The position numbers and the translations under genes were made by a program. Shown here piece after piece: positions 1 to 64,000 of a DNA stretch of 64,000 bases. Each line of letters opens with the position of its first letter. Within the stretch, counting starts at the first letter, position 1. Under the pieces are notes generated by a model. It did not search any database and had not been told where the DNA came from. It saw nothing but the letters and a program-made list of their open reading frames with translations. The DNA comes from Haloarcula pelagica (GTDB lineage Archaea; Halobacteriota; Halobacteria; Halobacteriales; Haloarculaceae), in assembly GCF_030127105.1 (NCBI RefSeq), contig NZ_CP126161.1:2108001-2172000 (forward strand), in the 5' to 3' direction.

Positions 1-1
1 T

Positions 2-178
2 GTCGTCCGGATCAACGGCGGGACCCGGAGCGCGATCGCCCAGCAGCTCCCGGACGACATGACGGTGTCGTTCGACGCCCAGGCCGTCGTCGACACGCTA
101 CAGGTGCTGGAACGGTACGATCTGGTCGTCCTGGAGGGCAACACCTGGAAGCCGGGCCCGGCGTTACAGGAGAGCTAG
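2..178 (+). CDS. C-terminal end of an unidentified protein (partial)
   Basis: An open frame enters from the left edge and ends at TAG 176-178, giving the last 58 residues (ending PGPALQES). The composition is typical of a haloarchaeal coding region. The fragment contains a short segment, LQVLERYDLVVLEGNTW, that could be the wing of a winged helix or part of a regulatory domain, but I do not recognise the family. The start lies outside the window, so no function is assigned. Confidence 0.55.
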   Translation, partial: VVRINGGTRSAIAQQLPDDMTVSFDAQAVVDTLQVLERYDLVVLEGNTWKPGPALQES

Positions 179-299
179 CTGTCGAGCGGCCGCACGGTCC
201 TGTTTTGAGCCCGACGTAGACACCCATAGACGAGTCTTCTCGCTGTCGAAACGGTCGTGGAGCGACCGGCGTCGGCAAATGTTTCCGAGTATCGGTAGA

Positions 300-308
300 C
301 CTATATGC
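300..308 (+). promoter_or_regulatory. Candidate TATA box for the HVO_0416-type gene
   Basis: An AT-rich CCTATATGC stretch lies about 27 bp before the ATG at 332. This is the spacing expected for an archaeal TATA box driving a leaderless or nearly leaderless transcript. No Shine-Dalgarno sequence is visible before the start, which fits. Confidence 0.45.
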
Positions 309-331
309 TGGTGTGGTATAGCATATCACGT

Positions 332-511
332 ATGGCGTCCGCACCGAGCAGTGACGATATGTTCGACCAGTTCCTCTCCCAGCGGGGCCACGAAGTCGAG
401 GTGGCCGAGTGGGAGGAGAGCTACAACAAGAAGCAGTGTCCCGACTGCGGCGGTCTCCACGAAACTGCGGCGACAGAGTGCTCGGTGTGTGGGTGGACAC
501 CCGTAAACTGA
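332..511 (+). CDS. HVO_0416 family small zinc-finger protein
   Basis: A 59-residue protein with two CxxC knuckles, CPDCGG and CSVCGW, separated by about 14 residues. This forms a compact four-cysteine zinc site in the C-terminal half. The N-terminal half (FDQFLSQRGHE) and the WEESYNK segment match my memory of the haloarchaeal HVO_0416 family. The ATG at 332 was preferred over an in-frame ATG at 305, because family members begin MASAPS-like and the earlier ATG overlaps the TATA region. Its role is unknown; haloarchaea carry many such tiny zinc fingers, some linked to biofilm or swarming phenotypes. Confidence 0.85.
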   Translation: MASAPSSDDMFDQFLSQRGHEVEVAEWEESYNKKQCPDCGGLHETAATECSVCGWTPVN

Positions 512-648
512 CGGTTTCGCCCCACTGATCGCGGCTTTTCCGTCGACTGCTGGCTACCAGCGACAGCACTCGATCGGTTCCGAGAGAACGTGGGTCGAGC
601 CCGGCAGCCGGGGTCAGGGGCCGCCGGATCGACCTCGGGGAGAGAGCG

Positions 649-1134
649 TTAGACCGCGTCCAGTGACGCGTGGAGGAACAGTCCGATCGCGAGATGGTGA
701 CACATCGCTTCCTCGATCATCGACTCGGCGGCTGCCGTGTCGTCGATCGAGTACTGTTTGGTCTGCACGAGTTCGTGCATCCGGAGTCGGTCCTCGGCTT
801 CGAGGTCGTGCAGACGCGGGTACACCGTCCCCGGACTCAGGTCCGCATCGAAGAGCCGCGAGAGTTCCTCCATGAGCCCGGTGCCGTGTGTCTCGTCGTC
901 GGCCAGCGCGATCAGCGCGAGCAGGATCTCGTCCAGGCTCTGGGTCACGAGGCCGTCGTCGACGGTGAGTTCACCGTCGGCGACATCGTCGACGACCGAA
1001 GCCAACAGCAGCTCCGGAATGGCGCCGCTGTCGAGTCCCGGACGGTCCGTCCCGCCGAGAGGGGTCAGTTGCTCGTCGGGTGTCTCGCCCAAGGTCTTGT
1101 CCGTCGTCATGCGACGGAGGTTTTCTCCGGACAT
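649..1134 (-). CDS. PadR-family winged-helix transcriptional regulator
   Basis: A 161-residue protein. Residues about 70-130 form the PadR winged helix, with the motif DETHGTGLMEELSR followed by LSPGTVYPRLHDLE, where PadR recognition helix and wing normally lie. The N-terminal 65 residues are acidic and not part of the PadR domain. The C-terminal helix (residues 135-161) probably dimerises. A good AGGTGA ribosome site precedes the ATG at 1134, and a TATA-like run (1181-1192) lies upstream. It is divergent from the HTH gene at 1261, sharing a 126-bp promoter region. PadR proteins are usually repressors and often autoregulate; the target here is unknown. Confidence 0.8.
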   Translation of the reverse strand: MSGENLRRMTTDKTLGETPDEQLTPLGGTDRPGLDSGAIPELLLASVVDDVADGELTVDDGLVTQSLDEILLALIALADDETHGTGLMEELSRLFDADLSPGTVYPRLHDLEAEDRLRMHELVQTKQYSIDDTAAAESMIEEAMCHHLAIGLFLHASLDAV

Positions 1135-1260
1135 CGTCTCACCTGAACGTGATCCACGCCCAGAGCTTCCGTTGCCAGTCGCATATATACGCGGTAGTGT
1201 TTTCTGAACCTGAAAGGACCTCGGCGCTCGGAAACCCTTTTACTGTCCCGGGAGAATTGC

Positions 1261-1617
1261 ATGATAGTGCCGGACGACAAGAGCATCGAAGAGATTCTCG
1301 ACACGATCGGCGACCAGCACGCACGGCGCGTGCTGGCCGCTATCAGTCGGGAGCCCCAGTCGGCCAAGGAACTCGCCGAGGAGTGTGACCTCTCCCTCCC
1401 GACGGTGTACCGCCGCATCGAGATGCTTGACGAGTACGACCTGATCAAAGACCAGACGCTCGTCGCCGAGGACGGCAACCACTACAAGGTGTATCAATCC
1501 AACTTCGAGTCGACGGTCATCTCCCTGGAAGATCAGGAGTACAAGGTCCGGATCTATCGCGAGGAGAACCTCCCCGACCGGTTCAGCCAGCTCTGGGACG
1601 AACTCAACCCCGAGTGA
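1261..1617 (+). CDS. ArsR-like winged-helix regulator
   Basis: A 118-residue protein whose residues 10-60 form a winged helix (SAKELAEECDLSLPTVYRRIEML) of the ArsR/HTH_20 type. A short beta-rich tail follows (residues 70-105). GGGAG about 8 nt before the ATG acts as ribosome site. It is followed after 51 bp by a DUF7521 membrane protein on the same strand, an arrangement found repeatedly in haloarchaea and suggesting that the two work together, perhaps as a membrane-tuned repressor. No metal-binding cysteines are present, so it is not a classical metal sensor. Confidence 0.8.
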   Translation: MIVPDDKSIEEILDTIGDQHARRVLAAISREPQSAKELAEECDLSLPTVYRRIEMLDEYDLIKDQTLVAEDGNHYKVYQSNFESTVISLEDQEYKVRIYREENLPDRFSQLWDELNPE

Positions 1618-1668
1618 CGGCGATGACGCGAACGTTTACCACCCCGGTCGGCAAACAGAGGTGACAAG

Positions 1669-1968
1669 ATGGCCGAGGGTGTCGCAATCGCGCGCGGTGT
1701 GCTCGTTTTGATGCGGATGGTGGTGTTCGGACTGACGCTCGGGATCACGCTCATCAGCTTCCAGGCGTACCGCAAACGCCCCTCGGAACGACTGCAGTAC
1801 GCCTTCGTCGGGTTCGCCTTCATCAGTATGGGTGTCGCCATCTCCAGTGTCATCACCCAACTGGGTGCGGGCAACGTCGGCGCCCTGGTGCGGGTGTTCT
1901 TCCAGATGGCCGAGACCGTCCCCTTCATCATCGGGTTCTCGATGCTGTACGTCTCGCTGTACCGGTGA
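1669..1968 (+). CDS. DUF7521 family membrane protein
   Basis: A 99-residue protein with three predicted membrane helices (about residues 8-28, 42-63 and 77-97) and a conserved arginine/lysine-rich cytoplasmic turn, YRKRPSERL, between the first two. I recall this pattern as the haloarchaeal DUF7521 family, which is typically encoded right after a small winged-helix gene as here. The function is unknown; partnership with the regulator at 1261-1617 is inferred from gene order only. Confidence 0.7.
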   Translation: MAEGVAIARGVLVLMRMVVFGLTLGITLISFQAYRKRPSERLQYAFVGFAFISMGVAISSVITQLGAGNVGALVRVFFQMAETVPFIIGFSMLYVSLYR

Positions 1969-2022
1969 GGGTCGCTCGGGAAAGCACGCCGTTTATCCGT
2001 CCGCGCCCCCATTGTCGTTTCA

Positions 2023-3864
2023 ATGACTGAACCGACCACCGAGGTCGTCCGCTTGTTCGGTGGGCCCGGCAGCGGGAAGACGACGGCCCTCCTCGACCGT
2101 GTCGACGAGCTGCTGGAAGACGACGATGTCGACTTCCGAGACGTACTCGTGGTGTCCTACACTCGCGCGGCCGCAGCGGAGGTCCGGGAGCGTCTGGCCG
2201 AACGACTGGACGTGACCCCGCGTGCGCTCCGTGGCAACGTCTGTACGATGCACGCGAAGGCCTACGAACTGCTGAACCTCTCACGTGGCGATGTCGTCGG
2301 CGAGGACGACAAGGAGGAGTTCTGTGACCAGTTCGGGATCGACTACGAGGACGAGTACGAGGGGTCCCGGCGCCGGTCGGCCCGCTCGACGACGCTTGGC
2401 AACAAGATCATCGCGACGAGCCAGTGGCTCCAGCGGACCCGGCGTGACGTGGCCGACTGGTACGACGTGCCGTTCAAGTGGGACGACGAGGAGGTCCGCC
2501 TGCCCCCGGAGATCGACGACAACGCACAGACGGGCAACAAGTACACCCCGACCTGGCCGACCGACGACGACCGCGTCGACGTGCCAGAGGCGATCCGGGG
2601 CTGGCGCACCTACAAGGGTGACAACGACGTGATCGGCTTCGCGGACATGCTCGAACGGGTCGCCCAGCGGTCGCTGCTGCCAAGCGTCGACTACCTCATC
2701 ATCGACGAGTTTCAGGACATCACGACGCTGCAGTACGACGTGTACCAGGAGTGGAAACCCCACATGAAGCGGGTACTGATCGCCGGCGACGACGACCAGG
2801 TCGTCTACGCCTGGCAGGGCGCCGACCCGGACCTGCTGCTCGAAGAGCAGGTGACCGAAGACGAGATCCTGCCCAACTCCTACCGGCTCCCCTCCCAGAT
2901 CCTCAACGTGGTCAACCGCGAGGTGCGCCACATCGAGAAACGCCAGGAGAAAGACCTCAACCCGCGCAAAGAGGGCGGCCGCGTTGAGGCGGTCCCCAAC
3001 CCCTCGATGTTCGACCTGGCCCGCAACGTCAAGGCGACCGTCGCCGAGTCCGACGAGACGGTGATGGTCCTCTTCCGGGCGCGCTACCAGATGTTCCAGT
3101 TCATCGACGAGTTCATCGACGAGGGGATCCCCTTCTCCTGTCTGACCGACCAGCGGATGTGGACCGATCGGCTGACACAGTACGTCCGCGGCGTCGAGGC
3201 CGTCGAGAACGACGAACACCTCTCCGTGCTGGAGGCCCGGCGGCTGGCCGACATGCTCGCCGACTCCGCCTTCGGGACTGGCGAGCGCGACGACTTCTTC
3301 GACGAACTGGAGGCGATCGAGGAGAACCACGTCAAAGACGACATCGCCGAGATCGAGATCTCGCCCGACGTGGTCAAAGACCACGTCCCGTTCGTCCCCG
3401 ACGCCGCCTCGGCCGGGGACATGCTGCGGAAGGTGACGAACTTCCAGGAGCGGACCGTCGACGCCTACTTCACCGGCGACTACCGCGGGATGGACGCAGA
3501 CCGGGTCCGCGTGGGCACCATCCACTCCGCGAAGGGGCGCGAGGCCGACCACGTCTTCGTCGCGACCGACCTCACCGAGAAGGTCGTCGAGCAGATGGCC
3601 GCGACGGTCGACCAGAAGGGGATCGAGGTCCCCGGTGTCGACGAGTTCACCAAACACACCAGCCCCGTGCCGACCCTGACCGACAACGAGCGGCGTGTGT
3701 TCTACGTCGGGATGTCCCGCGCCCGGGAACGGCTGGTCCTGCTGGAGAACCTCGTCGACGGCGCGCCGACGCTGCCAATCGACGTGTTGCTGGAGAACGA
3801 ACCCAGCGAGCGTTCCATCGAGGAACTGCTCGACGAGGCCAGCGAACCGCTCGCGGCCGACTGA
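2023..3864 (+). CDS. UvrD/Rep-like superfamily 1 helicase
   Basis: A 613-residue protein with the SF1A helicase motifs in order. Walker A is GGPGSGKTT (residues 13-21), motif II is IIDEFQDIT, motif III is GDDDQVVYAWQG, motif V is TIHSAKGREADHVFV and motif VI is FYVGMSRARERLVL. These motifs couple ATP hydrolysis to 3'-5' unwinding of DNA in repair or replication-fork processing. It is shorter than bacterial UvrD (about 720) and lacks a nuclease domain, as usual for archaeal members. It stands alone and converges on the RNA ligase gene with an 18-bp gap. The start lies next to a TATA-like GTTTATCCG about 30 bp upstream. Confidence 0.9.
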   Translation: MTEPTTEVVRLFGGPGSGKTTALLDRVDELLEDDDVDFRDVLVVSYTRAAAAEVRERLAERLDVTPRALRGNVCTMHAKAYELLNLSRGDVVGEDDKEEFCDQFGIDYEDEYEGSRRRSARSTTLGNKIIATSQWLQRTRRDVADWYDVPFKWDDEEVRLPPEIDDNAQTGNKYTPTWPTDDDRVDVPEAIRGWRTYKGDNDVIGFADMLERVAQRSLLPSVDYLIIDEFQDITTLQYDVYQEWKPHMKRVLIAGDDDQVVYAWQGADPDLLLEEQVTEDEILPNSYRLPSQILNVVNREVRHIEKRQEKDLNPRKEGGRVEAVPNPSMFDLARNVKATVAESDETVMVLFRARYQMFQFIDEFIDEGIPFSCLTDQRMWTDRLTQYVRGVEAVENDEHLSVLEARRLADMLADSAFGTGERDDFFDELEAIEENHVKDDIAEIEISPDVVKDHVPFVPDAASAGDMLRKVTNFQERTVDAYFTGDYRGMDADRVRVGTIHSAKGREADHVFVATDLTEKVVEQMAATVDQKGIEVPGVDEFTKHTSPVPTLTDNERRVFYVGMSRARERLVLLENLVDGAPTLPIDVLLENEPSERSIEELLDEASEPLAAD

Positions 3865-3882
3865 GGGCGCGGCCCCGTCGAC

Positions 3883-4998
3883 TCACTCGTCGACGGTCCC
3901 GCCCGCCAGGTAGTACTCCGTCTTGTCCCGGGTCGCGTGTGCGACCTTCGTGAACGTCACCACTCGTTCGCCGTCCTCGCGGTCGTCCCGTTCGACGTGT
4001 AGCGCCAGCCCCTGGTCCCGGAAGTGTGACAGCAACGATTCGATCGCTTCGGGGTCGCCACGGACGGTGTGGGTCTCGCCCACCGGATCGCCGGCTTCGA
4101 CCGCCCGGATGGTCTCGACGGCCGGCGTAAGGACCGCTTCGCCGAGGCGCCGGGCGCGTTCGCGCACCTCGGCGTCGGACTCGTCGAACTCGACGGCCTG
4201 GAACGCCTCGCGGAGGATTCGCGGGAAGACGAACTCCCGGCCGTAGTCGAAAGGGAGTCCGAAGGCGTGTGCGAGGTCCGCCCGGTGGATCGTGCTGGTG
4301 GTGTACTTCAGCGCCCGCCGGCCGTCCGCCGACTTCATGACGACGCCTTCGCGCCCCTGTGCGTCGAGGCGCCGGATCGCCTCCCTGACGGTGTCGACGG
4401 CGGCCGCGGGCGTGACGGTCCCGAACTCCCGGACCGCGTCGAGCCCGTACTCGCGACAGCAGTCCCGGCGGCGCTCGACGGGCATCGGCGCCCCGCTCTC
4501 GCGGTCCCGAACGTCGAAGACGTAGAACGCCGCCGAGTCCACGTCGTCGTAGTCGTGGGCCGTGTAGGGGTTCTCCGGCCCGACCAGTTCGCCACAGAGC
4601 ATCCGTTCCGGGTGAGCGTCGAAAAACGCCGTGGCGTCGACCGTCTCTGAGACGATGTCGGTGGTGTACGGACAGACGAACCCGCTGCGGGTGAACGCCA
4701 GCAGGTCGCCGTCGACACGCGCGAGGCGGACGTTGTAGCCGTTGAGTTTCTCCTCGACGGCGACCGGGCCGTCGAAGAACTCCGGGACCGTCGGGTCGAG
4801 CACGAGCGCACGCGGGAGCGAGGGGTAGCCACGGACGACGACGCCGTCGACGACGGCAGTCCCGCGTTCGATGCCGTGCCGGGCCGCCGAGAGGTGTCGG
4901 TACTCCCGGCCGCGGAACCACTCGCGCTCGAAGTGCTCTTCGAGGTCCGCGGGGTCGGTTCCCGCCAGGTCCAGCGCGCTCGTCCAGTCACCGCCCAT
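3883..4998 (-). CDS. Rnl3-family ATP-dependent RNA ligase
   Basis: A 371-residue protein of the archaeal RNA ligase family typified by Pab1020/MthRnl. Motif I carries the AMP-accepting lysine, [10 protein letters not shown] with K84. Further nucleotidyltransferase motifs are visible: ELVGPENPY (motif III region), EGVVMKS (motif IV) and ALKYTT (motif V). The C-terminal part (residues 250-371) corresponds to the family dimerisation and C-terminal domains. Such enzymes adenylate and circularise or join single-stranded RNA 5'-phosphate ends. It is divergent from the PIN-domain gene at 5073 with a 74-bp spacer, its usual genomic partner. The natural substrate RNA is unknown. Confidence 0.88.
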
Positions 4999-5072
4999 GC
5001 CAACTGTTGACAGTCGATAGACAAAACGGTGCCGGCAGAGCGCCTTTGGTCGTCGGCGTTGTACCGGGGGGT

Positions 5073-5747
5073 ATGGCCGACCGCCCGCTGAAACAACGGT
5101 TCGTGCTCGATACGTCGCTGTTTCTCACGACGGAGATACGCGGACCGGACGGGGACCTCGACGCGGCCTGTCTGGAGCTGCTCGATTTGATCGCGGCGGC
5201 GAAACAGATCCACAACATCTCCTGTTACATGCCCCCGTCGATCAAGGACGAACTGACGACGATGCTCGAAGACCGGTCGGTCGACGACGAGGTGCTGACC
5301 AAACTCGACACCTGGGTCATCACCAAATCGCCGGCCCACTACGAGGTGATGATCCCCGCCGAGTTGGTCTACACGTTCATCGACGAGATGTCCGACCGCG
5401 TCGACCGTGGCCTGCGGGTCTCGGAGAAGGCCGTCCGCAAGGCCGAGGAGTCACGGGCCGAGGCCGTCGAGGAACACGACCACATGACCGAGGTGGACAA
5501 GGTCATCTCGGACCTCCGCGACGAGTACCGGACGACGCTCCGGCAGGGCGTGCTGGACTCGCGTGAGGACTTCGATCTGCTGATCCTGGCGCGCGAACTC
5601 GACGCCGGCGTCGTCACCGAGGATCAGGGGATCATCAACTGGGCGGAGGACTTCGGGCTCCGGTATCTCAAGGGGCGGGCCTTCCCGTCGCTGCTCCGGG
5701 AGTATCTGGCCGCCGACGACCCGGACCGCTGGCGCGATCAGTCCTGA
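5073..5747 (+). CDS. RNA ligase partner protein, PIN-domain nuclease-like
   Basis: A 224-residue protein matching the RNA ligase partner family, a PIN-fold protein found only beside Rnl3 ligases. The N-terminal FVLDTSLFL supplies the first acidic PIN residue. The C-terminal [24 protein letters not shown] supplies the later acidic pair, so a metal-dependent RNase active site looks intact. The ATG at 5073 was preferred over the in-frame one at 5007, because a GGGGGGT ribosome site lies just before it and family members start near the LDTS motif. Its last 10 bp overlap the convergent DUF7533 gene. A role processing RNA ends for the ligase is inferred. Confidence 0.85.
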
Positions 5748-5986
5748 TCGTCGTCCTCGTCGGTCTTGGCGACGGCACCGACGGTCTTCTCGGCGGCCAT
5801 CGACGGGAGGTCCGTCGGCGTGACGAGGTACTGCTCGATGGCGACCATCCCGGCGGCGATCGCGAGAAAGCCGACGCCGGCGACGAACTCGCCCCGGAGC
5901 AGGTGCTCGGCGCCGAACAGCGCGACGGGGATCGCGAAGACGACGACCGTCAGCAGGCCGATCGTATCGAGGATGCCTCCTGCCAT
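5738..5986 (-). CDS. DUF7533 family small membrane protein
   Basis: An 82-residue protein beginning [10 protein letters not shown]. It has two membrane helices (about residues 8-28 and 33-52) joined by [10 protein letters not shown], then a conserved cytoplasmic tail with [14 protein letters not shown] and an acidic end. I recall this layout as haloarchaeal DUF7533. A longer frame runs upstream to 6172, but that part overlaps the phosphoesterase gene and has non-coding composition, so the internal ATG at 5986 was chosen. The function is unknown. Confidence 0.7.
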
Positions 5987-6073
5987 TGGAGTGAGATTGC
6001 CCCTGCGGGGGGAAAAGCCTCGCGCCACGGCCGAGGGAGTACGTTCTTCATGCCGGCGACGGAACCGACGGAT

Positions 6074-6565
6074 ATGCACGTCGGCATCGTCTCCGATACA
6101 CACGACAACCTGGATCTGGTCGAGGCGGCGGTCGAGACCTTCACCGCGGAAGGTGTCGAGGCGGTCGTCCACTGTGGCGACTTCGTCGCGCCGTTCTCAG
6201 TGACCCCCTTCGACGGCGACTGGACGTTCTACGCCGCCCGCGGGAACAACGACGGCGAGTGGGCCGTCGAGTCGACCGTCGCCGAGTTCGGGACGTACCT
6301 GGGTGAGATGGGCGAGATCACACTCGACGGCAGCGAGGTCGCGGTGTATCACGGCACGAGCGGTGCCATCGTCGACGCCTTGGTCGAGTGTGGCAACTAC
6401 GACTACGTCTTCCACGGCCACACCCACGAGCGCGGTACCGAGACCTACGAGGGCACTGTCCGTGTCAACCCCGGCGGTATCGCCATCCCGCCGGCGCCGG
6501 GTGTCTTCTCGGTCGCGACACTGGATACCGACGGCGGCGACTTGCAGTTCCACGAACTGGGATAA
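6074..6565 (+). CDS. YfcE/MJ0936-type metallophosphoesterase
   Basis: A 163-residue protein with the calcineurin-like metal motifs in order: DTHDN near the N-terminus, CGDF, GNND and GHTHE, then RVNPGG. This is the full length of the small YfcE/MJ0936 phosphodiesterase family, which binds two divalent metals and hydrolyses phosphodiesters; the physiological substrate is unsettled. The ATG at 6074 starts directly at the first beta strand (MHVGIVSD). An in-frame ATG at 6050 would add eight residues and cannot be excluded. It is monocistronic and convergent with the GAPDH gene. Confidence 0.88.
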   Translation: MHVGIVSDTHDNLDLVEAAVETFTAEGVEAVVHCGDFVAPFSVTPFDGDWTFYAARGNNDGEWAVESTVAEFGTYLGEMGEITLDGSEVAVYHGTSGAIVDALVECGNYDYVFHGHTHERGTETYEGTVRVNPGGIAIPPAPGVFSVATLDTDGGDLQFHELG

Positions 6566-6599
6566 GCAACGAGTGCCGTCCCGAACAGCACGGGGCGGC

Positions 6600-7664
6600 T
6601 CAGTCGTCGGCGGTCCGACGGGCGGTCGCACCGCCGTGTTGGACCAGCCCGCGCCCGACGCCCAGCGCCTCGTCGGTCCGGCTGATGCTGCGGGCGGCGT
6701 CGGGGGTCCGGCCCGACAGCGCCCGGACGGCGTCGATGTTCTCGGGCACCACGTCGGCCTCCTGGTGGATCGCCTGGAACAGGTAGAGGTCACCGTCCTC
6801 GACGGTGACCGATTCCGCCCAGATGCAGTTCTCCCAGACATCGCCCCGCGGCCGGCCGGCGTCGCGGGTGTACTCTTTGAGCTTGCCCGCTCCGTCGATA
6901 CCGAGCGTCTCCGGGATCAGGAACAGCCGCGACTCCTCGGCCAGCAGGTCCCTGATCTCGGCGGCCGAGGGATCGGCGTCGAGCGTGACGTTGACGCTGT
7001 GGGTGTGCATCTGTGTCGTCGGGACCTTCATGCCCATCGTGTCGATGTCGATATCCGGGAAGACGGTCTGTACGTCGGGACCGTGGTGGGAGGGGATCTC
7101 GACCGGGTCGGGCAGCGTGTCGTTGATCGGGCCGCGGCTGGTCTGGCCGGGGTCGCCCCCGCGCCGGACCAGCGTCACCCGGGCCTTCTCGATGCCGTAC
7201 CGCTCGCGCAGTGGGGCAAACAGCCGTGACAGGCCGGTCGTGTTACACGAGACCACGCGGGCGGTGTCGGCCTCCAGCGCCGACTCGTAGTTGGCCCTGG
7301 CGTTGAAACTCATCTCGGCCACGTCGGGGTCCTCGCCGCCCTGGAAGATCGCCGGCGTGTCGTGGTCGGCGTAGAGGTCGGCGTTCTCCGCGCCAACCCC
7401 GCCGGGCGTCGTGTCGACGACGACATCGCTCGCCGCGACGAGATCGTGCACCGTCCCGTCGGTGTGGAGGCCGGCGGCGTCGAACGACGCCCCGCCGTCC
7501 TCGCCGGCCGCGTAGAGGTCGTAGCCGCGGTCGTGTGCGATCGTCGCCTCGAAGTTCGGTGTCCGTTTCGAGACGCCAGCGACGGCCATATCGGGCTGGG
7601 CACGTACCGCGTCGGCGACCCGCTTGCCGATCGTGCCAAAGCCGTTGATGCCCACATGGAGCAT
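6600..7664 (-). CDS. gap: Type II glyceraldehyde-3-phosphate dehydrogenase
   Basis: A 354-residue protein of the archaeal type II GAPDH family. The Rossmann motif [12 protein letters not shown] is at the N-terminus, the catalytic cysteine C140 is in SCNTTGL, and a conserved histidine is in MHTHSVNV (about 220-222). The enzyme interconverts glyceraldehyde 3-phosphate and 1,3-bisphosphoglycerate with NAD(P). Haloarchaea often carry both a bacterial-type and this archaeal-type enzyme, the latter usually assigned to gluconeogenesis. An AT-rich stretch at 7700-7722 upstream probably holds the promoter. The last 20 residues are a variable tail. Confidence 0.95.
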
Positions 7665-7831
7665 AGTCGATGGTTCTCGGGAGAGGGGGATATTCTTTGC
7701 GGTTAATAATAATAGAAATTAACTCGGATCGTTGTACTATCGGGCACTGGTACCACGACACAACGCCCGGCGGTACCGGTTCGTTCGATTCCCGTACCAA
7801 GAGTTAATCCGCTCCCGACCCAGCCGTCGGT

Positions 7832-8785
7832 ATGGACAACTCGTCGCTCAGGCGCCCGGCCGAGACGGCCGTCACGCAGTGTCTGAACCTCCAGCCGGAC
7901 GAATCGTGTGCGGTCGTCACCGACGACAAACGGAAAGCCATCGGCGAGGCGCTCTACCGGGTCGCTGCCGAGATCACCGACGACACCGTCTTCGTCCGGT
8001 ACCCGCCGGGTGACCAACACGGCGAGGAGCCTCCTGCGCCGGTCGCCGGCGCGATGCGGACCGCCGACGTGGTGCTGGCACCGACGACCAAGAGCCTGAG
8101 CCACACCGAGGCCCGCAGCGAGGCAAACGCCGCCGGCGCCCGTGTCGCGACGCTGCCGGGTATCACCGAGGGCGTCTTCCTCATGGGACTGGACGCCGAC
8201 TACGAGCGCATCCGCGAACACTGCGAGGCGGTGCTCGCGCAGGTCCGGGACGCCAGCGAAATCCGAGTCACCTCGCCACAGGGGACCGACATCACGTTCG
8301 GTCTCGGTAGCCGAGAGTGGCAACTCGACACCGGCATCGTCCACGAACCGGGCGAGATGTCGAACCTCCCGGCCGGCGAGGTGTTCCTCGCGCCCGAGAC
8401 CGCAGACGGGCGGTTCGTCGTCGACGGGACGATGCGTCCCCACGGGAAACTGGACGGCGTACACCTCGAGTTCGAGGTCGCGGACGGCTCCGTCACCGAG
8501 GTCGGCGACCCCGACGTTCGGGCGGAACTGGAGGCGGCCGCCGAGGCGGTCGGCCGGGACGCCTACAACCTCGCGGAACTGGGTATCGGGACGAACGTCG
8601 CCGTCACGGAACTGGTCGGCTCGGTCCTACTGGACGAGAAGGCCGCAGGTACCGTCCACATCGCCATCGGGGACGACCACGCCATCGGCGGGGACACCCA
8701 CGCACCGATCCACCTGGACGGCATCCTGACCGAACCCACGGTGTACGCCGACGGCGAGGCGATCGACCTCCCGTCCGCCGAATGA
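7832..8785 (+). CDS. M29-like metal-dependent aminopeptidase
   Basis: A 317-residue protein resembling the aminopeptidase T/leucyl aminopeptidase group of family M29. Visible family features are TKSLSHTEAR, NLPAGEVF with a metal-ligand glutamate, ELGIGTN with a second, and the C-terminal GTVHIAIGDDHAIGGD followed by HLDGIL, which hold the remaining histidine and aspartate ligands. It is slightly shorter than the 360-410-residue bacterial enzymes because the N-terminal domain is trimmed. It is cytoplasmic with no signal peptide. Related folds include NicX-type dioxygenases, so peptide hydrolysis is likely but not certain. Confidence 0.8.
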   Translation: MDNSSLRRPAETAVTQCLNLQPDESCAVVTDDKRKAIGEALYRVAAEITDDTVFVRYPPGDQHGEEPPAPVAGAMRTADVVLAPTTKSLSHTEARSEANAAGARVATLPGITEGVFLMGLDADYERIREHCEAVLAQVRDASEIRVTSPQGTDITFGLGSREWQLDTGIVHEPGEMSNLPAGEVFLAPETADGRFVVDGTMRPHGKLDGVHLEFEVADGSVTEVGDPDVRAELEAAAEAVGRDAYNLAELGIGTNVAVTELVGSVLLDEKAAGTVHIAIGDDHAIGGDTHAPIHLDGILTEPTVYADGEAIDLPSAE

Positions 8786-8893
8786 TCGGTCGGCGACGAC
8801 ACGAGAGCGCAGCGCGCCGCCGGTCGTGCCAGCGGCCCACACGAGGCCGGACGTGGCGACGACCATTTACGCTCGGCCCGTCAACGCGGAGGT

Positions 8894-9547
8894 ATGACTA
8901 CAGTTTCACCCGGCGAGCGGCTCGGCCTCCCCTGTCCCGCCTGTTCGCCCGACCTGGAGACCGTCCACGAAGTACTGAAAGACGGCGGCCAGGTCACGGT
9001 CCGGTGTACGGAGTGTGACCACGTCCACAAGGAACAGCTCCCCGAGGAGACGACCGTGCCCCGGGACGTTGTCGTCTCTCAGGACGGCGAATCGTTCACC
9101 GCACGGGTCGACGTACCGGAGGACGAACAGCTCGCCGTCGGCGAGGAGTTCCTCTTAGAGACCGAGGAAGCTGTCGTGACGGCCCGGATCACGAGCCTGG
9201 AGACCGACGAGGGCCGCGAGGACGACGCCCCGGTCGACGCCGTCGAGACCATCTGGTCCCGTGCGGTCGGCAACGTCGCGGTCAACGTCACGATGCACCC
9301 CAAGGACGGCCGCCACGACGAGACAGAGAGCTTCAAGCTCCAGGTCCCCGGTGACTACGAGTTCCGCGTCGGCGAGACCGAAGCTTTCGGCGACGAGGAG
9401 TTCACCGTCGAGGGGCTCCACATCCGCGACGACGCCCACGGCTACGACTTCGACAAGCTGGACTACGAGGGCGACAGCGCCGTCGCGAAGGACATCAACC
9501 GACTGTACGTCCGCGACGAGTCGACGACCGCGTGGTCGGCTTGGTAG
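8894..9547 (+). CDS. HVO_0476 family zinc-finger protein
   Basis: A 217-residue protein. The N-terminus has a four-cysteine zinc site, CPAC and CTEC about 30 residues apart, of the ribbon type. The remainder is a beta-rich acidic domain with a conserved core (VETIWSRAVGNVAVNVTMHP). I recall this as the HVO_0476 family. It ends one base before the start of the pcm gene, so the two are cotranscribed, an order that is conserved in haloarchaea. The function is unknown; a link to protein repair is inferred from the operon only. Confidence 0.8.
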   Translation: MTTVSPGERLGLPCPACSPDLETVHEVLKDGGQVTVRCTECDHVHKEQLPEETTVPRDVVVSQDGESFTARVDVPEDEQLAVGEEFLLETEEAVVTARITSLETDEGREDDAPVDAVETIWSRAVGNVAVNVTMHPKDGRHDETESFKLQVPGDYEFRVGETEAFGDEEFTVEGLHIRDDAHGYDFDKLDYEGDSAVAKDINRLYVRDESTTAWSAW

Positions 9548-9548
9548 G

Positions 9549-10172
9549 ATGACAGACCAGGCCCGCGCGGCGCTGGTCGAGCGACTCCGGAGCCAGGACC
9601 GACTCGACGACGAACGGGTTCTCGACGCGATCGGGACGGTCCCCAGACACGAGTTCGTCCCCGACGAGCGCCGCAACCGTGCCTACGTTGACAGCCCGCT
9701 GCCCATCGGTGAGGGCCAGACGATCTCCGCGCCACACATGGTCGCGATCATGGCGACGCTTCTGGACCTTCGGCCCGGCGACCGCGTGCTGGAGATCGGG
9801 ACCGGCTGTGGCTACCACGCTGCCGTGACGGCCGAACTGGTCGGAGCCGAACACGTCTACAGCGTGGAGTACCACGACTCGCTGGCCGACACAGCCCGCG
9901 AGCGCCTGACAGCGACCGGCTACGAGGACGTGTCGGTCCGTGCCGGCGACGGCAAACAGGGCTGGCCCGACCACGCTCCCTACGACCGCGCGTATCTCAC
10001 CTGTGCCGCCCCCGAACTCCCGCGAGCGGTCGTCGACCAGACCCGTCCGGGCGGGCTGGTGCTCGCCCCGCTCGGTGACGAACCTCAGCGACTCGTTCGC
10101 GTCCGACGCCGCGCCGACGGCTCGCTCGAACGCGAGGCACACGGGGCGGTCCGGTTCGTCCCGTTACAGTAG
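9549..10172 (+). CDS. pcm: Protein-L-isoaspartate O-methyltransferase
   Basis: A 207-residue protein with all PCMT signatures: the substrate-site segment PIGEGQTISAPHMVA (about residues 51-65), the SAM motif VLEIGTGCGYHAAV, then post-motifs GWPDHAPYDRAYLTCAA and PGGLVLAPLG. It methylates isoaspartyl residues in damaged proteins using S-adenosylmethionine. The ATG at 9549 follows the zinc-finger stop by one base and GGTAGG can serve as ribosome site. The much longer open frame upstream is a shadow of the zinc-finger gene. Its 3' end overlaps the convergent membrane gene by 9 bp. Confidence 0.93.
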   Translation: MTDQARAALVERLRSQDRLDDERVLDAIGTVPRHEFVPDERRNRAYVDSPLPIGEGQTISAPHMVAIMATLLDLRPGDRVLEIGTGCGYHAAVTAELVGAEHVYSVEYHDSLADTARERLTATGYEDVSVRAGDGKQGWPDHAPYDRAYLTCAAPELPRAVVDQTRPGGLVLAPLGDEPQRLVRVRRRADGSLEREAHGAVRFVPLQ

Positions 10173-10676
10173 CCACCAGCCGGCGAGGACGAACCGCCGG
10201 ACGACGACTTCAAGCCCGACCAGCACCGCGAGGCCGACGACCACTGCCGGACCGAAAAAGAGCGCGTACAACCCCAGCGGGTCGGTTTCGCCACGAACCT
10301 GCAGGAACGTGTAGACGACGAGGTTCGTTACGACGGCGAGCGCGAGCAGCGGGACCACGACGCCGTAGCGTGCGTATCCGTAGACCGGGACCGCAGCCTG
10401 TATCCCGAGGACGGCGACTCCGCCGAAGACGAGGGGTAGCACCGCTATCGGGCGATCGACCAGTCCGCTCGGGAACGCCCCGGTCACTAACCGAGCCCCC
10501 AGCCAACACCCGAGACAGCCACCGGCGTAGACGATGCCGACGCCGAGTGCGAACCACAGCGGCGGCCACCGATCGGCCATGACGGACGGTCCGGCGAGGA
10601 CGACCACCGACGCGACGATCGAGACGGCCCGCGTCAGCGTGTCGCTACCGAGCGCCGGGTCCGGGGTCCCTGGCAT
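10164..10676 (-). CDS. Four- or five-helix integral membrane protein, unidentified
   Basis: A 170-residue hydrophobic protein with about five membrane helices (roughly residues 16-36, 40-60, 76-95, 105-126 and 138-160) and few charged residues between them. The ATG at 10676 gives MPGTPDPALG; the frame continues upstream but overlaps the second pcm gene and is not coding there. The family is not recognised. It sits between the two Pcm-type genes, overlapping the first one at its 3' end and sharing a divergent promoter region with the second. Confidence 0.7.
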   Translation of the reverse strand: MPGTPDPALGSDTLTRAVSIVASVVVLAGPSVMADRWPPLWFALGVGIVYAGGCLGCWLGARLVTGAFPSGLVDRPIAVLPLVFGGVAVLGIQAAVPVYGYARYGVVVPLLALAVVTNLVVYTFLQVRGETDPLGLYALFFGPAVVVGLAVLVGLEVVVRRFVLAGWWLL

Positions 10677-10763
10677 GGCCGGCTGTTCACACCGCCGCCG
10701 GGTCACTCTTGTGTCGGTGGCCGGGGCCGCGTCATTCATATAGCTCCACGCGAACCCACGGGT

Positions 10764-11492
10764 ATGGACACTGCGGTGCTGCGGGACGACATGGTCGACA
10801 GCCTCCAACACGACAGCAAGGGTGCCGTCCAGAGCGCGTGGCTGTCGGCGGCGATGCGGTCGGTCCCGCGTGAGGCGTTCGTCCCCGAGGAGCAGGCCTA
10901 CTCCGACCGGCCGTTCGAGGTCATGGGGACCCGCGTCCTCTCGCCGAGCACCGCAGCACGCCTGCTGGAAGCGCTCGGGCCGGCCGCGGACGACGACGTG
11001 CTGGTCGTCGGTGCCGGCGTCGGCTACACCGCCGCGGTGCTGGCCGAGCGGGTCGGTGCCGCGAACGTCCAGGCGGTCGACATCACCCGGCGGCTGGTCA
11101 TCGAGGCGCGGTCGAACCTGGCCACGGCCGGCTACGACGCGGTGCTGGTCGACCGCCGAAACGGCGCCGACGGACTGCCGGAGTACGCGCCCTACGACCG
11201 CATCCTGCTGGAGGCCGCCGCGATCAGTCCGCCCCGTTCGCTGGTCGACCAACTGGCTCCCGATGGACAACTCGTGATGCCCCTCGGCGCCGGCGAACAG
11301 ACGCTGACGATCGTCGACGCCGACGGGGAGACCGAGCGCCTGGGGGGTGTCGCGTTCGCGCCGATGCTCGTCGAGGGCGAGCAGGCCGACACCGTCGAAC
11401 GCAACCGGACCCACCGGGAGGATCGCGAACGTGCGCGCAAGGCGGCCGAGACCCGACCGGGCTGGGAACACGAGTGGATCGACTGGGACTAG
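10764..11492 (+). CDS. Divergent Pcm-like methyltransferase paralogue
   Basis: A 242-residue protein in the isoaspartyl methyltransferase family, but altered. The N-terminal PREAFVPEEQAYSDRP is recognisable. However, the QTIS substrate segment is replaced by TRVLSPSTAARLL, and the SAM motif reads VLVVGAGVGYTAAV, with the usual acidic residue after VL missing. Later motifs (AVDITRRLVIEAR, YAPYDRILLEAAA, DGQLVMPLG) remain. A charged C-terminal tail ends WEHEWIDWD. It is probably a SAM-fold methyltransferase with a changed target, or a regulator. The stop overlaps that of the convergent pilin-like gene. Confidence 0.85.
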   Translation: MDTAVLRDDMVDSLQHDSKGAVQSAWLSAAMRSVPREAFVPEEQAYSDRPFEVMGTRVLSPSTAARLLEALGPAADDDVLVVGAGVGYTAAVLAERVGAANVQAVDITRRLVIEARSNLATAGYDAVLVDRRNGADGLPEYAPYDRILLEAAAISPPRSLVDQLAPDGQLVMPLGAGEQTLTIVDADGETERLGGVAFAPMLVEGEQADTVERNRTHREDRERARKAAETRPGWEHEWIDWD

Positions 11493-11932
11493 GAGCTCAC
11501 CACTAGCAGATCGGTGTTCGCTCGGTTATCCTGGTAGCTACTGCCGGCCGGCGGTTTCACTTCGAAGACCACCGTCCCCTCGTCCTGATTCGGACCCAGC
11601 GACGGCGACAGCGACAGCGACGCCGTCCCGCTGGACCCGGTCTTTGCGGTCTTGACCGACGACAGTGTGGCCGTCCCGCTCTTGGCGACGACCGTCGCGT
11701 CGGCGACCGGCGCCCCGTCCGGATCGACGACGGTCACACCGACTGAGCTGCTCCCGGGTTTCGTGACCTCCGGGGCCGGTTGCACGTCGACTTCGGTCAC
11801 CTGGAGCGTCTGGATGCCCGAGATGGTGCTCATCATCACGCTCATGCAGGCGACGCCGACGACAAGCGCGATGACAAGCCGGATCGGCAGCCCTTCGATA
11901 CCACGTTCGTCCCGCCACAGGGCGTCGAACAT
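11489..11932 (-). CDS. DUF7382-type single-pass membrane protein with Ig-like domain
   Basis: A 147-residue protein. The N-terminus RDERGIEGLPIRL followed by a hydrophobic helix (residues 17-38) looks like an archaeal class III (type IV pilin-like) signal or membrane anchor. Residues about 60-147 form a carboxypeptidase-regulatory/Ig-like beta domain (VGVTVVDPDGAPVADATVVA), facing outside. I recall this as DUF7382. The start at 11932 was chosen because the upstream frame is a shadow of the ATPase gene. It is divergent from the HerA-like ATPase with a 75-bp gap. Whether it is assembled into a filament is unknown. Confidence 0.7.
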   Translation of the reverse strand: MFDALWRDERGIEGLPIRLVIALVVGVACMSVMMSTISGIQTLQVTEVDVQPAPEVTKPGSSSVGVTVVDPDGAPVADATVVAKSGTATLSSVKTAKTGSSGTASLSLSPSLGPNQDEGTVVFEVKPPAGSSYQDNRANTDLLVVSS

Positions 11933-12007
11933 GGAGCGTCCTGGTCCCGGGTTGGTACTTGAACCCTCGGCCCAGCGTTCAAATACGAAGCCGGGGCCAG
12001 CCCCGCC

Positions 12008-13036
12008 ATGGTCGTCATCGGACGCGAGGGGGAATCGGGGCCGACGGCCCGGCTGGGTCACTACCGGGCGCGGGACGGGAGCCGCGGCGCCCGCGTCGAT
12101 CTGGATCTCGACGGCCCCCACGCCGGACTGGTCGTCGGGAAACGCGGGACAGGAAAGAGCTACACCCTGGGGGTCCTCGCGGAGGCGCTGGCAGAGAGCG
12201 ACGGCGTCGCACCGGTCGTCGTCGACCCGATGGGCGGCTTCGCCGGGCTCGCGGCGGGGGACACGCCGGCCACCGTCGTCGAGCCACGGGTCCGGGCCGG
12301 CTCGCTCGCTCCGCGCGAGTGGTGTGCACTGCTCGGACTGGACCCCGAACGTGGCGCGGGGAGCCTCCTCTGGCGGGCGGCCAGCCGGCACGACACGCTC
12401 CAGGCGATGTGTCGCTGGGTCGAGAGCGCCGACGCCGACCGGTCGATCAGACGCGCGACGACGAACCACCTCGCACTGGCGGCCGACTGGGACGTGTTCG
12501 ATCCGGACGGGCTAGACGCAGCGGGGCTCGACGGCCCGGGCGCGACCGTCCTCGACCTCTCCGGCCGGGCTCGACGGCCCGCGAGCGCGGTGCTCGCCGC
12601 GGTCGCGACCGCTCTGTACGAGGGACGGGTCGACGGGACGACGACGCGGCTCCCCTGGCTGCTCGTCGACGAGGCCCACGCGTTCACCGACGGCGTCGCC
12701 GCCGGCCCGCTCCGCCGGCTCGTCACCCGGGGTCACCAGCCCGGCGTGAGTCTCTGGCTGGCGACACAGCGCCCGAGCGCGCTGCCGACGGTCGCGGTGT
12801 CACAGGCCGACCTCCACTTGACCCACCGGCTGACCAGCCGTGCCGACATCGAGGCGCTCGCGGCCGCACACCCGACGTATCTCGACGGCGACTGGGCGAC
12901 GCGGCTGCCCGAGGCGCCCGGCGAGGCGCTCGTCGTCGACGACACCACTGAGTCGGTCCACCACGTCCGGGTGCGCGAGCGCCGGACGCCACACGGCGGT
13001 GGGAGTCCGCGCGCCTCGGCCGTCGTCGATCCGTGA
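12008..13036 (+). CDS. HerA-like ATPase
   Basis: A 342-residue protein with Walker A GKRGTGKS (residues 44-51), Walker B LPWLLVDEAHAF and a sensor-like WLATQRPSALP. This order matches the HerA/FtsK-like branch of P-loop ATPases. It is shorter than repair HerA (about 500), with a minimal N-terminal beta segment and no NurA nuclease beside it. HerA-type ATPases pump DNA, but small haloarchaeal relatives are uncharacterised. Its divergent pairing with a pilin-like membrane protein at 11489-11932 may hint at a membrane-linked role, which is inference only. Confidence 0.82.
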   Translation: MVVIGREGESGPTARLGHYRARDGSRGARVDLDLDGPHAGLVVGKRGTGKSYTLGVLAEALAESDGVAPVVVDPMGGFAGLAAGDTPATVVEPRVRAGSLAPREWCALLGLDPERGAGSLLWRAASRHDTLQAMCRWVESADADRSIRRATTNHLALAADWDVFDPDGLDAAGLDGPGATVLDLSGRARRPASAVLAAVATALYEGRVDGTTTRLPWLLVDEAHAFTDGVAAGPLRRLVTRGHQPGVSLWLATQRPSALPTVAVSQADLHLTHRLTSRADIEALAAAHPTYLDGDWATRLPEAPGEALVVDDTTESVHHVRVRERRTPHGGGSPRASAVVDP

Positions 13037-13084
13037 CGGGCGTCGACCGCAACGCAGGAGTACTCGGACGGCCTCCCCCAGGTA

Positions 13085-13477
13085 ATGAGTGGGTTCCGCG
13101 ACGAGTGGGCCGGGCCGCTCGCGCTGGTCGCCGTCGGCGGGTTCTGCGGGGCCGCGTTCCGACACGCCATCGCCCTCGCGACGCCGGGGATCGCCGTCCT
13201 GCAGGACCCGATCACCGGGACACTCGCCGCGAACCTCCTCGGGAGCGTCCTGCTGGGCGCGGTCGTCTACGACGCGGGCGCCCGGGAGGTGTTGACCACG
13301 CGTGCCAGACTGCTCGTCGGGACGGGTTTCCTCTCGTCGCTGACGACCTACAGCACCTTCGCCGTCCAGACAAGCGGGCTCGGTCCCGAACTCGCCGCCC
13401 TGAACGTCGCCGCGAACTACGGGCTCGGCTTCGCCGCGGTCGTCTGCGGGCAGCTCCTCGCGGGGTGGCTGTCGTGA
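13085..13477 (+). CDS. crcB: CrcB/Fluc fluoride channel, first subunit
   Basis: A 130-residue, four-helix protein of the CrcB/Fluc family that exports fluoride by channel conduction. Hallmarks are GGFCGAAFRH in helix 1, NLLGSVLLGA in helix 2, and LVGTGFLSSLTTYSTFAVQ, which holds the helix-break sodium site and the pore phenylalanine region in helix 3. The stop overlaps the next crcB start by four bases, so the two are translationally coupled and probably form a heterodimeric dual-topology channel. No fluoride riboswitch is evident in the 48 bp upstream. Confidence 0.92.
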   Translation: MSGFRDEWAGPLALVAVGGFCGAAFRHAIALATPGIAVLQDPITGTLAANLLGSVLLGAVVYDAGAREVLTTRARLLVGTGFLSSLTTYSTFAVQTSGLGPELAALNVAANYGLGFAAVVCGQLLAGWLS

Positions 13478-13818
13478 ATCCGTTGCTCCTGGTGGGTGTC
13501 GGCGGCGCGGTCGGTGCGCTGGCCCGGTACACCCTGTCCCGGACGCTCGAACGCGACCTGCTTGATACGTTCGCGGTGAACGTCCTCGGGAGCGTCCTGC
13601 TGGGCCTGCTCGTCACTGCCCCGGTCGGTGAGCCGGTCACGGTGGCGGCCGGGACCGGCTTCTGTGGCGCGTTCACCACGTTCTCCTCGTTCGCGGTCGA
13701 GACGGTCCAGTTAGCGGAGAACGACGAACTCGGCGCGGCGGCGGGTTACGCCGGCGGGATGCTCGGGGCCGCCCTGGTCGGGGTTCTGGTCGGTAGTGCA
13801 GTCGGGGCCGCGCTGTAG
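13474..13818 (+). CDS. crcB: CrcB/Fluc fluoride channel, second subunit
   Basis: A 114-residue CrcB/Fluc protein, starting at GTG 13474 within the GTGA overlap with the first crcB. Motifs are VGGAVGALARY, NVLGSVLLGLL and TGFCGAFTTFSSFAVE. An earlier start is not plausible because that frame is a shadow of the first gene. Tandem crcB genes of this kind encode the two oppositely oriented halves of one fluoride channel. The pair differs in sequence, consistent with fixed opposite topologies. Confidence 0.92.
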   Translation: MNPLLLVGVGGAVGALARYTLSRTLERDLLDTFAVNVLGSVLLGLLVTAPVGEPVTVAAGTGFCGAFTTFSSFAVETVQLAENDELGAAAGYAGGMLGAALVGVLVGSAVGAAL

Positions 13819-13856
13819 CGCGCAGGGCTCAAGACGCCGGCGGACCTGCACCCGGT

Positions 13857-14963
13857 ATGGACCCTGCCGAGCTCCGTCGGTCGATCCCGGCACTGGAGGA
13901 GTGTACCTACTTCAACACCGGCGCGAGCGGCCCGAGCCCGCGCCACGTCGTCGAGGCGGCGACCGATTTCATAGAACGCCACGAGTTCGAGGGCCACGGC
14001 CCACAGGACCCCTACGAGATGGGCTTTGGCGCGATCGATGCCGCCCGCGAGGTGGCCGCCGACTTCCTCGGTGCCGGGACCGACGACCTCGCGCTCACCC
14101 GTAGCACCGCCGACGGGATCAGTCTCGTCGCCGGCGCGATCGACTTCCAGCCGGGCGACGTGGTCGTACGGACCGATCTCGAACACCCCGCTGGGACACT
14201 CCCCTGGGACCGGCTGGCCGACACGCACGACATCGAGGTTCGGGTCGTCCCGACCGAGCGGGGACGACTCGACACGGCGGCGCTGAAAGACGCCGTCGCG
14301 GACGCGCGGCTGGTCGTCCTGAGTTCGCTCACCTGGACTCACGGCACCCGACTCCCGGTCGCCGAGGTCACCGACATCGCCCACGACGCGGGGGCACAGG
14401 TGCTCGTCGACGCCGTCCAGTCGGTCGGGCACCACCCGGTCGACGTGACCGAGTGGGGCGCGGACTTCGTGGCCTGTGCCGGCCACAAGTGGCTACTGGG
14501 GGTGTGGGGCGCCGGCATGCTGTACGTCCATCCGGATGGCCACGACCGACTGCGACAGACCCGGATCGGCTACCGGAGCGTCGAGGACCCCGGCGCCAGC
14601 GAGTACACGTACCACGCCGGCGGCCGGCGCTTCGAGGTCGGGACGACCACGCCGGCGCCCTACGTCGCGCTGGCCGAGGCGATCGAGACGATCGAGGAGA
14701 TCGGGCTCGATACCGTGCAATCCCGGGGTGAGCGGCTGACCGACCGGCTGAAAGCGGGGCTCGGCGACCGACTGCTGAGTCCCGAGGAGTACGAGTCCGG
14801 GCTGGTCACCTTCGCCGTCGAGGACCCCGAGGCGACGGTCGAACGGCTCGGCGAGGCCGGCGTCGTCGTCCGGTCGCTCCCCCACCCGGAGGGCGCCGTC
14901 CGGGCGTCGGTCCACGCGTTCAACACCGCCGAGGACGTGGACCGACTGCTCGACGCGCTGTAG
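13857..14963 (+). CDS. Class V PLP-dependent aminotransferase
   Basis: A 368-residue fold-type I enzyme of the class V (NifS/SufS/IscS-like) aminotransferase family. The PLP lysine is K211 in CAGHKWLLG, and the cofactor ring is held by D185 and Q188 in LVDAVQS. The start, YFNTGASGPSPR, is the usual N-terminal substrate loop. There is no cysteine-bearing mobile loop typical of cysteine desulfurases, so an aminotransferase, lyase or epimerase-like reaction on an unknown amine is more likely than sulfur mobilisation. It is followed after 38 bp by the NUDIX-eIF2B gene on the same strand. Confidence 0.87.
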   Translation: MDPAELRRSIPALEECTYFNTGASGPSPRHVVEAATDFIERHEFEGHGPQDPYEMGFGAIDAAREVAADFLGAGTDDLALTRSTADGISLVAGAIDFQPGDVVVRTDLEHPAGTLPWDRLADTHDIEVRVVPTERGRLDTAALKDAVADARLVVLSSLTWTHGTRLPVAEVTDIAHDAGAQVLVDAVQSVGHHPVDVTEWGADFVACAGHKWLLGVWGAGMLYVHPDGHDRLRQTRIGYRSVEDPGASEYTYHAGGRRFEVGTTTPAPYVALAEAIETIEEIGLDTVQSRGERLTDRLKAGLGDRLLSPEEYESGLVTFAVEDPEATVERLGEAGVVVRSLPHPEGAVRASVHAFNTAEDVDRLLDAL

Positions 14964-15001
14964 CCCCCACGCTCATTGTCCTCGCCGTCGACGGTGCTGC
15001 C

Positions 15002-16306
15002 ATGACTCCCCGGCCGGTCGTCACCTGCTTCCTCCGAGCGGACGGCGAGGTGCTCCTGTTGCGCCGCAGCGACGCCGTCGGCTCGTACGCCGGCCGGTGG
15101 GGCGGCGTGGCCGGACACGTCGCAGCTGACGGCGAAGACCCGACAGCACCGGACCGGGACCCGGAGGCCGCGGCACGGGCGGAGATCGCCGAGGAGACCG
15201 GGCTGGAGCGTGCGGTCACGCTGGTCCGACAGGGCGAGCCGTTTCCGGTCGAGGACGACTCGGACCAGTGGCTCGTCTACCCGTTCCTCTTCGACTGTGA
15301 CTCCCGTGGGGTTCGGACGAACGCGGAGACGGTCGAGACGGCCTGGGTCCAGCCCCCGGAGATCCTCCGCCGGGAGACGGTCCCGCGGCTCTGGCTGTCC
15401 TACGACCGGGTCCGCCCGCGCGTGGCGACGGTCCGCGAGGACCGGACCCACGGCTCCTCGTGGCTGTCGATGCGCGCGCTGGAGGTTCTCCGGGACGAGG
15501 CGGCGGTCGTCGCCGAGGGACACCGGGCGGACGGCACGCGGCCCGAACGGACCGGCGACGACTGGGACGGGCTGGCGGCCCTGGCGCGGTCGCTGCGGGA
15601 CGCCCGGCCATCGATGGCCGTCCTGGCCAACCGGATCGACCGGACGATGCTGGCCGCGAGCGACGAGCGGTCGCCACGGGCCGTCGAGACCGCCGCCAGC
15701 CGCGCGGTCGAACAGGCCTGTGCCGTCGACCGCGAGGCCGCCCAGGTCGCCGCCGAGACCCTGCCCGAACGGATCGCGACGCTCTCGCGGTCTGGAACCG
15801 TCAGCGCCGCGATCCACGAGGCCGCGCCCGAGGCGGTCCTGGTCGCCGAATCACGCCCGGGCCGGGAAGGCGTGGCCGTGGCCGAGTCGCTGGCGGCGGC
15901 GACGGACGTGACGCTGACGACCGACGCCGCCCTGGCGTTCGAACTCGTCGACTGGGACGCCGAAGCCGTGGTCGTCGGCGCCGACCGAATCCTGCCCGAC
16001 GGTCGGGTGGTCAACAAGGTCGGGACGCGGGCGGCGGCACTGTCGGCCGCGGCCGCGGACTGTGCGGTGTTCGTCGCCGCCGCGAGCGACAAGATCGCTC
16101 CCGACGACGGCTACGACCTCGAACCGCGAGAGCGGACAGAACTGTACGACGGCACGGCCGACGTGGCCGTCGCGAACCCGACCTTCGACGTGACGCCGGC
16201 CGACGCGGTGACGGCGGTGCTGACCGAACAGGGCCGGCTTGACGGCGAGGAGGTCCGCGCCGTCGCCGCCGCCCACCGGGAGTGGACCACCTGGGATCGG
16301 TCCTGA
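15002..16306 (+). CDS. NUDIX hydrolase fused to eIF2B-alpha-like domain
   Basis: A 434-residue two-domain protein. Residues 5-150 form a NUDIX domain with the box spanning about 38-68 and ending AEIAEETGL; the usual arginine of the REuxEE core appears as alanine. Residues about 185-434 resemble the eIF2B-alpha/ribose-1,5-bisphosphate isomerase/methylthioribose-1-phosphate isomerase superfamily: VAESRPGREGVAVAESL, VVVGADRILPDGRVVNKVGT and a C-terminal PTFDVTPADAV. Such isomerases act on phosphorylated ribose, and NUDIX enzymes release ribose phosphates from nucleotides, so a linked nucleotide-salvage role is plausible. The order and intact frame argue for a genuine fusion. Confidence 0.85.
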   Translation: MTPRPVVTCFLRADGEVLLLRRSDAVGSYAGRWGGVAGHVAADGEDPTAPDRDPEAAARAEIAEETGLERAVTLVRQGEPFPVEDDSDQWLVYPFLFDCDSRGVRTNAETVETAWVQPPEILRRETVPRLWLSYDRVRPRVATVREDRTHGSSWLSMRALEVLRDEAAVVAEGHRADGTRPERTGDDWDGLAALARSLRDARPSMAVLANRIDRTMLAASDERSPRAVETAASRAVEQACAVDREAAQVAAETLPERIATLSRSGTVSAAIHEAAPEAVLVAESRPGREGVAVAESLAAATDVTLTTDAALAFELVDWDAEAVVVGADRILPDGRVVNKVGTRAAALSAAAADCAVFVAAASDKIAPDDGYDLEPRERTELYDGTADVAVANPTFDVTPADAVTAVLTEQGRLDGEEVRAVAAAHREWTTWDRS

Positions 16307-16320
16307 GGCGCGGGCGGTGG

Positions 16321-16458
16321 TCAGTCGTACCGCGCGACCGCCCGGACCGGCGAGCCGTCGCCATCGAACGTGGCGTGGTCGGTGATCGAGACGGACGGGT
16401 CGCCGGGGTAGGTCGGCATCCCCGACCGGATCGGCTGGGTGAGGTCGGCGTCGGGCAC
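16321..16458 (-). pseudogene. Truncated N-terminus of a cyclase/kynurenine formamidase-like gene
   Basis: Forty-five codons on the minus strand begin at GTG and read DADLTQPIRSGMPTYPGDPS. This is the hallmark N-terminus of the cyclase (kynurenine formamidase-like) family, whose members are about 200-250 residues long. A TGA stops the frame right after ARYD, before the conserved HxGTHxDxP metal site, and the NUDIX gene ends 15 bp beyond. In-frame TGA also lies just before the GTG. This is best read as a gene stump left by deletion, 37 bp downstream of the MBL hydrolase. A functional micropeptide is unlikely. Confidence 0.65.
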
Positions 16459-16495
16459 ACCTCAGGTGGACCCGCTGGCGACAGACGGCTTGCGC

Positions 16496-17242
16496 TCACT
16501 GCTCGTCCAGGGCGACCGGGATACCGGCGGCGGCCACGTCGGCGGCGAAGGCCCGCGAGTCCGCGGCCAGCGTCGAGAAGGTGTTGTAGTGGACCGGCAC
16601 CACCAGATCGGGGTCGATCGTCGCCGCGAGCCGTGCGGCCTCGTGGCGGTCCATCGTGAACCGCTGGCCGATCGGGGGACAGAACAGCGAGGTCTCGACG
16701 GTCCGGTGGCCGGGCAGAACATCGGTGTCGCCCGGCCAGAAACAGTGGGTCCCCTCGACCACGGCGAGGAAGCCACAGCCGAACCCCTCGGGGTGGTAGG
16801 GCGTCCCGTTCGGCCGGGTGTGTGGCCCGTCGGGTTCGTTGTACGCCGGCGTCGTCCAGATATCGGTGCCGTCGACGCTGAGCCGGTCGGTGGCGCCGAC
16901 CTGCCGGACTTCGTAGGGCAGATCCGACAGGGGGCGGAGGTCCCGTTCCCGGTCGCGCCCGCCGATTCCCTCGAAGGCAACGACCGTGGCGTCGGGCGCT
17001 GCGACCCGTTCGATCGCGTCGGGGTCGTAGTGGTGGACGTGGCTGACACAGACGATGTCGCCGTCGCGGGCGTCGTAGTCCCGCGCCGGCGGGTGGCCGA
17101 CGCCGCCCTCGAAGGGCTCCCACTCTCCGGTCAGGACGCCGTAGCGGCCCGGGTCCACGTAGACGACAGTGTCGGCGCCGGCGAGTCGGATCGTCGCGTA
17201 GCCGAGCCACTCGACGGTGAGCCCGTCGTGTCTGACCGTCAT
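16496..17242 (-). CDS. MBL-fold metallo-hydrolase
   Basis: A 248-residue metallo-beta-lactamase-fold protein. The start, VEWLGYATIRLAG, and the metal-loop region VSHVHHYDPDAIER give the HxHxxD-like site (HVHHYD). Later GDTDV and VPVHYNT supply the remaining ligands, as in the UlaG-like group. These enzymes hydrolyse phosphoesters or lactones; the substrate is unknown. It has full length and a clear ATG. The cyclase stump lies just downstream on the same strand, and the phosphate operon's last gene ends 49 bp upstream. Confidence 0.85.
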   Translation of the reverse strand: MTVRHDGLTVEWLGYATIRLAGADTVVYVDPGRYGVLTGEWEPFEGGVGHPPARDYDARDGDIVCVSHVHHYDPDAIERVAAPDATVVAFEGIGGRDRERDLRPLSDLPYEVRQVGATDRLSVDGTDIWTTPAYNEPDGPHTRPNGTPYHPEGFGCGFLAVVEGTHCFWPGDTDVLPGHRTVETSLFCPPIGQRFTMDRHEAARLAATIDPDLVVPVHYNTFSTLAADSRAFAADVAAAGIPVALDEQ

Positions 17243-17291
17243 CGGCTCTCACTACGCGAGCCGAGACATAAAGCCGCTACGAGCCACGCGA

Positions 17292-18323
17292 TCAGTCGCT
17301 GGCGTCCGCCGGATCGGCCGCCGGGGCGAGCGAACCCGTCCGGACCGCCCGTCGGAGGCCGAGTTCGGCGACGTTGCCGCCGTGTTCGGCGGTCCGTTCG
17401 AGGCTGTCGACGACGTGTGTGAGTCGGTAGTCGCTCTCGGGGGCCTCGAACAGCCGTCGATCGAGGTCGGTCGCGTCGGCCCGGACGCGGTCGCGCGCGC
17501 TCAGCGCCTGGCGGGCGGTGTCCGCACCGGCGTCGTCGATGACGACGCGGATCCCGTCTTCGACCGTCCGCTGTGCCGTGGCGGCGATCGCTTCCAGTTC
17601 GTCGGCGAGATCGCCGGTGACGGGCGACTCCAGCCGGGCGGCGACGCGGGCGATCCGTTCGGCGTGGTCGGCGACCCGTTCGAGCTCGCGGGCGGTCGCC
17701 CACAGCTGGAACAGTTCGGGTCGGGTGAGTCCCAGCGCGTCGACCTCGTCGAGCTTCGAGAGGCCGCGCTCGAAGTGGCGCTCGATCATCGCGTACAGCC
17801 GGTCGGCCTGGTCGTCGCGGTCGGCCGGCTGCTCGACCGTCTTCTCGCCGGTCAGCGCCGCGGCGGCGTCCCGGTGCATCGACAGCGCGACGAACTGGAG
17901 CTGGCGGACCGACTGACTGATCGAGACCTCCGCGGCGTCTAACATCGTCCGGACGGTCACCTCGGTCGGGGACTCCTCGGCGACGGCGACGCCTGTCAGG
18001 TTCCGAGCCACCCGGTCGACGACGCGGCGCTGGTCGTCCGAGAACCCCTGTGGTGCCGTCAGCCGGATCTCCTCGGCGCCGGCGGCGTAGGCCGCTCGCA
18101 GCGTCTGTTCGACCGCGTCCGCGCCGTCGGAGGGGACCTGGATCTCTACGGGGCCGGTCGCGCCGTGGTCGCAGTCGTCGGCCTGGATGACGAGCAGACC
18201 GTCGATGTGCGTGTGGAGGTCCACGACGGTACCGGCGGAGACCTCGGCCTGCTGGGCCCACTCCTTGGGCAGGGACACGGTGTACGTTCCGCCACCGACC
18301 TGCTGGATCTTGCGTGTCTCCAT
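17292..18323 (-). CDS. AbrB-PhoU domain phosphate regulator
   Basis: A 343-residue protein. Residues 1-48 form a SpoVT/AbrB-type swapped-hairpin DNA-binding domain (RKIQQVGGGTYTVSLPKEW), followed by a linker and two PhoU helical repeats (about 130-215 and 230-320) with the conserved acidic ExxD-type metal sites (ELERVADHAERIARV). This fusion of DNA-binding and PhoU domains is common in archaea and may couple phosphate status to transcription. It is the last gene of the pst operon, starting one base after phoU. Confidence 0.88.
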   Translation of the reverse strand: METRKIQQVGGGTYTVSLPKEWAQQAEVSAGTVVDLHTHIDGLLVIQADDCDHGATGPVEIQVPSDGADAVEQTLRAAYAAGAEEIRLTAPQGFSDDQRRVVDRVARNLTGVAVAEESPTEVTVRTMLDAAEVSISQSVRQLQFVALSMHRDAAAALTGEKTVEQPADRDDQADRLYAMIERHFERGLSKLDEVDALGLTRPELFQLWATARELERVADHAERIARVAARLESPVTGDLADELEAIAATAQRTVEDGIRVVIDDAGADTARQALSARDRVRADATDLDRRLFEAPESDYRLTHVVDSLERTAEHGGNVAELGLRRAVRTGSLAPAADPADASD

Positions 18324-18324
18324 C

Positions 18325-19002
18325 TCAATAGATGAGTTCCGTGCTCGTTTCGACCATGTACAGTGTCCGTGCGGCGATGTTGACCGCGTGGTCGGCGATT
18401 CGTTCGAGATCGCGGATCGTCAACAGGACCCGTGAGACATCGTCGAGCACCTGCTCGACCGACCAGAGTCCGTCGTCGGTGGCCTCCCGCTCGATGAGGT
18501 CCCGGACGACCGTCTCGCTGGCGTGCTGACAGAGCGCGTCGATCTCGTCGTCGTCGGCCGCGATCGCGCGACAGGCGTCGGCGTCGTCGGTCCGATAGGC
18601 CGCGAGCGCCCGCTCGACGAGCCTAGTCGCGTCGGTTCCGATGTCGTCGATGGCGACCTCGGGGACGACCTCGGCAGTGGCTGCGAGCCCGTAGTTGGCG
18701 AGGTTCGTCGCCAGATCACCGATCCGTTCGAGGTCCGTCAGAACCTTGAACGAGGTCGCCACGAACCGGAGGTCGCTGGCGACCGGCTGCTGGAGGGCAA
18801 AGAGGTCGATACAGTTTCCTTCGAGCGCGAGATACCGCTCGTTGATCTCGCTGTCGCCGTCGATGACCGCCCGGGCCAGTTCATCGTCGCCGGTCCGCAA
18901 ACTCTCCAGTGCCCGCTCCAGGCGCTCGACGACGAGGTCGCCCATCGCGACCACGTCCGCTCGCAGCGCCGCCAGCCGTTCCCGGTAGGACTCCCTCGAC
19001 AC
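18325..19002 (-). CDS. phoU: Phosphate signalling regulator PhoU
   Basis: A 225-residue protein with two three-helix PhoU repeats. Metal-cluster motifs are LTDLERIGDLATNLAN (first repeat) and IRDLERIADHAVNIA (second repeat). PhoU restrains PstSCAB activity when phosphate is plentiful. It begins six bases after the pstB stop codon and runs directly into the AbrB-PhoU gene, so it belongs to the same transcript. The length is that of ordinary PhoU. Confidence 0.94.
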   Translation of the reverse strand: MSRESYRERLAALRADVVAMGDLVVERLERALESLRTGDDELARAVIDGDSEINERYLALEGNCIDLFALQQPVASDLRFVATSFKVLTDLERIGDLATNLANYGLAATAEVVPEVAIDDIGTDATRLVERALAAYRTDDADACRAIAADDDEIDALCQHASETVVRDLIEREATDDGLWSVEQVLDDVSRVLLTIRDLERIADHAVNIAARTLYMVETSTELIY

Positions 19003-19008
19003 GGGCGC

Positions 19009-19917
19009 TCACCCGAACTTACCGGTGATGTAGTCCTCGACGCGCTGGCTCTCGGGGTTCTCGAAGATCTTGTCGGTGTCGTCGTACTCGACGAGTTCGC
19101 CGCCGGTGAGGAAGACGGCCGTCTGATCGGAGATGCGGGCCGCCTGCTGCATGTTGTGGGTGACGATGACGACCGTGTACTCCTTCGAGAGCTCCTCGAC
19201 GAGGTCCTCGATCTTGGAGGTCGCGATGGGGTCCAGCGCGGAGGCGGGCTCGTCCATCAGGATCACGTCGGGGTCGACGGCCAGACAGCGAGCGATACAG
19301 AGCCGCTGTTGCTGGCCGCCAGAGAGACCCAGGGCGTTGTCGTCCAATCGGTCCGAGACCTCCTCCCACAGCGCCGCCTGGCGCAGGGACCGCTCGACGA
19401 GTTCGGCCTCCTCGTCGGTGTCGTCCCGGCCGAACAGCCGCGCGAGCAGCCCCTTGTTGATGTCACCGTGCTTGCGCGGGCCGTAGGAGATGTTCTCCCG
19501 GATCGACTTCGGGAAGGGGTTTGGCGACTGGAACACCATCCCGATCCGCTTGCGCAGTTCGACGAGGTTGGCGTTGGGGTCGTAGATCTCGGTCCCCTCC
19601 AGCTCGACCGACCCCTGGACGCGGGCGGCCTTGATCCGGTCGTTCATCCGGTTGAGACACCGCAGATACGTCGACTTCCCACAGCCGGAGGGACCGATCA
19701 GCGCCGTGACGCTGTTCTCGGGGATCTCCATCGAGACATCCTTCAGCGCGTGGTCGCTGCCGTACCAGACGTTGAGGTCCTCGACCGAGAGCTTCGCGCG
19801 GCCCGCGAAGTCGTAGTCGGTCCACTCGGGCCGGGTCCGTTCCTCGCTCTCGCCGGCGGTCGTCGTGGTGGCTGTCTCGGGGTCGGTACTCTGGGTGTCG
19901 TTGACTGTGTTACTCAT
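19009..19917 (-). CDS. pstB: Phosphate ABC transporter ATPase PstB
   Basis: A 302-residue ABC ATPase: Walker [10 protein letters not shown] (residues 75-83), the Q-loop [10 protein letters not shown] typical of PstB, signature LSGGQQQR (198-205), Walker B VILMDEP and the switch histidine in VTHNMQQA. It powers phosphate import through PstC/PstA. The first 40 residues are an acidic haloarchaeal extension. A short insertion (residues 150-175) relative to bacterial PstB carries an acidic loop. It overlaps the pstA stop by eight bases. Confidence 0.96.
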
Positions 19918-22561
19918 AGTTCAGCTTCCTCCGGAAGTAGGTTCGTGCGGTGATTCCGACGGCGTAGAAGGTGAGAACGACCATCAGCAGGATGAACGCG
20001 GTCGCCCACCCCATCGAGGGGGAGCCGCTGACGCCGGCGGCGATCACTGCCCACACCTGGGTCGGCAGCGATGCCGACGCCGACATCAGCGCGTCGTTGA
20101 CGACGAAGGGCGGCCGGGCGACAAAGCGGAAGCCGTCGATCACCGAGACGGCCTCCGTCGAGTTCAGCGTCGAGCCAAGCACCAGGATCAGCGGGGCCGT
20201 CTCGCCCGCGATGCGGCCGACGCCGAGGATGACGCCGGTGATGACGCCGGGCATCGCTGCCGGGAGGACCACACTACGGATCGTCTCCCAGCGGGTGACA
20301 CCCAGCGCCGCGCTGGCGTCGCGGTACTGGTCCGGGACGGCCTTGATCGCCTCTCGCGAGGTGATCAACACCAGCGGGAGGAGCATGAACCCGAGGACGA
20401 GCATCCCGGCCAGCAGTGACTCGTCACCGCCCAGCCGGGGGATGAGGAACGCGGCCCCGAACAGCCCGAAGACGATACTGGGCGTGCTCCAGAGGGCGTT
20501 CGTGGCGATCTCGACCAGCGCGGTGAACTTCCCCTGTTCGGCGTACTCGGTGAGGAAGACGGCGGCACCGACGCCCAGCGGGACCGCGAACAACGTCGCG
20601 CCGACGACGAGCCAGACGGTGCCGACCACCGCCGGGAAGATGCCGCCGGGTTCGGCACCTAGCGGGATGTACGGCTGCATCGCCATCGGGAACGACAGCG
20701 ATCCACCGTTGGCGACCGAGACGCCCAGGACGGTGAACGGGATCCCGGTCGCGGCGACGTGGAGGCCCAGCAGGGCGGCGTAGCCGGCCGCCGCGGTCAG
20801 GCCGAGCCGCGTCTCGTCGGCGAGCAGTCGCCGCTGGATCGACTCGTCGGCCGCCCGGCGGGCGACGGTCGTCAGCACAGCGACGCCCAGCGAGGCGACC
20901 ACGCCCAGCAGTGCGATCACGGGAACGAGGTTCGCCGGGCCGACACTCGGGGCGACCGTCGCCGCCGGCTGGAGGAAGACGACCGCCGTCAGCAGGCCGA
21001 GCCCGCCGAACACGCCGACGGTGAACATCGGCGCGTTGTCGATCGCTCGGTCGGCGAGCGCGCCCTCGCCGGTCAGGCTGCCCGCGAGCGGCAACACCGC
21101 GAGTCCGCCAGACGCGAGCGCGCCGACGAACACGAGTGCCAGTCCGAGCGTCCCACCGATCGGGATGCCAAGCGGTGACTCGCCGACGATCGCCAGCAGG
21201 CCAGTCAGGCCCACGGTCACCGCGACCGCCAGGGGGACCGTCTGCCTGACCCGCTCGACCGCCTCGATCGTCGTCCCGACGTTCCGGAGGTTCCCGTACT
21301 GCCGGAAGAAGTAGACGAACAGGAGCAGCGCCGGCGCGACGAGCAGGAGTGCGCCCACGACCGGTTCCGGCGTCACCGAGACGGCCGTCTCGAGGGCCTG
21401 TTCCTGCCTGTTGACCAGCACAGTGTAGGTAAACGGCAGCGACAGCGCGCGCCCGGTTACCGCGACCGACGCGAGGACGGCCACGAGCGAGCCGACGCCC
21501 GCCAGCGGGAGGAGCCGGAAGAACTGCCGGGCACCGGTGTGCCAGTCGCTCGTCCCCGCGGGCTGGCGGGCGACGGCGACGGCGAGGACGAGCAGGGGCG
21601 TGATCGCGACCAGCGCCGCGAGCGCTCCGATCGTGAAGCCGTGGAAGGCGTAGGCCACGCCCTTGAGCGTCACGAAGACGACGATGGTGATCATCACCGC
21701 GACCATCAGGAAGGCGTTGAGGTTGATGACGAGGAAGGCACCGAACTCCCGACCCCGGGCACCGAAGCCCGCCCGGGCCTTCGCGGCCGCCCAGGCCGTG
21801 AGGATCGACGCGGCGAGGACGAACACCGGGATGACCGCGCCGCCCGTGAACCCGCCCGAGAGCGACTCGGGGTTCCACTGCCAGCCGACGCCGATGGCCG
21901 CCGTCGCGATGGTGACCCCCAGCGTCCCGACGACGATGGCCGTCGGGACCGTCGATCCGATGTCCTCCCGCGGGAGGACGGTGAGCGCGAACAGGAGCGC
22001 CCCGACCGCGACGGCGGCGACGAGCCACGTGAGCGAGCCGAACCCGAGCAGCGTCCCGCCAAGCACCGCGCCGATCGCCAGGCCGATCGTGCCGAACGCG
22101 CCGCCGGCGAGCAGGCCGGCGGTCATGTTCGGCTCGGTGTCGACGACGGCCATCCGCGAGGCGAGTCCGGCGACCGTGATGCCGACCGCTTCCAGGACGA
22201 GCAGTCCGCCCAACAGCGTCGCGAGCGTCACCGGGAGCGCGTACGCGGCGACGGTCATCCCGAGCGTGCTGACGACCAGTCCCAGTGCGATTCCACGGAC
22301 CCGCCGTGAGGTGACGGGGACGACGTTCGTCCAGGCGGCGAGCCCGGTGAGGCCGACGCCGCCGACGACGACGGCCAGCAACAGGCCGAAGAACTCGCCC
22401 AGACCCGCGCCGCTGGCGTCCAGAGGGACGAGATCGATCAGGGTGATCATCGCGACCGCGAACGCCACCACGCTGGTGGCGATGACGACATCCAGGCCGC
22501 GGTCGTAGTAGTTCGACTCCGCGCTGACCAGTCGGTTCTGGGCTGCGTAGGCGTCGCTCAT
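19910..22561 (-). CDS. pstA: Phosphate ABC transporter permease PstA with very long N-terminal membrane region
   Basis: An 883-residue membrane protein. Only residues about 626-883 correspond to the standard PstA permease, with [19 protein letters not shown] as the ATPase-contact (EAA) loop and [10 protein letters not shown] after it. The preceding 600 residues are almost wholly hydrophobic helices with short loops, far exceeding the roughly 280-300 residues of a bacterial PstA. The frame is open and in haloarchaeal codon use throughout, so it is not an assembly error by eye. The ATG at 22561 overlaps pstC in ATGA, giving translational coupling. The role of the extension is unknown. Confidence 0.9.
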
Positions 22562-23679
22562 TGTTGCCCCTTGAGCTTCTCCTGCATCCGGCGCTCGATG
22601 TACTGTGAGACGATGCTCATGCCGGCGACGATGACGAACAGCATGACGCCGGCGACGAACAGCACGTCGACCGTACTCTCCGAGGCGCTGCCGTAGTTGA
22701 CGGCGATCAGGCTCGTCAGCGTCGCGCTGGCGTCGAAGACATCGAACAGCGGGTCGGCCAGCCCGACACCGGCGGCCATGATCGCGGCCACGGCCATCGT
22801 CTCGCCGATCGCCCGACCGAGTCCGAGGATCACGCCGGCCGAGATGCCCGAGAACGCGGCCGGGATCGAGATGGACTTCATCGTCTGCCACTTGGTGGCG
22901 CCCATCGCGATCGAGCCGTCACCCATCGAGTCGGGCACCGACGAGAGGGCGTCCTCGCCGACGGAGACGACCGTCGGCAGGGCCATCACGCCGACGACCA
23001 CGCCCGCGATGAGGAAGCTCGCGCCGTCGTCGAGGAACGAGGTCTGGATGAAGCTGTTGAGCACCTGGAAGCCGATGAAGCCGTAGACGATCGACGGGAT
23101 GCCAGCCAGCACCTCGACGCCGGGCTTGATGACCTCGCGCAGACCGTCGCTGGCGACTTCGGCGATAAAGAGCGCGCCAAAGAGGCCAAGCGGCCCCGCG
23201 ATCGCGCCCGCGATGAGGGTGACGACGACGGTTCCCCAGATCGCCGGGATCAGCGAGTAGGCGCCGCTGAGTGGGTTCCAGAACGTCTCGCTGGCCGGCA
23301 GCACCCGCTGCAGCCCGAAGAACCACCGGATCTCCCCGTTCTGGATCGGGACCAACAGTAGTCCCAGTCCGTGTTCGAGGAACGCCGGCATCGCCGTCGC
23401 GAACAGGAAGAGGGTGATGAACGTCACCGTCAACACCGTCAACACCGTCGCGATCAGCGTCAGCATCCGTGCGATTTCCGCCTGATACGTCACCCAACCG
23501 ACGGCTGTCACGATGACAAACGCCATCAGCATCGGGAGCGCGATCGCCGGCCTGAACAGGAACACGAGGATGGTCGCGACCAGCGTCGCGGCCGAGGCCC
23601 CGACCGCCAGCAGCGACCCCTCCGCCGCGTCCCCACCCAGGAGTAGTTCGCGCGCGTCGACCTGTGCTTCGTCTAACAT
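22558..23679 (-). CDS. pstC: Phosphate ABC transporter permease PstC
   Basis: A 373-residue permease. After an N-terminal region with two or three extra helices (about residues 25-115), the standard PstC domain holds AGPLGLFGALFIAEVA, GIPSIVYGFIG and the EAA loop GATKWQTMKSISIPAAFSG, then GRAIGETMAV. It forms the phosphate channel with PstA. It lies 93 bp after pstS and overlaps pstA by four bases. A small tandem repeat at 23426-23448 encodes TVLTV and is ordinary helix coding. Confidence 0.95.
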   Translation of the reverse strand: MLDEAQVDARELLLGGDAAEGSLLAVGASAATLVATILVFLFRPAIALPMLMAFVIVTAVGWVTYQAEIARMLTLIATVLTVLTVTFITLFLFATAMPAFLEHGLGLLLVPIQNGEIRWFFGLQRVLPASETFWNPLSGAYSLIPAIWGTVVVTLIAGAIAGPLGLFGALFIAEVASDGLREVIKPGVEVLAGIPSIVYGFIGFQVLNSFIQTSFLDDGASFLIAGVVVGVMALPTVVSVGEDALSSVPDSMGDGSIAMGATKWQTMKSISIPAAFSGISAGVILGLGRAIGETMAVAAIMAAGVGLADPLFDVFDASATLTSLIAVNYGSASESTVDVLFVAGVMLFVIVAGMSIVSQYIERRMQEKLKGQQ

Positions 23680-23772
23680 TGTGGTTGTATGAAAAATATC
23701 GTGGACGTGTCGTATCTTGCCAGTGTATCTCCGGAAATACCGATCCGCGGTCGAACGCGGGGGAGGACCCGA

Positions 23773-24939
23773 TCAGACCGGGGTCTGCTCGGGGAGCTTC
23801 GCTTTCCCTTCTTCCTGACGCCGCGCGCCGAGGGTGAAGTAGTTGTTCGGGGCGACGAAGATGTCCTGCCCGAAGTCGTGGAGGATCATGTTGATGAACG
23901 AGGCCTCCTTCATCGAGGTGCCTTCCCACGTGTACATGTGCAGGTCACGCGAGAGCGGGTACGCCGTCGAGTCGAGGCCGTTCTCGTCGTCCTGGTAGGC
24001 GTAGGTCGTCCCTTCCCATTCGAGGGCGATGGGGGAGAGCCCGTCCGTGTTGATGAACGCCAGCGCGAGGTAGCTGATCGCGTTGTCCGCCTGAGCGATC
24101 GCCTGGGCGAGGCGCTGGTTCTGGCCGAAGCGGTTGGCGACCGTGGTGTCTTCCTCGGGGTTGCCGAAGACGTTCGAGACGAAGGAGGTCCGGGTCCCGG
24201 AGCCTTTGACACGGCCCAGCACCTGGATCTCGCGGTCCGGCCCGCCGAGTTCGCTCCAGTTGCTGATACGGCCCTTGTAGAGGTCCTTGAGCTGGTCACC
24301 GGTGATCTGCTCGACGCCGGCGTCGGCGATCTCCTGGGAGACGACCAGCGGCTGGCCGTCGACTGCGACGACGTGGTCGACGAACTGCTCGTAGGAGTCA
24401 CGGTCCGGCAGTTCGTCTTCGACGTTCCCCGAGGAGTTACCGATGTCGTGCTGGCCGTTCATGACCTTCTCGACGCCGGTCCCGGAGTGGGACAGTCCCG
24501 CGGTGACGTTGAACGGCGGGTCGCCGTCCTCGCCCGGCTCGAAGCCGTACAGGCCCGCCCAGTAGTCGGCGAGGGCCTTGTCCGTCTCGATACCGTAGTC
24601 CGCGTACGGCCAGTACTCGGAGTCGCTGGCCGGCCGGTTTGCGTTCCAGTAGGAGGCACCGGTGTTCGCGACGGGGTAGACCGTCGAGGAGCCACCGGAT
24701 TCGAGCGCCGAGACGGCGCCGCCCGAGCCACTCTCGGTTTCCTCTTCCATCTCCTCGGTCGCCGTCTCCGTCGGCGTGTCCTCGGAGCTCTCGCCGTCGG
24801 AGCTCTCGCCGTCGGAGCCAGAGCCGCCGTCACTGGAACTGGAACCGCTCGAACAACCGGCCACTGCAGCGATACCGGTTGCACCTGTCGTTGCGATAAA
24901 CGTCCGCCGCGAAACCCGGTCTGAGTCGTGCGCCATCAC
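23773..24939 (-). CDS. pstS: Phosphate-binding lipoprotein PstS
   Basis: A 388-residue secreted binding protein. The twin-arginine signal is SRRTFIA with a lipobox AVAGC, predicted lipidation at C29. A long Ser/Asp/Glu-rich linker (residues 30-75) follows. The mature part has the PstS phosphate-site features GSSTVYPV, GTGVEKV, and the conserved GRVKGSGTRTSF. It is the first gene of the operon. Two ATGs are adjacent at 24939 and 24936, and either could be used. A TATA-like stretch lies 30-40 bp upstream. Confidence 0.95.
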   Translation of the reverse strand: MMAHDSDRVSRRTFIATTGATGIAAVAGCSSGSSSSDGGSGSDGESSDGESSEDTPTETATEEMEEETESGSGGAVSALESGGSSTVYPVANTGASYWNANRPASDSEYWPYADYGIETDKALADYWAGLYGFEPGEDGDPPFNVTAGLSHSGTGVEKVMNGQHDIGNSSGNVEDELPDRDSYEQFVDHVVAVDGQPLVVSQEIADAGVEQITGDQLKDLYKGRISNWSELGGPDREIQVLGRVKGSGTRTSFVSNVFGNPEEDTTVANRFGQNQRLAQAIAQADNAISYLALAFINTDGLSPIALEWEGTTYAYQDDENGLDSTAYPLSRDLHMYTWEGTSMKEASFINMILHDFGQDIFVAPNNYFTLGARRQEEGKAKLPEQTPV

Positions 24940-24959
24940 CAGAGACAGGGGGAAGGACT

Positions 24960-24980
24960 ATTAAACTCGTTTATAATAGG
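24960..24980 (-). promoter_or_regulatory. Candidate promoter of the pst operon
   Basis: On the minus strand this reads CCTATTATAAACGAGTTTAA, an AT-rich TATA-like box 21-41 bp before the pstS start. It implies a short leader. A 12-bp inverted repeat, TACTTTCGAGTA, lies just upstream at 24984-24995, and a direct repeat farther up at 25032-25050. No experimental support is available. Confidence 0.5.
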
Positions 24981-25031
24981 GGTACTTTCGAGTATGAGAG
25001 CACAGTTCTCCTATACCCGTCTCGCACCTGG

Positions 25032-25050
25032 ATATACTACTATATACTAC
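25032..25050. repeat. Direct repeat upstream of pstS
   Basis: The nine-base word ATATACTAC occurs twice, starting at 25032 and 25042, one helical turn apart. It lies about 55-75 bp upstream of the pst TATA region. Such phased repeats often bind a dimeric regulator on one face of the helix; a phosphate-response site is possible but unproven. Confidence 0.45.
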
Positions 25051-25896
25051 ACCCGAACAGTATGTGTAAAATAGTGTCACACTCCGTCGGGCAGTCACTT
25101 ACTCCGCGTCAGGTCGACCGCTCTCCGGTGGCCGGCGGCGAGAACATCGACGGCGCGCCACGCGCCCGGTCGGTCCTGGCTCCTTTCGCTGCTACCGACG
25201 CCCCCCGTCGGGTGGACGTGCTCACCGCTGTCCGTAACTCTCTCGGCAAAAAGAACTGTGAAAGGTGAGTAGAAATTCGAACGTAACGGGTTAATGAAAT
25301 TTTTATTTATATATTCGTGCGTCCAGATTATTCTCCAAGGCTATCGGATATAAAACTGGAATTTGAGGAGAGAAAGATCCGATTTTCTGTCTCAATACTG
25401 GCTATACACCCATAGTAGTACCCTTGAAGTCGATAAATCTCGATATTCCGTCCTCATCCGGCGGACGCGACGGTCCACCTCGCCACGGACCCACTCCGTT
25501 CCAGACATCGGACGTGCGGGCGCAATCTATCCCACTGTTCCGCAACCCCCGCTCGTCTGTAACAACGGTACACTCGTTATTTCGGGGCGCGGACACGCAA
25601 GCGGATACAGCGCCGATCACCGGCCGAAAACCGAAGTCGTATAAGATAAAATATTAATACGGTCACTACACGCCGAATCGAGACGTTCTGCTGTGAATAT
25701 GTTTTCAGCGGTTCGGATTTCCATTGTGCGACAGCAGCGATAGAGAGCTGCTTTCTGTCCGGATTCAGTGACCCGCCGTACTGACGGTTTTCGGATGAGT
25801 CTGCGAGAAGTAACACTTTCGGTATCTGTCTGTTGTCTTATTACCGGTGTGCGAGCGGGCGGTAGACATTCATACCCTGGGTTCCAGAGGGGGGAC

Positions 25897-26979
25897 ATGG
25901 ACCGCGACACGCTGAAACGAGCGCTGGAGAACGCCGACCTCACGAACTACGAGGCGGAGGCGTACCTGACGCTTGTCGACTACGGACGACTCCCGGCAGT
26001 CGATGTCGCCAAGAAGTCCGACATCCCGACATCACAGGTGTACGACACGCTCCGGTCACTGGAGTCGAAGGGGTTCGTCGAGACTATCGACCACGACCGG
26101 CTGCACGCCGAACCGTCGGACCCGGTCGACATCCTCACACACCTCCGGGAGCGGGGCGAACTGTTCACGAACGCCGCCGAGGAGCTGGAGGACCGCTGGG
26201 AACAGCCGGATCTCAGTGACCACCGGGTCGGCGTCGTCAAGCACGCCGACACGGTGCTCGAACACACCCGCAACCAGATCCGGGAGGCCGAAATCGGGAT
26301 CGAGGTGGCGCTGACGGCCGACCAGTTCGAGTCGCTCCGGGCCGAACTCACACGGGCCGCGGAGCGGGGCGTCGTCGTCCACGCCGCCGTCTACTACGAA
26401 CCCGACCTGGCCGATCGGAGCGAGGACTGGGACCTCGCTGCGTCCGGCATCGAGATCCACGTCGTGAAGATCCCGGGACCGTTCCTGGCGGTGCTCGACC
26501 GGACGCAGACGTTCTTCGCGCCCAACTCCCGGGCGAAAGAGGACTACGGCATCCTCATCAACGACAGCATCCTCTCGTTTATCAACCACTGGTACTTCCA
26601 GACCTGCCTCTGGTACTCCTGGGACCCGCTGACGGCGGGCCAGCAGACACCGAAGATCTACATCAGTCTCAAGGAGTTCATCAGGGACATCGCGCCGCTG
26701 TACGCCGACGGTGCGACGGTCACCGTCACCGTCTCGGGGATCGACACGGAGACACGCGAGGCACGGGAACTCACTGGAACGGTCACGGACATCTACTACC
26801 CGAACGTCTTCGTCAACGACTCGCCGTCGCTCGAACGACTCTCGACGTACTCGATCGTCTGGGTCGATACGGGTGTGGACGAACTCTCGGTGGGAGGCTG
26901 GGGAGCAGTGTTCGAGGACTTCGAGGCACAGACGATCACGCTCGACGCGATCTCGTTCGAGAACGCCGGTCAGGCGTAG
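25897..26979 (+). CDS. TrmB-family sugar-responsive transcriptional regulator
   Basis: A 360-residue protein. Residues 8-75 form the TrmB winged helix (LTNYEAEAYLTLVDYG, then VAKKSDIPTSQVYDTLRSLESKGF). The remaining part matches the TrmB C-terminal sensor domain, with a PLD-like segment (about 110-240) and a beta-rich end. TrmB proteins bind sugars and repress or activate sugar-uptake and glycolytic genes. The ATG at 25897 follows a strong GAGGGGGGA ribosome site, so the longer upstream frame was rejected. Its 3' end overlaps the convergent GH3 gene by 10 bp, making it the likely local regulator. Confidence 0.87.
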   Translation: MDRDTLKRALENADLTNYEAEAYLTLVDYGRLPAVDVAKKSDIPTSQVYDTLRSLESKGFVETIDHDRLHAEPSDPVDILTHLRERGELFTNAAEELEDRWEQPDLSDHRVGVVKHADTVLEHTRNQIREAEIGIEVALTADQFESLRAELTRAAERGVVVHAAVYYEPDLADRSEDWDLAASGIEIHVVKIPGPFLAVLDRTQTFFAPNSRAKEDYGILINDSILSFINHWYFQTCLWYSWDPLTAGQQTPKIYISLKEFIRDIAPLYADGATVTVTVSGIDTETREARELTGTVTDIYYPNVFVNDSPSLERLSTYSIVWVDTGVDELSVGGWGAVFEDFEAQTITLDAISFENAGQA

Positions 26980-29201
26980 GTCGTTTCGATCGTCAACTCG
27001 ACGGACTGATCGCCGACGTGGACGGTGTAGGTTCCGGGTACGGTCTCTCGATTCCCGTCGGCGTCCACCCGGCCGAGTTCGCTGGCATCGAGTTCGATCT
27101 CGACGGTCGTCGCCTCCGCCGCGGCGAGTTCGACGCGCTCGAACCCGCGGAGCTCCCGGACCGGTGTCACGCGGTCGCTGGCGTGGTCGGTGACGTACAC
27201 CTGGACGACCTCGGTCCCCGCGCGGTCGCTGACGTTCTCGACGGGGACCCGAACCGTCGTCGGCTCGTGTGGCCCGATCGTCGACGCCGACAGCGCGACA
27301 TCGCCGACCGCGAAGTCGGCGTAACTGAGTCCGTGGCCGAACTCGAACAGCGGGTCGTACGAGGAGGGGTGTTCGTCCGCCCCGATCGGCGTGGGGTGGG
27401 GGAAGTGGTTGAACCGCGACTGGAGGTGTCCAGTCGACCGTGGGATCGTGATTGGGAGTCGACCGCTGGGGTCGTTCTTGCCGAACAGCGTCTCGGCGAC
27501 GGCCCGACCGCCCATCGTTCCGGGGTAGTACGCCATGAGGAGGGCGGGCACGTGCTCGGCCAGCCAGTCGACGACCAGCGGGCGGCCCGTGACGAGCACG
27601 CCGACGACGGGCGTCCCCGTCTCGTGGATCGCTTCGACGAGTTCCCGCTGGGCGTCCGGGAGCGAGAGGGTGTGCCGGTTTGGGAACTCCTCGGGCTCGG
27701 TCCCGGTGTCGGCGGTCGGTCCGAACTCGTGGAGGTACCACGGTTCGCCGACGGCGACGACCGCCACGTCCACGGCTTTTGCGGCCTCGACAGCCGCGTC
27801 GATGTCGAGCGTGTCGTTGATCGTCGCCCCCTGTTCGTAGACGACACGCCCGGCGGAGGCGGCGTCGATCCCGTCCCGGATCGTCACCACGTCGGTCCCC
27901 TCGGGGTCGGGGACGCTCCACCCGCCGAGCTGGTGGACTACGTCGTCGGCGTTCGGCCCGGCGACGAGAACGTCGGTGTCGTCCGCCAGCGGGAGGAGGT
28001 CGTCGTTTTGCAGGAGCGTCATCGAGTCCCGTGCCGCGTCCAGCGACGCCTCGCGGTGGGCCTCGGCACCGACGATATCCCGTGCTTCGCTCGGGTCGAC
28101 GAAGGCGTCCTCGAAGAGTCCCAGGCGGAACTTCTGTTCGAGGACGCGCTCGACGCTGTCGTCGACGACGGCTTCGGCAACCTCGCCGTCCTCGACCAGC
28201 GAGACGAGGTGTTCGGCGTGGTCGACGGCGTCGACCGAAGCGATGTCGAGGCCGGCCTCGCGGGTCTGGCGGACCGACTCGCAGTGATCCGCAGTGATGT
28301 GGTGGTCCGCGTCGAGCATCCTCACGCCGCCCCAGTCGGAGACGACGGTGCCGTCGAAGCCCAGCGTCCCGCGGAGCAGGTCCGTCAGGTAACGCTGCGA
28401 GCCGTGTGCCGGCTCCCCGTCGATCGCGTTGTAGGACGGCATCACCGACTCGACGCCCTCGTCCAGCACGTCGAGGAACGACGGCAGGAAGACGTTCCGG
28501 AGCAGATAGTCGGAGACCTCGACGGGTGCGGCGTCCTCGCCGCGTTCGGGCTGGCTGTAGGCCGGGAAGTGTTTCGCCGTCGCGACGACCGACGACCGAT
28601 CCTCGATCCCGTCGCCCTGGTAGCCACGGACCTTCGCCGCCGCCAGTTTCCCACAGAGGTAGGGGCTCTCGCCGAAGGTCTCGAACGTCCGTCCCCACCG
28701 CGGGTCGCGGGCCACGTCACAGGTCGGCGAGTAGTTCTGGTGGGCGCCGCTCCGGCGGACCTCGGTCGCGGTGATGCTCGCGGCCCGTTCGATCGCCTCG
28801 ACATCCCACGTCGCCGCGGCCCCCAGCCCGTTGGGGAAGGCCGTCCCCTCGGCGACGTAGGCGTGTCCGTGGACCGCGTCGACGTTGAACAACAGCGGGA
28901 TGCCCAGGCGGGTCTCCGAGAGCGCGACCTCCTGTAAGCGGTTGACCGTCTCGACGATGTCGTCGAGTCGCTTGTCGACCGCACCGCCCCAGCCGAACGA
29001 CGCGACGGCTCCGACGGCGTGGTCCCTGATCTCGTCGGCAACGTCGTCGGCGTCTTTGAACCCGTCGAGGTGGCCCGCCCACGTCCCCACGAGCTGACCG
29101 ACCTTCTCTTCGAGCGTCATCCGTTCGAGCAGGTCGGCGACACGCTTCGGTGTCGAGACGGTCGCGTCCCTATACAGTGGTTGCTCGCCTGTTGACTGCA
29201 T
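26970..29201 (-). CDS. Glycoside hydrolase family 3 beta-glycosidase
   Basis: A 743-residue, three-domain GH3 enzyme. The N-terminal barrel holds the substrate motifs CDVARDPRWGR and AKHF, and the nucleophile D289 in TVVSDWGGV. The alpha/beta sandwich domain (about 380-590) contains GEPWYLHEF, and a fibronectin type III-like domain ends the protein. There is no signal peptide, so it acts in the cytoplasm, releasing terminal sugars (glucose or xylose) from imported oligosaccharides. A palindrome overlaps its promoter. It is the last of three minus-strand genes facing the TrmB gene. Confidence 0.93.
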   Translation of the reverse strand: MQSTGEQPLYRDATVSTPKRVADLLERMTLEEKVGQLVGTWAGHLDGFKDADDVADEIRDHAVGAVASFGWGGAVDKRLDDIVETVNRLQEVALSETRLGIPLLFNVDAVHGHAYVAEGTAFPNGLGAAATWDVEAIERAASITATEVRRSGAHQNYSPTCDVARDPRWGRTFETFGESPYLCGKLAAAKVRGYQGDGIEDRSSVVATAKHFPAYSQPERGEDAAPVEVSDYLLRNVFLPSFLDVLDEGVESVMPSYNAIDGEPAHGSQRYLTDLLRGTLGFDGTVVSDWGGVRMLDADHHITADHCESVRQTREAGLDIASVDAVDHAEHLVSLVEDGEVAEAVVDDSVERVLEQKFRLGLFEDAFVDPSEARDIVGAEAHREASLDAARDSMTLLQNDDLLPLADDTDVLVAGPNADDVVHQLGGWSVPDPEGTDVVTIRDGIDAASAGRVVYEQGATINDTLDIDAAVEAAKAVDVAVVAVGEPWYLHEFGPTADTGTEPEEFPNRHTLSLPDAQRELVEAIHETGTPVVGVLVTGRPLVVDWLAEHVPALLMAYYPGTMGGRAVAETLFGKNDPSGRLPITIPRSTGHLQSRFNHFPHPTPIGADEHPSSYDPLFEFGHGLSYADFAVGDVALSASTIGPHEPTTVRVPVENVSDRAGTEVVQVYVTDHASDRVTPVRELRGFERVELAAAEATTVEIELDASELGRVDADGNRETVPGTYTVHVGDQSVELTIETTYA

Positions 29202-29220
29202 AGTGAGAACGATTCTACCA

Positions 29221-29246
29221 CGCCCATTTATATTTTTGGATGGGCG
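29221..29246. promoter_or_regulatory. Palindrome overlapping the TATA box of the GH3 gene
   Basis: The arms CGCCCAT (29221-29227) and ATGGGCG (29240-29246) form a perfect 7-bp inverted repeat around a 12-bp AT-rich centre. On the minus strand this centre supplies an ATATAAAT TATA box about 29 bp before the GH3 ATG at 29201. A regulator bound here would block transcription-factor binding. The adjacent TrmB protein is the obvious candidate, by inference. Confidence 0.55.
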
Positions 29247-29258
29247 CAGTCCGCGTCG

Positions 29259-30920
29259 TCACGCGCTGTCGTCGGTTCGTGCCGCGACGACGACGCCGGA
29301 TTTGGTCAGGCGGAGCCGCTGGCCGGCGTCGACACCGTCGAACCGCCGCTCGGTCCCGTCGGGCCACCGGACGTGGACGGTCGCCGTCTCGTGACGGCCG
29401 AGTCCGACGTGTTCGACCCGGGAGTCCTGCGAGAGGTAGTCGACGTTCGCGGTCTGCTGGACGGTCTGCTCGGTGTCGCCGGCCGTGACGGTGACGACCG
29501 CTCCCAGCGCCGTCGCCCCGTGCTCGTCGACGGCACGGAACTGGAGGCTGTTCCGGGCGCCGGCGGCCCCGTTGTCGTAGACGACGAACGGATCGTCGTA
29601 GGTCGCGACCACGAGTTCCTGGGCGCCGTCGCGGTCGTAGTCGAGCGTCGCCAGGCCCCGCCCGTCGGTCTCTCGCATGCCGTTGTCGGTCTTGTTCACG
29701 CGAGTGAACGCCTCCTCACCCGACGGGGTCGACTGGAACACCATCGGGTAGGTGTACACCGGATCGGTCCGGTCGACTCTGACGACGTGTTGGGTGGTGT
29801 GGACGAGGTCGCGGTCGCCGTCGTTGTCGAAGTCGGTCGCGCTGGCGGCCCATCCCCACCCGCCGTGGCGGACGCCGAACTCGTCGGCGCGGTCGGTGAA
29901 CGTCCCGTCGCCACCGTTGACCAGGAGCGTGTTGCCCTTCGTCCGGCTGGAGTGGATGACGAACTCCAGCAACCGTTTCAGCCGGTCGTACCGTTCCTGG
30001 CTCATGTTCGCCTGCAGGTCCGGGAACCAGATGTTCGAGACGAACACGTCGGGGCGGCCGTCGCCGGTCACGTCCGCGACCTCCGAGGCCATGCCGTTGC
30101 GGGCCGTCGCGCCCCCGAGCGACCGGTGAACGAAGGTGCCGTCACCGCGGTTGACGTACAGCGTGTCGTTGTTGTAGTCGTTGGCGACGTGGATGTCCGG
30201 TCGCCCGTCGCCGGTGAGGTCGGCGAAACTCGCCGCCAGACTCCAGTGGTCGCCCTCTATCGCGTCGGTCTCGGCGCGGCGGAACTCGCCACCGACGTTC
30301 TCGTAGAGGACGTTCGGGTTCCCGTTGTCCTCGGTGACGGTGGTGTTCAGGTTGAAGTAGCCCGCCGGCTTCCGGTCGCGCCAGGACCCGGACTGGTAGA
30401 CGAACAGGTCCGTGTCCCCGTCGCCGTCGTAGTCCGCCGCCGTCGCACCCAGCGGATACGAGAGGGTCCCGAGGCCGTAGTCGGTCGGCTCGAACGTGCC
30501 GCGGTCGTTGTGGTAGGCGTGGACCGTCCCGTCCCGGGTGAACAGCAACAGGTCCGGCCAGCCGTCCCGTTCGACATCGACGAACGCCGCGCTCTTGACC
30601 CGGCCGTCGACCGACGGCAGCGCCGTACTCCGGGCGAAGGTCCCGTTCCGGTTCTCGAACAACACCGGCTCCTGGCCGCCGATCGCGAGCACGTCGGTCC
30701 AGGAGTCGCCGTTCACGTCCGCCGTGTAGACGCCGGAGTTGCCGCTGCCAACGCCGCTACCGATCGCCTCGTACTGGAGTCCCGACGACGCGGTCACGTC
30801 CTCGAACTGGAGGCGTGGCTCCGCGGAGTCCGAGCCGAGTCCCCCGAACGTCCCCGCCGCCGAACAGCCCGCGAGGACGAGCACCGCCGACAGCGCGACC
30901 GCCAACGCACCAGCCCGCAT
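29259..30920 (-). CDS. FG-GAP/VCBS repeat lipoprotein with ASPIC/UnbV domain (CRTAC1-like)
   Basis: A 553-residue exported protein. A Sec-type lipoprotein signal ends in VLAGC (C19). Residues 60-450 contain seven acidic calcium-binding loops of the D-x-(D/N)-x-D-G kind (starting near 68, 115, 163, 234, 283, 363 and 427), expected for a seven-bladed propeller. Residues about 460-540 are an ASPIC/UnbV domain (GLGRHETATVHVRWPDG). ATG 30920 follows a GGTGG site and lies two bases after the stop of the upstream gene. The role is unknown; an extracellular binding protein is plausible. Confidence 0.83.
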   Translation of the reverse strand: MRAGALAVALSAVLVLAGCSAAGTFGGLGSDSAEPRLQFEDVTASSGLQYEAIGSGVGSGNSGVYTADVNGDSWTDVLAIGGQEPVLFENRNGTFARSTALPSVDGRVKSAAFVDVERDGWPDLLLFTRDGTVHAYHNDRGTFEPTDYGLGTLSYPLGATAADYDGDGDTDLFVYQSGSWRDRKPAGYFNLNTTVTEDNGNPNVLYENVGGEFRRAETDAIEGDHWSLAASFADLTGDGRPDIHVANDYNNDTLYVNRGDGTFVHRSLGGATARNGMASEVADVTGDGRPDVFVSNIWFPDLQANMSQERYDRLKRLLEFVIHSSRTKGNTLLVNGGDGTFTDRADEFGVRHGGWGWAASATDFDNDGDRDLVHTTQHVVRVDRTDPVYTYPMVFQSTPSGEEAFTRVNKTDNGMRETDGRGLATLDYDRDGAQELVVATYDDPFVVYDNGAAGARNSLQFRAVDEHGATALGAVVTVTAGDTEQTVQQTANVDYLSQDSRVEHVGLGRHETATVHVRWPDGTERRFDGVDAGQRLRLTKSGVVVAARTDDSA

Positions 30921-30922
30921 CG

Positions 30923-32242
30923 TCAGACCACCGGGAGCGCCCACCGCTCACGCGAGGGCACCAGATAGCTCCCCCGCCGGAGCGTCTCGAGGTAGTCGAC
31001 GATCCCGTGGTCCTCGGCGGGCACGTCGAAGTCGTACTCGTCGACGTTCATCGCCCGCCGAGTCTCGACGAAGTCGGCCATCGTCGCCTGCACCGAGTTG
31101 AACTGGAACCCGGTGCCGTCGTGGACCGTCGTCGCGACGCCCTCGGTCCGGCGGAGGATGCGCGTCTCGAAGTCGTCGTCCCGGGCACGGGCCAGTTTCT
31201 GTGAGTGGCCGACCCGGTCGTACGCCGCGGCGTGAGCGTCGAGGTCGTCGACATCCGCTTCGGTGATGCCGCTGTCGCTGCCGAGTTTCTCGCCGATGGG
31301 GCCGACATCGTCGGCGCTGTGGGCCGGACAGAACATCTCGGCCGTTCGGTCCTCGCGGGACTGGTCGTACCACCGGTCGAGGTCGATCCGGAGCGTCGAG
31401 GACGCGAGCGTCGTGCCGCCGGCGAAGGGGCCGTCGTCGATGGTGACCAGGTCCTCGCTGGGGAGGTTGTCGCGGAACCCCGACTTGAACCCCATCGACA
31501 GCGGGGCGTCCTCGGGGATGTCGTCGGAGTCGAGTTTGTCGGCCGGCAGCCCCTTCCCGATGTAGCCGACGTGGCGGCCGGCCGTCGAGAAGACGCCCTC
31601 GAACGTCGCGTCGACGGCGAGGCCGTTGACACGCTCGACCTCGCCGAACAGCGCGGCCTCCGCTTCGAGGACGACCGAGCCGATGTCGCTGGTCAGCACG
31701 AGGACCGCGTCGTAGGCGTCGGCCTTCTCGGGTGCTTCGCCGACGGCTTCGAGGACCGACTCGGGCGTCGTGATCGCTTCCGGGACAGCACCGACCTGCT
31801 CGAAGTACTGCGGCGCGTAACCGAGCATGAACAGGAGGCCGCGGTTGAACGCGGCCCCGGCGTTGCCGCCCGTCCCCCACTGGAAGGCGCGAGCCAGCGT
31901 CCCGAGCGCGTCGGCCACCTGGGAGCGCTCGGCCGTCGTCGGCGGCGCCGACCCCTCGTAGGAGAGGCCGACGACGACGAGTTGCTGTGGCGGGACCGTG
32001 TTGCCGTGGGCGTCCCGGACGAGGAACTCGCCCCATCGGTGCTGGCCGTCGGGGGCCGCCTCGGGGTCGCCGCGCGGGAACCGCGGCCCCGCCTCCGTCG
32101 TCGTGTGCGCTGACTCGCTCTGCCCGTCGAGTTTCGCCTGTTCGCTGTCGAGGCACGCCGAGAGGGCGCTCGTCCCGCCGATCGCCACCGCTGCGCGGAC
32201 GAAGTCCCGGCGAGAGAGGTCCTGTGACTCATCTGGACGCAT
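30923..32242 (-). CDS. DyP peroxidase-like Tat lipoprotein (DUF7405-type)
   Basis: A 439-residue exported protein with Tat signal SRRDFVRAAVAIGG and lipobox LSAC (C30). The mature part resembles dye-decolourising peroxidases: GTTLASSTLRIDLDRWYDQS matches the strand-helix after the active-site loop, GHSQKLA holds a histidine (H346) near where the haem ligand lies, and RILRR (361-365) matches the conserved DyP ending. The catalytic GFxDG-type loop instead reads GFKSGFRDN (251-259). I recall this as DUF7405. Peroxidase activity is therefore uncertain. It is the first gene of a three-gene set and divergent from the ABC importer. Confidence 0.68.
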   Translation of the reverse strand: MRPDESQDLSRRDFVRAAVAIGGTSALSACLDSEQAKLDGQSESAHTTTEAGPRFPRGDPEAAPDGQHRWGEFLVRDAHGNTVPPQQLVVVGLSYEGSAPPTTAERSQVADALGTLARAFQWGTGGNAGAAFNRGLLFMLGYAPQYFEQVGAVPEAITTPESVLEAVGEAPEKADAYDAVLVLTSDIGSVVLEAEAALFGEVERVNGLAVDATFEGVFSTAGRHVGYIGKGLPADKLDSDDIPEDAPLSMGFKSGFRDNLPSEDLVTIDDGPFAGGTTLASSTLRIDLDRWYDQSREDRTAEMFCPAHSADDVGPIGEKLGSDSGITEADVDDLDAHAAAYDRVGHSQKLARARDDDFETRILRRTEGVATTVHDGTGFQFNSVQATMADFVETRRAMNVDEYDFDVPAEDHGIVDYLETLRRGSYLVPSRERWALPVV

Positions 32243-32363
32243 TGACTGTGGTACCGAATACCAGATGTTAATTCTTTCGCTGCTACCCCCCGACAGCCCG
32301 GCCCGCTACTGGCCACCACGCCGTGCAGCCGGAGCCGTCCTGTCGGGGAACGTCGATGATCGA

Positions 32364-32389
32364 CCACAACATTTATTATCGGTTGGTGG
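32364..32389. promoter_or_regulatory. Candidate promoter and imperfect operator of the family-5 ABC importer
   Basis: ATTTATTATC (32371-32380) lies about 30 bp before the ATG at 32408, as expected for a TATA box. It is flanked by CCACAAC and GTTGGTGG, an inverted repeat with one extra base. The layout, a palindrome straddling the TATA box, resembles that before the GH3 gene, but the arm sequences differ. Confidence 0.4.
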
Positions 32390-32407
32390 GCTCGTCTGAC
32401 TGTACGC

Positions 32408-34210
32408 ATGTCTAACGCGACTGACGACTACAGCGACGTGATTAGCCGACGGCGATTCGTTCAACTGACTGGTGTCTCCGGGGCGGCTGCGCTGGCCGGC
32501 TGTGGCGGCTCCAGCGACGACGGTGGCTCGACCGAGAGCAGTGACGGCAGCACGGGCGACTCGTCCTCGACCGACAGCCAGGGCGGGTCGGGCGTCATCG
32601 ATACCACCCTCACCGGGGCGACGAACAACGGGGTCCCGTCGAACCTCCACGTGAACCCGATGGCGACACAGAACTACGACTGGATCGCCGGCAACCACCT
32701 CTTCGAGCGGTTCGCCGCCTACAACTTCAGCACACAGGAGTTCGAACTGGCGGGCCTGTCGGACTGGTCGTTCGAGGGGACGACGGTCACGCTCACGCTC
32801 CGGGACGACCTCGCGTGGGACACCGGCGACGCCGTCACGGCCGCCGACGTGATCCTGCAGTTCCGGCTGATGAAAAAGACCGGCGCGACCCTGTGGGACT
32901 TCGCCGAGAGCGTCGAGCAGGGCGAAGACGACAAGACGGTCGTCATCAACCTCGAACGTCCCTCGAACCCGGAGATCATCAAGCACACACTCGCGAACGG
33001 CGACCTGCGCATCCACGGCTACCGGCCCGTCTACGAGGAGTTCCTCGACAAGGACGCCGCGGCGATCCAGCAGTTCGCCTGGGAGGAAGACATCCACGGC
33101 AACGGCCCGTTCAGCTTCGAGTCGAAGAACGACCAGGCCTGGACGCTCTCCCGCAACGACGAGTTCTACGACGCCGACAACATCAACTTCACCGGGTACG
33201 AACTCCTGAACCGGCAGGACAACACCGCCCTCCAGCAGGGGCTGATGGGTGGCGGGCTCGATGTCGTCACGAGTCTGTTCGCCCCGCCGAAGATCGTCGC
33301 GAACTTCCCGGACCGCGTCGAGGAAGTCACGCTCCCGGCCAAGTGGGGCTACGGCGTCCTGTTCAACCACGACGACGAGCACTTCGGCAAGCGGAAGGTT
33401 CGCCAGGCGGTCGCACACGTCATCAACCGCCAGCAGGTCGCCGACAACGCCGGCCCGCGGACGAAAGACCCCGCACCGAAGGTCACCGGCATCGCGCCGG
33501 CCGACCAGGAGTCGTGGCTCGGCGACGCCTACGGCAACTTCGAGGGGTACGGCATGGACGCCACCCAGTCGGAGAAAGCCGCCTCGCTGCTGCGTGACGC
33601 CGGCTACTCGAAGTCCGGCGGCACGTGGCAAGACAGCAACGGGAACGCGCTGGGCGGGAGCTACGTGACGCCGGCGGGCTGGACCGACTGGACGACCGCG
33701 ACCAACACCGTCGTCGACCAGTTGAACGCCTTCGGGTTCGACTTCGAGATCAACTCGCTGCCCGGCGGTGACTACTTCGGCGCGTACATCGAGTCCAACT
33801 TCACGATGGGCGCGTTCTACTGGCTGCCCGGCGGCGCTCGGTCGTCGTTCCCGTACTTCCCGCTTCGCTGGCAGATGACCAACCCCGACATCGACGGCGG
33901 CCACAACTTCCCCGAGGGCGACCACACCGTCCCGGCCATGGACGGCTCGGGCGAGATGACGCTGAACCCGCTCGAAGAGATCCAGAGCGTCGCGACGACG
34001 CAGGACGAGGCGGCCGTCTCCGAGACGGTCACTCGCGTCGCGTGGCACCACAACCAGACTCTCCCGATGCTGGGACTGGTCGGGAAGTTCGACCAGTCCT
34101 GGCTCACCGACGCCGAGTGGGATGTCGTCTCGAAGGACGACGCGGCGCGGGGCGTCAAGTGGCCGTCGCACTGGCTCCCCAAGCAGGGCAAACTGAGCGC
34201 GACGAAGTAA
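32408..34210 (+). CDS. ABC transporter substrate-binding lipoprotein, family 5
   Basis: A 600-residue SBP family 5 (DppA/OppA-like) protein. It has a Tat signal SRRRFVQLTG, lipobox ALAGC with C32, and an acidic linker. Domain hallmarks are the N-terminal FERFAAYNFST segment, LRDDLAWDTGDAVTAADV, and GKRKVRQAVAHVINRQQV. Family 5 proteins bind peptides, but in archaea and Thermotoga many bind beta-linked oligosaccharides. Next to GH3 and TrmB genes, a sugar role is likely. It begins a five-gene operon with 4-bp or overlapping junctions. Confidence 0.92.
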   Translation: MSNATDDYSDVISRRRFVQLTGVSGAAALAGCGGSSDDGGSTESSDGSTGDSSSTDSQGGSGVIDTTLTGATNNGVPSNLHVNPMATQNYDWIAGNHLFERFAAYNFSTQEFELAGLSDWSFEGTTVTLTLRDDLAWDTGDAVTAADVILQFRLMKKTGATLWDFAESVEQGEDDKTVVINLERPSNPEIIKHTLANGDLRIHGYRPVYEEFLDKDAAAIQQFAWEEDIHGNGPFSFESKNDQAWTLSRNDEFYDADNINFTGYELLNRQDNTALQQGLMGGGLDVVTSLFAPPKIVANFPDRVEEVTLPAKWGYGVLFNHDDEHFGKRKVRQAVAHVINRQQVADNAGPRTKDPAPKVTGIAPADQESWLGDAYGNFEGYGMDATQSEKAASLLRDAGYSKSGGTWQDSNGNALGGSYVTPAGWTDWTTATNTVVDQLNAFGFDFEINSLPGGDYFGAYIESNFTMGAFYWLPGGARSSFPYFPLRWQMTNPDIDGGHNFPEGDHTVPAMDGSGEMTLNPLEEIQSVATTQDEAAVSETVTRVAWHHNQTLPMLGLVGKFDQSWLTDAEWDVVSKDDAARGVKWPSHWLPKQGKLSATK

Positions 34211-34214
34211 CACA

Positions 34215-35219
34215 ATGGTCAACTACTACGTGCGACGGACCGCCAGGGTGTTCGCCACGATCTTCCTCGTGGCGTCGCTGACGTTCGGACTGGTCCGGCT
34301 GCTCCCCGGTGGCCCGTTCACACTGTTGCGCGCCCAACTGCTCCGGCAGGGAGTGCCGGCCGAGGAGGTCGACGCCAGGATCGCGAACCTCCAGAACATC
34401 CGGCCCGACGCGCCGCTGTGGCGACAGTACGTCGACTACATGCTCGCGCTCGTCCAGGGGAACCTCGGCGAGTCGATCTCGCTCGGCGAACCCGTGACGG
34501 CGGTCCTCGCCGGCGCGGCGCCGTGGACGATCTTCGTCGTGCTCGTCTCGACGATCCTCGTGTTCGTGGTCGGCATCTTCCTCGGCTCGCTCCAGGCCTA
34601 CTGGGAGGGGACCCGGTTCGACCAACTGGTCTCGGGCGTCTCGATCTCGCTGATGTCGGTGCCGTTCTACGTCGTCGCCGTCGTCATGCTGTACGTCTTC
34701 GCCTACCAGTTCGGCTGGCTCCCGACGGCTGGGACGGTCGCCAACGGCGTCGAGCGGGAACTCGGCGTCCCCTTCGTCGTCAGCGCGCTGAAACACAGCG
34801 TGCTGCCGATCCTCTCGTACACGCTGGGTGCCGCCGGCGGCCAGGCGCTCGCGATGCGGGGCAACAGCATCCAGGTGCTTGGTAACGACTACGTCCAGGT
34901 CGCGCGGCTTCGCGGGCTGTCCGACCGGCGTATCGCGACGCGATACGTCGCCCGCAACGCCATCCTGCCGATGTACACCGGCTTTTTGCTCCTGCTCGGC
35001 TTTCGCCTCGGCGGGACCGTCATCTTAGAACAGATCTTCTCCTACACCGGGCTGGGCTACTACATGATCTCGGCGCTGAACGCCAACGACTACCCGCTGA
35101 TGATGGGCACCTTCCTCGTCATCACCGTGGCGCTCGTGTTGGGCGTCTACGTCGCCGACCTGACATACAGCAAGATCGATCCGCGGATCAGCGCAGGTGA
35201 GTCAGATGAAGCATACTGA
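34215..35219 (+). CDS. ABC transporter permease, DppB/OppB type
   Basis: A 334-residue permease with the DppB-type N-terminus (RRTARVFATIFLVASLTFGLVR) and six membrane helices. The EAA loop is QVARLRGLSDRRIATRYVARN, which contacts the ATPases. The C-terminal GGTVILEQIFSYTGLGYY is typical of the family. It starts four bases after the binding-protein stop codon and overlaps the next permease, so assembly with the partner permease is expected. Confidence 0.92.
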   Translation: MVNYYVRRTARVFATIFLVASLTFGLVRLLPGGPFTLLRAQLLRQGVPAEEVDARIANLQNIRPDAPLWRQYVDYMLALVQGNLGESISLGEPVTAVLAGAAPWTIFVVLVSTILVFVVGIFLGSLQAYWEGTRFDQLVSGVSISLMSVPFYVVAVVMLYVFAYQFGWLPTAGTVANGVERELGVPFVVSALKHSVLPILSYTLGAAGGQALAMRGNSIQVLGNDYVQVARLRGLSDRRIATRYVARNAILPMYTGFLLLLGFRLGGTVILEQIFSYTGLGYYMISALNANDYPLMMGTFLVITVALVLGVYVADLTYSKIDPRISAGESDEAY

Positions 35220-36219
35220 GAGCGAAAGCGTCGACTGGCGATCGGAGGGCTCGTCGGCGCCCGACCTAACGACCGGCGAGCGAGCCAGAGAACTGTACGA
35301 AGAGCGGATCAGGACGCCGTTTCTCGTCGCGTGGGCGGACTGGCGCACACGGCTGGGCGCTCTCATCATCGGCGGCTACCTGCTGGTGGCCCTCGTGGCG
35401 GTGCTCGGGCTCTGGCGGGAACCGTCGACGAGCCAGGCCCCGCGGTATCTGATGCTGTTCGAGAACATGAACTATCCGCTGGGGACGACCGCCTCTGGGA
35501 CCGACCTCGCGGCGCTGATCATCCACTCGACGCCTGACATCCTGTTGATGATCACGGCCGGTGCCGTCTGGGCGACAGGGGTCGCCGTCGCCATCGGGAC
35601 GCTGGCGGGCTACAAGGGCGGCCGCGTCGACCGGACGCTGATGTCCGTCTCCGACCTCGTGATGGCGATTCCGGGGCTCCCGCTGGTCATCATCCTCGCG
35701 GTGACGCTCAACCCCGAGAACCCCATCCTGCTGGGCATCATCATCAACATCAGCTACTGGGCCGGACTGGGCCGGTCGCTGCGTTCGCAGGTGCTGACCA
35801 TCCGGGAGAACGACTACGTCGAGGCCTCCCGGACGATGGGCGTCAGCACGCCCCGGATCATCGTGAAGGACATCATCCCGAACCTGATGCCGTACGTGAC
35901 GGTCAACTTCGTGTTCGCCGCGCGGTACGTCATGTTCGCCTCGGTCGGGCTGTACTTCCTGGGCGTGTTGCCATACTCGACACAGAACTGGGGCGTGACG
36001 CTCAACTTCGCCTACAGCGGCGGCGCGCTGTTCTCCTGGAGCGCGGCCCACTGGCTGCTGGCCCCGATGGTCGCCATCATGGGCCTGTCGCTCGGGCTGA
36101 TCCTCCTCGGACAGGGGATGGACCGCGTGTTCAACCCCCGCGTCCGGACCCGGATGGCCGGCGAGTCGAAGTCGACGGCCACGGACGACGAAGACGCCGG
36201 TGTGACGGAGGTGCTCTGA
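35206..36219 (+). CDS. ABC transporter permease, DppC/OppC type
   Basis: A 337-residue permease of the DppC type. A cytoplasmic N-terminal region precedes helix 1 (about residue 45), and five further helices follow. The EAA loop is YVEASRTMGVSTPRIIVKDI, the ATPase-contact site. ATG 35206 was chosen because AGGTGA lies five bases before it; a GTG at 35197 is possible but overlaps that site. It overlaps the previous gene by 14 bp and ends one base before the ATPase gene. Confidence 0.91.
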   Translation: MKHTESESVDWRSEGSSAPDLTTGERARELYEERIRTPFLVAWADWRTRLGALIIGGYLLVALVAVLGLWREPSTSQAPRYLMLFENMNYPLGTTASGTDLAALIIHSTPDILLMITAGAVWATGVAVAIGTLAGYKGGRVDRTLMSVSDLVMAIPGLPLVIILAVTLNPENPILLGIIINISYWAGLGRSLRSQVLTIRENDYVEASRTMGVSTPRIIVKDIIPNLMPYVTVNFVFAARYVMFASVGLYFLGVLPYSTQNWGVTLNFAYSGGALFSWSAAHWLLAPMVAIMGLSLGLILLGQGMDRVFNPRVRTRMAGESKSTATDDEDAGVTEVL

Positions 36220-36220
36220 G

Positions 36221-37309
36221 ATGGCCTCCGAGCCCGTGACACAGCGGCGGGGCGACCCGACGGCCGCGACCGACCCCATCATCGAGATGCGCAACGCCAG
36301 GGTCACCTACGACGACGGCGAGACGTTCGTCTTAGACGACGTGAGCATGGCCGTCGAGCGCGGCGAGGTGCTGGGCGTCGTCGGCGAGAGCGGGAGCGGG
36401 AAGTCGATGTTCGCGTCGGCGATGCTGGACGCGATCCCCGATCCCGGCCGGCTCTCGGGGGAGATCCTCTATCACAAGGACGACGGGACGACGATCGACG
36501 TGCTGGAACTCAGTGACGAGGAGCTCCGTCAGTTCCGCTGGGAGGAAGTCGCCATGGTGTTCCAGGGAGCGATGAGTTCGTTCAACCCCACGATGAAAGT
36601 CGGCGGGCACTTCGAGGAGACGCTGAAGGCCCACGACGCACACGTGACCGAGGGGATGGCGTTCGCGCGCGAACTCCTCTCTGACCTGTATCTCGACCCC
36701 GAGCGGGTGCTCGACGCGTACCCGCACGAACTCAGCGGCGGGATGCAACAGCGCGCGCTCATCGCGCTCTCGCTCGTGTTGGAACCGAACGTGCTCGTGA
36801 TGGACGAGCCGACGGCCGCGCTGGACCTGCTGATGCAGCGGTCGATCCTGATGCTCTTACAGGAACTCCAGGCGAAACACGATCTGACGATGGTGTTCAT
36901 CACCCACGACCTGCCGCTGGTGGCCGCGCTGGCCGACCGGATGGCGGTGATGTACGCCTTCGATCTGATCGAAGTCGCGCCACGCGATCGGCTCATCGGC
37001 GACTCCGGGCACCCGTACACGCGCGCGTTGCTCAACTCCACGCCGAACCTCGACGCGCCGCTCGACGAGATGACCGCGATCGAGGGCCAGAGTCCCGCGC
37101 CGATCAACGTCCCGTCGGGCTGTTCGTACGCGCCACGCTGTCCGCTCGCGACCGAGGAGTGTCGCGAGGTCGACCCCGAGTTCTCCGACACGGGCGACGG
37201 CCACAGCACGGCCTGTCACCACTGGGAGCAAGCCCGGCAGTCCATCGAGCTGAACTACGAGACGGCCGACGACGGTGAAGTCGCCGACGGTTCGGAGGAG
37301 TCCACATGA
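36221..37309 (+). CDS. ABC transporter ATPase, DppD/OppD type
   Basis: A 362-residue ATPase with Walker A GESGSGKS, Q-loop MVFQGAMSSFNP, signature LSGGMQQR, Walker B VLVMDEPTAALD and switch FITHDLPLVAAL. The C-terminal extension has the oligopeptide-transporter cysteines (CSYAPRCPLATEEC), which in some relatives bind an iron-sulfur cluster. It pairs with the DppF-type ATPase, whose start overlaps its stop by four bases. Confidence 0.93.
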   Translation: MASEPVTQRRGDPTAATDPIIEMRNARVTYDDGETFVLDDVSMAVERGEVLGVVGESGSGKSMFASAMLDAIPDPGRLSGEILYHKDDGTTIDVLELSDEELRQFRWEEVAMVFQGAMSSFNPTMKVGGHFEETLKAHDAHVTEGMAFARELLSDLYLDPERVLDAYPHELSGGMQQRALIALSLVLEPNVLVMDEPTAALDLLMQRSILMLLQELQAKHDLTMVFITHDLPLVAALADRMAVMYAFDLIEVAPRDRLIGDSGHPYTRALLNSTPNLDAPLDEMTAIEGQSPAPINVPSGCSYAPRCPLATEECREVDPEFSDTGDGHSTACHHWEQARQSIELNYETADDGEVADGSEEST

Positions 37310-38403
37310 GTACACCCGATCACACCCCCGACACGACCACACCGACCGACACACCGCTCGTCTCCCTGGAGAACGTCGAAGTCCACTTCGAGAAAGACCA
37401 GGGACTGCTCGATTTCTTCGAGGAGCCCGACACCGTCAGAGCCGTCGACGGCATCTCACTGGACATCGGTGAGAACGATGTCCTCGCGCTCGTCGGCGAG
37501 AGCGGCTGTGGGAAGTCGACGCTCGGGAAGACGGCCATCGGCCTCCAGCGCCCTACCGGCGGGACCGTCCGCTATCGCGGGCAGGATGTCTGGGCGGCCA
37601 AGGATGGTCGGGGTGAGGTCACCGTCCCGTTCGAGGAGATCCGGTCGTCGCTCCAGATCATCCACCAGGACCCGGGCAGTTCGCTGAACCCGAACCAGCG
37701 GATCGTCGAGATCCTCGCACAGCCGATCAAACTGACACACCCGGACGTTGGCCGCGGCGAGCGCCGCGAGCGTATCTACTCGCTGCTCGAACGCGTCGGG
37801 ATGAACCCGGCCGCGGACTTCGCCGACCGCTATCCCCACCAGCTCAGCGGCGGCGAGCAACAGCGTGTCGCGCTCTCGCGGGCGCTCCTGATGAACCCCG
37901 ATCTCATCCTCGCCGACGAGGCAATCAGTGCGCTGGATGTCTCCCTGCGCGTCGAGATGATGGACCTGATGCTCGACCTGCAGGCCGACTTCGACACGTC
38001 GTTCGTCTTCATCTCGCACGACCTCTCGAACGCGCGGTACTTCGCCGAGCACGGTGACGGCCGGATCGGCGTGATGTACCTCGGCGAACTGGTCGAAGTC
38101 GGCCCCGCCGAACAGCTCATCGAGGACCCCAGCCATCCCTACACGGAGGTCCTCCGGTGGGCGACGCCGGACCTCGGGCTCGGCTCGGCGGGCGCTAGCG
38201 AGCCACCCATGCGGCGGATCGACATTCCGGACCCGGTGAACCCACCGAGCGGGTGTCGGTTCCACACGCGCTGCCCGGAGGCACGCGAGGTGTGCCGGGA
38301 GTCCTGTCCCGCCCTCACGGGCGAGACCGACGGCCACCGTACCGCGTGTTTCCGCAGCCAGCCCGACCACGAGTACTGGGACAGCGCGCCGCTGGAAGAC
38401 TGA
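37306..38403 (+). CDS. ABC transporter ATPase, DppF/OppF type
   Basis: A 365-residue ATPase: Walker A GESGCGKST, Q-loop IIHQDPGSSLNP, signature LSGGEQQR, Walker B LILADEAISALD (the second position acidic pair is D-E as usual) and FISHDLSNARYF. The C-terminal cysteine segment CRFHTRCPEAREVC matches the DppF ending. Together with DppD it forms the heterodimeric motor. It is the last transporter gene of the operon; the epimerase-like gene follows after 51 bp. Confidence 0.93.
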   Translation: MSTPDHTPDTTTPTDTPLVSLENVEVHFEKDQGLLDFFEEPDTVRAVDGISLDIGENDVLALVGESGCGKSTLGKTAIGLQRPTGGTVRYRGQDVWAAKDGRGEVTVPFEEIRSSLQIIHQDPGSSLNPNQRIVEILAQPIKLTHPDVGRGERRERIYSLLERVGMNPAADFADRYPHQLSGGEQQRVALSRALLMNPDLILADEAISALDVSLRVEMMDLMLDLQADFDTSFVFISHDLSNARYFAEHGDGRIGVMYLGELVEVGPAEQLIEDPSHPYTEVLRWATPDLGLGSAGASEPPMRRIDIPDPVNPPSGCRFHTRCPEAREVCRESCPALTGETDGHRTACFRSQPDHEYWDSAPLED

Positions 38404-38454
38404 GGGCTCGCCGCTCGCCCACAGCTATACAACCCCGGCCCGCGAGGGTCGACC

Positions 38455-39462
38455 ATGCAAACGCTCATCATCGGCGGCACGGGGCTCATCAGTACGGGCA
38501 TCGCTCGGCAAGCGGACGCCGCCGGCCACGACGTGACGGTGTTCACCCGCGGGAAGACCGACGCCGCCCTCCCGGCAACAGTCGACCACGTCACCGGCGA
38601 CCGGACGGAGCGTGGGGCTCTCGAACGGGCCCGCGAGACGGTCGCACCCGACTGCGTGATCGATATGGTCGGCTTCGCGCCGGCGGAGATCGAGACAGCG
38701 ATCGACGTGTTCCGCGGCCACATCGACCAGTACGTCTTCTGTAGCACGGTCGACGTGTACCACCGGCCGGTCGAGACCATGCCGATCCGGGAACGCGCCG
38801 CCCGCGAGCCACCGGTCAGCGAGTACGGTCGGGACAAGGCGGCCTGTGAAGACCGCCTGTTCGATGCGACCCGGACCGCCGGCTTTCCGGCCACGATCAT
38901 CCGCCCGTGGCACACCTACGGCGAGGGCGGCGGGCTGATCGATACGCTCTCCAGTGACGCGTACGTCGATCGACTCCGACGCGGCAAACCGATCGTCGTC
39001 CACGGCGACGGGACCTCGGTGTGGGCACCCTGCCACCGCGACGACGTGGCCGCGGCGTTCGTCGCCGCGATCGGGAACCACGAAGCGATCGGGGAGGCCT
39101 ACCACACCACGGCGACCGAGCCGATGACGTGGAATCAGTACCACCGCCGGGCGGCGGCCGCCCTGGACGCGCCGGAGCCGGAGCTAGTCCACGTCCCGAC
39201 CGACGCGCTTCGTGAGGCGGTCCCGGACCGGGTGGCGCCACTGCTGAACCACTTCCAGTTCTCGACGGTGTTCGACACGGCGAAGGCCGAACGCGACCTG
39301 GGCTTCCAGCAGACGGTCTCGTGGGCGGAGGGTGTCGAACGCACCGTCGCCCGCCTCGAAGCCGACGACGCGATCGACGACTGGGACAGCGACCCCGAGT
39401 ACGACGCCGTCGTCTCGGCGTGGCGCGACGCGACCGCGGGCTTTACCGCCGCACTCCGATAG
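38455..39462 (+). CDS. NAD-dependent epimerase/dehydratase-like protein (extended SDR)
   Basis: A 335-residue protein with a Rossmann motif near the N-terminus (IIGGTGLISTGIARQ), a catalytic-type SEYGRDKAA segment (Tyr and Lys three apart), and a C-terminal domain resembling nucleotide-sugar epimerases (VWAPCHRDDVAAAFVAAIG). The glycine motif is GGTGLIS rather than GGTGFIG. It may modify sugars or nucleotide sugars. It lies after the ABC operon on the same strand and could be cotranscribed, supporting a carbohydrate role. Confidence 0.82.
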   Translation: MQTLIIGGTGLISTGIARQADAAGHDVTVFTRGKTDAALPATVDHVTGDRTERGALERARETVAPDCVIDMVGFAPAEIETAIDVFRGHIDQYVFCSTVDVYHRPVETMPIRERAAREPPVSEYGRDKAACEDRLFDATRTAGFPATIIRPWHTYGEGGGLIDTLSSDAYVDRLRRGKPIVVHGDGTSVWAPCHRDDVAAAFVAAIGNHEAIGEAYHTTATEPMTWNQYHRRAAAALDAPEPELVHVPTDALREAVPDRVAPLLNHFQFSTVFDTAKAERDLGFQQTVSWAEGVERTVARLEADDAIDDWDSDPEYDAVVSAWRDATAGFTAALR

Positions 39463-39544
39463 GTCGGCGGGCCGGCTACCGACGGTCGATGGCTCCCACC
39501 TGCCCGACCGGGACGTTAATGTAGGTCCACGCAGATGCAAACGT

Positions 39545-39778
39545 ATGGCATTCGGAAAGTACGTCCTCGACGCCGCCTGTGAGCAACGGAACCAGATTCC
39601 GCTCTTGCTCGCCGTCGTCCTCGTGATGGGGTTCCTCCTGGCGTTCTCGTTTCTCTTCCTCCAGCCGGGAACCGCCGCCTACGTCATCGCGCTCGTCGAC
39701 CTGATACTCGTCGTCGGCTGTCTCGTCACGTTCGGTGGGACGTACTGGTACTGCACGAAACGAGCGATGGAGGAGTGA
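39545..39778 (+). CDS. Small two-helix membrane protein, unidentified
   Basis: A 77-residue protein with two membrane helices (about residues 18-38 and 44-66) after a short N-terminal MAFGKYVLDAACEQRN, and a basic then acidic C-terminus (CTKRAMEE). The ATG at 39545 lies at the natural start of this composition; the frame upstream is a shadow. The family is not recognised. It converges on the HEAT-repeat gene with one base between the two. Confidence 0.62.
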   Translation: MAFGKYVLDAACEQRNQIPLLLAVVLVMGFLLAFSFLFLQPGTAAYVIALVDLILVVGCLVTFGGTYWYCTKRAMEE

Positions 39779-39779
39779 C

Positions 39780-40679
39780 CTACGTGTCGAGGAACGCGGC
39801 CGTCTCCGCGGCGAGGGCTGCTATCTCGTCGTCGTCCGTCTCGGCGATCTCGTCGAGCGCGTCGGCGTAGCGTTCGTCGCCGAGGTGTCCGAGCGTCTGG
39901 ACGGCACGGGCCCGCAGGACGCGCTCGTCGGCGTCGAGACACGCGATCACCGTCTCCGCGACCGGATCGACCGCCCGCGGGGACTCCCGGGCGACCGCTG
40001 CGAGGATGTCCAACGCCGCTCCGCGGACGACCGGGTCTTCGGCCGTCGCGACCTCGGCGACGGTCTCGACGTGGCCGGCGAGCGCCGACGGATCGGCCTC
40101 GGCCACCGCGACGACGACGTTGGCGAAGACCTGCCGGGCGACCCGTTCGCGTTCGCGCTCTTCCTGTTCGTAGTGCTGTATCGTCCGCTGGGTGACGCTG
40201 TCCTCGACACGCGCCGCGACCGACTGGCTCTCGGTGTGATCCGGTGGCCGGACGAGCCGATCGAGCAGCGCCGCCACGACGGGTGTACAGCGGTCCGGCC
40301 GCCGCTTTGCGACAGCCCCGAGCAGCTGTGCGCCGGCGATCTGCACACCGCCGAGCGTCGAGTCGGCTAGCGCTGTCGCGTCGTCGAGAACAGGTGTGGC
40401 CGCGTCCGGATCGGCCGTCGCGACTTCGGTCAGCGCCGCGGCGGCGGCCTGGACAACGCCGGGATCGTCGTCTCGGAGGAGCCGCCCGAGCGTGTCGACG
40501 AACGCGCGAACAGCGTCGACATCGTCGGCCGCGAGCGCGGCACAGACGCGGGCGCCCCGTCGGCGGACGAGTGCACGGTCGGCTTCGAGTGCGGCCACCA
40601 CCTCCGCCGGATCGACTGACTCGGCTGTGACATCGCTCGGCGCCACTGCCTGAAGCGGTGGCTGGCTAGTACCGGACAT
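39780..40679 (-). CDS. HEAT/armadillo-like repeat protein
   Basis: A 299-residue, alanine/aspartate-rich helical protein. Repeating units such as VVQAAAAALTEVATADPD, VRGAALDILAAVARESP and RARAVQTLGHLGDERYADALDEI are HEAT-like helix pairs at roughly 35-45-residue spacing. It has no catalytic motif and no signal peptide, so it is likely a protein-protein scaffold in the cytoplasm. Neighbours give no functional clue. Confidence 0.75.
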   Translation of the reverse strand: MSGTSQPPLQAVAPSDVTAESVDPAEVVAALEADRALVRRRGARVCAALAADDVDAVRAFVDTLGRLLRDDDPGVVQAAAAALTEVATADPDAATPVLDDATALADSTLGGVQIAGAQLLGAVAKRRPDRCTPVVAALLDRLVRPPDHTESQSVAARVEDSVTQRTIQHYEQEERERERVARQVFANVVVAVAEADPSALAGHVETVAEVATAEDPVVRGAALDILAAVARESPRAVDPVAETVIACLDADERVLRARAVQTLGHLGDERYADALDEIAETDDDEIAALAAETAAFLDT

Positions 40680-41533
40680 ACGTGCCTGGTTTCGTGCAGG
40701 TGCGTAAATACGTATCGGTGCGAGCTCCCCGGACGGCCACCAGTGCGGACTGGTCGCCTGGGCGACGACACGGCGGTGTCCGCCAGTAGCGAGTCGTGCA
40801 CTGCTGAACGAGCGAATACCCTATGATCGTCGTTGTGTCATTAGTTCGTTTCTCTCCATAGAACGAGAAAACACACTACTGCGGCGGGGTAATATGGTCA
40901 GTAGGATGCTATGTCTGCGGCGACGTAATATATTCCGTACCGGTCTGTGCTCGCCTGATCACTGCCACAGTTCCGCTCGGCAGCCGTCGGTATAACGATC
41001 GTACTACTGTTATCGGTAAGCATCTGACGGAGCCCGCTGTCGTTCCCGGAGAGCGGGGTCGGCGCGGTGTTGTCGGCTGTTTCGGGAGCGAGTCACGACT
41101 GAACCCTTTCAAGACAGAAATAGATGCAATATACGTCCGGATATTTCGGATTCTATTCTCAAGAGAGTCAAAAAATATTCTCTTGGACAATATAGGTCTT
41201 GAACAGTCATAAATATCGAAAATATAGATATAAATATCATATACTGTCCTTCAAAATCCGAATTATAACACCACTATCCGATTTCTGCGACTAATTCGGG
41301 GAACAGCGGTCACCCTCTCTGACGTGGCGCGGCCCTGTCGGACCGGAGGTGTTCACGTGCACGCTCGGCGAGGAGGAGCTCTCGCTGTGGACGACGGGCG
41401 CACCGTGCTGTCGGTACCGAGATCGGTGAGGGAGCATCGATGTCTTCCGAAATTCCCAGTTAGAGCAACCAAGTCCCAGACCTACTGTCGGTATCCCGAA
41501 AGGTATTTTTCGGCGTTAACGGAACGGCCAGGC
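40680..41533. other. Long AT-rich intergenic region before the VOC gene
   Basis: About 850 bp. The stretch 41140-41260 is strongly AT-rich. GC rises again at 41310-41460, where an open frame reading VARPCRTGGVHVHARRGG might be a decayed coding remnant, but I cannot assign it. A TATA-like GGTATTTTTCGG (41501-41512) sits about 25-30 bp before the VOC start. No RNA gene or complete mobile element is seen. Confidence 0.45.
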
Positions 41534-41938
41534 ATGAATGCAAAGTGGGTCGACCACCTCAACATCCGCGTTCCAGCCGACCGTATCGACGAGTTCGTCG
41601 CACTGTACCGGGACGCGCTCGGATTCGAGATCGAACACCTCGACGACTACCGGGCCGGCGAGAAGGGATTCTTTTATCTACGAGTTACTGAGGAGTCGGT
41701 GTTCCACGTCGCTCCGACCGACTCGTTCACGGAACCGGACAACGACGCGTTCAACCACGTCGCACTCTACGTAGACGAACCCCGAGAGATGGTACGAGAG
41801 CGATTAGCGGCGAGCGAGGCGAAGATCGTCGATGTCGTCGATGAACGGCTGGGCGCGACGGGAGCGTTCCCGTCGATATACTTCGAGGACCCGTTTGGCT
41901 ACCTTGTCGAACTGAAATCCCCGGCCATCGACGCGTAA
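41534..41938 (+). CDS. VOC (glyoxalase/bleomycin-resistance fold) family protein
   Basis: A 134-residue vicinal-oxygen-chelate protein. It opens WVDHLNIRVP with the first metal histidine, continues with FYRDALGFEIEHL-like secondary structure (ALYRDALGFE), has NHVALYV mid-way with a second histidine, and ends YFEDPFGYLVEL with the metal glutamate. This fits a metal-dependent lyase or dioxygenase, or a binding protein. The upstream extension of the frame has no family match, so ATG 41534 was chosen. It stands alone at the edge of the accessory region. Confidence 0.85.
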   Translation: MNAKWVDHLNIRVPADRIDEFVALYRDALGFEIEHLDDYRAGEKGFFYLRVTEESVFHVAPTDSFTEPDNDAFNHVALYVDEPREMVRERLAASEAKIVDVVDERLGATGAFPSIYFEDPFGYLVELKSPAIDA

Positions 41939-42062
41939 CGCCGTCCGATCAGAGACACCAGACATCCCGTCAGGTCGGCCGTCCTCTTCCAGTGTGGGAC
42001 CGCTATCGGCGTGTTGGACTGTCCCGCTCTCGACGTGGATGCGAACTGTGGACGTGAGGCCC

Positions 42063-42191
42063 CACACCGTGGCTGACAGTCGACGAGTCCCATCCTCACG
42101 CCAGCACATCGATCACCGCTGTAAGAAACTCGCTTCTTTGGGGTTGCTTGTCTATCTCGGAAACGGTGTTTACGACATCACTGAACAGGGA
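42063..42191 (+). pseudogene. Remnant of a PhiH1-repressor-like winged-helix gene
   Basis: In one frame this stretch reads HIDHRCKKLASLGLLVYLGN followed by GVYDITEQG. This is the recognition-helix-and-wing core of the haloarchaeal PhiH1-like repressor group, where HVSRRCKKLxxxGLL and LGNGVYxITxxG are diagnostic. The N-terminal helices are degraded, and the frame downstream becomes unrelated sequence, ending at 42302. No proper start codon or ribosome site is present. It is best read as a decayed repressor gene in a region already rich in remnants. Confidence 0.6.
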
Positions 42192-42304
42192 GCACACTCA
42201 GAGACCTCAGCTCCGATGACGAGTTTCTATCATCCGTTTATCGACCCCAACACGAATATCATGGATCGGCTTCTCCCACCAGTCTCAACCGGAACCTGGT
42301 AATG

Positions 42305-42393
42305 GACGAACTTTTCAACGGCGGCGGTATACCGGAGACTGGTGGCGATGACGAACTGTTACCCCCGCTGAGACCCAGTTTCTATTAATAGAT
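42305..42393. repeat. Dispersed repeat copy A
   Basis: The first of four related elements. It starts at GACGAACTTTTCA and includes the conserved core CTGGTGGCGATGACGAA, GTTACCCCCGCTGAGACCCA and the 12-bp palindrome TCTATTAATAGA. It lies five bases after the stop codon of the minus-strand Fic gene. Other copies are at 43965, 45346 and 59200, all in the same orientation. Confidence 0.85.
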
Positions 42394-42397
42394 GCTC

Positions 42398-43663
42398 CTA
42401 TCGCTCGGGTAGCTTCCATGCCTGCCCGACATCGACGAGTTCGTCGGATTCGGGCAGTTGGTTCGCAGGCCGTTCGACGATATCCATGATTTCGGCGGCT
42501 CTGAAGACGCGGTTCTGGTCGTTGCCGGTTATTTCCTCTACAACACCGTCTGTTTCGAGTGTTTCAATAGCGTTGTTTGCCGTCTGATAGACAACGTCGA
42601 TTCGTTCGCTAGCTTCACGGACGGTAAAATACGGATCCTCGAACAGTGCGAGAGAAAGACGACGGACAGATTTCGCTGCGTCCGAGTAGCGAGACTGGTA
42701 CTCTTTTCTCTTGTCGACGAGCAGTTTTGCTCGGACGAACGCCTCTTCGGCCTGCTCTCGGATTCCCCGGAGAAAAAACTGGAGCCATTCGTCCCAGGCG
42801 CCCTCTTCACTCACAGCAAGCAATCGATCTGCATACTCGGTTCGGTGTCGTTCGATATACGAACTGAGGTAGAGCATCGGGTAATGAAGGAGGCCACTCG
42901 AAACGAGCATGAGCACGACGAGTAGTCGGCCGACTCGTCCGTTCCCGTCTTTGAACGGATGGACCGTCTCGAACTGATAGTGAGCGATCGCGATGTCGAC
43001 TAGATCGGGCCACTCAGAGCCCTGCTGAACGAACCGCTCTAAATCGTCGATCAGCCCCGGAACCATGTCTGGTTTCGGCGGGACGAACCGAATCTGTGTC
43101 CCGACGCCATGTGGCCCCTGCTCTTCGATTGCAGTGTACCCCGGTCGAAATTCACCCGGTAATGGATCTTCTCCGTCCGCCCGTCCCTTGATTAGTAACT
43201 GCTCGTGGAGCGATTTGATGAGTTCCGTCGTTATACTCTGCCGTTCGATACCGGCGGTCTGGAGAAACGAGATAGCATCGTCGAGAGCAGTGATATAGTT
43301 TCGAGCTTCTCTCACATCGGCTTCGTGGTCACTCTCGACTGTCTCTCGGATCTGGAGTTCGTCGACATCGTATCGATAGAGGTCAGACACAGTCACGGCT
43401 GTCCCTTCAACCTGGGACGACTGCTCAGCTTCCTTGTAGACAAAGGAACTGAACACAGCGCCAGGATTGTCGATCTCACTGCCGAGTCCCTCTAGTCGAC
43501 CGAGAGACCACATCGCTCTCGAGACTTCCGCAACAACAGCATGCGATAGTTCCAGTGTTGGAGGAAGTTTATCCGGGAAGTACGCCTTCGAGAGATGCTC
43601 ATCGGTCCGGAGTGGCATGTACTGCCCGGGCGCAGTTGAAGGGAGATCGTATCCGTCTCTCAT
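42398..43663 (-). CDS. Fic/DOC-family AMP-transferase-like protein
   Basis: A 421-residue class II Fic protein. The catalytic motif HPFKDGNGRVGR lies at residues 235-246 with H235 complete. An N-terminal inhibitory helix motif S-x3-E-G (SSQVEG, 82-87) is present, so activity is probably self-restrained. A Fic_N domain precedes the core. The C-terminal part (about 330-400) forms a winged helix (FTVREASERIDVVYQTANNAI), suggesting autoregulation. Fic enzymes transfer AMP to protein hydroxyls. It is flanked downstream by repeat copy A and upstream by AT-rich DNA. Confidence 0.92.
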   Translation of the reverse strand: MRDGYDLPSTAPGQYMPLRTDEHLSKAYFPDKLPPTLELSHAVVAEVSRAMWSLGRLEGLGSEIDNPGAVFSSFVYKEAEQSSQVEGTAVTVSDLYRYDVDELQIRETVESDHEADVREARNYITALDDAISFLQTAGIERQSITTELIKSLHEQLLIKGRADGEDPLPGEFRPGYTAIEEQGPHGVGTQIRFVPPKPDMVPGLIDDLERFVQQGSEWPDLVDIAIAHYQFETVHPFKDGNGRVGRLLVVLMLVSSGLLHYPMLYLSSYIERHRTEYADRLLAVSEEGAWDEWLQFFLRGIREQAEEAFVRAKLLVDKRKEYQSRYSDAAKSVRRLSLALFEDPYFTVREASERIDVVYQTANNAIETLETDGVVEEITGNDQNRVFRAAEIMDIVERPANQLPESDELVDVGQAWKLPER

Positions 43664-43964
43664 TGCGCATGCTTGAACCCCGTTTGATTAAAAATTTCTG
43701 CATATTATTAGAACTGCAATCGTGATTTAGAGAGCTCATGATACTATTCTATCGAAAATTAGGATTGGCGTAGTGCTAAATCGAGACTATTGCAGTCCAA
43801 GCTGGTATCGATGGTATCAGTTCAGTCGTGTGTGGGGGAAATTGAGAATGGGATTCGGTTAGTACAGCGCATAGGCCTCCCAAAGCTACAGTTGCTTGGG
43901 CGCTTCCGTCGACTAGTAGCAGTCTCCTCACAGAACTGTTCTATTGACTTATCGGCCAGCATTC
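43664..43964. other. Intergenic region upstream of the Fic gene
   Basis: About 300 bp, AT-rich near the Fic start (likely its promoter, GATTAAAAATTT on the plus strand at 43683-43694). A hairpin-like CCCAAAGC...GCTTGGG occurs at 43880-43901. No coding sequence is recognisable. Repeat copy B follows. Confidence 0.4.
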
Positions 43965-44060
43965 GATAAACGGGTTTTTCAGCGGCGAGAGACACTCAGC
44001 AACTGGTGGCGATGACGAAATCGTTACCCCCGCTGAGACCCAGTTTCTAGTAATAGATTC
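43965..44060. repeat. Dispersed repeat copy B
   Basis: A near-complete copy: GATAAACGGGTTTTTCA, CTGGTGGCGATGACGAAA, CGTTACCCCCGCTGAGACCC and a one-mismatch palindrome TCTAGTAATAGA. It ends 14 bp from the stop codon of the minus-strand HEPN gene. An ORF runs through it, but copies differ by single-base indels, so it is not conserved as protein. Confidence 0.88.
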
Positions 44061-44074
44061 CTCAGCACAAGCGG

Positions 44075-44563
44075 CTATCCACAGAGACACTCGTGACCCT
44101 GTGAGGACCGACCCACGACGAACGCGTGGAGTTCCGTCGCAAGCGCGTACATCGTCTCCGCGCGCTCTGCTGCCGCGAGTCCATCCTGATAGTACGTCTT
44201 CGCACGGTGGTCGCGCCACAGATCTGCGAGGGCGGCCGCCATCGATTCGTCGAAGATACCGGCCGAGGCTGCCTCCCGATACACCCGTGGATGCGTCCCC
44301 GGCAGATCTTTCGGCTCCATCGTCCCGCGTTCGAGCAGTCGGAACTCGACGGTTCGCTCCATCGCCACGAACGATGCCTCGATGACGAGCGTGTAGTACC
44401 CCTGTTCCTGTAGCGCCTCCGCACCGGCGAGCAACCGACACGCCTTCCGGAGTTGGGGCAACGCGGCATCGGAAACGTCGAGGCCACGTTCGATGTCGGT
44501 CGGACGCCGGTCGAAGGCGGCCTGTGCGTCGGCGAGGAGTTGTTCGATACGCGTGCTACTCAT
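44075..44563 (-). CDS. HEPN-domain protein, putative toxin of an MNT-HEPN pair
   Basis: A 162-residue all-helical protein. It overlaps the end of the nucleotidyltransferase gene by eight bases, the classic order for MNT-HEPN toxin-antitoxin modules. The region WRDHRAKTYY (116-125) aligns by spacing with the HEPN R-x4-H-x-Y motif, with R117 and Y124 present but lysine K122 in place of histidine. In the known MntA/HepT system, the antitoxin AMPylates that tyrosine. The start at 44563 was chosen over 44602 because it matches the usual length and lies at the operon junction. Toxicity is inferred. Confidence 0.75.
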   Translation of the reverse strand: MSSTRIEQLLADAQAAFDRRPTDIERGLDVSDAALPQLRKACRLLAGAEALQEQGYYTLVIEASFVAMERTVEFRLLERGTMEPKDLPGTHPRVYREAASAGIFDESMAAALADLWRDHRAKTYYQDGLAAAERAETMYALATELHAFVVGRSSQGHECLCG

Positions 44564-45239
44564 CGGCGAACACCGCCTTGCGAATCGACTGAAGTCGCTC
44601 ACTGCCGACGACGGTGATCCCCTCGTCGAAGATGTCCCGAAGTTTCGATCCTGCCCGGGCCGCGCTGTCGACGGACTCGACGTACGGTTCGAACGCGAAC
44701 CGATCGCCGTCGAATCGCTCTTCCGAGAGGTCGCTCACTACGTCGGTCACGAGTCGACGCGCAGCAGTCCGGTCGCCGTCGACGACGACGAACAGGTCGA
44801 TATCACTCCGTCTATCGGCTTCACCGCGGGCGACACTGCCGAACACCACGATGCCGACGAGGTCGCTGCTGTCGTCGCTCTCGTCGAATGTGTCCCGAAC
44901 ACGCTCGACGAACGCACGGATCGGCTCGTGAAATTCGACCTGCTCGACAGCCAGTATCGGGTCGCTCTTCTGCAGGCGCTCGGGGTCGATCGAGACGTAG
45001 TTGCGCTGTGGCGTCTCGCGCACTCGAACGACACCGATGCTATCGAGCAGGTCGACGGACCGCCAGACCGTCGAGCGGGCGGCACCAGTCGCGTCGACGA
45101 GTTCGGGTATCGAGAACTCCGTCTCGTGGGCGTCGGCGAGCAGATCGAGTATCTCGTCGGCCGCACTGAGACGGAACACGTCGGTTCCGGTACCGATGTC
45201 GATACAGACCGTGGTTTGACGTTTCATCAGCTCGGACAC
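44556..45239 (-). CDS. Winged-helix plus minimal nucleotidyltransferase, putative antitoxin
   Basis: A 227-residue protein. Residues 22-85 form a winged helix (FSIPELVDATGAARSTVWRS). Residues 125-190 hold the nucleotidyltransferase core FGSVARGEADRRSDIDLF, which fits the GSx10DxD pattern of MntA-type enzymes exactly. It would bind DNA to autoregulate the operon and AMPylate the HEPN partner. An alternative ATG at 45227 is equally possible. It lies between two direct copies (B and C) of the dispersed repeat. Confidence 0.85.
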   Translation of the reverse strand: MSELMKRQTTVCIDIGTGTDVFRLSAADEILDLLADAHETEFSIPELVDATGAARSTVWRSVDLLDSIGVVRVRETPQRNYVSIDPERLQKSDPILAVEQVEFHEPIRAFVERVRDTFDESDDSSDLVGIVVFGSVARGEADRRSDIDLFVVVDGDRTAARRLVTDVVSDLSEERFDGDRFAFEPYVESVDSAARAGSKLRDIFDEGITVVGSERLQSIRKAVFADE

Positions 45240-45345
45240 TGTCCGATTTTACGCAACGACGTATAGTATAGGTTGTGCAGCTACCGACTGGTGGCCGTCC
45301 GAGCGGCTTGCTACAACAAATAACCGACCTCCAGGCTCGTCCGTC

Positions 45346-45440
45346 AACAAACGAGTTTTTCACGGAGAGAACGCTACACCGGTGTGGTGGCGATGACGAA
45401 CCGTTACCCCCGCTGAGACCCGGTTTCTATTAATAGATTC
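45346..45440. repeat. Dispersed repeat copy C
   Basis: It carries AACGAGTTTTTCACGG, GTGGTGGCGATGACGAA, CGTTACCCCCGCTGAGACCC and a perfect palindrome TCTATTAATAGA. It ends 20 bp from the stop codon of a decayed HEPN gene fragment at 45461, matching the position of copy B relative to the intact HEPN gene. Confidence 0.88.
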
Positions 45441-45460
45441 GCCGATAGTCAGCAGCCGTC

Positions 45461-45538
45461 CTATCCACGGAGACACTCATGATCCGGTGACGGACAACCC
45501 ACGACGAAGGTATGACCTTCCTTCGCAGGTACGTACAT
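45461..45538 (-). pseudogene. C-terminal fragment of a second HEPN gene
   Basis: Twenty-five codons on the minus strand read MYVPAKEGHTFVVGCPSPDH then ECLRG and stop. They align residue for residue with the C-terminus of the intact HEPN protein (MYALATELHAFVVGRSSQGH then ECLCG). The similarity fades upstream of about 45545. Because copy C of the repeat follows it as copy B follows the intact gene, a whole HEPN-plus-repeat unit was duplicated and this copy then lost its 5' part and its MNT partner. Confidence 0.8.
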
Positions 45539-45722
45539 CGTAGCCGTGAGTTGCTTGTCCGTTCGACTTGCAGCCACATATTGGGAGGTAAAAACCACCA
45601 ATTTCAAATCAAAAAATGCGAATATAATACCATAACGTTCCTGACGACGATACTCTTTCTGGACCCCGTATATTTTTCTACTGAAGATCTGGATATTATG
45701 TCATTATTTGCCTCGAAATAGC

Positions 45723-46820
45723 TTATCTACGTCCGTCGAAGGGGAGACCGACTTTGTTGACCGCCAAGAGGGCCTCGATGACGTCGTCGATGGTCACATT
45801 CCCTGGCTGATTGGACATACTCGTCGACGCGTCACAGGCTGCGGCCGCGATGGCACGCAACTGCGCATCGTCGCTGGCATCGACGTGGACCCCGGCAAGC
45901 GTCGTGGGCAGACCGACGTCGTTGGCGAATGCGGCAATCTCCCGGCGCTCAGCTGTCGGCCGGTCTTCCAGCGCCAGCTGGGCGAGCAGGCCGACACAGA
46001 CCTTCTCGCCGTGAGCTGCGTCGCCGCCGACGGCAGTCGCGATGCCATCGTGGATCGCGTGGGCGGCGGCCAGCCCCCCGTTCTCGAACCCCAGTCCCGA
46101 CAGGAGGATGATGGCCTCGGTCACGTCCTCGACCGCCGGCGTCACGGCGCCGCGTTCGACCGCCTCGACAGCGGCCCGGCCCTGCTCGCGGAGAATCTGG
46201 CCGCACTCGGTCGCGATGGCCCAGCTCCCTCGGGTCGGCCGGCCGCCGGCAACCGTCTCTCCATCGCTTCCAGCCGCCGCCCTCACCTCGTACTCCGTCG
46301 CGAGTGCATCACCGATACCAGACACGAAGAACCGTGTCGGTGCGGCGGCGACGACCGCGGTGTCCACGTATACGAGGTCGGGTCGCTGATCGTGGGTGCG
46401 GCCGGTATCGAGGCCGCCGTCCGCGTCGTACAGAACCGACAGACCACTTGTCGGCGAGTCGGTCGACGCGATGGTCGGCACCGTCACGAGCGCCCCGCTA
46501 ATGCCAGGGCGTACTGCTTTTGCCGTGTCCAGGGCCTTCCCGCCCCCAGCACCAACCACGACATCGGCGCCGAGTTGGCGGGCGATGTCCGTCAAGCGAT
46601 CTATCTCTCCAGCCGTGCACTCGCCCCCGAATTCGGCGACCGACAGTGCACACGCCGCTTCGGCGAACGCCGCCTCGATGCGATCTCCCAGGACCGAGAG
46701 TACCGTCTCGTCTGCGACGAGTATCGCCTGGGTCCCCAGGGTCGCAGTCGCAGACCCGAGGTCCGAGAGAATCCCCTCGCCCTGGAGATAACGGCCGGGA
46801 GCGACGAACGCACGTTGCAT
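45723..46820 (-). CDS. gldA: Glycerol dehydrogenase-like iron/zinc alcohol dehydrogenase
   Basis: A 365-residue member of the GldA branch of the metal-dependent alcohol dehydrogenases. The NAD site is GAGGGKALDTAKAV. Metal ligands are in GIGDALATEYEVRA (aspartate), AAHAIHDG (histidine) and GDAAHGEKV (histidine). GldA oxidises glycerol to dihydroxyacetone with NAD. The ATG at 46820 gives MQRAFVAPGRY, the standard family start, and a TATA-like stretch lies about 27 bp upstream, so it is likely leaderless. It is divergent from the IclR gene with 448 bp between. Confidence 0.87.
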   Translation of the reverse strand: MQRAFVAPGRYLQGEGILSDLGSATATLGTQAILVADETVLSVLGDRIEAAFAEAACALSVAEFGGECTAGEIDRLTDIARQLGADVVVGAGGGKALDTAKAVRPGISGALVTVPTIASTDSPTSGLSVLYDADGGLDTGRTHDQRPDLVYVDTAVVAAAPTRFFVSGIGDALATEYEVRAAAGSDGETVAGGRPTRGSWAIATECGQILREQGRAAVEAVERGAVTPAVEDVTEAIILLSGLGFENGGLAAAHAIHDGIATAVGGDAAHGEKVCVGLLAQLALEDRPTAERREIAAFANDVGLPTTLAGVHVDASDDAQLRAIAAAACDASTSMSNQPGNVTIDDVIEALLAVNKVGLPFDGRR

Positions 46821-47268
46821 GCTAGTAAGTTCACGGCTGGCAGTTATTACTCTTTGTATGACGAGACGGACGTACACTTCGTCCCGCCTGCTGAAACGTA
46901 CGGTGGAGAATTAACAATGCCGGGACGACAGCACAAGTCGTTACGGCATTCGGTATACCCAGGAAGGGCCGTGAGACGCGGTCGGTACGCAGTCACTGGC
47001 CCTACAGTCCACACCTGACGTGAAAACTGTCCCCGTCAGTCGTGGCGTACCGATTATAGTAACACGTGTACTTCTGTTATCTTTCTGTTCCGTCGCACAA
47101 CCGCCTGTTTCTCGCTCCCTGGCCCAAGGTATTACCAGACTGAATGAGGTGGTACCTGTGTTCCAATTGGCGAGATAAAACGGTAGGAATTCTTACATGT
47201 GAAATATATTTTCGCATCTGTTCTTTTCATCGGAACGTTTAATGCTGATCGTTCGTTATATATTAGCC
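46821..47268. other. Divergent intergenic region between gldA-like and IclR genes
   Basis: About 450 bp with both promoters. It contains an inverted repeat at 47198-47216 (annotated separately) and a TTTAATG box about 33 bp before the IclR start. No coding sequence was recognised. Its length and content suggest regulatory use. Confidence 0.45.
47197..47217. promoter_or_regulatory. Candidate IclR operator palindrome
   Basis: ATGTGAAA and TTTCGCAT flank a TATAT centre. The arms match with one mismatched pair over eight positions. It lies about 55-70 bp before the IclR ATG at 47269, just upstream of its promoter box. Autoregulation or activation by the IclR-type protein is the simplest reading, but it is unproven. 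Confidence 0.5.
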
Positions 47269-48234
47269 ATGTCCGACTCGCGTTCCGGCCCCGACGGTGA
47301 CACGGTGCAGACAGTCCAGACCTCGTTTCGCGTTCTCGAAGCGCTCGAGGCCAAACAACCAGCAGGTGTCACCGAGGTCGCCGAGTCGCTGGACCTCTCG
47401 AAGAGTGCCGCTCACCGCCACCTCTCGACGCTGCGTGCCGAAGGGAAAGTCGAGCAGGTCGACGGCGACTACCGGCGGACGTTGGGAGACCAGACGGCCA
47501 GTCTCGACGTGGCCTTCGGTATCATCGAGGTCCTGAAAGAGCGAGGCCAAGCACCTGTCGAGGCGGTCGCAGAGGAGCTGGACGTGTTGCCTTCCACGGT
47601 CGAGCACTATCTCTCGTGGCTCGAATCCGAGGACTACGTCGTCCAGCGGGGCAACCAGTACGAGAACGGCCTGCGGTTCCTGGACCTCGGCGAACGGGTC
47701 AAGCACAGCACCGGCGTCTTCGACATCGCCGCCGACGAGGTCGATCGGCTGGCCGACGAGAGCGGCGAACTCGCGTTGTTCAGTCTCGAAGAGCACGGAG
47801 AGAACGTGCTCATGTACAAGTCCAACGGCGACGACGCGATACAGACCTCCCACGAGATCGGTCTCCGGGAACCGCTTCACTGCAGTGGTCTGGGGAAGGC
47901 CATCCTCTCGGAACTCCCACGGAAACGAGTCGAGGCGATCGTCGACGAGCGAGGCCTCCCGCAGTTCACCGAACACACCATCACCTCCCGGGACCGCCTC
48001 TTCGACGAGCTGGAGCGGACCCGCGAGCGGGGCTACGCCATTGACGACGAGGAAGCCAAGCCAGGAATCCGGTGTGTCGCCGCCCCCGTCGTCCTCGGTG
48101 ACGGTGACCTCTACGGCGCCGTCAGTGTGACGGCCCCGCGGAGTCGGATGGAAGGTGAGCGACTGGAGGAGGAGCTCCCAGAGATCGTGACCGGCGTGGC
48201 CAACGTCATCGAGGTCAACGCCATCTACGCCTGA
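47269..48234 (+). CDS. IclR-family regulator with two tandem winged helices
   Basis: A 321-residue protein, versus about 250-260 for ordinary IclR. The first winged helix is at residues 17-62 (GVTEVAESLDLSKSAAHRHL), the second at about 82-128 (PVEAVAEELDVLPSTVEHYL), and the IclR effector domain runs from about 145 to 321, with the signature PLHCSGLGKAILSELP. ATG 47269 was preferred over 47242, which falls in the promoter. It lies beside the second sugar operon and probably controls it; haloarchaeal IclR proteins such as GacR control sugar catabolism. Confidence 0.88.
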   Translation: MSDSRSGPDGDTVQTVQTSFRVLEALEAKQPAGVTEVAESLDLSKSAAHRHLSTLRAEGKVEQVDGDYRRTLGDQTASLDVAFGIIEVLKERGQAPVEAVAEELDVLPSTVEHYLSWLESEDYVVQRGNQYENGLRFLDLGERVKHSTGVFDIAADEVDRLADESGELALFSLEEHGENVLMYKSNGDDAIQTSHEIGLREPLHCSGLGKAILSELPRKRVEAIVDERGLPQFTEHTITSRDRLFDELERTRERGYAIDDEEAKPGIRCVAAPVVLGDGDLYGAVSVTAPRSRMEGERLEEELPEIVTGVANVIEVNAIYA

Positions 48235-48272
48235 ACTGCGACAACGGATTTCTGTTCGTGCTGTGTCGTCGG

Positions 48273-49388
48273 TCACGCGGTCTGTCCCAGCTGACGCTCC
48301 TCTCCGGCCAGGATGTTTTGGTCCGTCTGCGTATCGAAGAGGTGGAGACTCGTCTCGTCGAACGTGAGCGAGACGGGGTCGCCGTGGGCCGGTTTGAAGT
48401 CCGCTGAGGCCCGCACCGTACATTCCTCATCGCTGAGTTGGACGTACAGGAAGTTGTCGGACCCGATGGGTTCGACGACATCGATGGCGGTTTCGATGAC
48501 GTTGGTCGCCCCGGCGTCGGCGACGCTGATGTCCTCGGGACGGATACCCATGATGAGTTCGTCGCTGGTCGCGTTGTGCCGGACGCGCTCTGCCAACTCG
48601 GCCGAGAGCTCGTACTCGAACTCGTCGTGGACGAGGGTGTCGCCGTCGAGTCGGATGTCGAAGAGGTTCATCGCGGGGCTCCCGATGAAGTCCGCGACGA
48701 AGAGGTTCGCCGGCTGGTTGTAGATCTCGTCGGGGGAGCCGACCTGCTGGATGGTTCCGTCGGCGATGATGACGATGCGGTCGGACATCGTCATCGCCTC
48801 CTCCTGGTCGTGGGTGACGTACATCGTCGTCGTGTCGAGCTCGTCGTGAATGCGCTGGAGCTCCGTCCGCATGTGCATCTTGAGTTTCGCGTCCAGGTTC
48901 GACAGGGGCTCGTCCATCAGGAACACTTCCGGTTCGCGGACGATGGCGCGACCGGTCGCGACGCGCTGCTGTTGCCCACCAGAGAGACCGGCTGGTCGCT
49001 TCTCCAGGTGCTCGCTGATGCCCATCATCTCGGCGGCTGACTCGACACGCTGGGAGATCTCGTCCTTGGAGAGATCTGTCGTCAACTGGAGCCCGTAGGA
49101 CATGTTCTCCCGGACGGTCATGTGGGGGTACAGCGCGTAGTTCTGGAACACCATCGCGATGCCGCGGTCGCGCGGATGGACGTCGTTGATGACGCGGTCA
49201 CCGATTTTGATGGTCCCGCCGGTGATATCTTCGAGGCCCGCGACCATCCGCAACACGGTCGACTTTCCGGACCCGGACGGACCGAGGACCGAGAGGAACT
49301 CCCCGTCTCTGATCTCGAGGTCGATGTTCTGGACCGCTACGACGTCGTCGTATCGCTTCTCGACATTCTGAAAGGTAACCTGGCTCAT
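48273..49388 (-). CDS. Sugar ABC transporter ATPase, MalK/UgpC type
   Basis: A 371-residue ATPase: Walker A GPSGSGKST, Q-loop MVFQNYALYPH, signature LSGGQQQR, Walker B VFLMDEPLSNLD and switch YVTHDQEEAM. The C-terminal 130 residues form the TOBE/OB-fold regulatory domain of MalK-like proteins (GIRPEDISV). It energises sugar import. It is transcribed divergently from the binding-protein operon, with its own TATA-like stretch at 49414-49430, rather than lying inside the operon. It is the only MalK-type ATPase in this block and so presumably serves the permeases at 50900-52665. Confidence 0.93.
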   Translation of the reverse strand: MSQVTFQNVEKRYDDVVAVQNIDLEIRDGEFLSVLGPSGSGKSTVLRMVAGLEDITGGTIKIGDRVINDVHPRDRGIAMVFQNYALYPHMTVRENMSYGLQLTTDLSKDEISQRVESAAEMMGISEHLEKRPAGLSGGQQQRVATGRAIVREPEVFLMDEPLSNLDAKLKMHMRTELQRIHDELDTTTMYVTHDQEEAMTMSDRIVIIADGTIQQVGSPDEIYNQPANLFVADFIGSPAMNLFDIRLDGDTLVHDEFEYELSAELAERVRHNATSDELIMGIRPEDISVADAGATNVIETAIDVVEPIGSDNFLYVQLSDEECTVRASADFKPAHGDPVSLTFDETSLHLFDTQTDQNILAGEERQLGQTA

Positions 49389-49518
49389 GGCCGACTATCC
49401 TAGTGTGGTCTAACCAAACATATATAATTTATCCTTTGAAACCCCGAAGCGCCGATTTCGCGGCCGAGCGTATCTGAACGCCGTTTTCTATCCTCGGCCC
49501 ATCTATGCCACCATCCCA

Positions 49519-49529
49519 AAATATAAATA
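49519..49529 (+). promoter_or_regulatory. Promoter of the sugar-uptake and hydrolase operon
   Basis: AAATATAAATA is centred about 26 bp before the ATG at 49550. It is a strong archaeal TATA box, and its position predicts a leaderless mRNA starting at or near the first codon. Confidence 0.6.
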
Positions 49530-49549
49530 GTTAAAATTCATTGGAGCAC

Positions 49550-50893
49550 ATGATGGCACGAGAACACCGTAGTTCCAGGACCAGGCGTAACTTTATAAAG
49601 ACGGCCGGCGCTGCAGGGCTCGTCGGCCTCGCTGGCTGTGGCGGCTCCGGCGATGGCGGCGGTGGCTCCGGTAGCGACGGTGGTTCCGGTAGCGACGGCG
49701 GTTCGACCGGTGGCTCGGGGTCCGGGACGACGACGCTCCAGTTCTGGACGCTGTTCGCCGGTGGTGACGGGAAGGCGATGAAGTCGATGGTCGACCAGTT
49801 CAACGAAGAGCACGACTCGATCCAGGTCGAACGCCAGCGCCAACCGTTCGCAGAATACTACGATAAACTCTTCACCGCGATGACTGGCGGGAACGCGCCG
49901 GACCTCGCGGTCTTCCACACGACGGAACTGCAGCGGTTCAAACAGGCGCTACAGCCACTCGGCGACACGCTCTCGTCGGGTGCCGCAGACCAGTACGTCT
50001 CGTCTATCTGGGACTCGACAGAGTTTGACGGCTCGCGTGTCGCGGTCCCGCTGGACACGCACCCGAACGGGCTGTACTACAACAAGGACATCTTCGAGGA
50101 GGCGGGTCTGGACCCCGAGAGCCCCCCGACCTCGTTCTCGGAACTGAAGGAGGCAGCCGACACCATCTCGTCCGAAACCGACAAACTGGCGTTCAGCCCG
50201 GAACCGTACAACGGGTTCTACGTGCGCCAGTACATCGCGTGGCTCCGGGGACGGGGCGGCTCGTTCCTCAGCGGCGACAAGTCCAGCGCCGAGTTTGGCG
50301 GCTCCGACGGCACGGCCATCGGTGAGTTCTACGGGGACATCACCAGCGAGTGGGGCTGGGACCAGGCCGACGCCACGGAGAACCGAGGGACCAAGGCATT
50401 CCGGTCGGGCGACATGGCGATGACCGTCAACGGGACATGGTACTTCGGCGTCCTCCAGGAACAGGACTTCGAATGGGGGATGACCAAACCGTTCGTCGGC
50501 CCGGGCCAAGAGACCGACATCACGTGGGCCAACAGCCACACCCTCGGGGTCCCTGCGGGGACCGACAAGGCGCAGGCAGCCACCGAAGTCGCCGAGTGGC
50601 TCACACAGACGGCCGGGCTGACCTGGGGGACCGACGCCGGTCACCTGCCAGCCGCCTCCGGCGTCCTGGAGTCCGACGAACTCCGGTCCGCGACAGTCTG
50701 GAAGAAGACCCTCTCGACGTACAACGAGATGGCACAGGACGGCCAGCTCGCCTACATGCCGAGCACGGAGAACACCAACGACTACAAGCGGCCGGTCAAC
50801 AAGGCGATCCAGCAGATCTACTCCGGACAGGCGGAGGCTGCCGACGCCATCCCGGCCGCCGCAGACGAGGTTACGAGCAACCTCCAGGGATGA
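49550..50893 (+). CDS. Sugar ABC transporter substrate-binding lipoprotein
   Basis: A 447-residue family 1 (MalE/UgpB-like) binding protein. It has a basic N-terminus with twin arginine RTRRNFIKTAG, lipobox GLAGC (C30), then a Gly/Ser/Asp linker. The mature protein has the family's LQFWTLFAGGDGK start, GLYYNKDIFEEAGLDP and PEPYNGFY regions. Two ATGs (49550 and 49553) and a TTG at 49541 are in frame; the first ATG was chosen from the TATA spacing. It heads the operon with six- to four-base junctions to both permeases. Confidence 0.94.
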   Translation: MMAREHRSSRTRRNFIKTAGAAGLVGLAGCGGSGDGGGGSGSDGGSGSDGGSTGGSGSGTTTLQFWTLFAGGDGKAMKSMVDQFNEEHDSIQVERQRQPFAEYYDKLFTAMTGGNAPDLAVFHTTELQRFKQALQPLGDTLSSGAADQYVSSIWDSTEFDGSRVAVPLDTHPNGLYYNKDIFEEAGLDPESPPTSFSELKEAADTISSETDKLAFSPEPYNGFYVRQYIAWLRGRGGSFLSGDKSSAEFGGSDGTAIGEFYGDITSEWGWDQADATENRGTKAFRSGDMAMTVNGTWYFGVLQEQDFEWGMTKPFVGPGQETDITWANSHTLGVPAGTDKAQAATEVAEWLTQTAGLTWGTDAGHLPAASGVLESDELRSATVWKKTLSTYNEMAQDGQLAYMPSTENTNDYKRPVNKAIQQIYSGQAEAADAIPAAADEVTSNLQG

Positions 50894-50899
50894 CCCCAC

Positions 50900-51823
50900 A
50901 TGGCAACTGAAGACAATTACTCGTTCATCGGAAAACTCCGGGCGGTCGACCTGAGGGACGCCGAGACGCGGGACGGCATCCTCTTCGCGCTGCCGTACCT
51001 CGCGCTGTTCTCGGTGTTCCTCCTCTATCCACTGCTGAAGGGGTTCTACATGAGCCTCTTCGCCTGGAACGCCTTCGCGCCGGCCCAATCGGAGTTCATC
51101 CTCTTCGAGAACTACACGCGGATGTTGAGCGATCCGGAGTTCTGGAAGTCGGTCAGAGCCACTGTCGTCTTCGTGGTCCTGACGGTACCGACGCTCGTCG
51201 TCTTGGGGCTCGCGCTGGCGCTCGGTGTCAACCGTGACATCAAGGGCAAGCGAGTGCTGCGGACGATATTCTTCAGTCCGTACGTGTTGACCGTCTCGGT
51301 CGTCTCGCTCATCTGGGCCGAGCTGTACGCACCACAGTACGGGGCGATAAACTACTACGTCGGGTACCTCGTCTCGAACCCGCCGGCGTGGCTGAACTCC
51401 TTTACGTGGGCGATGCCCGCCATCGCGCTCGCGACTGTCTGGTGGACCGTCGGGTTCAACTTCGTCATCCTGATCGCGGCACGCCAGAGCGTCCCCGAGC
51501 GATTGTACGAGGCGGCACGAATCGACGGGGCGAGTTCCTGGCGTGCGTTCAAGGACATCACGCTCCCCCAGATGCGTTCCGCCATCGTGTTTGTCACGAC
51601 CGTCCAGTTCATCTGGTCGTTCCAGGTGTTCGGCCAGGCGTACATCATGACCAACGGTGGGCCAGGCAACTCGACGCAGACGCTCGTGATGTACCTGTTC
51701 CGAATGGCGTTCAACGAGGGACAGTTCGGGTACGCGGCCGCGATCGGCTACTTCCTGTTCTTCGTCCTGGTGGCCGTCTCACTGGGTAACTACTACTTCG
51801 TCAGCGGAGGGACGGAAACATGA
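50900..51823 (+). CDS. Sugar ABC transporter permease, MalF/UgpA type
   Basis: A 307-residue permease with six membrane helices. The N-terminal LPYLALFSVFLLYPLLKGFYMSL and the EAA loop ERLYEAARIDGASSWRAFKDIT are typical of carbohydrate permeases of this type. A conserved YIMTNGGPGNST loop follows. It starts six bases after the binding-protein stop and overlaps the second permease by four bases. Confidence 0.94.
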   Translation: MATEDNYSFIGKLRAVDLRDAETRDGILFALPYLALFSVFLLYPLLKGFYMSLFAWNAFAPAQSEFILFENYTRMLSDPEFWKSVRATVVFVVLTVPTLVVLGLALALGVNRDIKGKRVLRTIFFSPYVLTVSVVSLIWAELYAPQYGAINYYVGYLVSNPPAWLNSFTWAMPAIALATVWWTVGFNFVILIAARQSVPERLYEAARIDGASSWRAFKDITLPQMRSAIVFVTTVQFIWSFQVFGQAYIMTNGGPGNSTQTLVMYLFRMAFNEGQFGYAAAIGYFLFFVLVAVSLGNYYFVSGGTET

Positions 51824-52665
51824 GTACTGCAAGTTCACGGTTCCTGTCGGAGCGAGTCCGGTCGGTGGGCGTCTACGTCGCCCTGTACGGCGCAGCGGCC
51901 ATCTTCCTGGTGCCGTACGCCTACATGGTGTCGACGTCGATCAAGCCAGAGCAGTTCACGTTCACGAACCAGCCCTACTGGATCCCGCCAGAGGTTACCT
52001 TCCGGTGGTACGACGCCGTCCTCGCGGGTGCACCGATGGTCCAGTGGGGGATCAACACGTTCATCATCGCGGCGACCACCACGGTGCTCGTGGTCATCCT
52101 CGACTCGATGATCGCGTTCTCGCTGACCAAACTGGACTGGCCTGGCAAGCGCATCGTGTTCACCGTCATCGTCGCCTCGTTCATGGTGCCGGTGTTTGCG
52201 AACATGGTGCCGCTGTACACGATCATCACCGACTTCGGGCTGATCAACAATCCGCTCGCGGTCATCCTGCCGTTCAGCGCCATGCCCATCGGCGTGTTCC
52301 TGTTCACGCAGTTCTTCAGCGACCTGCCGGACTCGGTCATCGAGGCCGCGAAACTCGACGGCTTCTCGACGTTCCAGATCTACTACAAGATCGTCCTGCC
52401 CCTGATGAAGCCGGCCATCGCGGCGCTGTCGCTGTACACGTTCGTGTACACCTGGAACCAGTTCCTCTGGCCGCTCATCGTCCTGCAGGGACAGAACCAG
52501 TTCACGCTGCCGGTCGGCATCGTCACGATGCAGCCGACGCAGGTGTTCCAGCCGGGGGCCGAGATGGCGGGGACTTTCCTCGCGGTGCTCCCGCTGTTCG
52601 TCGTGTTCCTCGTGTTGCAGGAACACCTCGTGAACGCCGTGCAGATGCAGGGGACCACAGGATAA
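51820..52665 (+). CDS. Sugar ABC transporter permease, MalG/UgpE type
   Basis: A 281-residue permease with six helices. The EAA loop is DSVIEAAKLDGFSTFQIYYKIV, and the N-terminus contains the family segment PYAYMVSTSIKPEQF. It begins in ATGA overlap with the first permease. It is followed one base later by the YesL-like gene. Together the two permeases and the divergent ATPase complete an importer. Confidence 0.94.
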   Translation: MSTASSRFLSERVRSVGVYVALYGAAAIFLVPYAYMVSTSIKPEQFTFTNQPYWIPPEVTFRWYDAVLAGAPMVQWGINTFIIAATTTVLVVILDSMIAFSLTKLDWPGKRIVFTVIVASFMVPVFANMVPLYTIITDFGLINNPLAVILPFSAMPIGVFLFTQFFSDLPDSVIEAAKLDGFSTFQIYYKIVLPLMKPAIAALSLYTFVYTWNQFLWPLIVLQGQNQFTLPVGIVTMQPTQVFQPGAEMAGTFLAVLPLFVVFLVLQEHLVNAVQMQGTTG

Positions 52666-52666
52666 C

Positions 52667-53464
52667 ATGACTCGCCAGTCAACACCGTCGGCGGACGGAA
52701 CGCGGTCCACGGAGCAACGCGTCCGGACTGGCGGTCGGTCGTCCGGGTCGGTCGACTCCAGCAGCCAGTCGGTGTTCGACCCCGAGTCGTCGGCGGTGAC
52801 GAGTGGCTGGGCACACGGGGACGAAGACGACGCCGACGACTCGAACGCCGCCGTCGCGACGCTCCGGTTCGTCTACCGGTACAGCACCGCCCTCGTCCCG
52901 GCCAGCGTGGTCTGGGCGCTGCTCTCGCTGCCACTCGTGACGGCCGGGCCGGCCAGCGTCGGTCTCTACGCGACGGTCCTCTCGCTCCGGGAGACCGGGC
53001 GTGTCGACCGCGACCGCGTTCGCCGGACCGTGCGGGCAACCCTGGTACCGGCGACACTCTTCGGGTTCGTCCCCGTGGCGTTCGTCGGCATCGCGACGCT
53101 GTACGTCCTGAGCGGTTTCTCGACCGGGCTCGTCGGGATGGGGCTGACCGCCGGGGCACTGTACGCCGGCCTCTATCTCGGCGTCCTTATGATCCCGACG
53201 TTGGTCATGCTGGCGGCGGGGCGAGAACCGAAACCCGCCCTCAGGGACGCCTATCTCTGGATCGCCGGCGAACCGACCGCGGGCCTGCAGCTGTTGCTCG
53301 TGACGCTGGTCGTCTTCGTCGCTACGCTCGGTCTCACCATCGGGTTCGTCCTCCTGTTCGGGGCCATCGCAGCGACCTATCACACCGAGGTCGTCACCCG
53401 GGCGATACGGGACGACGACACGCCGCTGGGAGGTGACGAGGGCATCCCGGCCGCCGGCGGCTAG
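52667..53464 (+). CDS. YesL-like (DUF624) membrane protein
   Basis: A 265-residue protein. The first 65 residues are a disordered acidic/serine-rich stretch. Then come about five membrane helices with the YesL-type motif WALLSLPLVTAGPASVGLYA. In Firmicutes, YesL-type proteins are encoded beside sugar ABC transporters for plant polysaccharide fragments. Here it lies one base after the second permease. Its role is unknown; a helper for the transporter is inferred. Confidence 0.72.
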   Translation: MTRQSTPSADGTRSTEQRVRTGGRSSGSVDSSSQSVFDPESSAVTSGWAHGDEDDADDSNAAVATLRFVYRYSTALVPASVVWALLSLPLVTAGPASVGLYATVLSLRETGRVDRDRVRRTVRATLVPATLFGFVPVAFVGIATLYVLSGFSTGLVGMGLTAGALYAGLYLGVLMIPTLVMLAAGREPKPALRDAYLWIAGEPTAGLQLLLVTLVVFVATLGLTIGFVLLFGAIAATYHTEVVTRAIRDDDTPLGGDEGIPAAGG

Positions 53465-53510
53465 CGCTTCTCGTATCTACCACGCCGACTAGCGCGGACG
53501 AAAACTACAT

Positions 53511-56351
53511 ATGGACTCTGACGAAATCCCACAGCAACTGAGAGACGCAATGAGTGAAGCACATCCGACAGCAGCGGTCGCGACCCGATCCATCTCGCTC
53601 GATGGCTCGTGGTTGTTCCGCTGTGACCCCGACGACGCCGGTATCGACGACGACTGGGCCAGCCCCGTGACGGACTGGGACGACGCCGAGACGCGCGCGG
53701 TCGACGTCCCACACGCCTGGCAGGAACACGACGACCTCGATGACTACACCGGCGCGGCCTGGTACCGGCGGACGATCACTGTCGAGGAGCTACCGGACGA
53801 CCGTGACGCCGTTCTCCGCTTTGGTGCCGTCGACTACGAGAGTTCAGTCTGGGTCAACGGCCAGCACTGTGGCGACCACCGGGGCGGCTACCTCCCCTTC
53901 GACGTCGACGTCACCGACGCCCTGGAACCGGGCACGAACGTCGTGACCGTCCGGGTCCAAGACCCCGAGAACATCGACGAGATTCCACACGGCAAGCAGG
54001 GCGACCCGTGGTACACTCGGGTCAGTGGTATCTGGCAGTCCGTCTCACTCGAACTGCGTCCACACACGCGGGTCGCCGACGCCCGGGCCACGCCCGACCT
54101 CGACGCCGACGCCGCGACGATCGATATCGAGGTCGTCGGACTCGCTGCCGACGCGTCGGACCACACGGTCCGCGTCCGGGTTCTCCGCGACGGCGATGGT
54201 ATCGAGACGTCCGACTGGGTCCCGGTCACCCCACACGACGAGGGGGCGACCGGCACGGCGTCGGTCACGGTCTCGCTCGAGGACCCCGACTACTGGCACC
54301 CAGACGACCCGGTCCTCTACGACTTCGAGGTCGATCTCGCCGACGGCGACGGCCTGTGTCACACCTACCACGACTACTTCGGGATGCGGTCCGTCTCGTT
54401 CGAGAGGAAACAGCTCTACCTCAACGGCGACCCGCTGTTCATCCGCGGCGCCCTCGACCAGGGCTACTACCCGAAGACGCTGTATCGCCCCTTCGAGGAC
54501 GACCTCTTCGAGCGCGAGATCGCGACGGCGAAGGATCTGGGGTTCAACATGCTTCGCAAGCACATCAAGCCGGCCCACCCGGACTTCCTCGAAGCAGCAG
54601 ACCGCATGGGCATCCTCGTCTGGGAGGAGGTAGCCAACCCCGCCCGGTACACCGAGCGCTCGAAACGAGAAGTCCGTGAGCAGGCACGTGAACTCATCGA
54701 CCGCGACTTCAACCGTCCCTCGGTCGTCGCCTGGAGCCTGTACAACGAGGAGTGGGGTATCGGCCACCACCACGAGGAGACCTACGTCTGGGACGACACG
54801 GAGAAACAGGAGACGCTCGGGGAACTGTACGAACGGGCCAGCGAGTGGGACCCGACCCGCCTCGTCTGTGACAACTCCGGGTGGGCCCACGTCGCGACGG
54901 ACATCAACGACTACCACCAGTACTTCGCGAGTCCGGATCGGGCCGACGCGTGGGAGGCGAACCTCGACGAGATCATCGAGAACCCGGCCGACAACTACGC
55001 CGCCGAGTGGACCGAGCCAGACGAGACGCCCATCGTCATGTCGGAGTTCGGGACGTGGGGGCTCTGTGACACCGAGCGACTGATCGAGCGCTACGACGGG
55101 CCACCCCCGTGGTTCTATCACTCGTTCCTCATCCCCGAGGAACACCGCGGCGAGGAACTGGACAGCCACCACCTCCACCTCGAGACGGGCGTCCGCCGGT
55201 CGCCCGCCGGGTTCGAGGAGCGCTACGAACAGACCTCGCTGCCCGAGATGGTCGGCGGTCTCGACGCGCTGTCGGAGACCTGGCAGTGGCGACAGTTCGT
55301 CTCGTTGAAAGACCAGATAGAGTCGATGCGAACCCGCGACGAACTGGCGGGCTACGTCATCACCGAGTGGACGGACCTGGAGTGGGAGTTCAACGGTATC
55401 CTGGACTACTTCCGCGAGCAGAAGGTCTTCCACGACGACTTCGCGGCGGTGAACGACGCGCTGGTCGCCGTCGTCGAGCCGGAACGCCACGTCTGCTGGG
55501 CCGGCGAACCACTCCCGGTCGAGGTCTCGGTCGTCAACGACACCGGCGTCGGCGGCGAGACGACCGTCTCCTGGGCCGTCCGGGACGGCGGCGACGTCGT
55601 CGACACGGGCGAGACGACCGTCGACGTGGACGCCTTCGAGACGACGACGGTGGACCGACCGGTACTCTCGCTGGACGCAGCGGACGCCCCCCGCAAAGTC
55701 ACCCTCGAGGTGGCCGTCGAGGGACCAGCGGGAACCACACGGAACGAGGACCCCCTCGTCGTCGTCCCGTCCAGACACGATGCGCCGACCGACCTGTCCC
55801 TGTACGTCGAGGACCACGACCTCGCCGAGCGCCTGCGAGGTGCACGCTACCCAGTCGTCGACGACGTGGTCGACGCCGACGTCGTCGTCTCCAGCGACGA
55901 CTCGTCGGCCGTCGAGGAGGCCGTCGCCGACGGGACCCCGGCGCTGTTCCTCCCCGAGGGGGACGACCTGGGGCCGCGGACCGCGCTGTTCGACTACCGT
56001 GAACTGCCCCCCGGCGAGAACTGGAACCTCGCGTCCGCGACCTACGCGCAGGCGAGTCCACTCCTCGACCCGATAGCCGACGGCAACCGGCTCGGCTGGG
56101 GCTTCGAGGGCATGTACCCCTACGCCGTCGCGACCGACCTCGACGGCGACGCTGACGACGTCCACGTCGGCTACATCGAGGGCTGGATGGCGAATTGGGG
56201 CAGCCCCCTCGTGTTCCGGGACGTCGACGACGCGACGGCCTGTTCCTGTACGTTCCGCATCGGGCAGCAGTACGGCGAACACCCGACGGCGACCTACCTC
56301 TTCGATACGCTGGTCGCCGAACTCGCCGAGGGCGGCCCGAGCGACCGCTAG
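53511..56351 (+). CDS. Glycoside hydrolase family 2 (beta-galactosidase/glucuronidase-like)
   Basis: A 946-residue GH2 enzyme. The sugar-binding domain runs from about residues 28-185, an Ig-like domain from about 186-290 and the barrel from 295-640. The acid/base is E413 in SLYNEEWG and the nucleophile E512 in VMSEFGTWG. The C-terminal 300 residues are beta-rich domains. There is no signal peptide, so imported oligosaccharides are cleaved inside the cell. Specificity (galactoside, glucuronide or mannoside) is not decided by sequence, but the adjacent galactonate-dehydratase-like gene favours galactose. An internal ATG at 53550 is an alternative start. Confidence 0.92.
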   Translation: MDSDEIPQQLRDAMSEAHPTAAVATRSISLDGSWLFRCDPDDAGIDDDWASPVTDWDDAETRAVDVPHAWQEHDDLDDYTGAAWYRRTITVEELPDDRDAVLRFGAVDYESSVWVNGQHCGDHRGGYLPFDVDVTDALEPGTNVVTVRVQDPENIDEIPHGKQGDPWYTRVSGIWQSVSLELRPHTRVADARATPDLDADAATIDIEVVGLAADASDHTVRVRVLRDGDGIETSDWVPVTPHDEGATGTASVTVSLEDPDYWHPDDPVLYDFEVDLADGDGLCHTYHDYFGMRSVSFERKQLYLNGDPLFIRGALDQGYYPKTLYRPFEDDLFEREIATAKDLGFNMLRKHIKPAHPDFLEAADRMGILVWEEVANPARYTERSKREVREQARELIDRDFNRPSVVAWSLYNEEWGIGHHHEETYVWDDTEKQETLGELYERASEWDPTRLVCDNSGWAHVATDINDYHQYFASPDRADAWEANLDEIIENPADNYAAEWTEPDETPIVMSEFGTWGLCDTERLIERYDGPPPWFYHSFLIPEEHRGEELDSHHLHLETGVRRSPAGFEERYEQTSLPEMVGGLDALSETWQWRQFVSLKDQIESMRTRDELAGYVITEWTDLEWEFNGILDYFREQKVFHDDFAAVNDALVAVVEPERHVCWAGEPLPVEVSVVNDTGVGGETTVSWAVRDGGDVVDTGETTVDVDAFETTTVDRPVLSLDAADAPRKVTLEVAVEGPAGTTRNEDPLVVVPSRHDAPTDLSLYVEDHDLAERLRGARYPVVDDVVDADVVVSSDDSSAVEEAVADGTPALFLPEGDDLGPRTALFDYRELPPGENWNLASATYAQASPLLDPIADGNRLGWGFEGMYPYAVATDLDGDADDVHVGYIEGWMANWGSPLVFRDVDDATACSCTFRIGQQYGEHPTATYLFDTLVAELAEGGPSDR

Positions 56352-56370
56352 CGACGCACGACCGACAGCC

Positions 56371-57522
56371 ATGATACAAATCACCGACTACCAACTGTAC
56401 GAAGTACCGCCACGGTGGCTGTTCCTGCGACTGGAGACGAGCGACGGCATCGTCGGCTGGGGCGAACCAGTCGTCGAGGGCCGCGCTCGTACCGTCCGGA
56501 CGGCCGTCGAAGAACTGCTCGACACCTACCTGCTGGGCAAGGACCCGATGCGCATCGAGGACCACTGGCAGACCATGTACCGCGGCGGGTTCTACCGCGG
56601 CGGCCCGGTCCTCATGTCCGCCATCGCCGGCATCGACCAGGCGCTGTGGGACATCAAGGGCAAACACCACGACATGCCGGTCTACGAACTGCTGGGCGGG
56701 AAGGCCCGCGACCGGATGCGGGTCTATCAGTGGGTCGGCGGCGACCGACCGGAGGGCGTCGCCGACGCCGCTCGTGAGATGGTCGAGGAGGGCTTTACCG
56801 CCCTGAAGATGAACGCCACCGCCGAGCTCCGCCGTGTGGACTCGCCGTCGACCGTTCAGGCCGCCGAGGACCGACTCGCCGCGGTGCGCGAGGCGGTCGG
56901 CGACGACGTCGATATCGGCGTCGACTTCCACGGCCGCGTCTCGAAGTCCATGGCCAAACGCCTCGCGACGGCGCTGGAACCGTACGACCCGATGTTCATC
57001 GAGGAGCCGGTCCTGCCCGAGCACAACGACGCACTGCCGGGCATCGCCGAGCACACGAGCGTCCCCATCGCGACCGGCGAGCGGATGTACTCCCGGTGGG
57101 ACTTCAAGGAGGTTCTCGAGGACGGCTCGGTCGACGTCATCCAGCCGGACCTCTCACACGCCGGCGGCATTACCGAGGTCAAGAAGATCGCCGACATGGC
57201 CGAGGCCTACGACGTCGCGATGGCGCCCCACTGCCCGCTGGGCCCCATCGCACTGGCGTCGTGCCTGCAGGTCGACGCCGTCGCACCCAACGCGACGATT
57301 CAGGAGCAGAGCCTCGGTATCCACTACAACGAGGGCACCGACGAACTCGCCTACCTCGAGGAACCGACGGTCTTCGAGTACGACGACGGTTATGTCGACC
57401 TCCCCGAGGGCCCTGGCCTTGGCATCGATGTCGACCACGACGTCGTGCGGGCCAGCGCGACGGACGTCGACTGGCACAACCCCGTCTGGCACCACCCGGA
57501 CGGGAGCGTCGCAGAGTGGTGA
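56371..57522 (+). CDS. dgoD: D-galactonate dehydratase-like enolase-superfamily enzyme
   Basis: A 383-residue enzyme of the mandelate racemase/enolase superfamily. Metal ligands D185, E211 and E237, with H187 (VDFHGR) and H287 (APHCPLGP) as catalytic bases, correspond with a constant offset to the galactonate dehydratase residues I recall from E. coli DgoD (D183, H185, E209, E235, H285). It would convert galactonate to 2-keto-3-deoxygalactonate. Related dehydratases act on other acid sugars, so specificity is probable rather than proven. It starts 19 bp after the GH2 gene. Confidence 0.86.
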   Translation: MIQITDYQLYEVPPRWLFLRLETSDGIVGWGEPVVEGRARTVRTAVEELLDTYLLGKDPMRIEDHWQTMYRGGFYRGGPVLMSAIAGIDQALWDIKGKHHDMPVYELLGGKARDRMRVYQWVGGDRPEGVADAAREMVEEGFTALKMNATAELRRVDSPSTVQAAEDRLAAVREAVGDDVDIGVDFHGRVSKSMAKRLATALEPYDPMFIEEPVLPEHNDALPGIAEHTSVPIATGERMYSRWDFKEVLEDGSVDVIQPDLSHAGGITEVKKIADMAEAYDVAMAPHCPLGPIALASCLQVDAVAPNATIQEQSLGIHYNEGTDELAYLEEPTVFEYDDGYVDLPEGPGLGIDVDHDVVRASATDVDWHNPVWHHPDGSVAEW

Positions 57523-57570
57523 CGACACCGTACAGACGACCGACTGACAGACTGACACACAGGACGATAC

Positions 57571-58614
57571 ATGACAGGACGAGATCGCTGGACCGAAGCA
57601 CAGACGTGGGACTGGTACCGAGAACAGGACTGGCTCGTCGGGTGTAACTACCTCCCGTCGACCGCCGTCAATCCGACCGAGATGTGGCAGGCCGACACGT
57701 TCGACCCGGAGACCATCGACCGGGAGCTGGGCTGGGCCGCCGACTGGGGCATGAACACGGTCCGGGTGTTCCTCCAGTATCTCGTCTGGAAGGACGACCC
57801 CGAGGGCCTCCGTGAACGCATGGAGCGGTTCCTCAGTATCGCCGACCGCCACGGTATGACGGCGATGCCGGTGTTCTTCGACGACGTGAAGTTCTCCGGA
57901 GACGAACCCTATCTCGGCCCGCAGGCCGATCCACTACCCAACACCCACAACAGCCAGTGGACGCCGAGTCCTGGCCACGACCGTGTGGTCGACCGGTCGA
58001 CGTGGCCCGACCTGGCCGACTACGTCCGCGACGTGGTGTCGTGGTTCCGCGATGACGAGCGCGTCTGCGTCTGGGACACGTACAACGAACCTGGTAACAG
58101 CGACATGGACCAGGCCTCGAACCCGCTCCTCGCAGAGTCGTTCACCTGGGCGCGCGAGGCCAACCCGTCCCAGCCCATCACCGCGGGGGTAAACTGGGAC
58201 CCGAACCGGACCGACCAGAACAACATCGGCTCTCGAGAAGCCGACATCGTCTCCTTCCACGACTACAGTGAACTGGCGTTCACGAAAGAACGGCTCGATG
58301 ATCTGGAAGATTGGGGCCGGCCGCTGCTCTGTACGGAGTGGCTTGCCCGGTCGCGGGACAACTACGTGAAGACCCACCTCCCGGTGTTCAAGGAGCGAGG
58401 TATTGGGTGTTACACGTGGGGATTCGTCAATGGAAAGCTCCAGACACACCTCCCCTGGAGCACCGCACAGACGTCGATCGCCGAGGCTGTCGAGGACGAG
58501 ACCACGGACGTGTGGTTCCACGACCTCGTCCACGACGACGGGACCCCCTACCGTGAGCACGAATTCGAACTGTTCCAGGAGTACGTCGTTCAGGACAAGC
58601 AGACACGAGAATAG
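57571..58614 (+). CDS. GH5-like (clan GH-A) intracellular glycoside hydrolase
   Basis: A 347-residue barrel enzyme of the GH5/clan-A kind. The acid/base is E173 in VWDTYNEPG, and the nucleophile is E256 in LCTEWLAR. An aromatic-rich N-terminus (WDWYREQDWLVGCNYLPS) forms part of the substrate cleft. It has no signal peptide and no carbohydrate-binding module. Related haloarchaeal proteins are often labelled 1,4-beta-xylanase, but exact activity is not readable. It closes the operon. Confidence 0.84.
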   Translation: MTGRDRWTEAQTWDWYREQDWLVGCNYLPSTAVNPTEMWQADTFDPETIDRELGWAADWGMNTVRVFLQYLVWKDDPEGLRERMERFLSIADRHGMTAMPVFFDDVKFSGDEPYLGPQADPLPNTHNSQWTPSPGHDRVVDRSTWPDLADYVRDVVSWFRDDERVCVWDTYNEPGNSDMDQASNPLLAESFTWAREANPSQPITAGVNWDPNRTDQNNIGSREADIVSFHDYSELAFTKERLDDLEDWGRPLLCTEWLARSRDNYVKTHLPVFKERGIGCYTWGFVNGKLQTHLPWSTAQTSIAEAVEDETTDVWFHDLVHDDGTPYREHEFELFQEYVVQDKQTRE

Positions 58615-59199
58615 AGTGCCGACTGACGAAGTAGTCCATTTCGAACGATTCTGGTGGACTGTCCGAATGCAAACGGATCGCCGGATCGGCTACAACAGAC
58701 GACGTGAGAACGGAACTCACCTGTTCGGCCGGACCGATCGCACTCACTGCGTGTCTACAGACATGTGTGAATACGTGGACGGGAGGGAGTCCCCGACCCA
58801 CCAACTGACATCTTTATCCCACCAGATAGTTACAAATTTTGAGTTTTCAAATATATATGAGAGTTTTTAGATAGAAGTTTTCGGTAATATTCTCAGAAAA
58901 GGCACAAACATCAACATACTTGGGTAGAAATAGGGCTTTAGTGTCTAAAACAGTCCATTTTGGATCTTGAATGGCGAGTCTATTTCGTAGTTGTGACGGG
59001 GCGGTTCCGAGCAGACCGATCAGATCACAGGACAGTCCCAGCTACGTAGTTAGTGGGAATGTGCTGCAAGAATTCGGAGCGGCGTGTCAGGTTTCGACGA
59101 ACAGACTCTCGTGCTCGTGTGTACCACCGTTGCTGTAGTCGATTCGGTCAGCACGACCGAGAGTGTCGACCGATCCGATTCCCTGTATCCCGAGCGCTC
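58615..59199. other. AT-rich intergenic region after the sugar operon
   Basis: About 585 bp between the GH5 gene and repeat copy D. The centre (58830-58910) is strongly AT-rich. Short frames exist but none resembles a family, and no transposase remnant could be confirmed. The abrupt change in composition and the following repeat suggest an accessory insertion boundary. Confidence 0.4.
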
Positions 59200-59276
59200 G
59201 ATGAACGGGTTTTTCACCGATAGCAGGCTACCGTCTACTGGTGGCCATGACGAAATCGTTACCCCCGCTGAGCCCC
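59200..59276. repeat. Dispersed repeat copy D (truncated)
   Basis: It carries GATGAACGGGTTTTTCACCG, CTGGTGGCCATGACGAAA and CGTTACCCCCGCTGAG, then diverges, lacking the ACCCAGTTTCTATTAATAGA end. It is in the same orientation as the other copies. The nearest minus-strand gene, a rhodanese, ends 74 bp away, so unlike A-C it does not directly follow a toxin-type gene. Confidence 0.82.
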
Positions 59277-59350
59277 TTGTGACGATAGCTTCACCCGAGC
59301 CACCATCCGCGAACCAGCGAGTGGTTGCGTCTTCTCCCGACAGCGCGTGC

Positions 59351-59701
59351 TCAGAACGGCGCGGCCGGGCCTTCGTCAGCCTCGTCGGACTCGGTGGCTT
59401 CGAGCGGGCCGTCCCAGCCGTCCAGGCCCGGCGCGAAACTCTCGACGGTGCCGTCGAACCCCTCGTACGAGGCGATGAGCCGCGCGGCCTGGACGCTCGA
59501 TTTCCCGTGCGGGCAGACCGTCGCGACCCGGTCCTCGCCCTCGAAGCGCTCGACTTCGTCGACGAGGCGGTTCAGCGGGACGTTCTCGCTACCGGGGATG
59601 TGGGCCTGGTCGAACGCCCGCGGCGAGCGGATGTCGACGACAGCCGCGTCGTCGTCTTCGAGTCGCGACGCAAGTTCCTCGACGCCGATTTCGCCGTCCA
59701 T
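59351..59701 (-). CDS. Rhodanese-like domain protein
   Basis: A 116-residue single-domain rhodanese. It begins IGVEELASRLEDDDAAVVDIRSPRAF and has the active-site loop VCPHGKSS with C63. Such proteins carry persulfide sulfur for transfer. The C-terminal 20 residues are an acidic tail. The longer open frame upstream is a shadow of the NUDIX gene. It lies next to, and on the same strand as, the NUDIX gene, 38 bp downstream of it. Confidence 0.88.
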   Translation of the reverse strand: MDGEIGVEELASRLEDDDAAVVDIRSPRAFDQAHIPGSENVPLNRLVDEVERFEGEDRVATVCPHGKSSVQAARLIASYEGFDGTVESFAPGLDGWDGPLEATESDEADEGPAAPF

Positions 59702-59739
59702 ACCGGCGGCTAGCGGGCGACGCCTAAACGTCCACCGGA

Positions 59740-60282
59740 CTACAACAGTCCCTCGGCCTGGGCGAGCAGGATACCCTCGATCGTGGCGTCGTTGGCCGGT
59801 TCGGCCCGGGCGACTTCGAGTGCGTCCTCGACCGGAACCGTCGTCACCGAGAGGAACTCGTTGTCGTCCAGATCCCGGTCGACGGGTTCCAATCCTTCGG
59901 CGAAGACGATACCCCGGCGGTGCCGGAGCACGCCGGTCGAACACCAGAACTCCTCCAGCAGCGAGAGGCCGCCGGCCGCGAAGCCGGTCTCCTCGCGCAG
60001 TTCCCGCTCGCCCGCGGTCGTGTAGGATTCGCCGTCCTCGACGATTCCGGCGGGTAGCTCCAGACACTGTTCGCGGATCGTCGGCCGGAACTGGTCGACC
60101 AGGACGAGTTCGTCGCCGGTCGTCGCCACGACGACGACGGCGTCTGGCAGTTCGGCCCAGTAGTAGTCCTTCTCGGAGCCGTCCGGTTGCCGCACGCGGT
60201 CGTAGCCGCCGGTGTACCAGCCGGTTTCGTATTCGGCAGCCGACTCGACGACCGGCCAGTCCCACTCGCTCGCGTCGGTCAT
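59740..60282 (-). CDS. NUDIX hydrolase (ADP-ribose pyrophosphatase-like)
   Basis: A 180-residue NUDIX protein with a complete box at residues 79-101 (GIVEDGE, then ELREETGF). The length and the upstream ELPAG turn fit the ADP-sugar pyrophosphatase group. It would hydrolyse nucleoside diphosphate-linked substrates. It overlaps the preceding small membrane gene by four bases, so both are cotranscribed. Confidence 0.9.
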
Positions 60283-60692
60283 ACCGACTGTGTGATCCCG
60301 ACCCGGTAAAACGTGCCGTTGTGACTGACGACGACGCCGTCAGCGGCGGTGGCGTTGTCGTACTGCTGGACCAGGGCGTCACGCTCGTCGAACGGCGAGT
60401 GGGTGAACGAGCCTTTCAGGCCGACCGGCCCGCGCCAGTAGGGCCCCGAGCGGCCCGCGCTGTCGGCCGTGGCGTTGTCGAGTGCGGCCGCCGTGTAGGG
60501 ATATCGCAGGTCCGTGAGCACGCTCCCGTTGACCGCCGTCCCGTTCTCGACGCTGTAGCTTCCGTCGGTCGGCGTCGCCGTGACGTAGTAGGGGTCCCCG
60601 CTCTTGAGATACGACGGGAGCGCCCCCAGCGCTAGCAGGAGGACGACGACGACCAGAATCCCGACGAGCGTGTTGCGGGTGACCGGGCGCAT
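60279..60692 (-). CDS. Membrane-anchored small extracellular protein, unidentified
   Basis: A 137-residue protein with one N-terminal hydrophobic helix (about residues 9-27) after MRPVTRN, then an external polar domain containing [10 protein letters not shown] and several N-glycosylation-like NGT/NAT sites. No family is recognised with confidence. It shares its first base with the stop of the DUF5809 gene and overlaps the NUDIX gene, indicating one operon. Confidence 0.65.
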
Positions 60693-61105
60693 CAGACGAC
60701 CTCGCGGTAGAGCCGGCCGAACGCCTGGCGGCGCAACGTCCCGACGGCCGCGTTCCGTTCGTCCTGGAAGGTGGCGGCGACCGCATCGTCGACGAAGACC
60801 GGCGCGTGCCAGACGACGTTGTCGACGTGTTCGGAGCCCACCACGGTGACCTCGTGGTCGGTGTCAGCCCGCCACTCCTCGAACTCCCTGCGGGTACCGA
60901 CGGTGACCGCGAGCGACTCGGCGAAGAGCACGTCACGGGCCGTCTCGACGACATCGCTCGTGACCCGCCGCTCGTACTCCTCGGGGTCGAGCCCCATCGC
61001 CTTCGCGACCTCTTTGACGACGACCTGTGCGGTCGGCCCGACCGACGCGTACCGGTCGCGGGCCGCCTCGACTGTCGACGGCGAGAACTGCCCCTCGGTC
61101 TCCAT
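60692..61105 (-). CDS. DUF5809 family protein
   Basis: A 137-residue cytoplasmic protein. It begins METEGQFSPST and has the conserved segments SVGPTAQVVVKEVAKAMG, VDNVVWHAPVF and a C-terminal RRQAFGRLYREVV. I recall this as haloarchaeal DUF5809. It usually travels with DUF5810, which lies immediately upstream here. The function is unknown. Confidence 0.75.
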   Translation of the reverse strand: METEGQFSPSTVEAARDRYASVGPTAQVVVKEVAKAMGLDPEEYERRVTSDVVETARDVLFAESLAVTVGTRREFEEWRADTDHEVTVVGSEHVDNVVWHAPVFVDDAVAATFQDERNAAVGTLRRQAFGRLYREVV

Positions 61106-61129
61106 GCGACGAGGTAGGCGACGACGGGA

Positions 61130-61555
61130 CTACTGGGTTTCGTCTCCGGACGCGTCGTCCGCGTCGGCGCTGTCGCCCTCGTCCTCGTCGAGCATCCGCC
61201 GGGTGAGGTCCCGCGCCTCGGCCAGCACTTCGCGGTCGTCGTCGCTGAGCGACCGCGATCCGCGGTGGCGCTCGCTTCCCTCCGGCAGGTCCCGTTCCTG
61301 GTCGTGCTCGTGGCCGTGGCCCTGACCGCGGTCGTCGGTGGTGTCCTCGAACACCTGGGGGTAGTCGGTGTCCTCGGCGTGTTCGACGACGAGGGGCGCC
61401 AGTTCCGTCTCGCCCATCGAGCCCCAGTCGGGGACGTGCTCGTCGAGCCACTCTTCGTGTGCGGCGTCGCCGGTGATCGCGGTGAACGCGAGGTGGTTCG
61501 CCAGGTGACGGTCGTCGGCCTGTGGGTCCGAACAGACTGGACAGGCGTAGCCCAT
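61130..61555 (-). CDS. DUF5810 domain zinc-binding protein
   Basis: A 141-residue protein starting MGYACPVCSDPQADDRHLAN, with a CxxC plus conserved histidines (HLANHLAF) giving a likely zinc site, then an acidic, charged C-terminus. I recall it as DUF5810. ATG 61555 gives the family start; the frame upstream is not coding. It is cotranscribed with DUF5809 (24-bp gap). A role is unknown. Confidence 0.78.
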   Translation of the reverse strand: MGYACPVCSDPQADDRHLANHLAFTAITGDAAHEEWLDEHVPDWGSMGETELAPLVVEHAEDTDYPQVFEDTTDDRGQGHGHEHDQERDLPEGSERHRGSRSLSDDDREVLAEARDLTRRMLDEDEGDSADADDASGDETQ

Positions 61556-61598
61556 AGCTCGGAAAAGCCGGTCAAGACGTATCAACGGTCGGGTTCGA

Positions 61599-62048
61599 TC
61601 ACAGCAGCCGGACCATCACGTACGCGTTGGCCCCGTTGCTGTAGTAGTTCGGGATCGTCTTGCGGTGTTCGAAGTCGAACGCCCGATAGAGCCGCTGTGC
61701 ACCCTCGTTGTCGGCCCTGACCTCCAGCTTGACCGAGCGCACACCGGTCGCCGCTAGGACGCCGAGCGCCCGGGAGAGCAACGCGGTGGCGACGCCCTGT
61801 CGGCGGTGGTCGGGCCGGACCGCGAGGTCCTTGACGTGGCCGAGCGGTGTCCCGTGGTTCGGGACGGCGTCGGCGACGACGTAGCCCGCGACGGTCGGGG
61901 CCGTCGTGGGGTCGTCGGTCTCGGCGACCAGGAAGCCGTCCTCGCCCAGATAGCTCTCCAGCGCGGAGAACGGCCAGGGCTGGGGGAACACCGTCTGCTC
62001 GATCCGGTGGACTTCCAGCAGGTCGGCACGCTCGGCCACACGAACCAC
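61599..62048 (-). CDS. rimI: Ribosomal protein alanine N-acetyltransferase RimI-like
   Basis: A 149-residue GNAT protein. The acetyl-CoA motif is RPDHRRQGVATALL, preceded by VKDLAVR. LEVRADNEGAQRLYRAFDF is typical of RimI. In archaea this family acetylates protein N-termini broadly rather than only a ribosomal protein. It ends 43 bp before the DUF5810 gene begins. Another frame over the same DNA is a shadow. Confidence 0.88.
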   Translation of the reverse strand: MVRVAERADLLEVHRIEQTVFPQPWPFSALESYLGEDGFLVAETDDPTTAPTVAGYVVADAVPNHGTPLGHVKDLAVRPDHRRQGVATALLSRALGVLAATGVRSVKLEVRADNEGAQRLYRAFDFEHRKTIPNYYSNGANAYVMVRLL

Positions 62049-62382
62049 GGGTGGGTCCGGCGTCGCCGGCCCTTCGGGGGGACACCGTCGTCACGGCCCT
62101 CGGTAGGGCCGGTGAGTACAAATGCGTTGTCGCCGATCGCGTGTGAACCGTCGACACCGGGACACGATGGCCACAAAGTTCATATCCGTCAGTCGCGAAC
62201 TCTCAGGTGCACCCGTTTTGGGTGCCACCACCCCCCACCACCCACCCCCCTCTTTCCACTTTCGTACCCTGTAGCTGCTGGAGTCCGTCCGAGCGGGGCC
62301 GTTCTCGCGGGTGCTGTGACGATCGACATAGCGGCGGCTGGTCGCGGCGGCCCGGAAAAATGGGTCGAAATCGGTATCGTCC
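62049..62382. other. Intergenic region between aconitase and rimI with hairpin and G-rich tract
   Basis: It holds a 6-bp perfect stem GCACCC-GTTTT-GGGTGC (62209-62225). Beside it is a C-rich tract (62229-62251) that on the minus strand reads as runs of six, three, two and six guanines. Both lie downstream of the aconitase gene and upstream of rimI. They could act as 3'-end structure or terminator. No coding sequence is seen. Confidence 0.45.
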
Positions 62383-64000
62383 TCAGTCGTCGGCGGGTGC
62401 GGCGCCGCCCTCGTCGTGTTGCATCTTCGTGTGGGGCAGCTTGCCACCGTCGGCGAGGATCTCGCGTTCGCGCGCGGAGGCGTCCAGCGTCGCCGTCGCT
62501 TCCCAGTCGTCGTTGATCCGGATGGTGAACTCCTCCTGTCCGGCGCGGACGGCCTCGGCCACGTCGTCGACGATCTCGATGTCGTCGCCCTGCTCGATGT
62601 TGGTGTAGGTCTCCTCGTCGATCTCCAGCGGGACGATCCCGAAGTTGAACAGGTTCGCCTTGTGGATGCGGGCGAAGCTCTGGGCCAGCACGGACTCGAT
62701 GCCCAGGTACATCGGGCACAGCGCCGCGTGTTCACGGGAGGAGCCCTGGCCGTAGTTCTCGCCGGCCACGAGCACGCCGCCGTCGGATTCGAGCGCGCGC
62801 TCCGCGAAGGTCTCGTCGACACGCGAGAGCGTGAACTCCGACAGCTTCGGCACGTTCGACCGGTACATCAGGATGTCCTGCGTGGCAGGGATGATGTGGT
62901 CGGTCGTGATGTTGTCCTCCATCTTCAGGAGGGCCTCGCCGCCGACCTCGGCTTCGAGGGGGTCTTTCAGCGGCACGTCGCCGATGTTGGGGCCCTTGAT
63001 GAGTTCGTCGTCGACGGCCTCGTCGGGCGCGATGAGGTCCGACTCGGAGTTGCCGATGTACTCGTCGGGCATCTCCAGGCCGGGCGCCTCCAGATCGCCC
63101 AGTTCGTCGGACAGGTCACGCGGGTCGACGATCTCGCCTTTGATGGCCGCCGCGGTGGCGACCTCCGGCGAACAGAGGTAGACGTTGTCGTCCTCGATAC
63201 CGGAGCGGCCCTCGAAGTTGCGGTTGAACGTCCGCAGCGAGACGGAGTCGCTTGCCGGAACGTGGCCGATGCCGATACAGGCACCACAGGTCGCCTCGGA
63301 GAAGTTGACGCCGGCCGCCATCATCTCCGCGGTCCAGCCCTCGCGGGCCAGCATCTCGGAGGCCTGCTTGGAGCCGGGGGCGACGATCATCTCGGTCTTC
63401 TTGTCGATGTTGCGTCCTTCGAGCATCTTCGCGCCGGGGAGGATGTCCTCGTAGGCGCCGTTCGTACAGGAGCCGATCATGACCTGCTCGACATCGACGC
63501 CCTCGACCTCGCGGACGGGAACGACGTTGTCCGGCATCGACGGCTCGGCGATGAGCGGTTCCAGCTCCGAGAGGTCGACGACGATCTCGTCGTGGTACTC
63601 GGCGTCGTCGTCGGGCTGGAACTCCTCGTAAACGTCCCCGCGGCCGAGGCGTTCGAGGTAGTCTTTCGTGTTCTCGTCGGTCGGGAAGATCGAGGAGGTC
63701 GCACCGAGCTCCGTCCCCATGTTGGTGATCGTCGTCCGCTCGGGGACCGAGAGGGTCTCGACACCGGGGCCGGTGTATTCGAGGACCTTGCCGACGCCAC
63801 CTTTCACGGAGAGGCGACGGAGCAGCTCGAGGATCACGTCTTTGGCGGTGGCCCAGTCGGGCAGTTCGCCTTCGAGGCGGACGTTGACGACCTCGGGCAT
63901 GTCGATGTAGTAGGCACCGCCACCCATGGCGACGGCGACATCGAGGCCACCGGAGCCGATGGCGAGTTCGCCCAGGCCGCCGGGGGTCGGCGTGTGGGAG
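62383..64000 (-). CDS. acn: Aconitate hydratase (partial)
   Basis: The last 538 residues of aconitase, entering from the right edge with SHTPTPGGLGELAIGSGGLD. The three cluster cysteines lie in GSCTNG and TCGACIGIG, which bind the 4Fe-4S cluster. The C-terminal swivel domain includes NYGQGSSREHAAL. It converts citrate to isocitrate in the citric acid cycle. The N-terminal part (about 110-120 residues by family length) lies beyond the window. It is of the single-chain haloarchaeal type. Confidence 0.95.
   Translation of the reverse strand, partial: SHTPTPGGLGELAIGSGGLDVAVAMGGGAYYIDMPEVVNVRLEGELPDWATAKDVILELLRRLSVKGGVGKVLEYTGPGVETLSVPERTTITNMGTELGATSSIFPTDENTKDYLERLGRGDVYEEFQPDDDAEYHDEIVVDLSELEPLIAEPSMPDNVVPVREVEGVDVEQVMIGSCTNGAYEDILPGAKMLEGRNIDKKTEMIVAPGSKQASEMLAREGWTAEMMAAGVNFSEATCGACIGIGHVPASDSVSLRTFNRNFEGRSGIEDDNVYLCSPEVATAAAIKGEIVDPRDLSDELGDLEAPGLEMPDEYIGNSESDLIAPDEAVDDELIKGPNIGDVPLKDPLEAEVGGEALLKMEDNITTDHIIPATQDILMYRSNVPKLSEFTLSRVDETFAERALESDGGVLVAGENYGQGSSREHAALCPMYLGIESVLAQSFARIHKANLFNFGIVPLEIDEETYTNIEQGDDIEIVDDVAEAVRAGQEEFTIRINDDWEATATLDASAREREILADGGKLPHTKMQHDEGGAAPADD

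Follow-up and report, generated by a model that had tools for sequence, protein, structure and literature searches.

In this study, we examined a gene of Haloarcula pelagica that joins a NUDIX domain to a domain of the IF-2B/ribose-1,5-bisphosphate (R15P) isomerase type. As judged by alignment, the latter domain keeps almost all of the ribose and 5-phosphate contacts of the R15P isomerase fold and carries a serine at the position of the catalytic cysteine. The reading that we put forward, with about even confidence, is that the protein is a haloarchaeal ligand-binding pseudo-isomerase—a sensor—with an accessory NUDIX domain. The gene occupies positions 15002..16306 on the + strand of the window, that is, of the whole 64,000-nucleotide stretch of DNA that was analysed (contig 1, NZ_CP126161.1, 2108001-2172000, of assembly GCF_030127105.1, a genome of 4.46 Mb in four contigs and 99.96% complete). 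In the list of open reading frames it is a single frame of 434 aa with an ATG start and a TGA stop, and the fusion described in the first-pass annotation is borne out, with both Pfam domains over their cut-offs: NUDIX (PF00293, residues 3-128, 15008..15385, + strand, as for all features of this gene; E 3.7e-11, 43.6 bits against a cut-off of 21.1) and IF-2B/R15P-isomerase-like (PF01008, residues 149-413, 15446..16240; E 4.4e-45, 154.5 bits against 22.4).

The fusion is no chance or assembly artefact, because dozens of other genomes carry relatives that match over both domains, the gene is under purifying selection and the AlphaFold2 model of the whole chain, built on a 35-row alignment, is confident (mean pLDDT 94.3, pTM 0.92). 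Pairwise Nei-Gojobori omega between the window gene and two near relatives is about 0.2 for both domains, as expected under purifying selection (NUDIX 0.18 and IF-2B 0.20 against L005; 0.22 and 0.24 against L006). The protein is a member of a known haloarchaeal family of the HVO_1934 type, in which NUDIX precedes IF-2B in one chain and a motif of the TLSRSGTV type contains the serine. HVO_1934 of Haloferax volcanii (aIF2Bsu) is listed as 'NUDIX family hydrolase/eIF-2B domain protein', 43.2 kDa (PMC8576121, Table 1), and by this description it has the same domain pair as the window protein. It is likely the orthologue of the window protein, since most genomes with the family have one copy of it (G112 has two).

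A search with the single protein gave matches in 56/60 genomes, the weak ones being paralogues. A family profile of 21 rows (A1) matched all 292 sampled genomes of the class, in two separate E-value groups. The family is present in 233 of them, at E 1e-81 or better; the other 59, read by hand as absences from the bimodal E-values, have paralogue matches only (E 1e-28 to 1e-46, with nothing between 1e-46 and 1e-81). One genus (g8) accounts for 29 of these 59 absences, and the role of the gene is accordingly dispensable in the lineages that lack it. In a sample of the phylum, 69/392 genomes matched at E <= 1e-48, all of the same order or closer, and the family also appears in records named Salinibacter, Salinivenus and Gammaproteobacteria MAGs; it is common in haloarchaea and rare elsewhere as far as sampled. 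Among the best 80 of 501 confirmed named loci, which are biased to near relatives, the nearest records are mostly Haloarcula and Halomicroarcula, at 63-72% identity. These named loci were found with the scan patterns RALEVLRD and DGxVNKxGT, and 37 genome match rows gave 30 further loci, leaving out the second G112 copy, G225, G092, G111, G167 and two G190 pieces. The member sets, of 127 and then of 157, include some records reached twice; the larger was reduced to 143 at 99.5% identity, and residue counts below refer to this set.

The reference for the isomerase site is PH0208 of Pyrococcus horikoshii, in which Cys135 and Asp204 are catalytic and the side chains that hold ribulose-1,5-bisphosphate (RuBP) are Arg22, Arg65, Gln166 and Lys215 at the 1-phosphate, Ser137 and Lys240 at the 5-phosphate, and Asp204, Asn214 and Lys215 at the sugar (PMC5789824). 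We mapped these residues by aligning the family profile to PH0208 and by directly aligning six haloarchaeal R15P isomerases (the top-scoring ones, close to each other), and the pocket geometry of the fusion protein is that given by alignment. The first-pass annotation had singled out the catalytic cysteine and aspartate as the residues whose alignment should be checked. The aspartate aligns (D328 = Asp204, 15983..15985, in 142/143 members, with a gap in the remaining one), but the cysteine does not: its place is taken by S262, within the TLSRSGTV motif (residues 260-267, 15779..15802), in 143/143 non-redundant members, none of which (0/143) has a cysteine there. In the same motif, S264 (= Ser137, 5-phosphate) is found in 143/143 members; K364 (= Lys240, 5-phosphate; 16091..16093) is kept in 142/143, and N338-K339 (= Asn214 and Lys215, sugar and 1-phosphate; 16013..16018) in 143/143. 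The invariance of N338 and K339 is partly chosen, because NK is part of the scan pattern DGxVNKxGT; S262, S264, E289, D328 and K364 lie outside the scan patterns. The sugar and 5-phosphate side-chain contacts S264, K364, D328 and N338 are thus all kept, and at the 1-phosphate two of the four contacts are kept (K339 and R202, the latter = Arg65, 15605..15607, 143/143) and two are changed, Arg22 to H150 (15449..15451, His in 135/143) and Gln166 to E289 (15866..15868, Glu in 143/143). All six of the haloarchaeal R15P isomerases (6/6) carry Cys, Arg and Gln at positions 262, 150 and 289.

The serine is informative because the same substitution is known from the laboratory: C135S of PH0208 had no activity, yet bound R15P with a Kd of 13.8 uM and RuBP with 7.5 uM, and for C135A no binding of R15P was seen (PMC5789824). 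By analogy with this laboratory result, the natural Cys-to-Ser change in an otherwise intact pocket predicts binding without turnover. The altered 1-phosphate contacts would favour a ligand with a 5-phosphate and no simple 1-phosphate, as has been argued for eIF2B-alpha (PMC5789824). The first-pass annotation had stated that its view would fall if both catalytic residues were lost and no nucleotide were hydrolysed; one of the two residues is lost here, and the single C135S exchange was enough to inactivate PH0208 (PMC5789824). In the accessible portions of the open-licence PMC literature, we found no report of the Cys-to-Ser change in the fusion family and no biochemistry of a NUDIX-IF-2B fusion.

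The likeness to R15P isomerase proposed in the first-pass annotation holds for the fold and fails for the family: the best PDB matches are R15P isomerases, but the fusion protein scores 85.2 bits (86.2 in the genome search) against the TIGR00511 cut-off of 314.1. Foldseek placed the R15P isomerases 3a11_F (E 1.4e-19) and 5yfs_A (1.9e-19) at the top, and VIA-align gave 5yfs_A, a C135S-R15P complex, Z 32.9 (rmsd 2.7, 288 aligned) and 3vm6_A Z 32.9 (rmsd 2.6, 289 aligned), followed by 5yfx (32.8), the wild-type 5yfj_A with RuBP (32.8) and 5yft (32.7), with apo 3a11_A at 29.1 and the RuBP-bound 3a9c_C at 28.8. Since RuBP-bound 3a9c scores like apo 3a11, this order is independent of ligand state; the fold comparison has no consistent preference for ligand-bound forms, which counts against the sensor reading. 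The eIF2B chains of fungal and human complexes reached Z 20.7-28.2 and MtnA-type enzymes about 24-28, and among the best 50 matches listed by Foldseek and VIA-align each there were IF-2B and NUDIX relatives only. In a search of the family profile against the PDB, C-to-S forms came out best (5yfs, E 3.4e-36; 3vm6, E 4e-36, taken as such a form from the THS motif in the alignment), slightly ahead of wild-type R15P isomerase structures (E 3.6e-35 and 4.3e-35). Compared with the archaeal R15P isomerases (TK0185, PH0208; TIGR00511), the fusion protein thus shares the fold (Z up to 32.9), the aspartate and the sugar and 5-phosphate contacts, and differs in Cys to Ser, Arg22 to His, Gln166 to Glu and, at the AMP site of PH0208, Arg190 to Ala312, the last being read from alignments.

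The NUDIX domain has been held less strictly across the family. Its box in the window protein (residues 53-68, DPEAAARAEIAEETGL, 15158..15205) is non-canonical: as the first-pass annotation had noticed, alanine (Ala60) stands at the core arginine, and with this replacement and altered spacing the box departs from the canonical GX5EX7REUXEEXGU. The loop before the box is longer than in relatives, and the glutamates of ExxEE (Glu61, Glu64 and Glu65) are kept. Non-canonical boxes occur in many characterised NUDIX proteins (PMC5389931), and within the family the strict canonical box is present in 2/143 members and EUxEExG in 102/143. The residue at the canonical arginine varies (Ala 38, Arg 37, Val 19, Glu 16 and Thr 9 among 143 members), so alanine, as in the window protein, is one among several residues that have replaced it. 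The full set of three metal-binding glutamates is present in 105/143 members. At least one is missing in 36/141 (all three in 19, two in 11 and one in 6), a count that leaves out L113 and L045, which look interrupted rather than reduced because their NUDIX similarity and their IF-2B part are in different reading frames, and in which the placement of box columns is uncertain for worn NUDIX sequences. Of these 36 members, 35 keep the full eight-residue IF-2B pocket, and the exception is the gap at D328. In quick IQ-TREE runs (model LG+G4 with SH-aLRT support; 135 rows with five outgroup rows; the outgroup split off with support 100 and its row of L003 incomplete at the start), the kept/lost label changes 18 times, with 11 changes forced by starred branches; these figures are approximate, given short searches and long rows, and including L113 and L045 raises them to 38/143 members without full glutamates, 19 changes and 12 forced.

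By tblastn at E 1e-4 against eight intact members, NUDIX similarity was absent in L046, L048, L152, L168 and L169, and in the remaining 33 of the 38 glutamate-losing members (L113 and L045 counted) the NUDIX sequence is still recognisable, so that the domain may also serve there in binding or structure, without hydrolysis. In seven pairs with boxes worn on both sides, NUDIX omega is 0.35-0.65 in six and 0 in L149/L150, which has no amino-acid change, and IF-2B omega is 0.14-0.47; the L167/L168 pair, without detectable NUDIX (L167 being the same gene as L048), has an IF-2B omega of 0.116. The nearest relative of the window protein, L005, has itself lost E65, and the NUDIX domain is nonetheless as constrained as IF-2B between the two. 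Such equal constraint in the window lineage is not predicted by a purely accessory role of NUDIX, and it counts against the preferred reading. The first-pass annotation had also suggested a regulatory NUDIX sensor for the isomerase; a sensor is a live possibility, but that way round is the less likely one, because it is the NUDIX glutamates that are lost and the IF-2B pocket that is kept.

Gene order adds little. The upstream neighbour, a class-V aminotransferase (13857..14963, +; PF00266, E 6.8e-59), ends 38 bases before the fusion gene, has the SufS family as its best NCBIfam match, under that family's cut-off, and recurs in 11/81 loci, all of them Haloarcula/Halomicroarcula records or the window. 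Downstream lies a metallo-beta-lactamase-fold protein (16496..17242, -; PF13483, E 2e-16), found in 14/81 loci. In this comparison, which covers the best 80 of 501 loci and the window, with some flanks short and with neighbours other than the two window genes named by eye, a downstream D-2-hydroxyacid-dehydrogenase-like gene occurs in 36/81 loci, a divergent small phosphoesterase-like gene in 34/81, and CofE-like and LLM-oxidoreductase-like genes in 30/81 each; 24/81 have none of phosphoesterase, CofE, LLM oxidoreductase and aminotransferase. An operon clue to function was therefore set aside, as no partner is conserved across the 81 loci.

The first-pass annotation had proposed, as one option, a direct two-step route, in which the NUDIX domain splits a nucleotide derivative to give a ribose phosphate and the isomerase attached to it turns this product into RuBP for RuBisCO. 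Domain order and folds fit this proposal, as do the NUDIX glutamates kept by most members, and RuBisCO does occur in the genus: the large chain was matched in 11/41 genomes searched, five of them of the same genus as the host. It is nevertheless largely refuted, and we hold it to be very improbable. Serine replaces the catalytic cysteine in each of the 143 members, and hydrolysis of ADP-ribose by a NUDIX enzyme yields ribose 5-phosphate instead of R15P. In the host genome there is no match to the RuBisCO large chain and, on a profile search, no R15P isomerase over the TIGR00511 cut-off, none of its three PF01008 genes (the fusion and two with Glu at the position of the cysteine) reaching it, which leaves the protein without a visible RuBisCO route to supply. 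An isomerase over the cut-off is present in 190/292 genomes of the class, and the fusion family is found in 93/102 genomes without one. A tie between the family and the isomerase was also considered and rejected on the split over the 292 genomes (both in 140, the family alone in 93, the isomerase alone in 50 and neither in 9; raw counts, with kinship ignored). Four of the five same-genus genomes with RuBisCO (G002, G008, G010 and G024) have an IF-2B match no more than ~5 kb from the one to RuBisCO, which suggests that the ordinary pathway, served by an isomerase of its own, is present in some congeners. The haloarchaeal pentose bisphosphate pathways as published use a separate R15P isomerase (PMC9700705).

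The main rival to a sensor, and a serious one, is a re-tooled enzyme, which we regard as rather unlikely: the IF-2B domain would be active as an aldose-ketose isomerase, or as a lyase or epimerase, on another sugar phosphate, with S262, D328 and the family-specific E289 and H150 replacing the cysteine mechanism and NUDIX supplying or trimming the substrate. The conservation of S262 and E289 throughout the family, and of H150 in nearly all members, is more than simple loss of catalysis needs, and an active site that had taken up new chemistry would equally be predicted to keep S262, E289, D328 and K339 invariant, which counts against the sensor. The retention of the pocket in nearly all members without full NUDIX glutamates also fits such an enzyme. 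Against it stand the inactivity of PH0208 C135S (PMC5789824) and the distribution of the cysteine, present in all six haloarchaeal R15P isomerases and absent from the family. Were the protein mainly a NUDIX hydrolase, with IF-2B as a mere oligomerisation scaffold, the constraint on the window-lineage NUDIX domain, equal to that on IF-2B at an omega of about 0.2, would be explained; a scaffold does not need invariant pocket residues, however, and repeated glutamate loss, five members without detectable NUDIX similarity that keep the IF-2B pocket and the loss of one glutamate in the nearest relative itself make this reading improbable.

We also judge to be improbable, and at least as much so, the role given to HVO_1934 by earlier annotation, that of an archaeal aIF2B regulatory subunit in translation initiation. 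The eIF2B subunits are among the fold matches, and HVO_1934 was co-isolated with an RNA polymerase B subunit that served as the bait (PMC8576121). In the same work, however, it had few co-purifying factors, with one or two aIF interactions against ten aIFs co-isolated with HVO_0966 (PMC8576121). HVO_1934 has been both deleted and tagged in published work (PMC3828320, PMC8576121), and single and double deletions are viable: in section 7 of PMC3828320, neither the HVO_1934 nor the HVO_2706 single deletion made a difference under the 12 conditions, and according to the text growth of the double mutant matched the wild type, against which the Figure 6 legend places complex, sucrose and xylose media under 'conditions with phenotypic differences'. 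The lack of a phenotype in the single deletions, the few co-purifying factors, the lack of a conserved operon partner and the absence of the family from 59/292 genomes count against the sensor as well.

For the preferred reading, a ligand-binding pseudo-isomerase, the ligand, the output and the activity of the NUDIX domain are ones that we infer. Judging from the PH0208 C135S mutant, the IF-2B domain would bind a ribose phosphate without isomerising it, and the ligand would more probably be a monophosphate or a nucleotide than R15P. Binding may be read out through the oligomeric state or through contacts with partners, as with sugar phosphates in eIF2B-alpha, and the NUDIX domain of the window lineage may cleave or bind a nucleoside-diphosphate compound, such as ADP-ribose, related to the IF-2B ligand. 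A close parallel is eIF2B-alpha, in which sugar phosphates in the ancestral site promote assembly (PMC8187479). Like the fusion protein, it has lost the catalytic cysteine, kept the sugar and 5-phosphate contacts and changed the 1-phosphate site (PMC5789824, PMC8187479); the cysteine is replaced there by Ala (human) or Gly (S. pombe), and by Ser in the fusion protein. By our own mapping, Glu198 of human eIF2B-alpha, a sugar contact, falls at the site of the catalytic aspartate, which the fusion protein retains, and eIF2B-alpha has no NUDIX domain attached. To our knowledge, archaea are without the catalytic eIF2B subunits. On the NUDIX side, the fold is close to that of Shewanella NrtR with ADP-ribose (3gz8, Z 16.6), which is tied with 2fkb (16.7) and 3n77 (16.5). 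NrtR differs in being a transcription factor that carries a separate DNA-binding domain, and most members of the fusion family keep the hydrolase glutamates.

We tentatively propose, as a possibility short of even, that haloarchaea independently made an R15P isomerase-type enzyme into a sensor of sugar phosphates or nucleotides through a fixed Cys-to-Ser change, coupled to a NUDIX domain for the making, breakdown or sensing of a related nucleotide. If so, archaea would have their own counterpart of the switch by which eIF2B-alpha responds to sugar phosphates. Haloarchaeal genomes contain several IF-2B-type genes (three in the host), and it is disputed whether these act as translation factors or as metabolic enzymes; a fixed dead-enzyme substitution known from the laboratory, together with an intact pocket, makes the role of this family testable. 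It also marks a trap for annotation, in that 'ribose-1,5-bisphosphate isomerase-like' should not imply here an enzyme linked to RuBisCO. If the fusion protein does bind sugar phosphates or nucleotides, eIF2B-alpha would not be the sole metabolite sensor to have come from this enzyme fold.

The NUDIX-IF-2B fusion, in which the catalytic cysteine of the isomerase-like part is replaced by serine, has relatives of both its domains elsewhere in the host genome. Two further IF-2B genes, L001 (G000:C1:3385338-3386141, host contig 1) and L003 (G000:C1:2458495-2459283), carry glutamate at the catalytic cysteine position, within the motifs THEYSSTV and THENSSTV, respectively, and are a second kind of Cys-less IF-2B paralogue in this host besides the fusion. 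NUDIX matches number 15 in the host genome, and a second, separate one lies within the window on the minus strand (about 59794-60144; G000:C1:2167794-2168144).

Several copies of the fusion gene give their match as two pieces or in two reading frames (G092:C1:353796-355250, G111:C1:106266-107494, G190:C1:20786-22044, and loci L113 and L045), reading as if the gene were interrupted. Near relatives of the haloarchaeal fusion also occur in records named as bacteria, namely, Gammaproteobacteria metagenome-assembled genomes (L076, L078, and L082) and Salinivenus/Salinibacter (L100, L115, and L129), which suggests gene transfer or, for the metagenome-assembled genomes, mis-binned contigs.

At 34 of the 81 loci, a small, divergent gene, named phosphoesterase-like by eye, lies upstream of the fusion gene; among named loci outside Haloarcula, it is found, for example, at L085:3274-3777 and L104:3385-3885, both on the minus strand. 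The window also encodes CrcB (13085-13477, plus strand; Pfam CRCB), followed 3' in another frame by a putative second CrcB-like stretch ending at 13818 (plus strand), so named by eye, an arrangement (13085-13818) resembling paired fluoride-channel genes.

For the Haloferax volcanii HVO_1934/HVO_2706 double mutant, which lacks a protein of the same architecture (HVO_1934), the Figure 6 legend of PMC3828320 assigns phenotypic differences to growth on three media (complex, sucrose, and xylose), whereas the text of the paper describes growth as indistinguishable.

Four same-genus genomes (G002, G008, G010, and G024) hold a RuBisCO match with an IF-2B match at most about 5 kb away; unlike these, the host genome gave no RuBisCO match in the genome search. 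The RuBisCO pathway thus seems to be patchily present across the host's genus.
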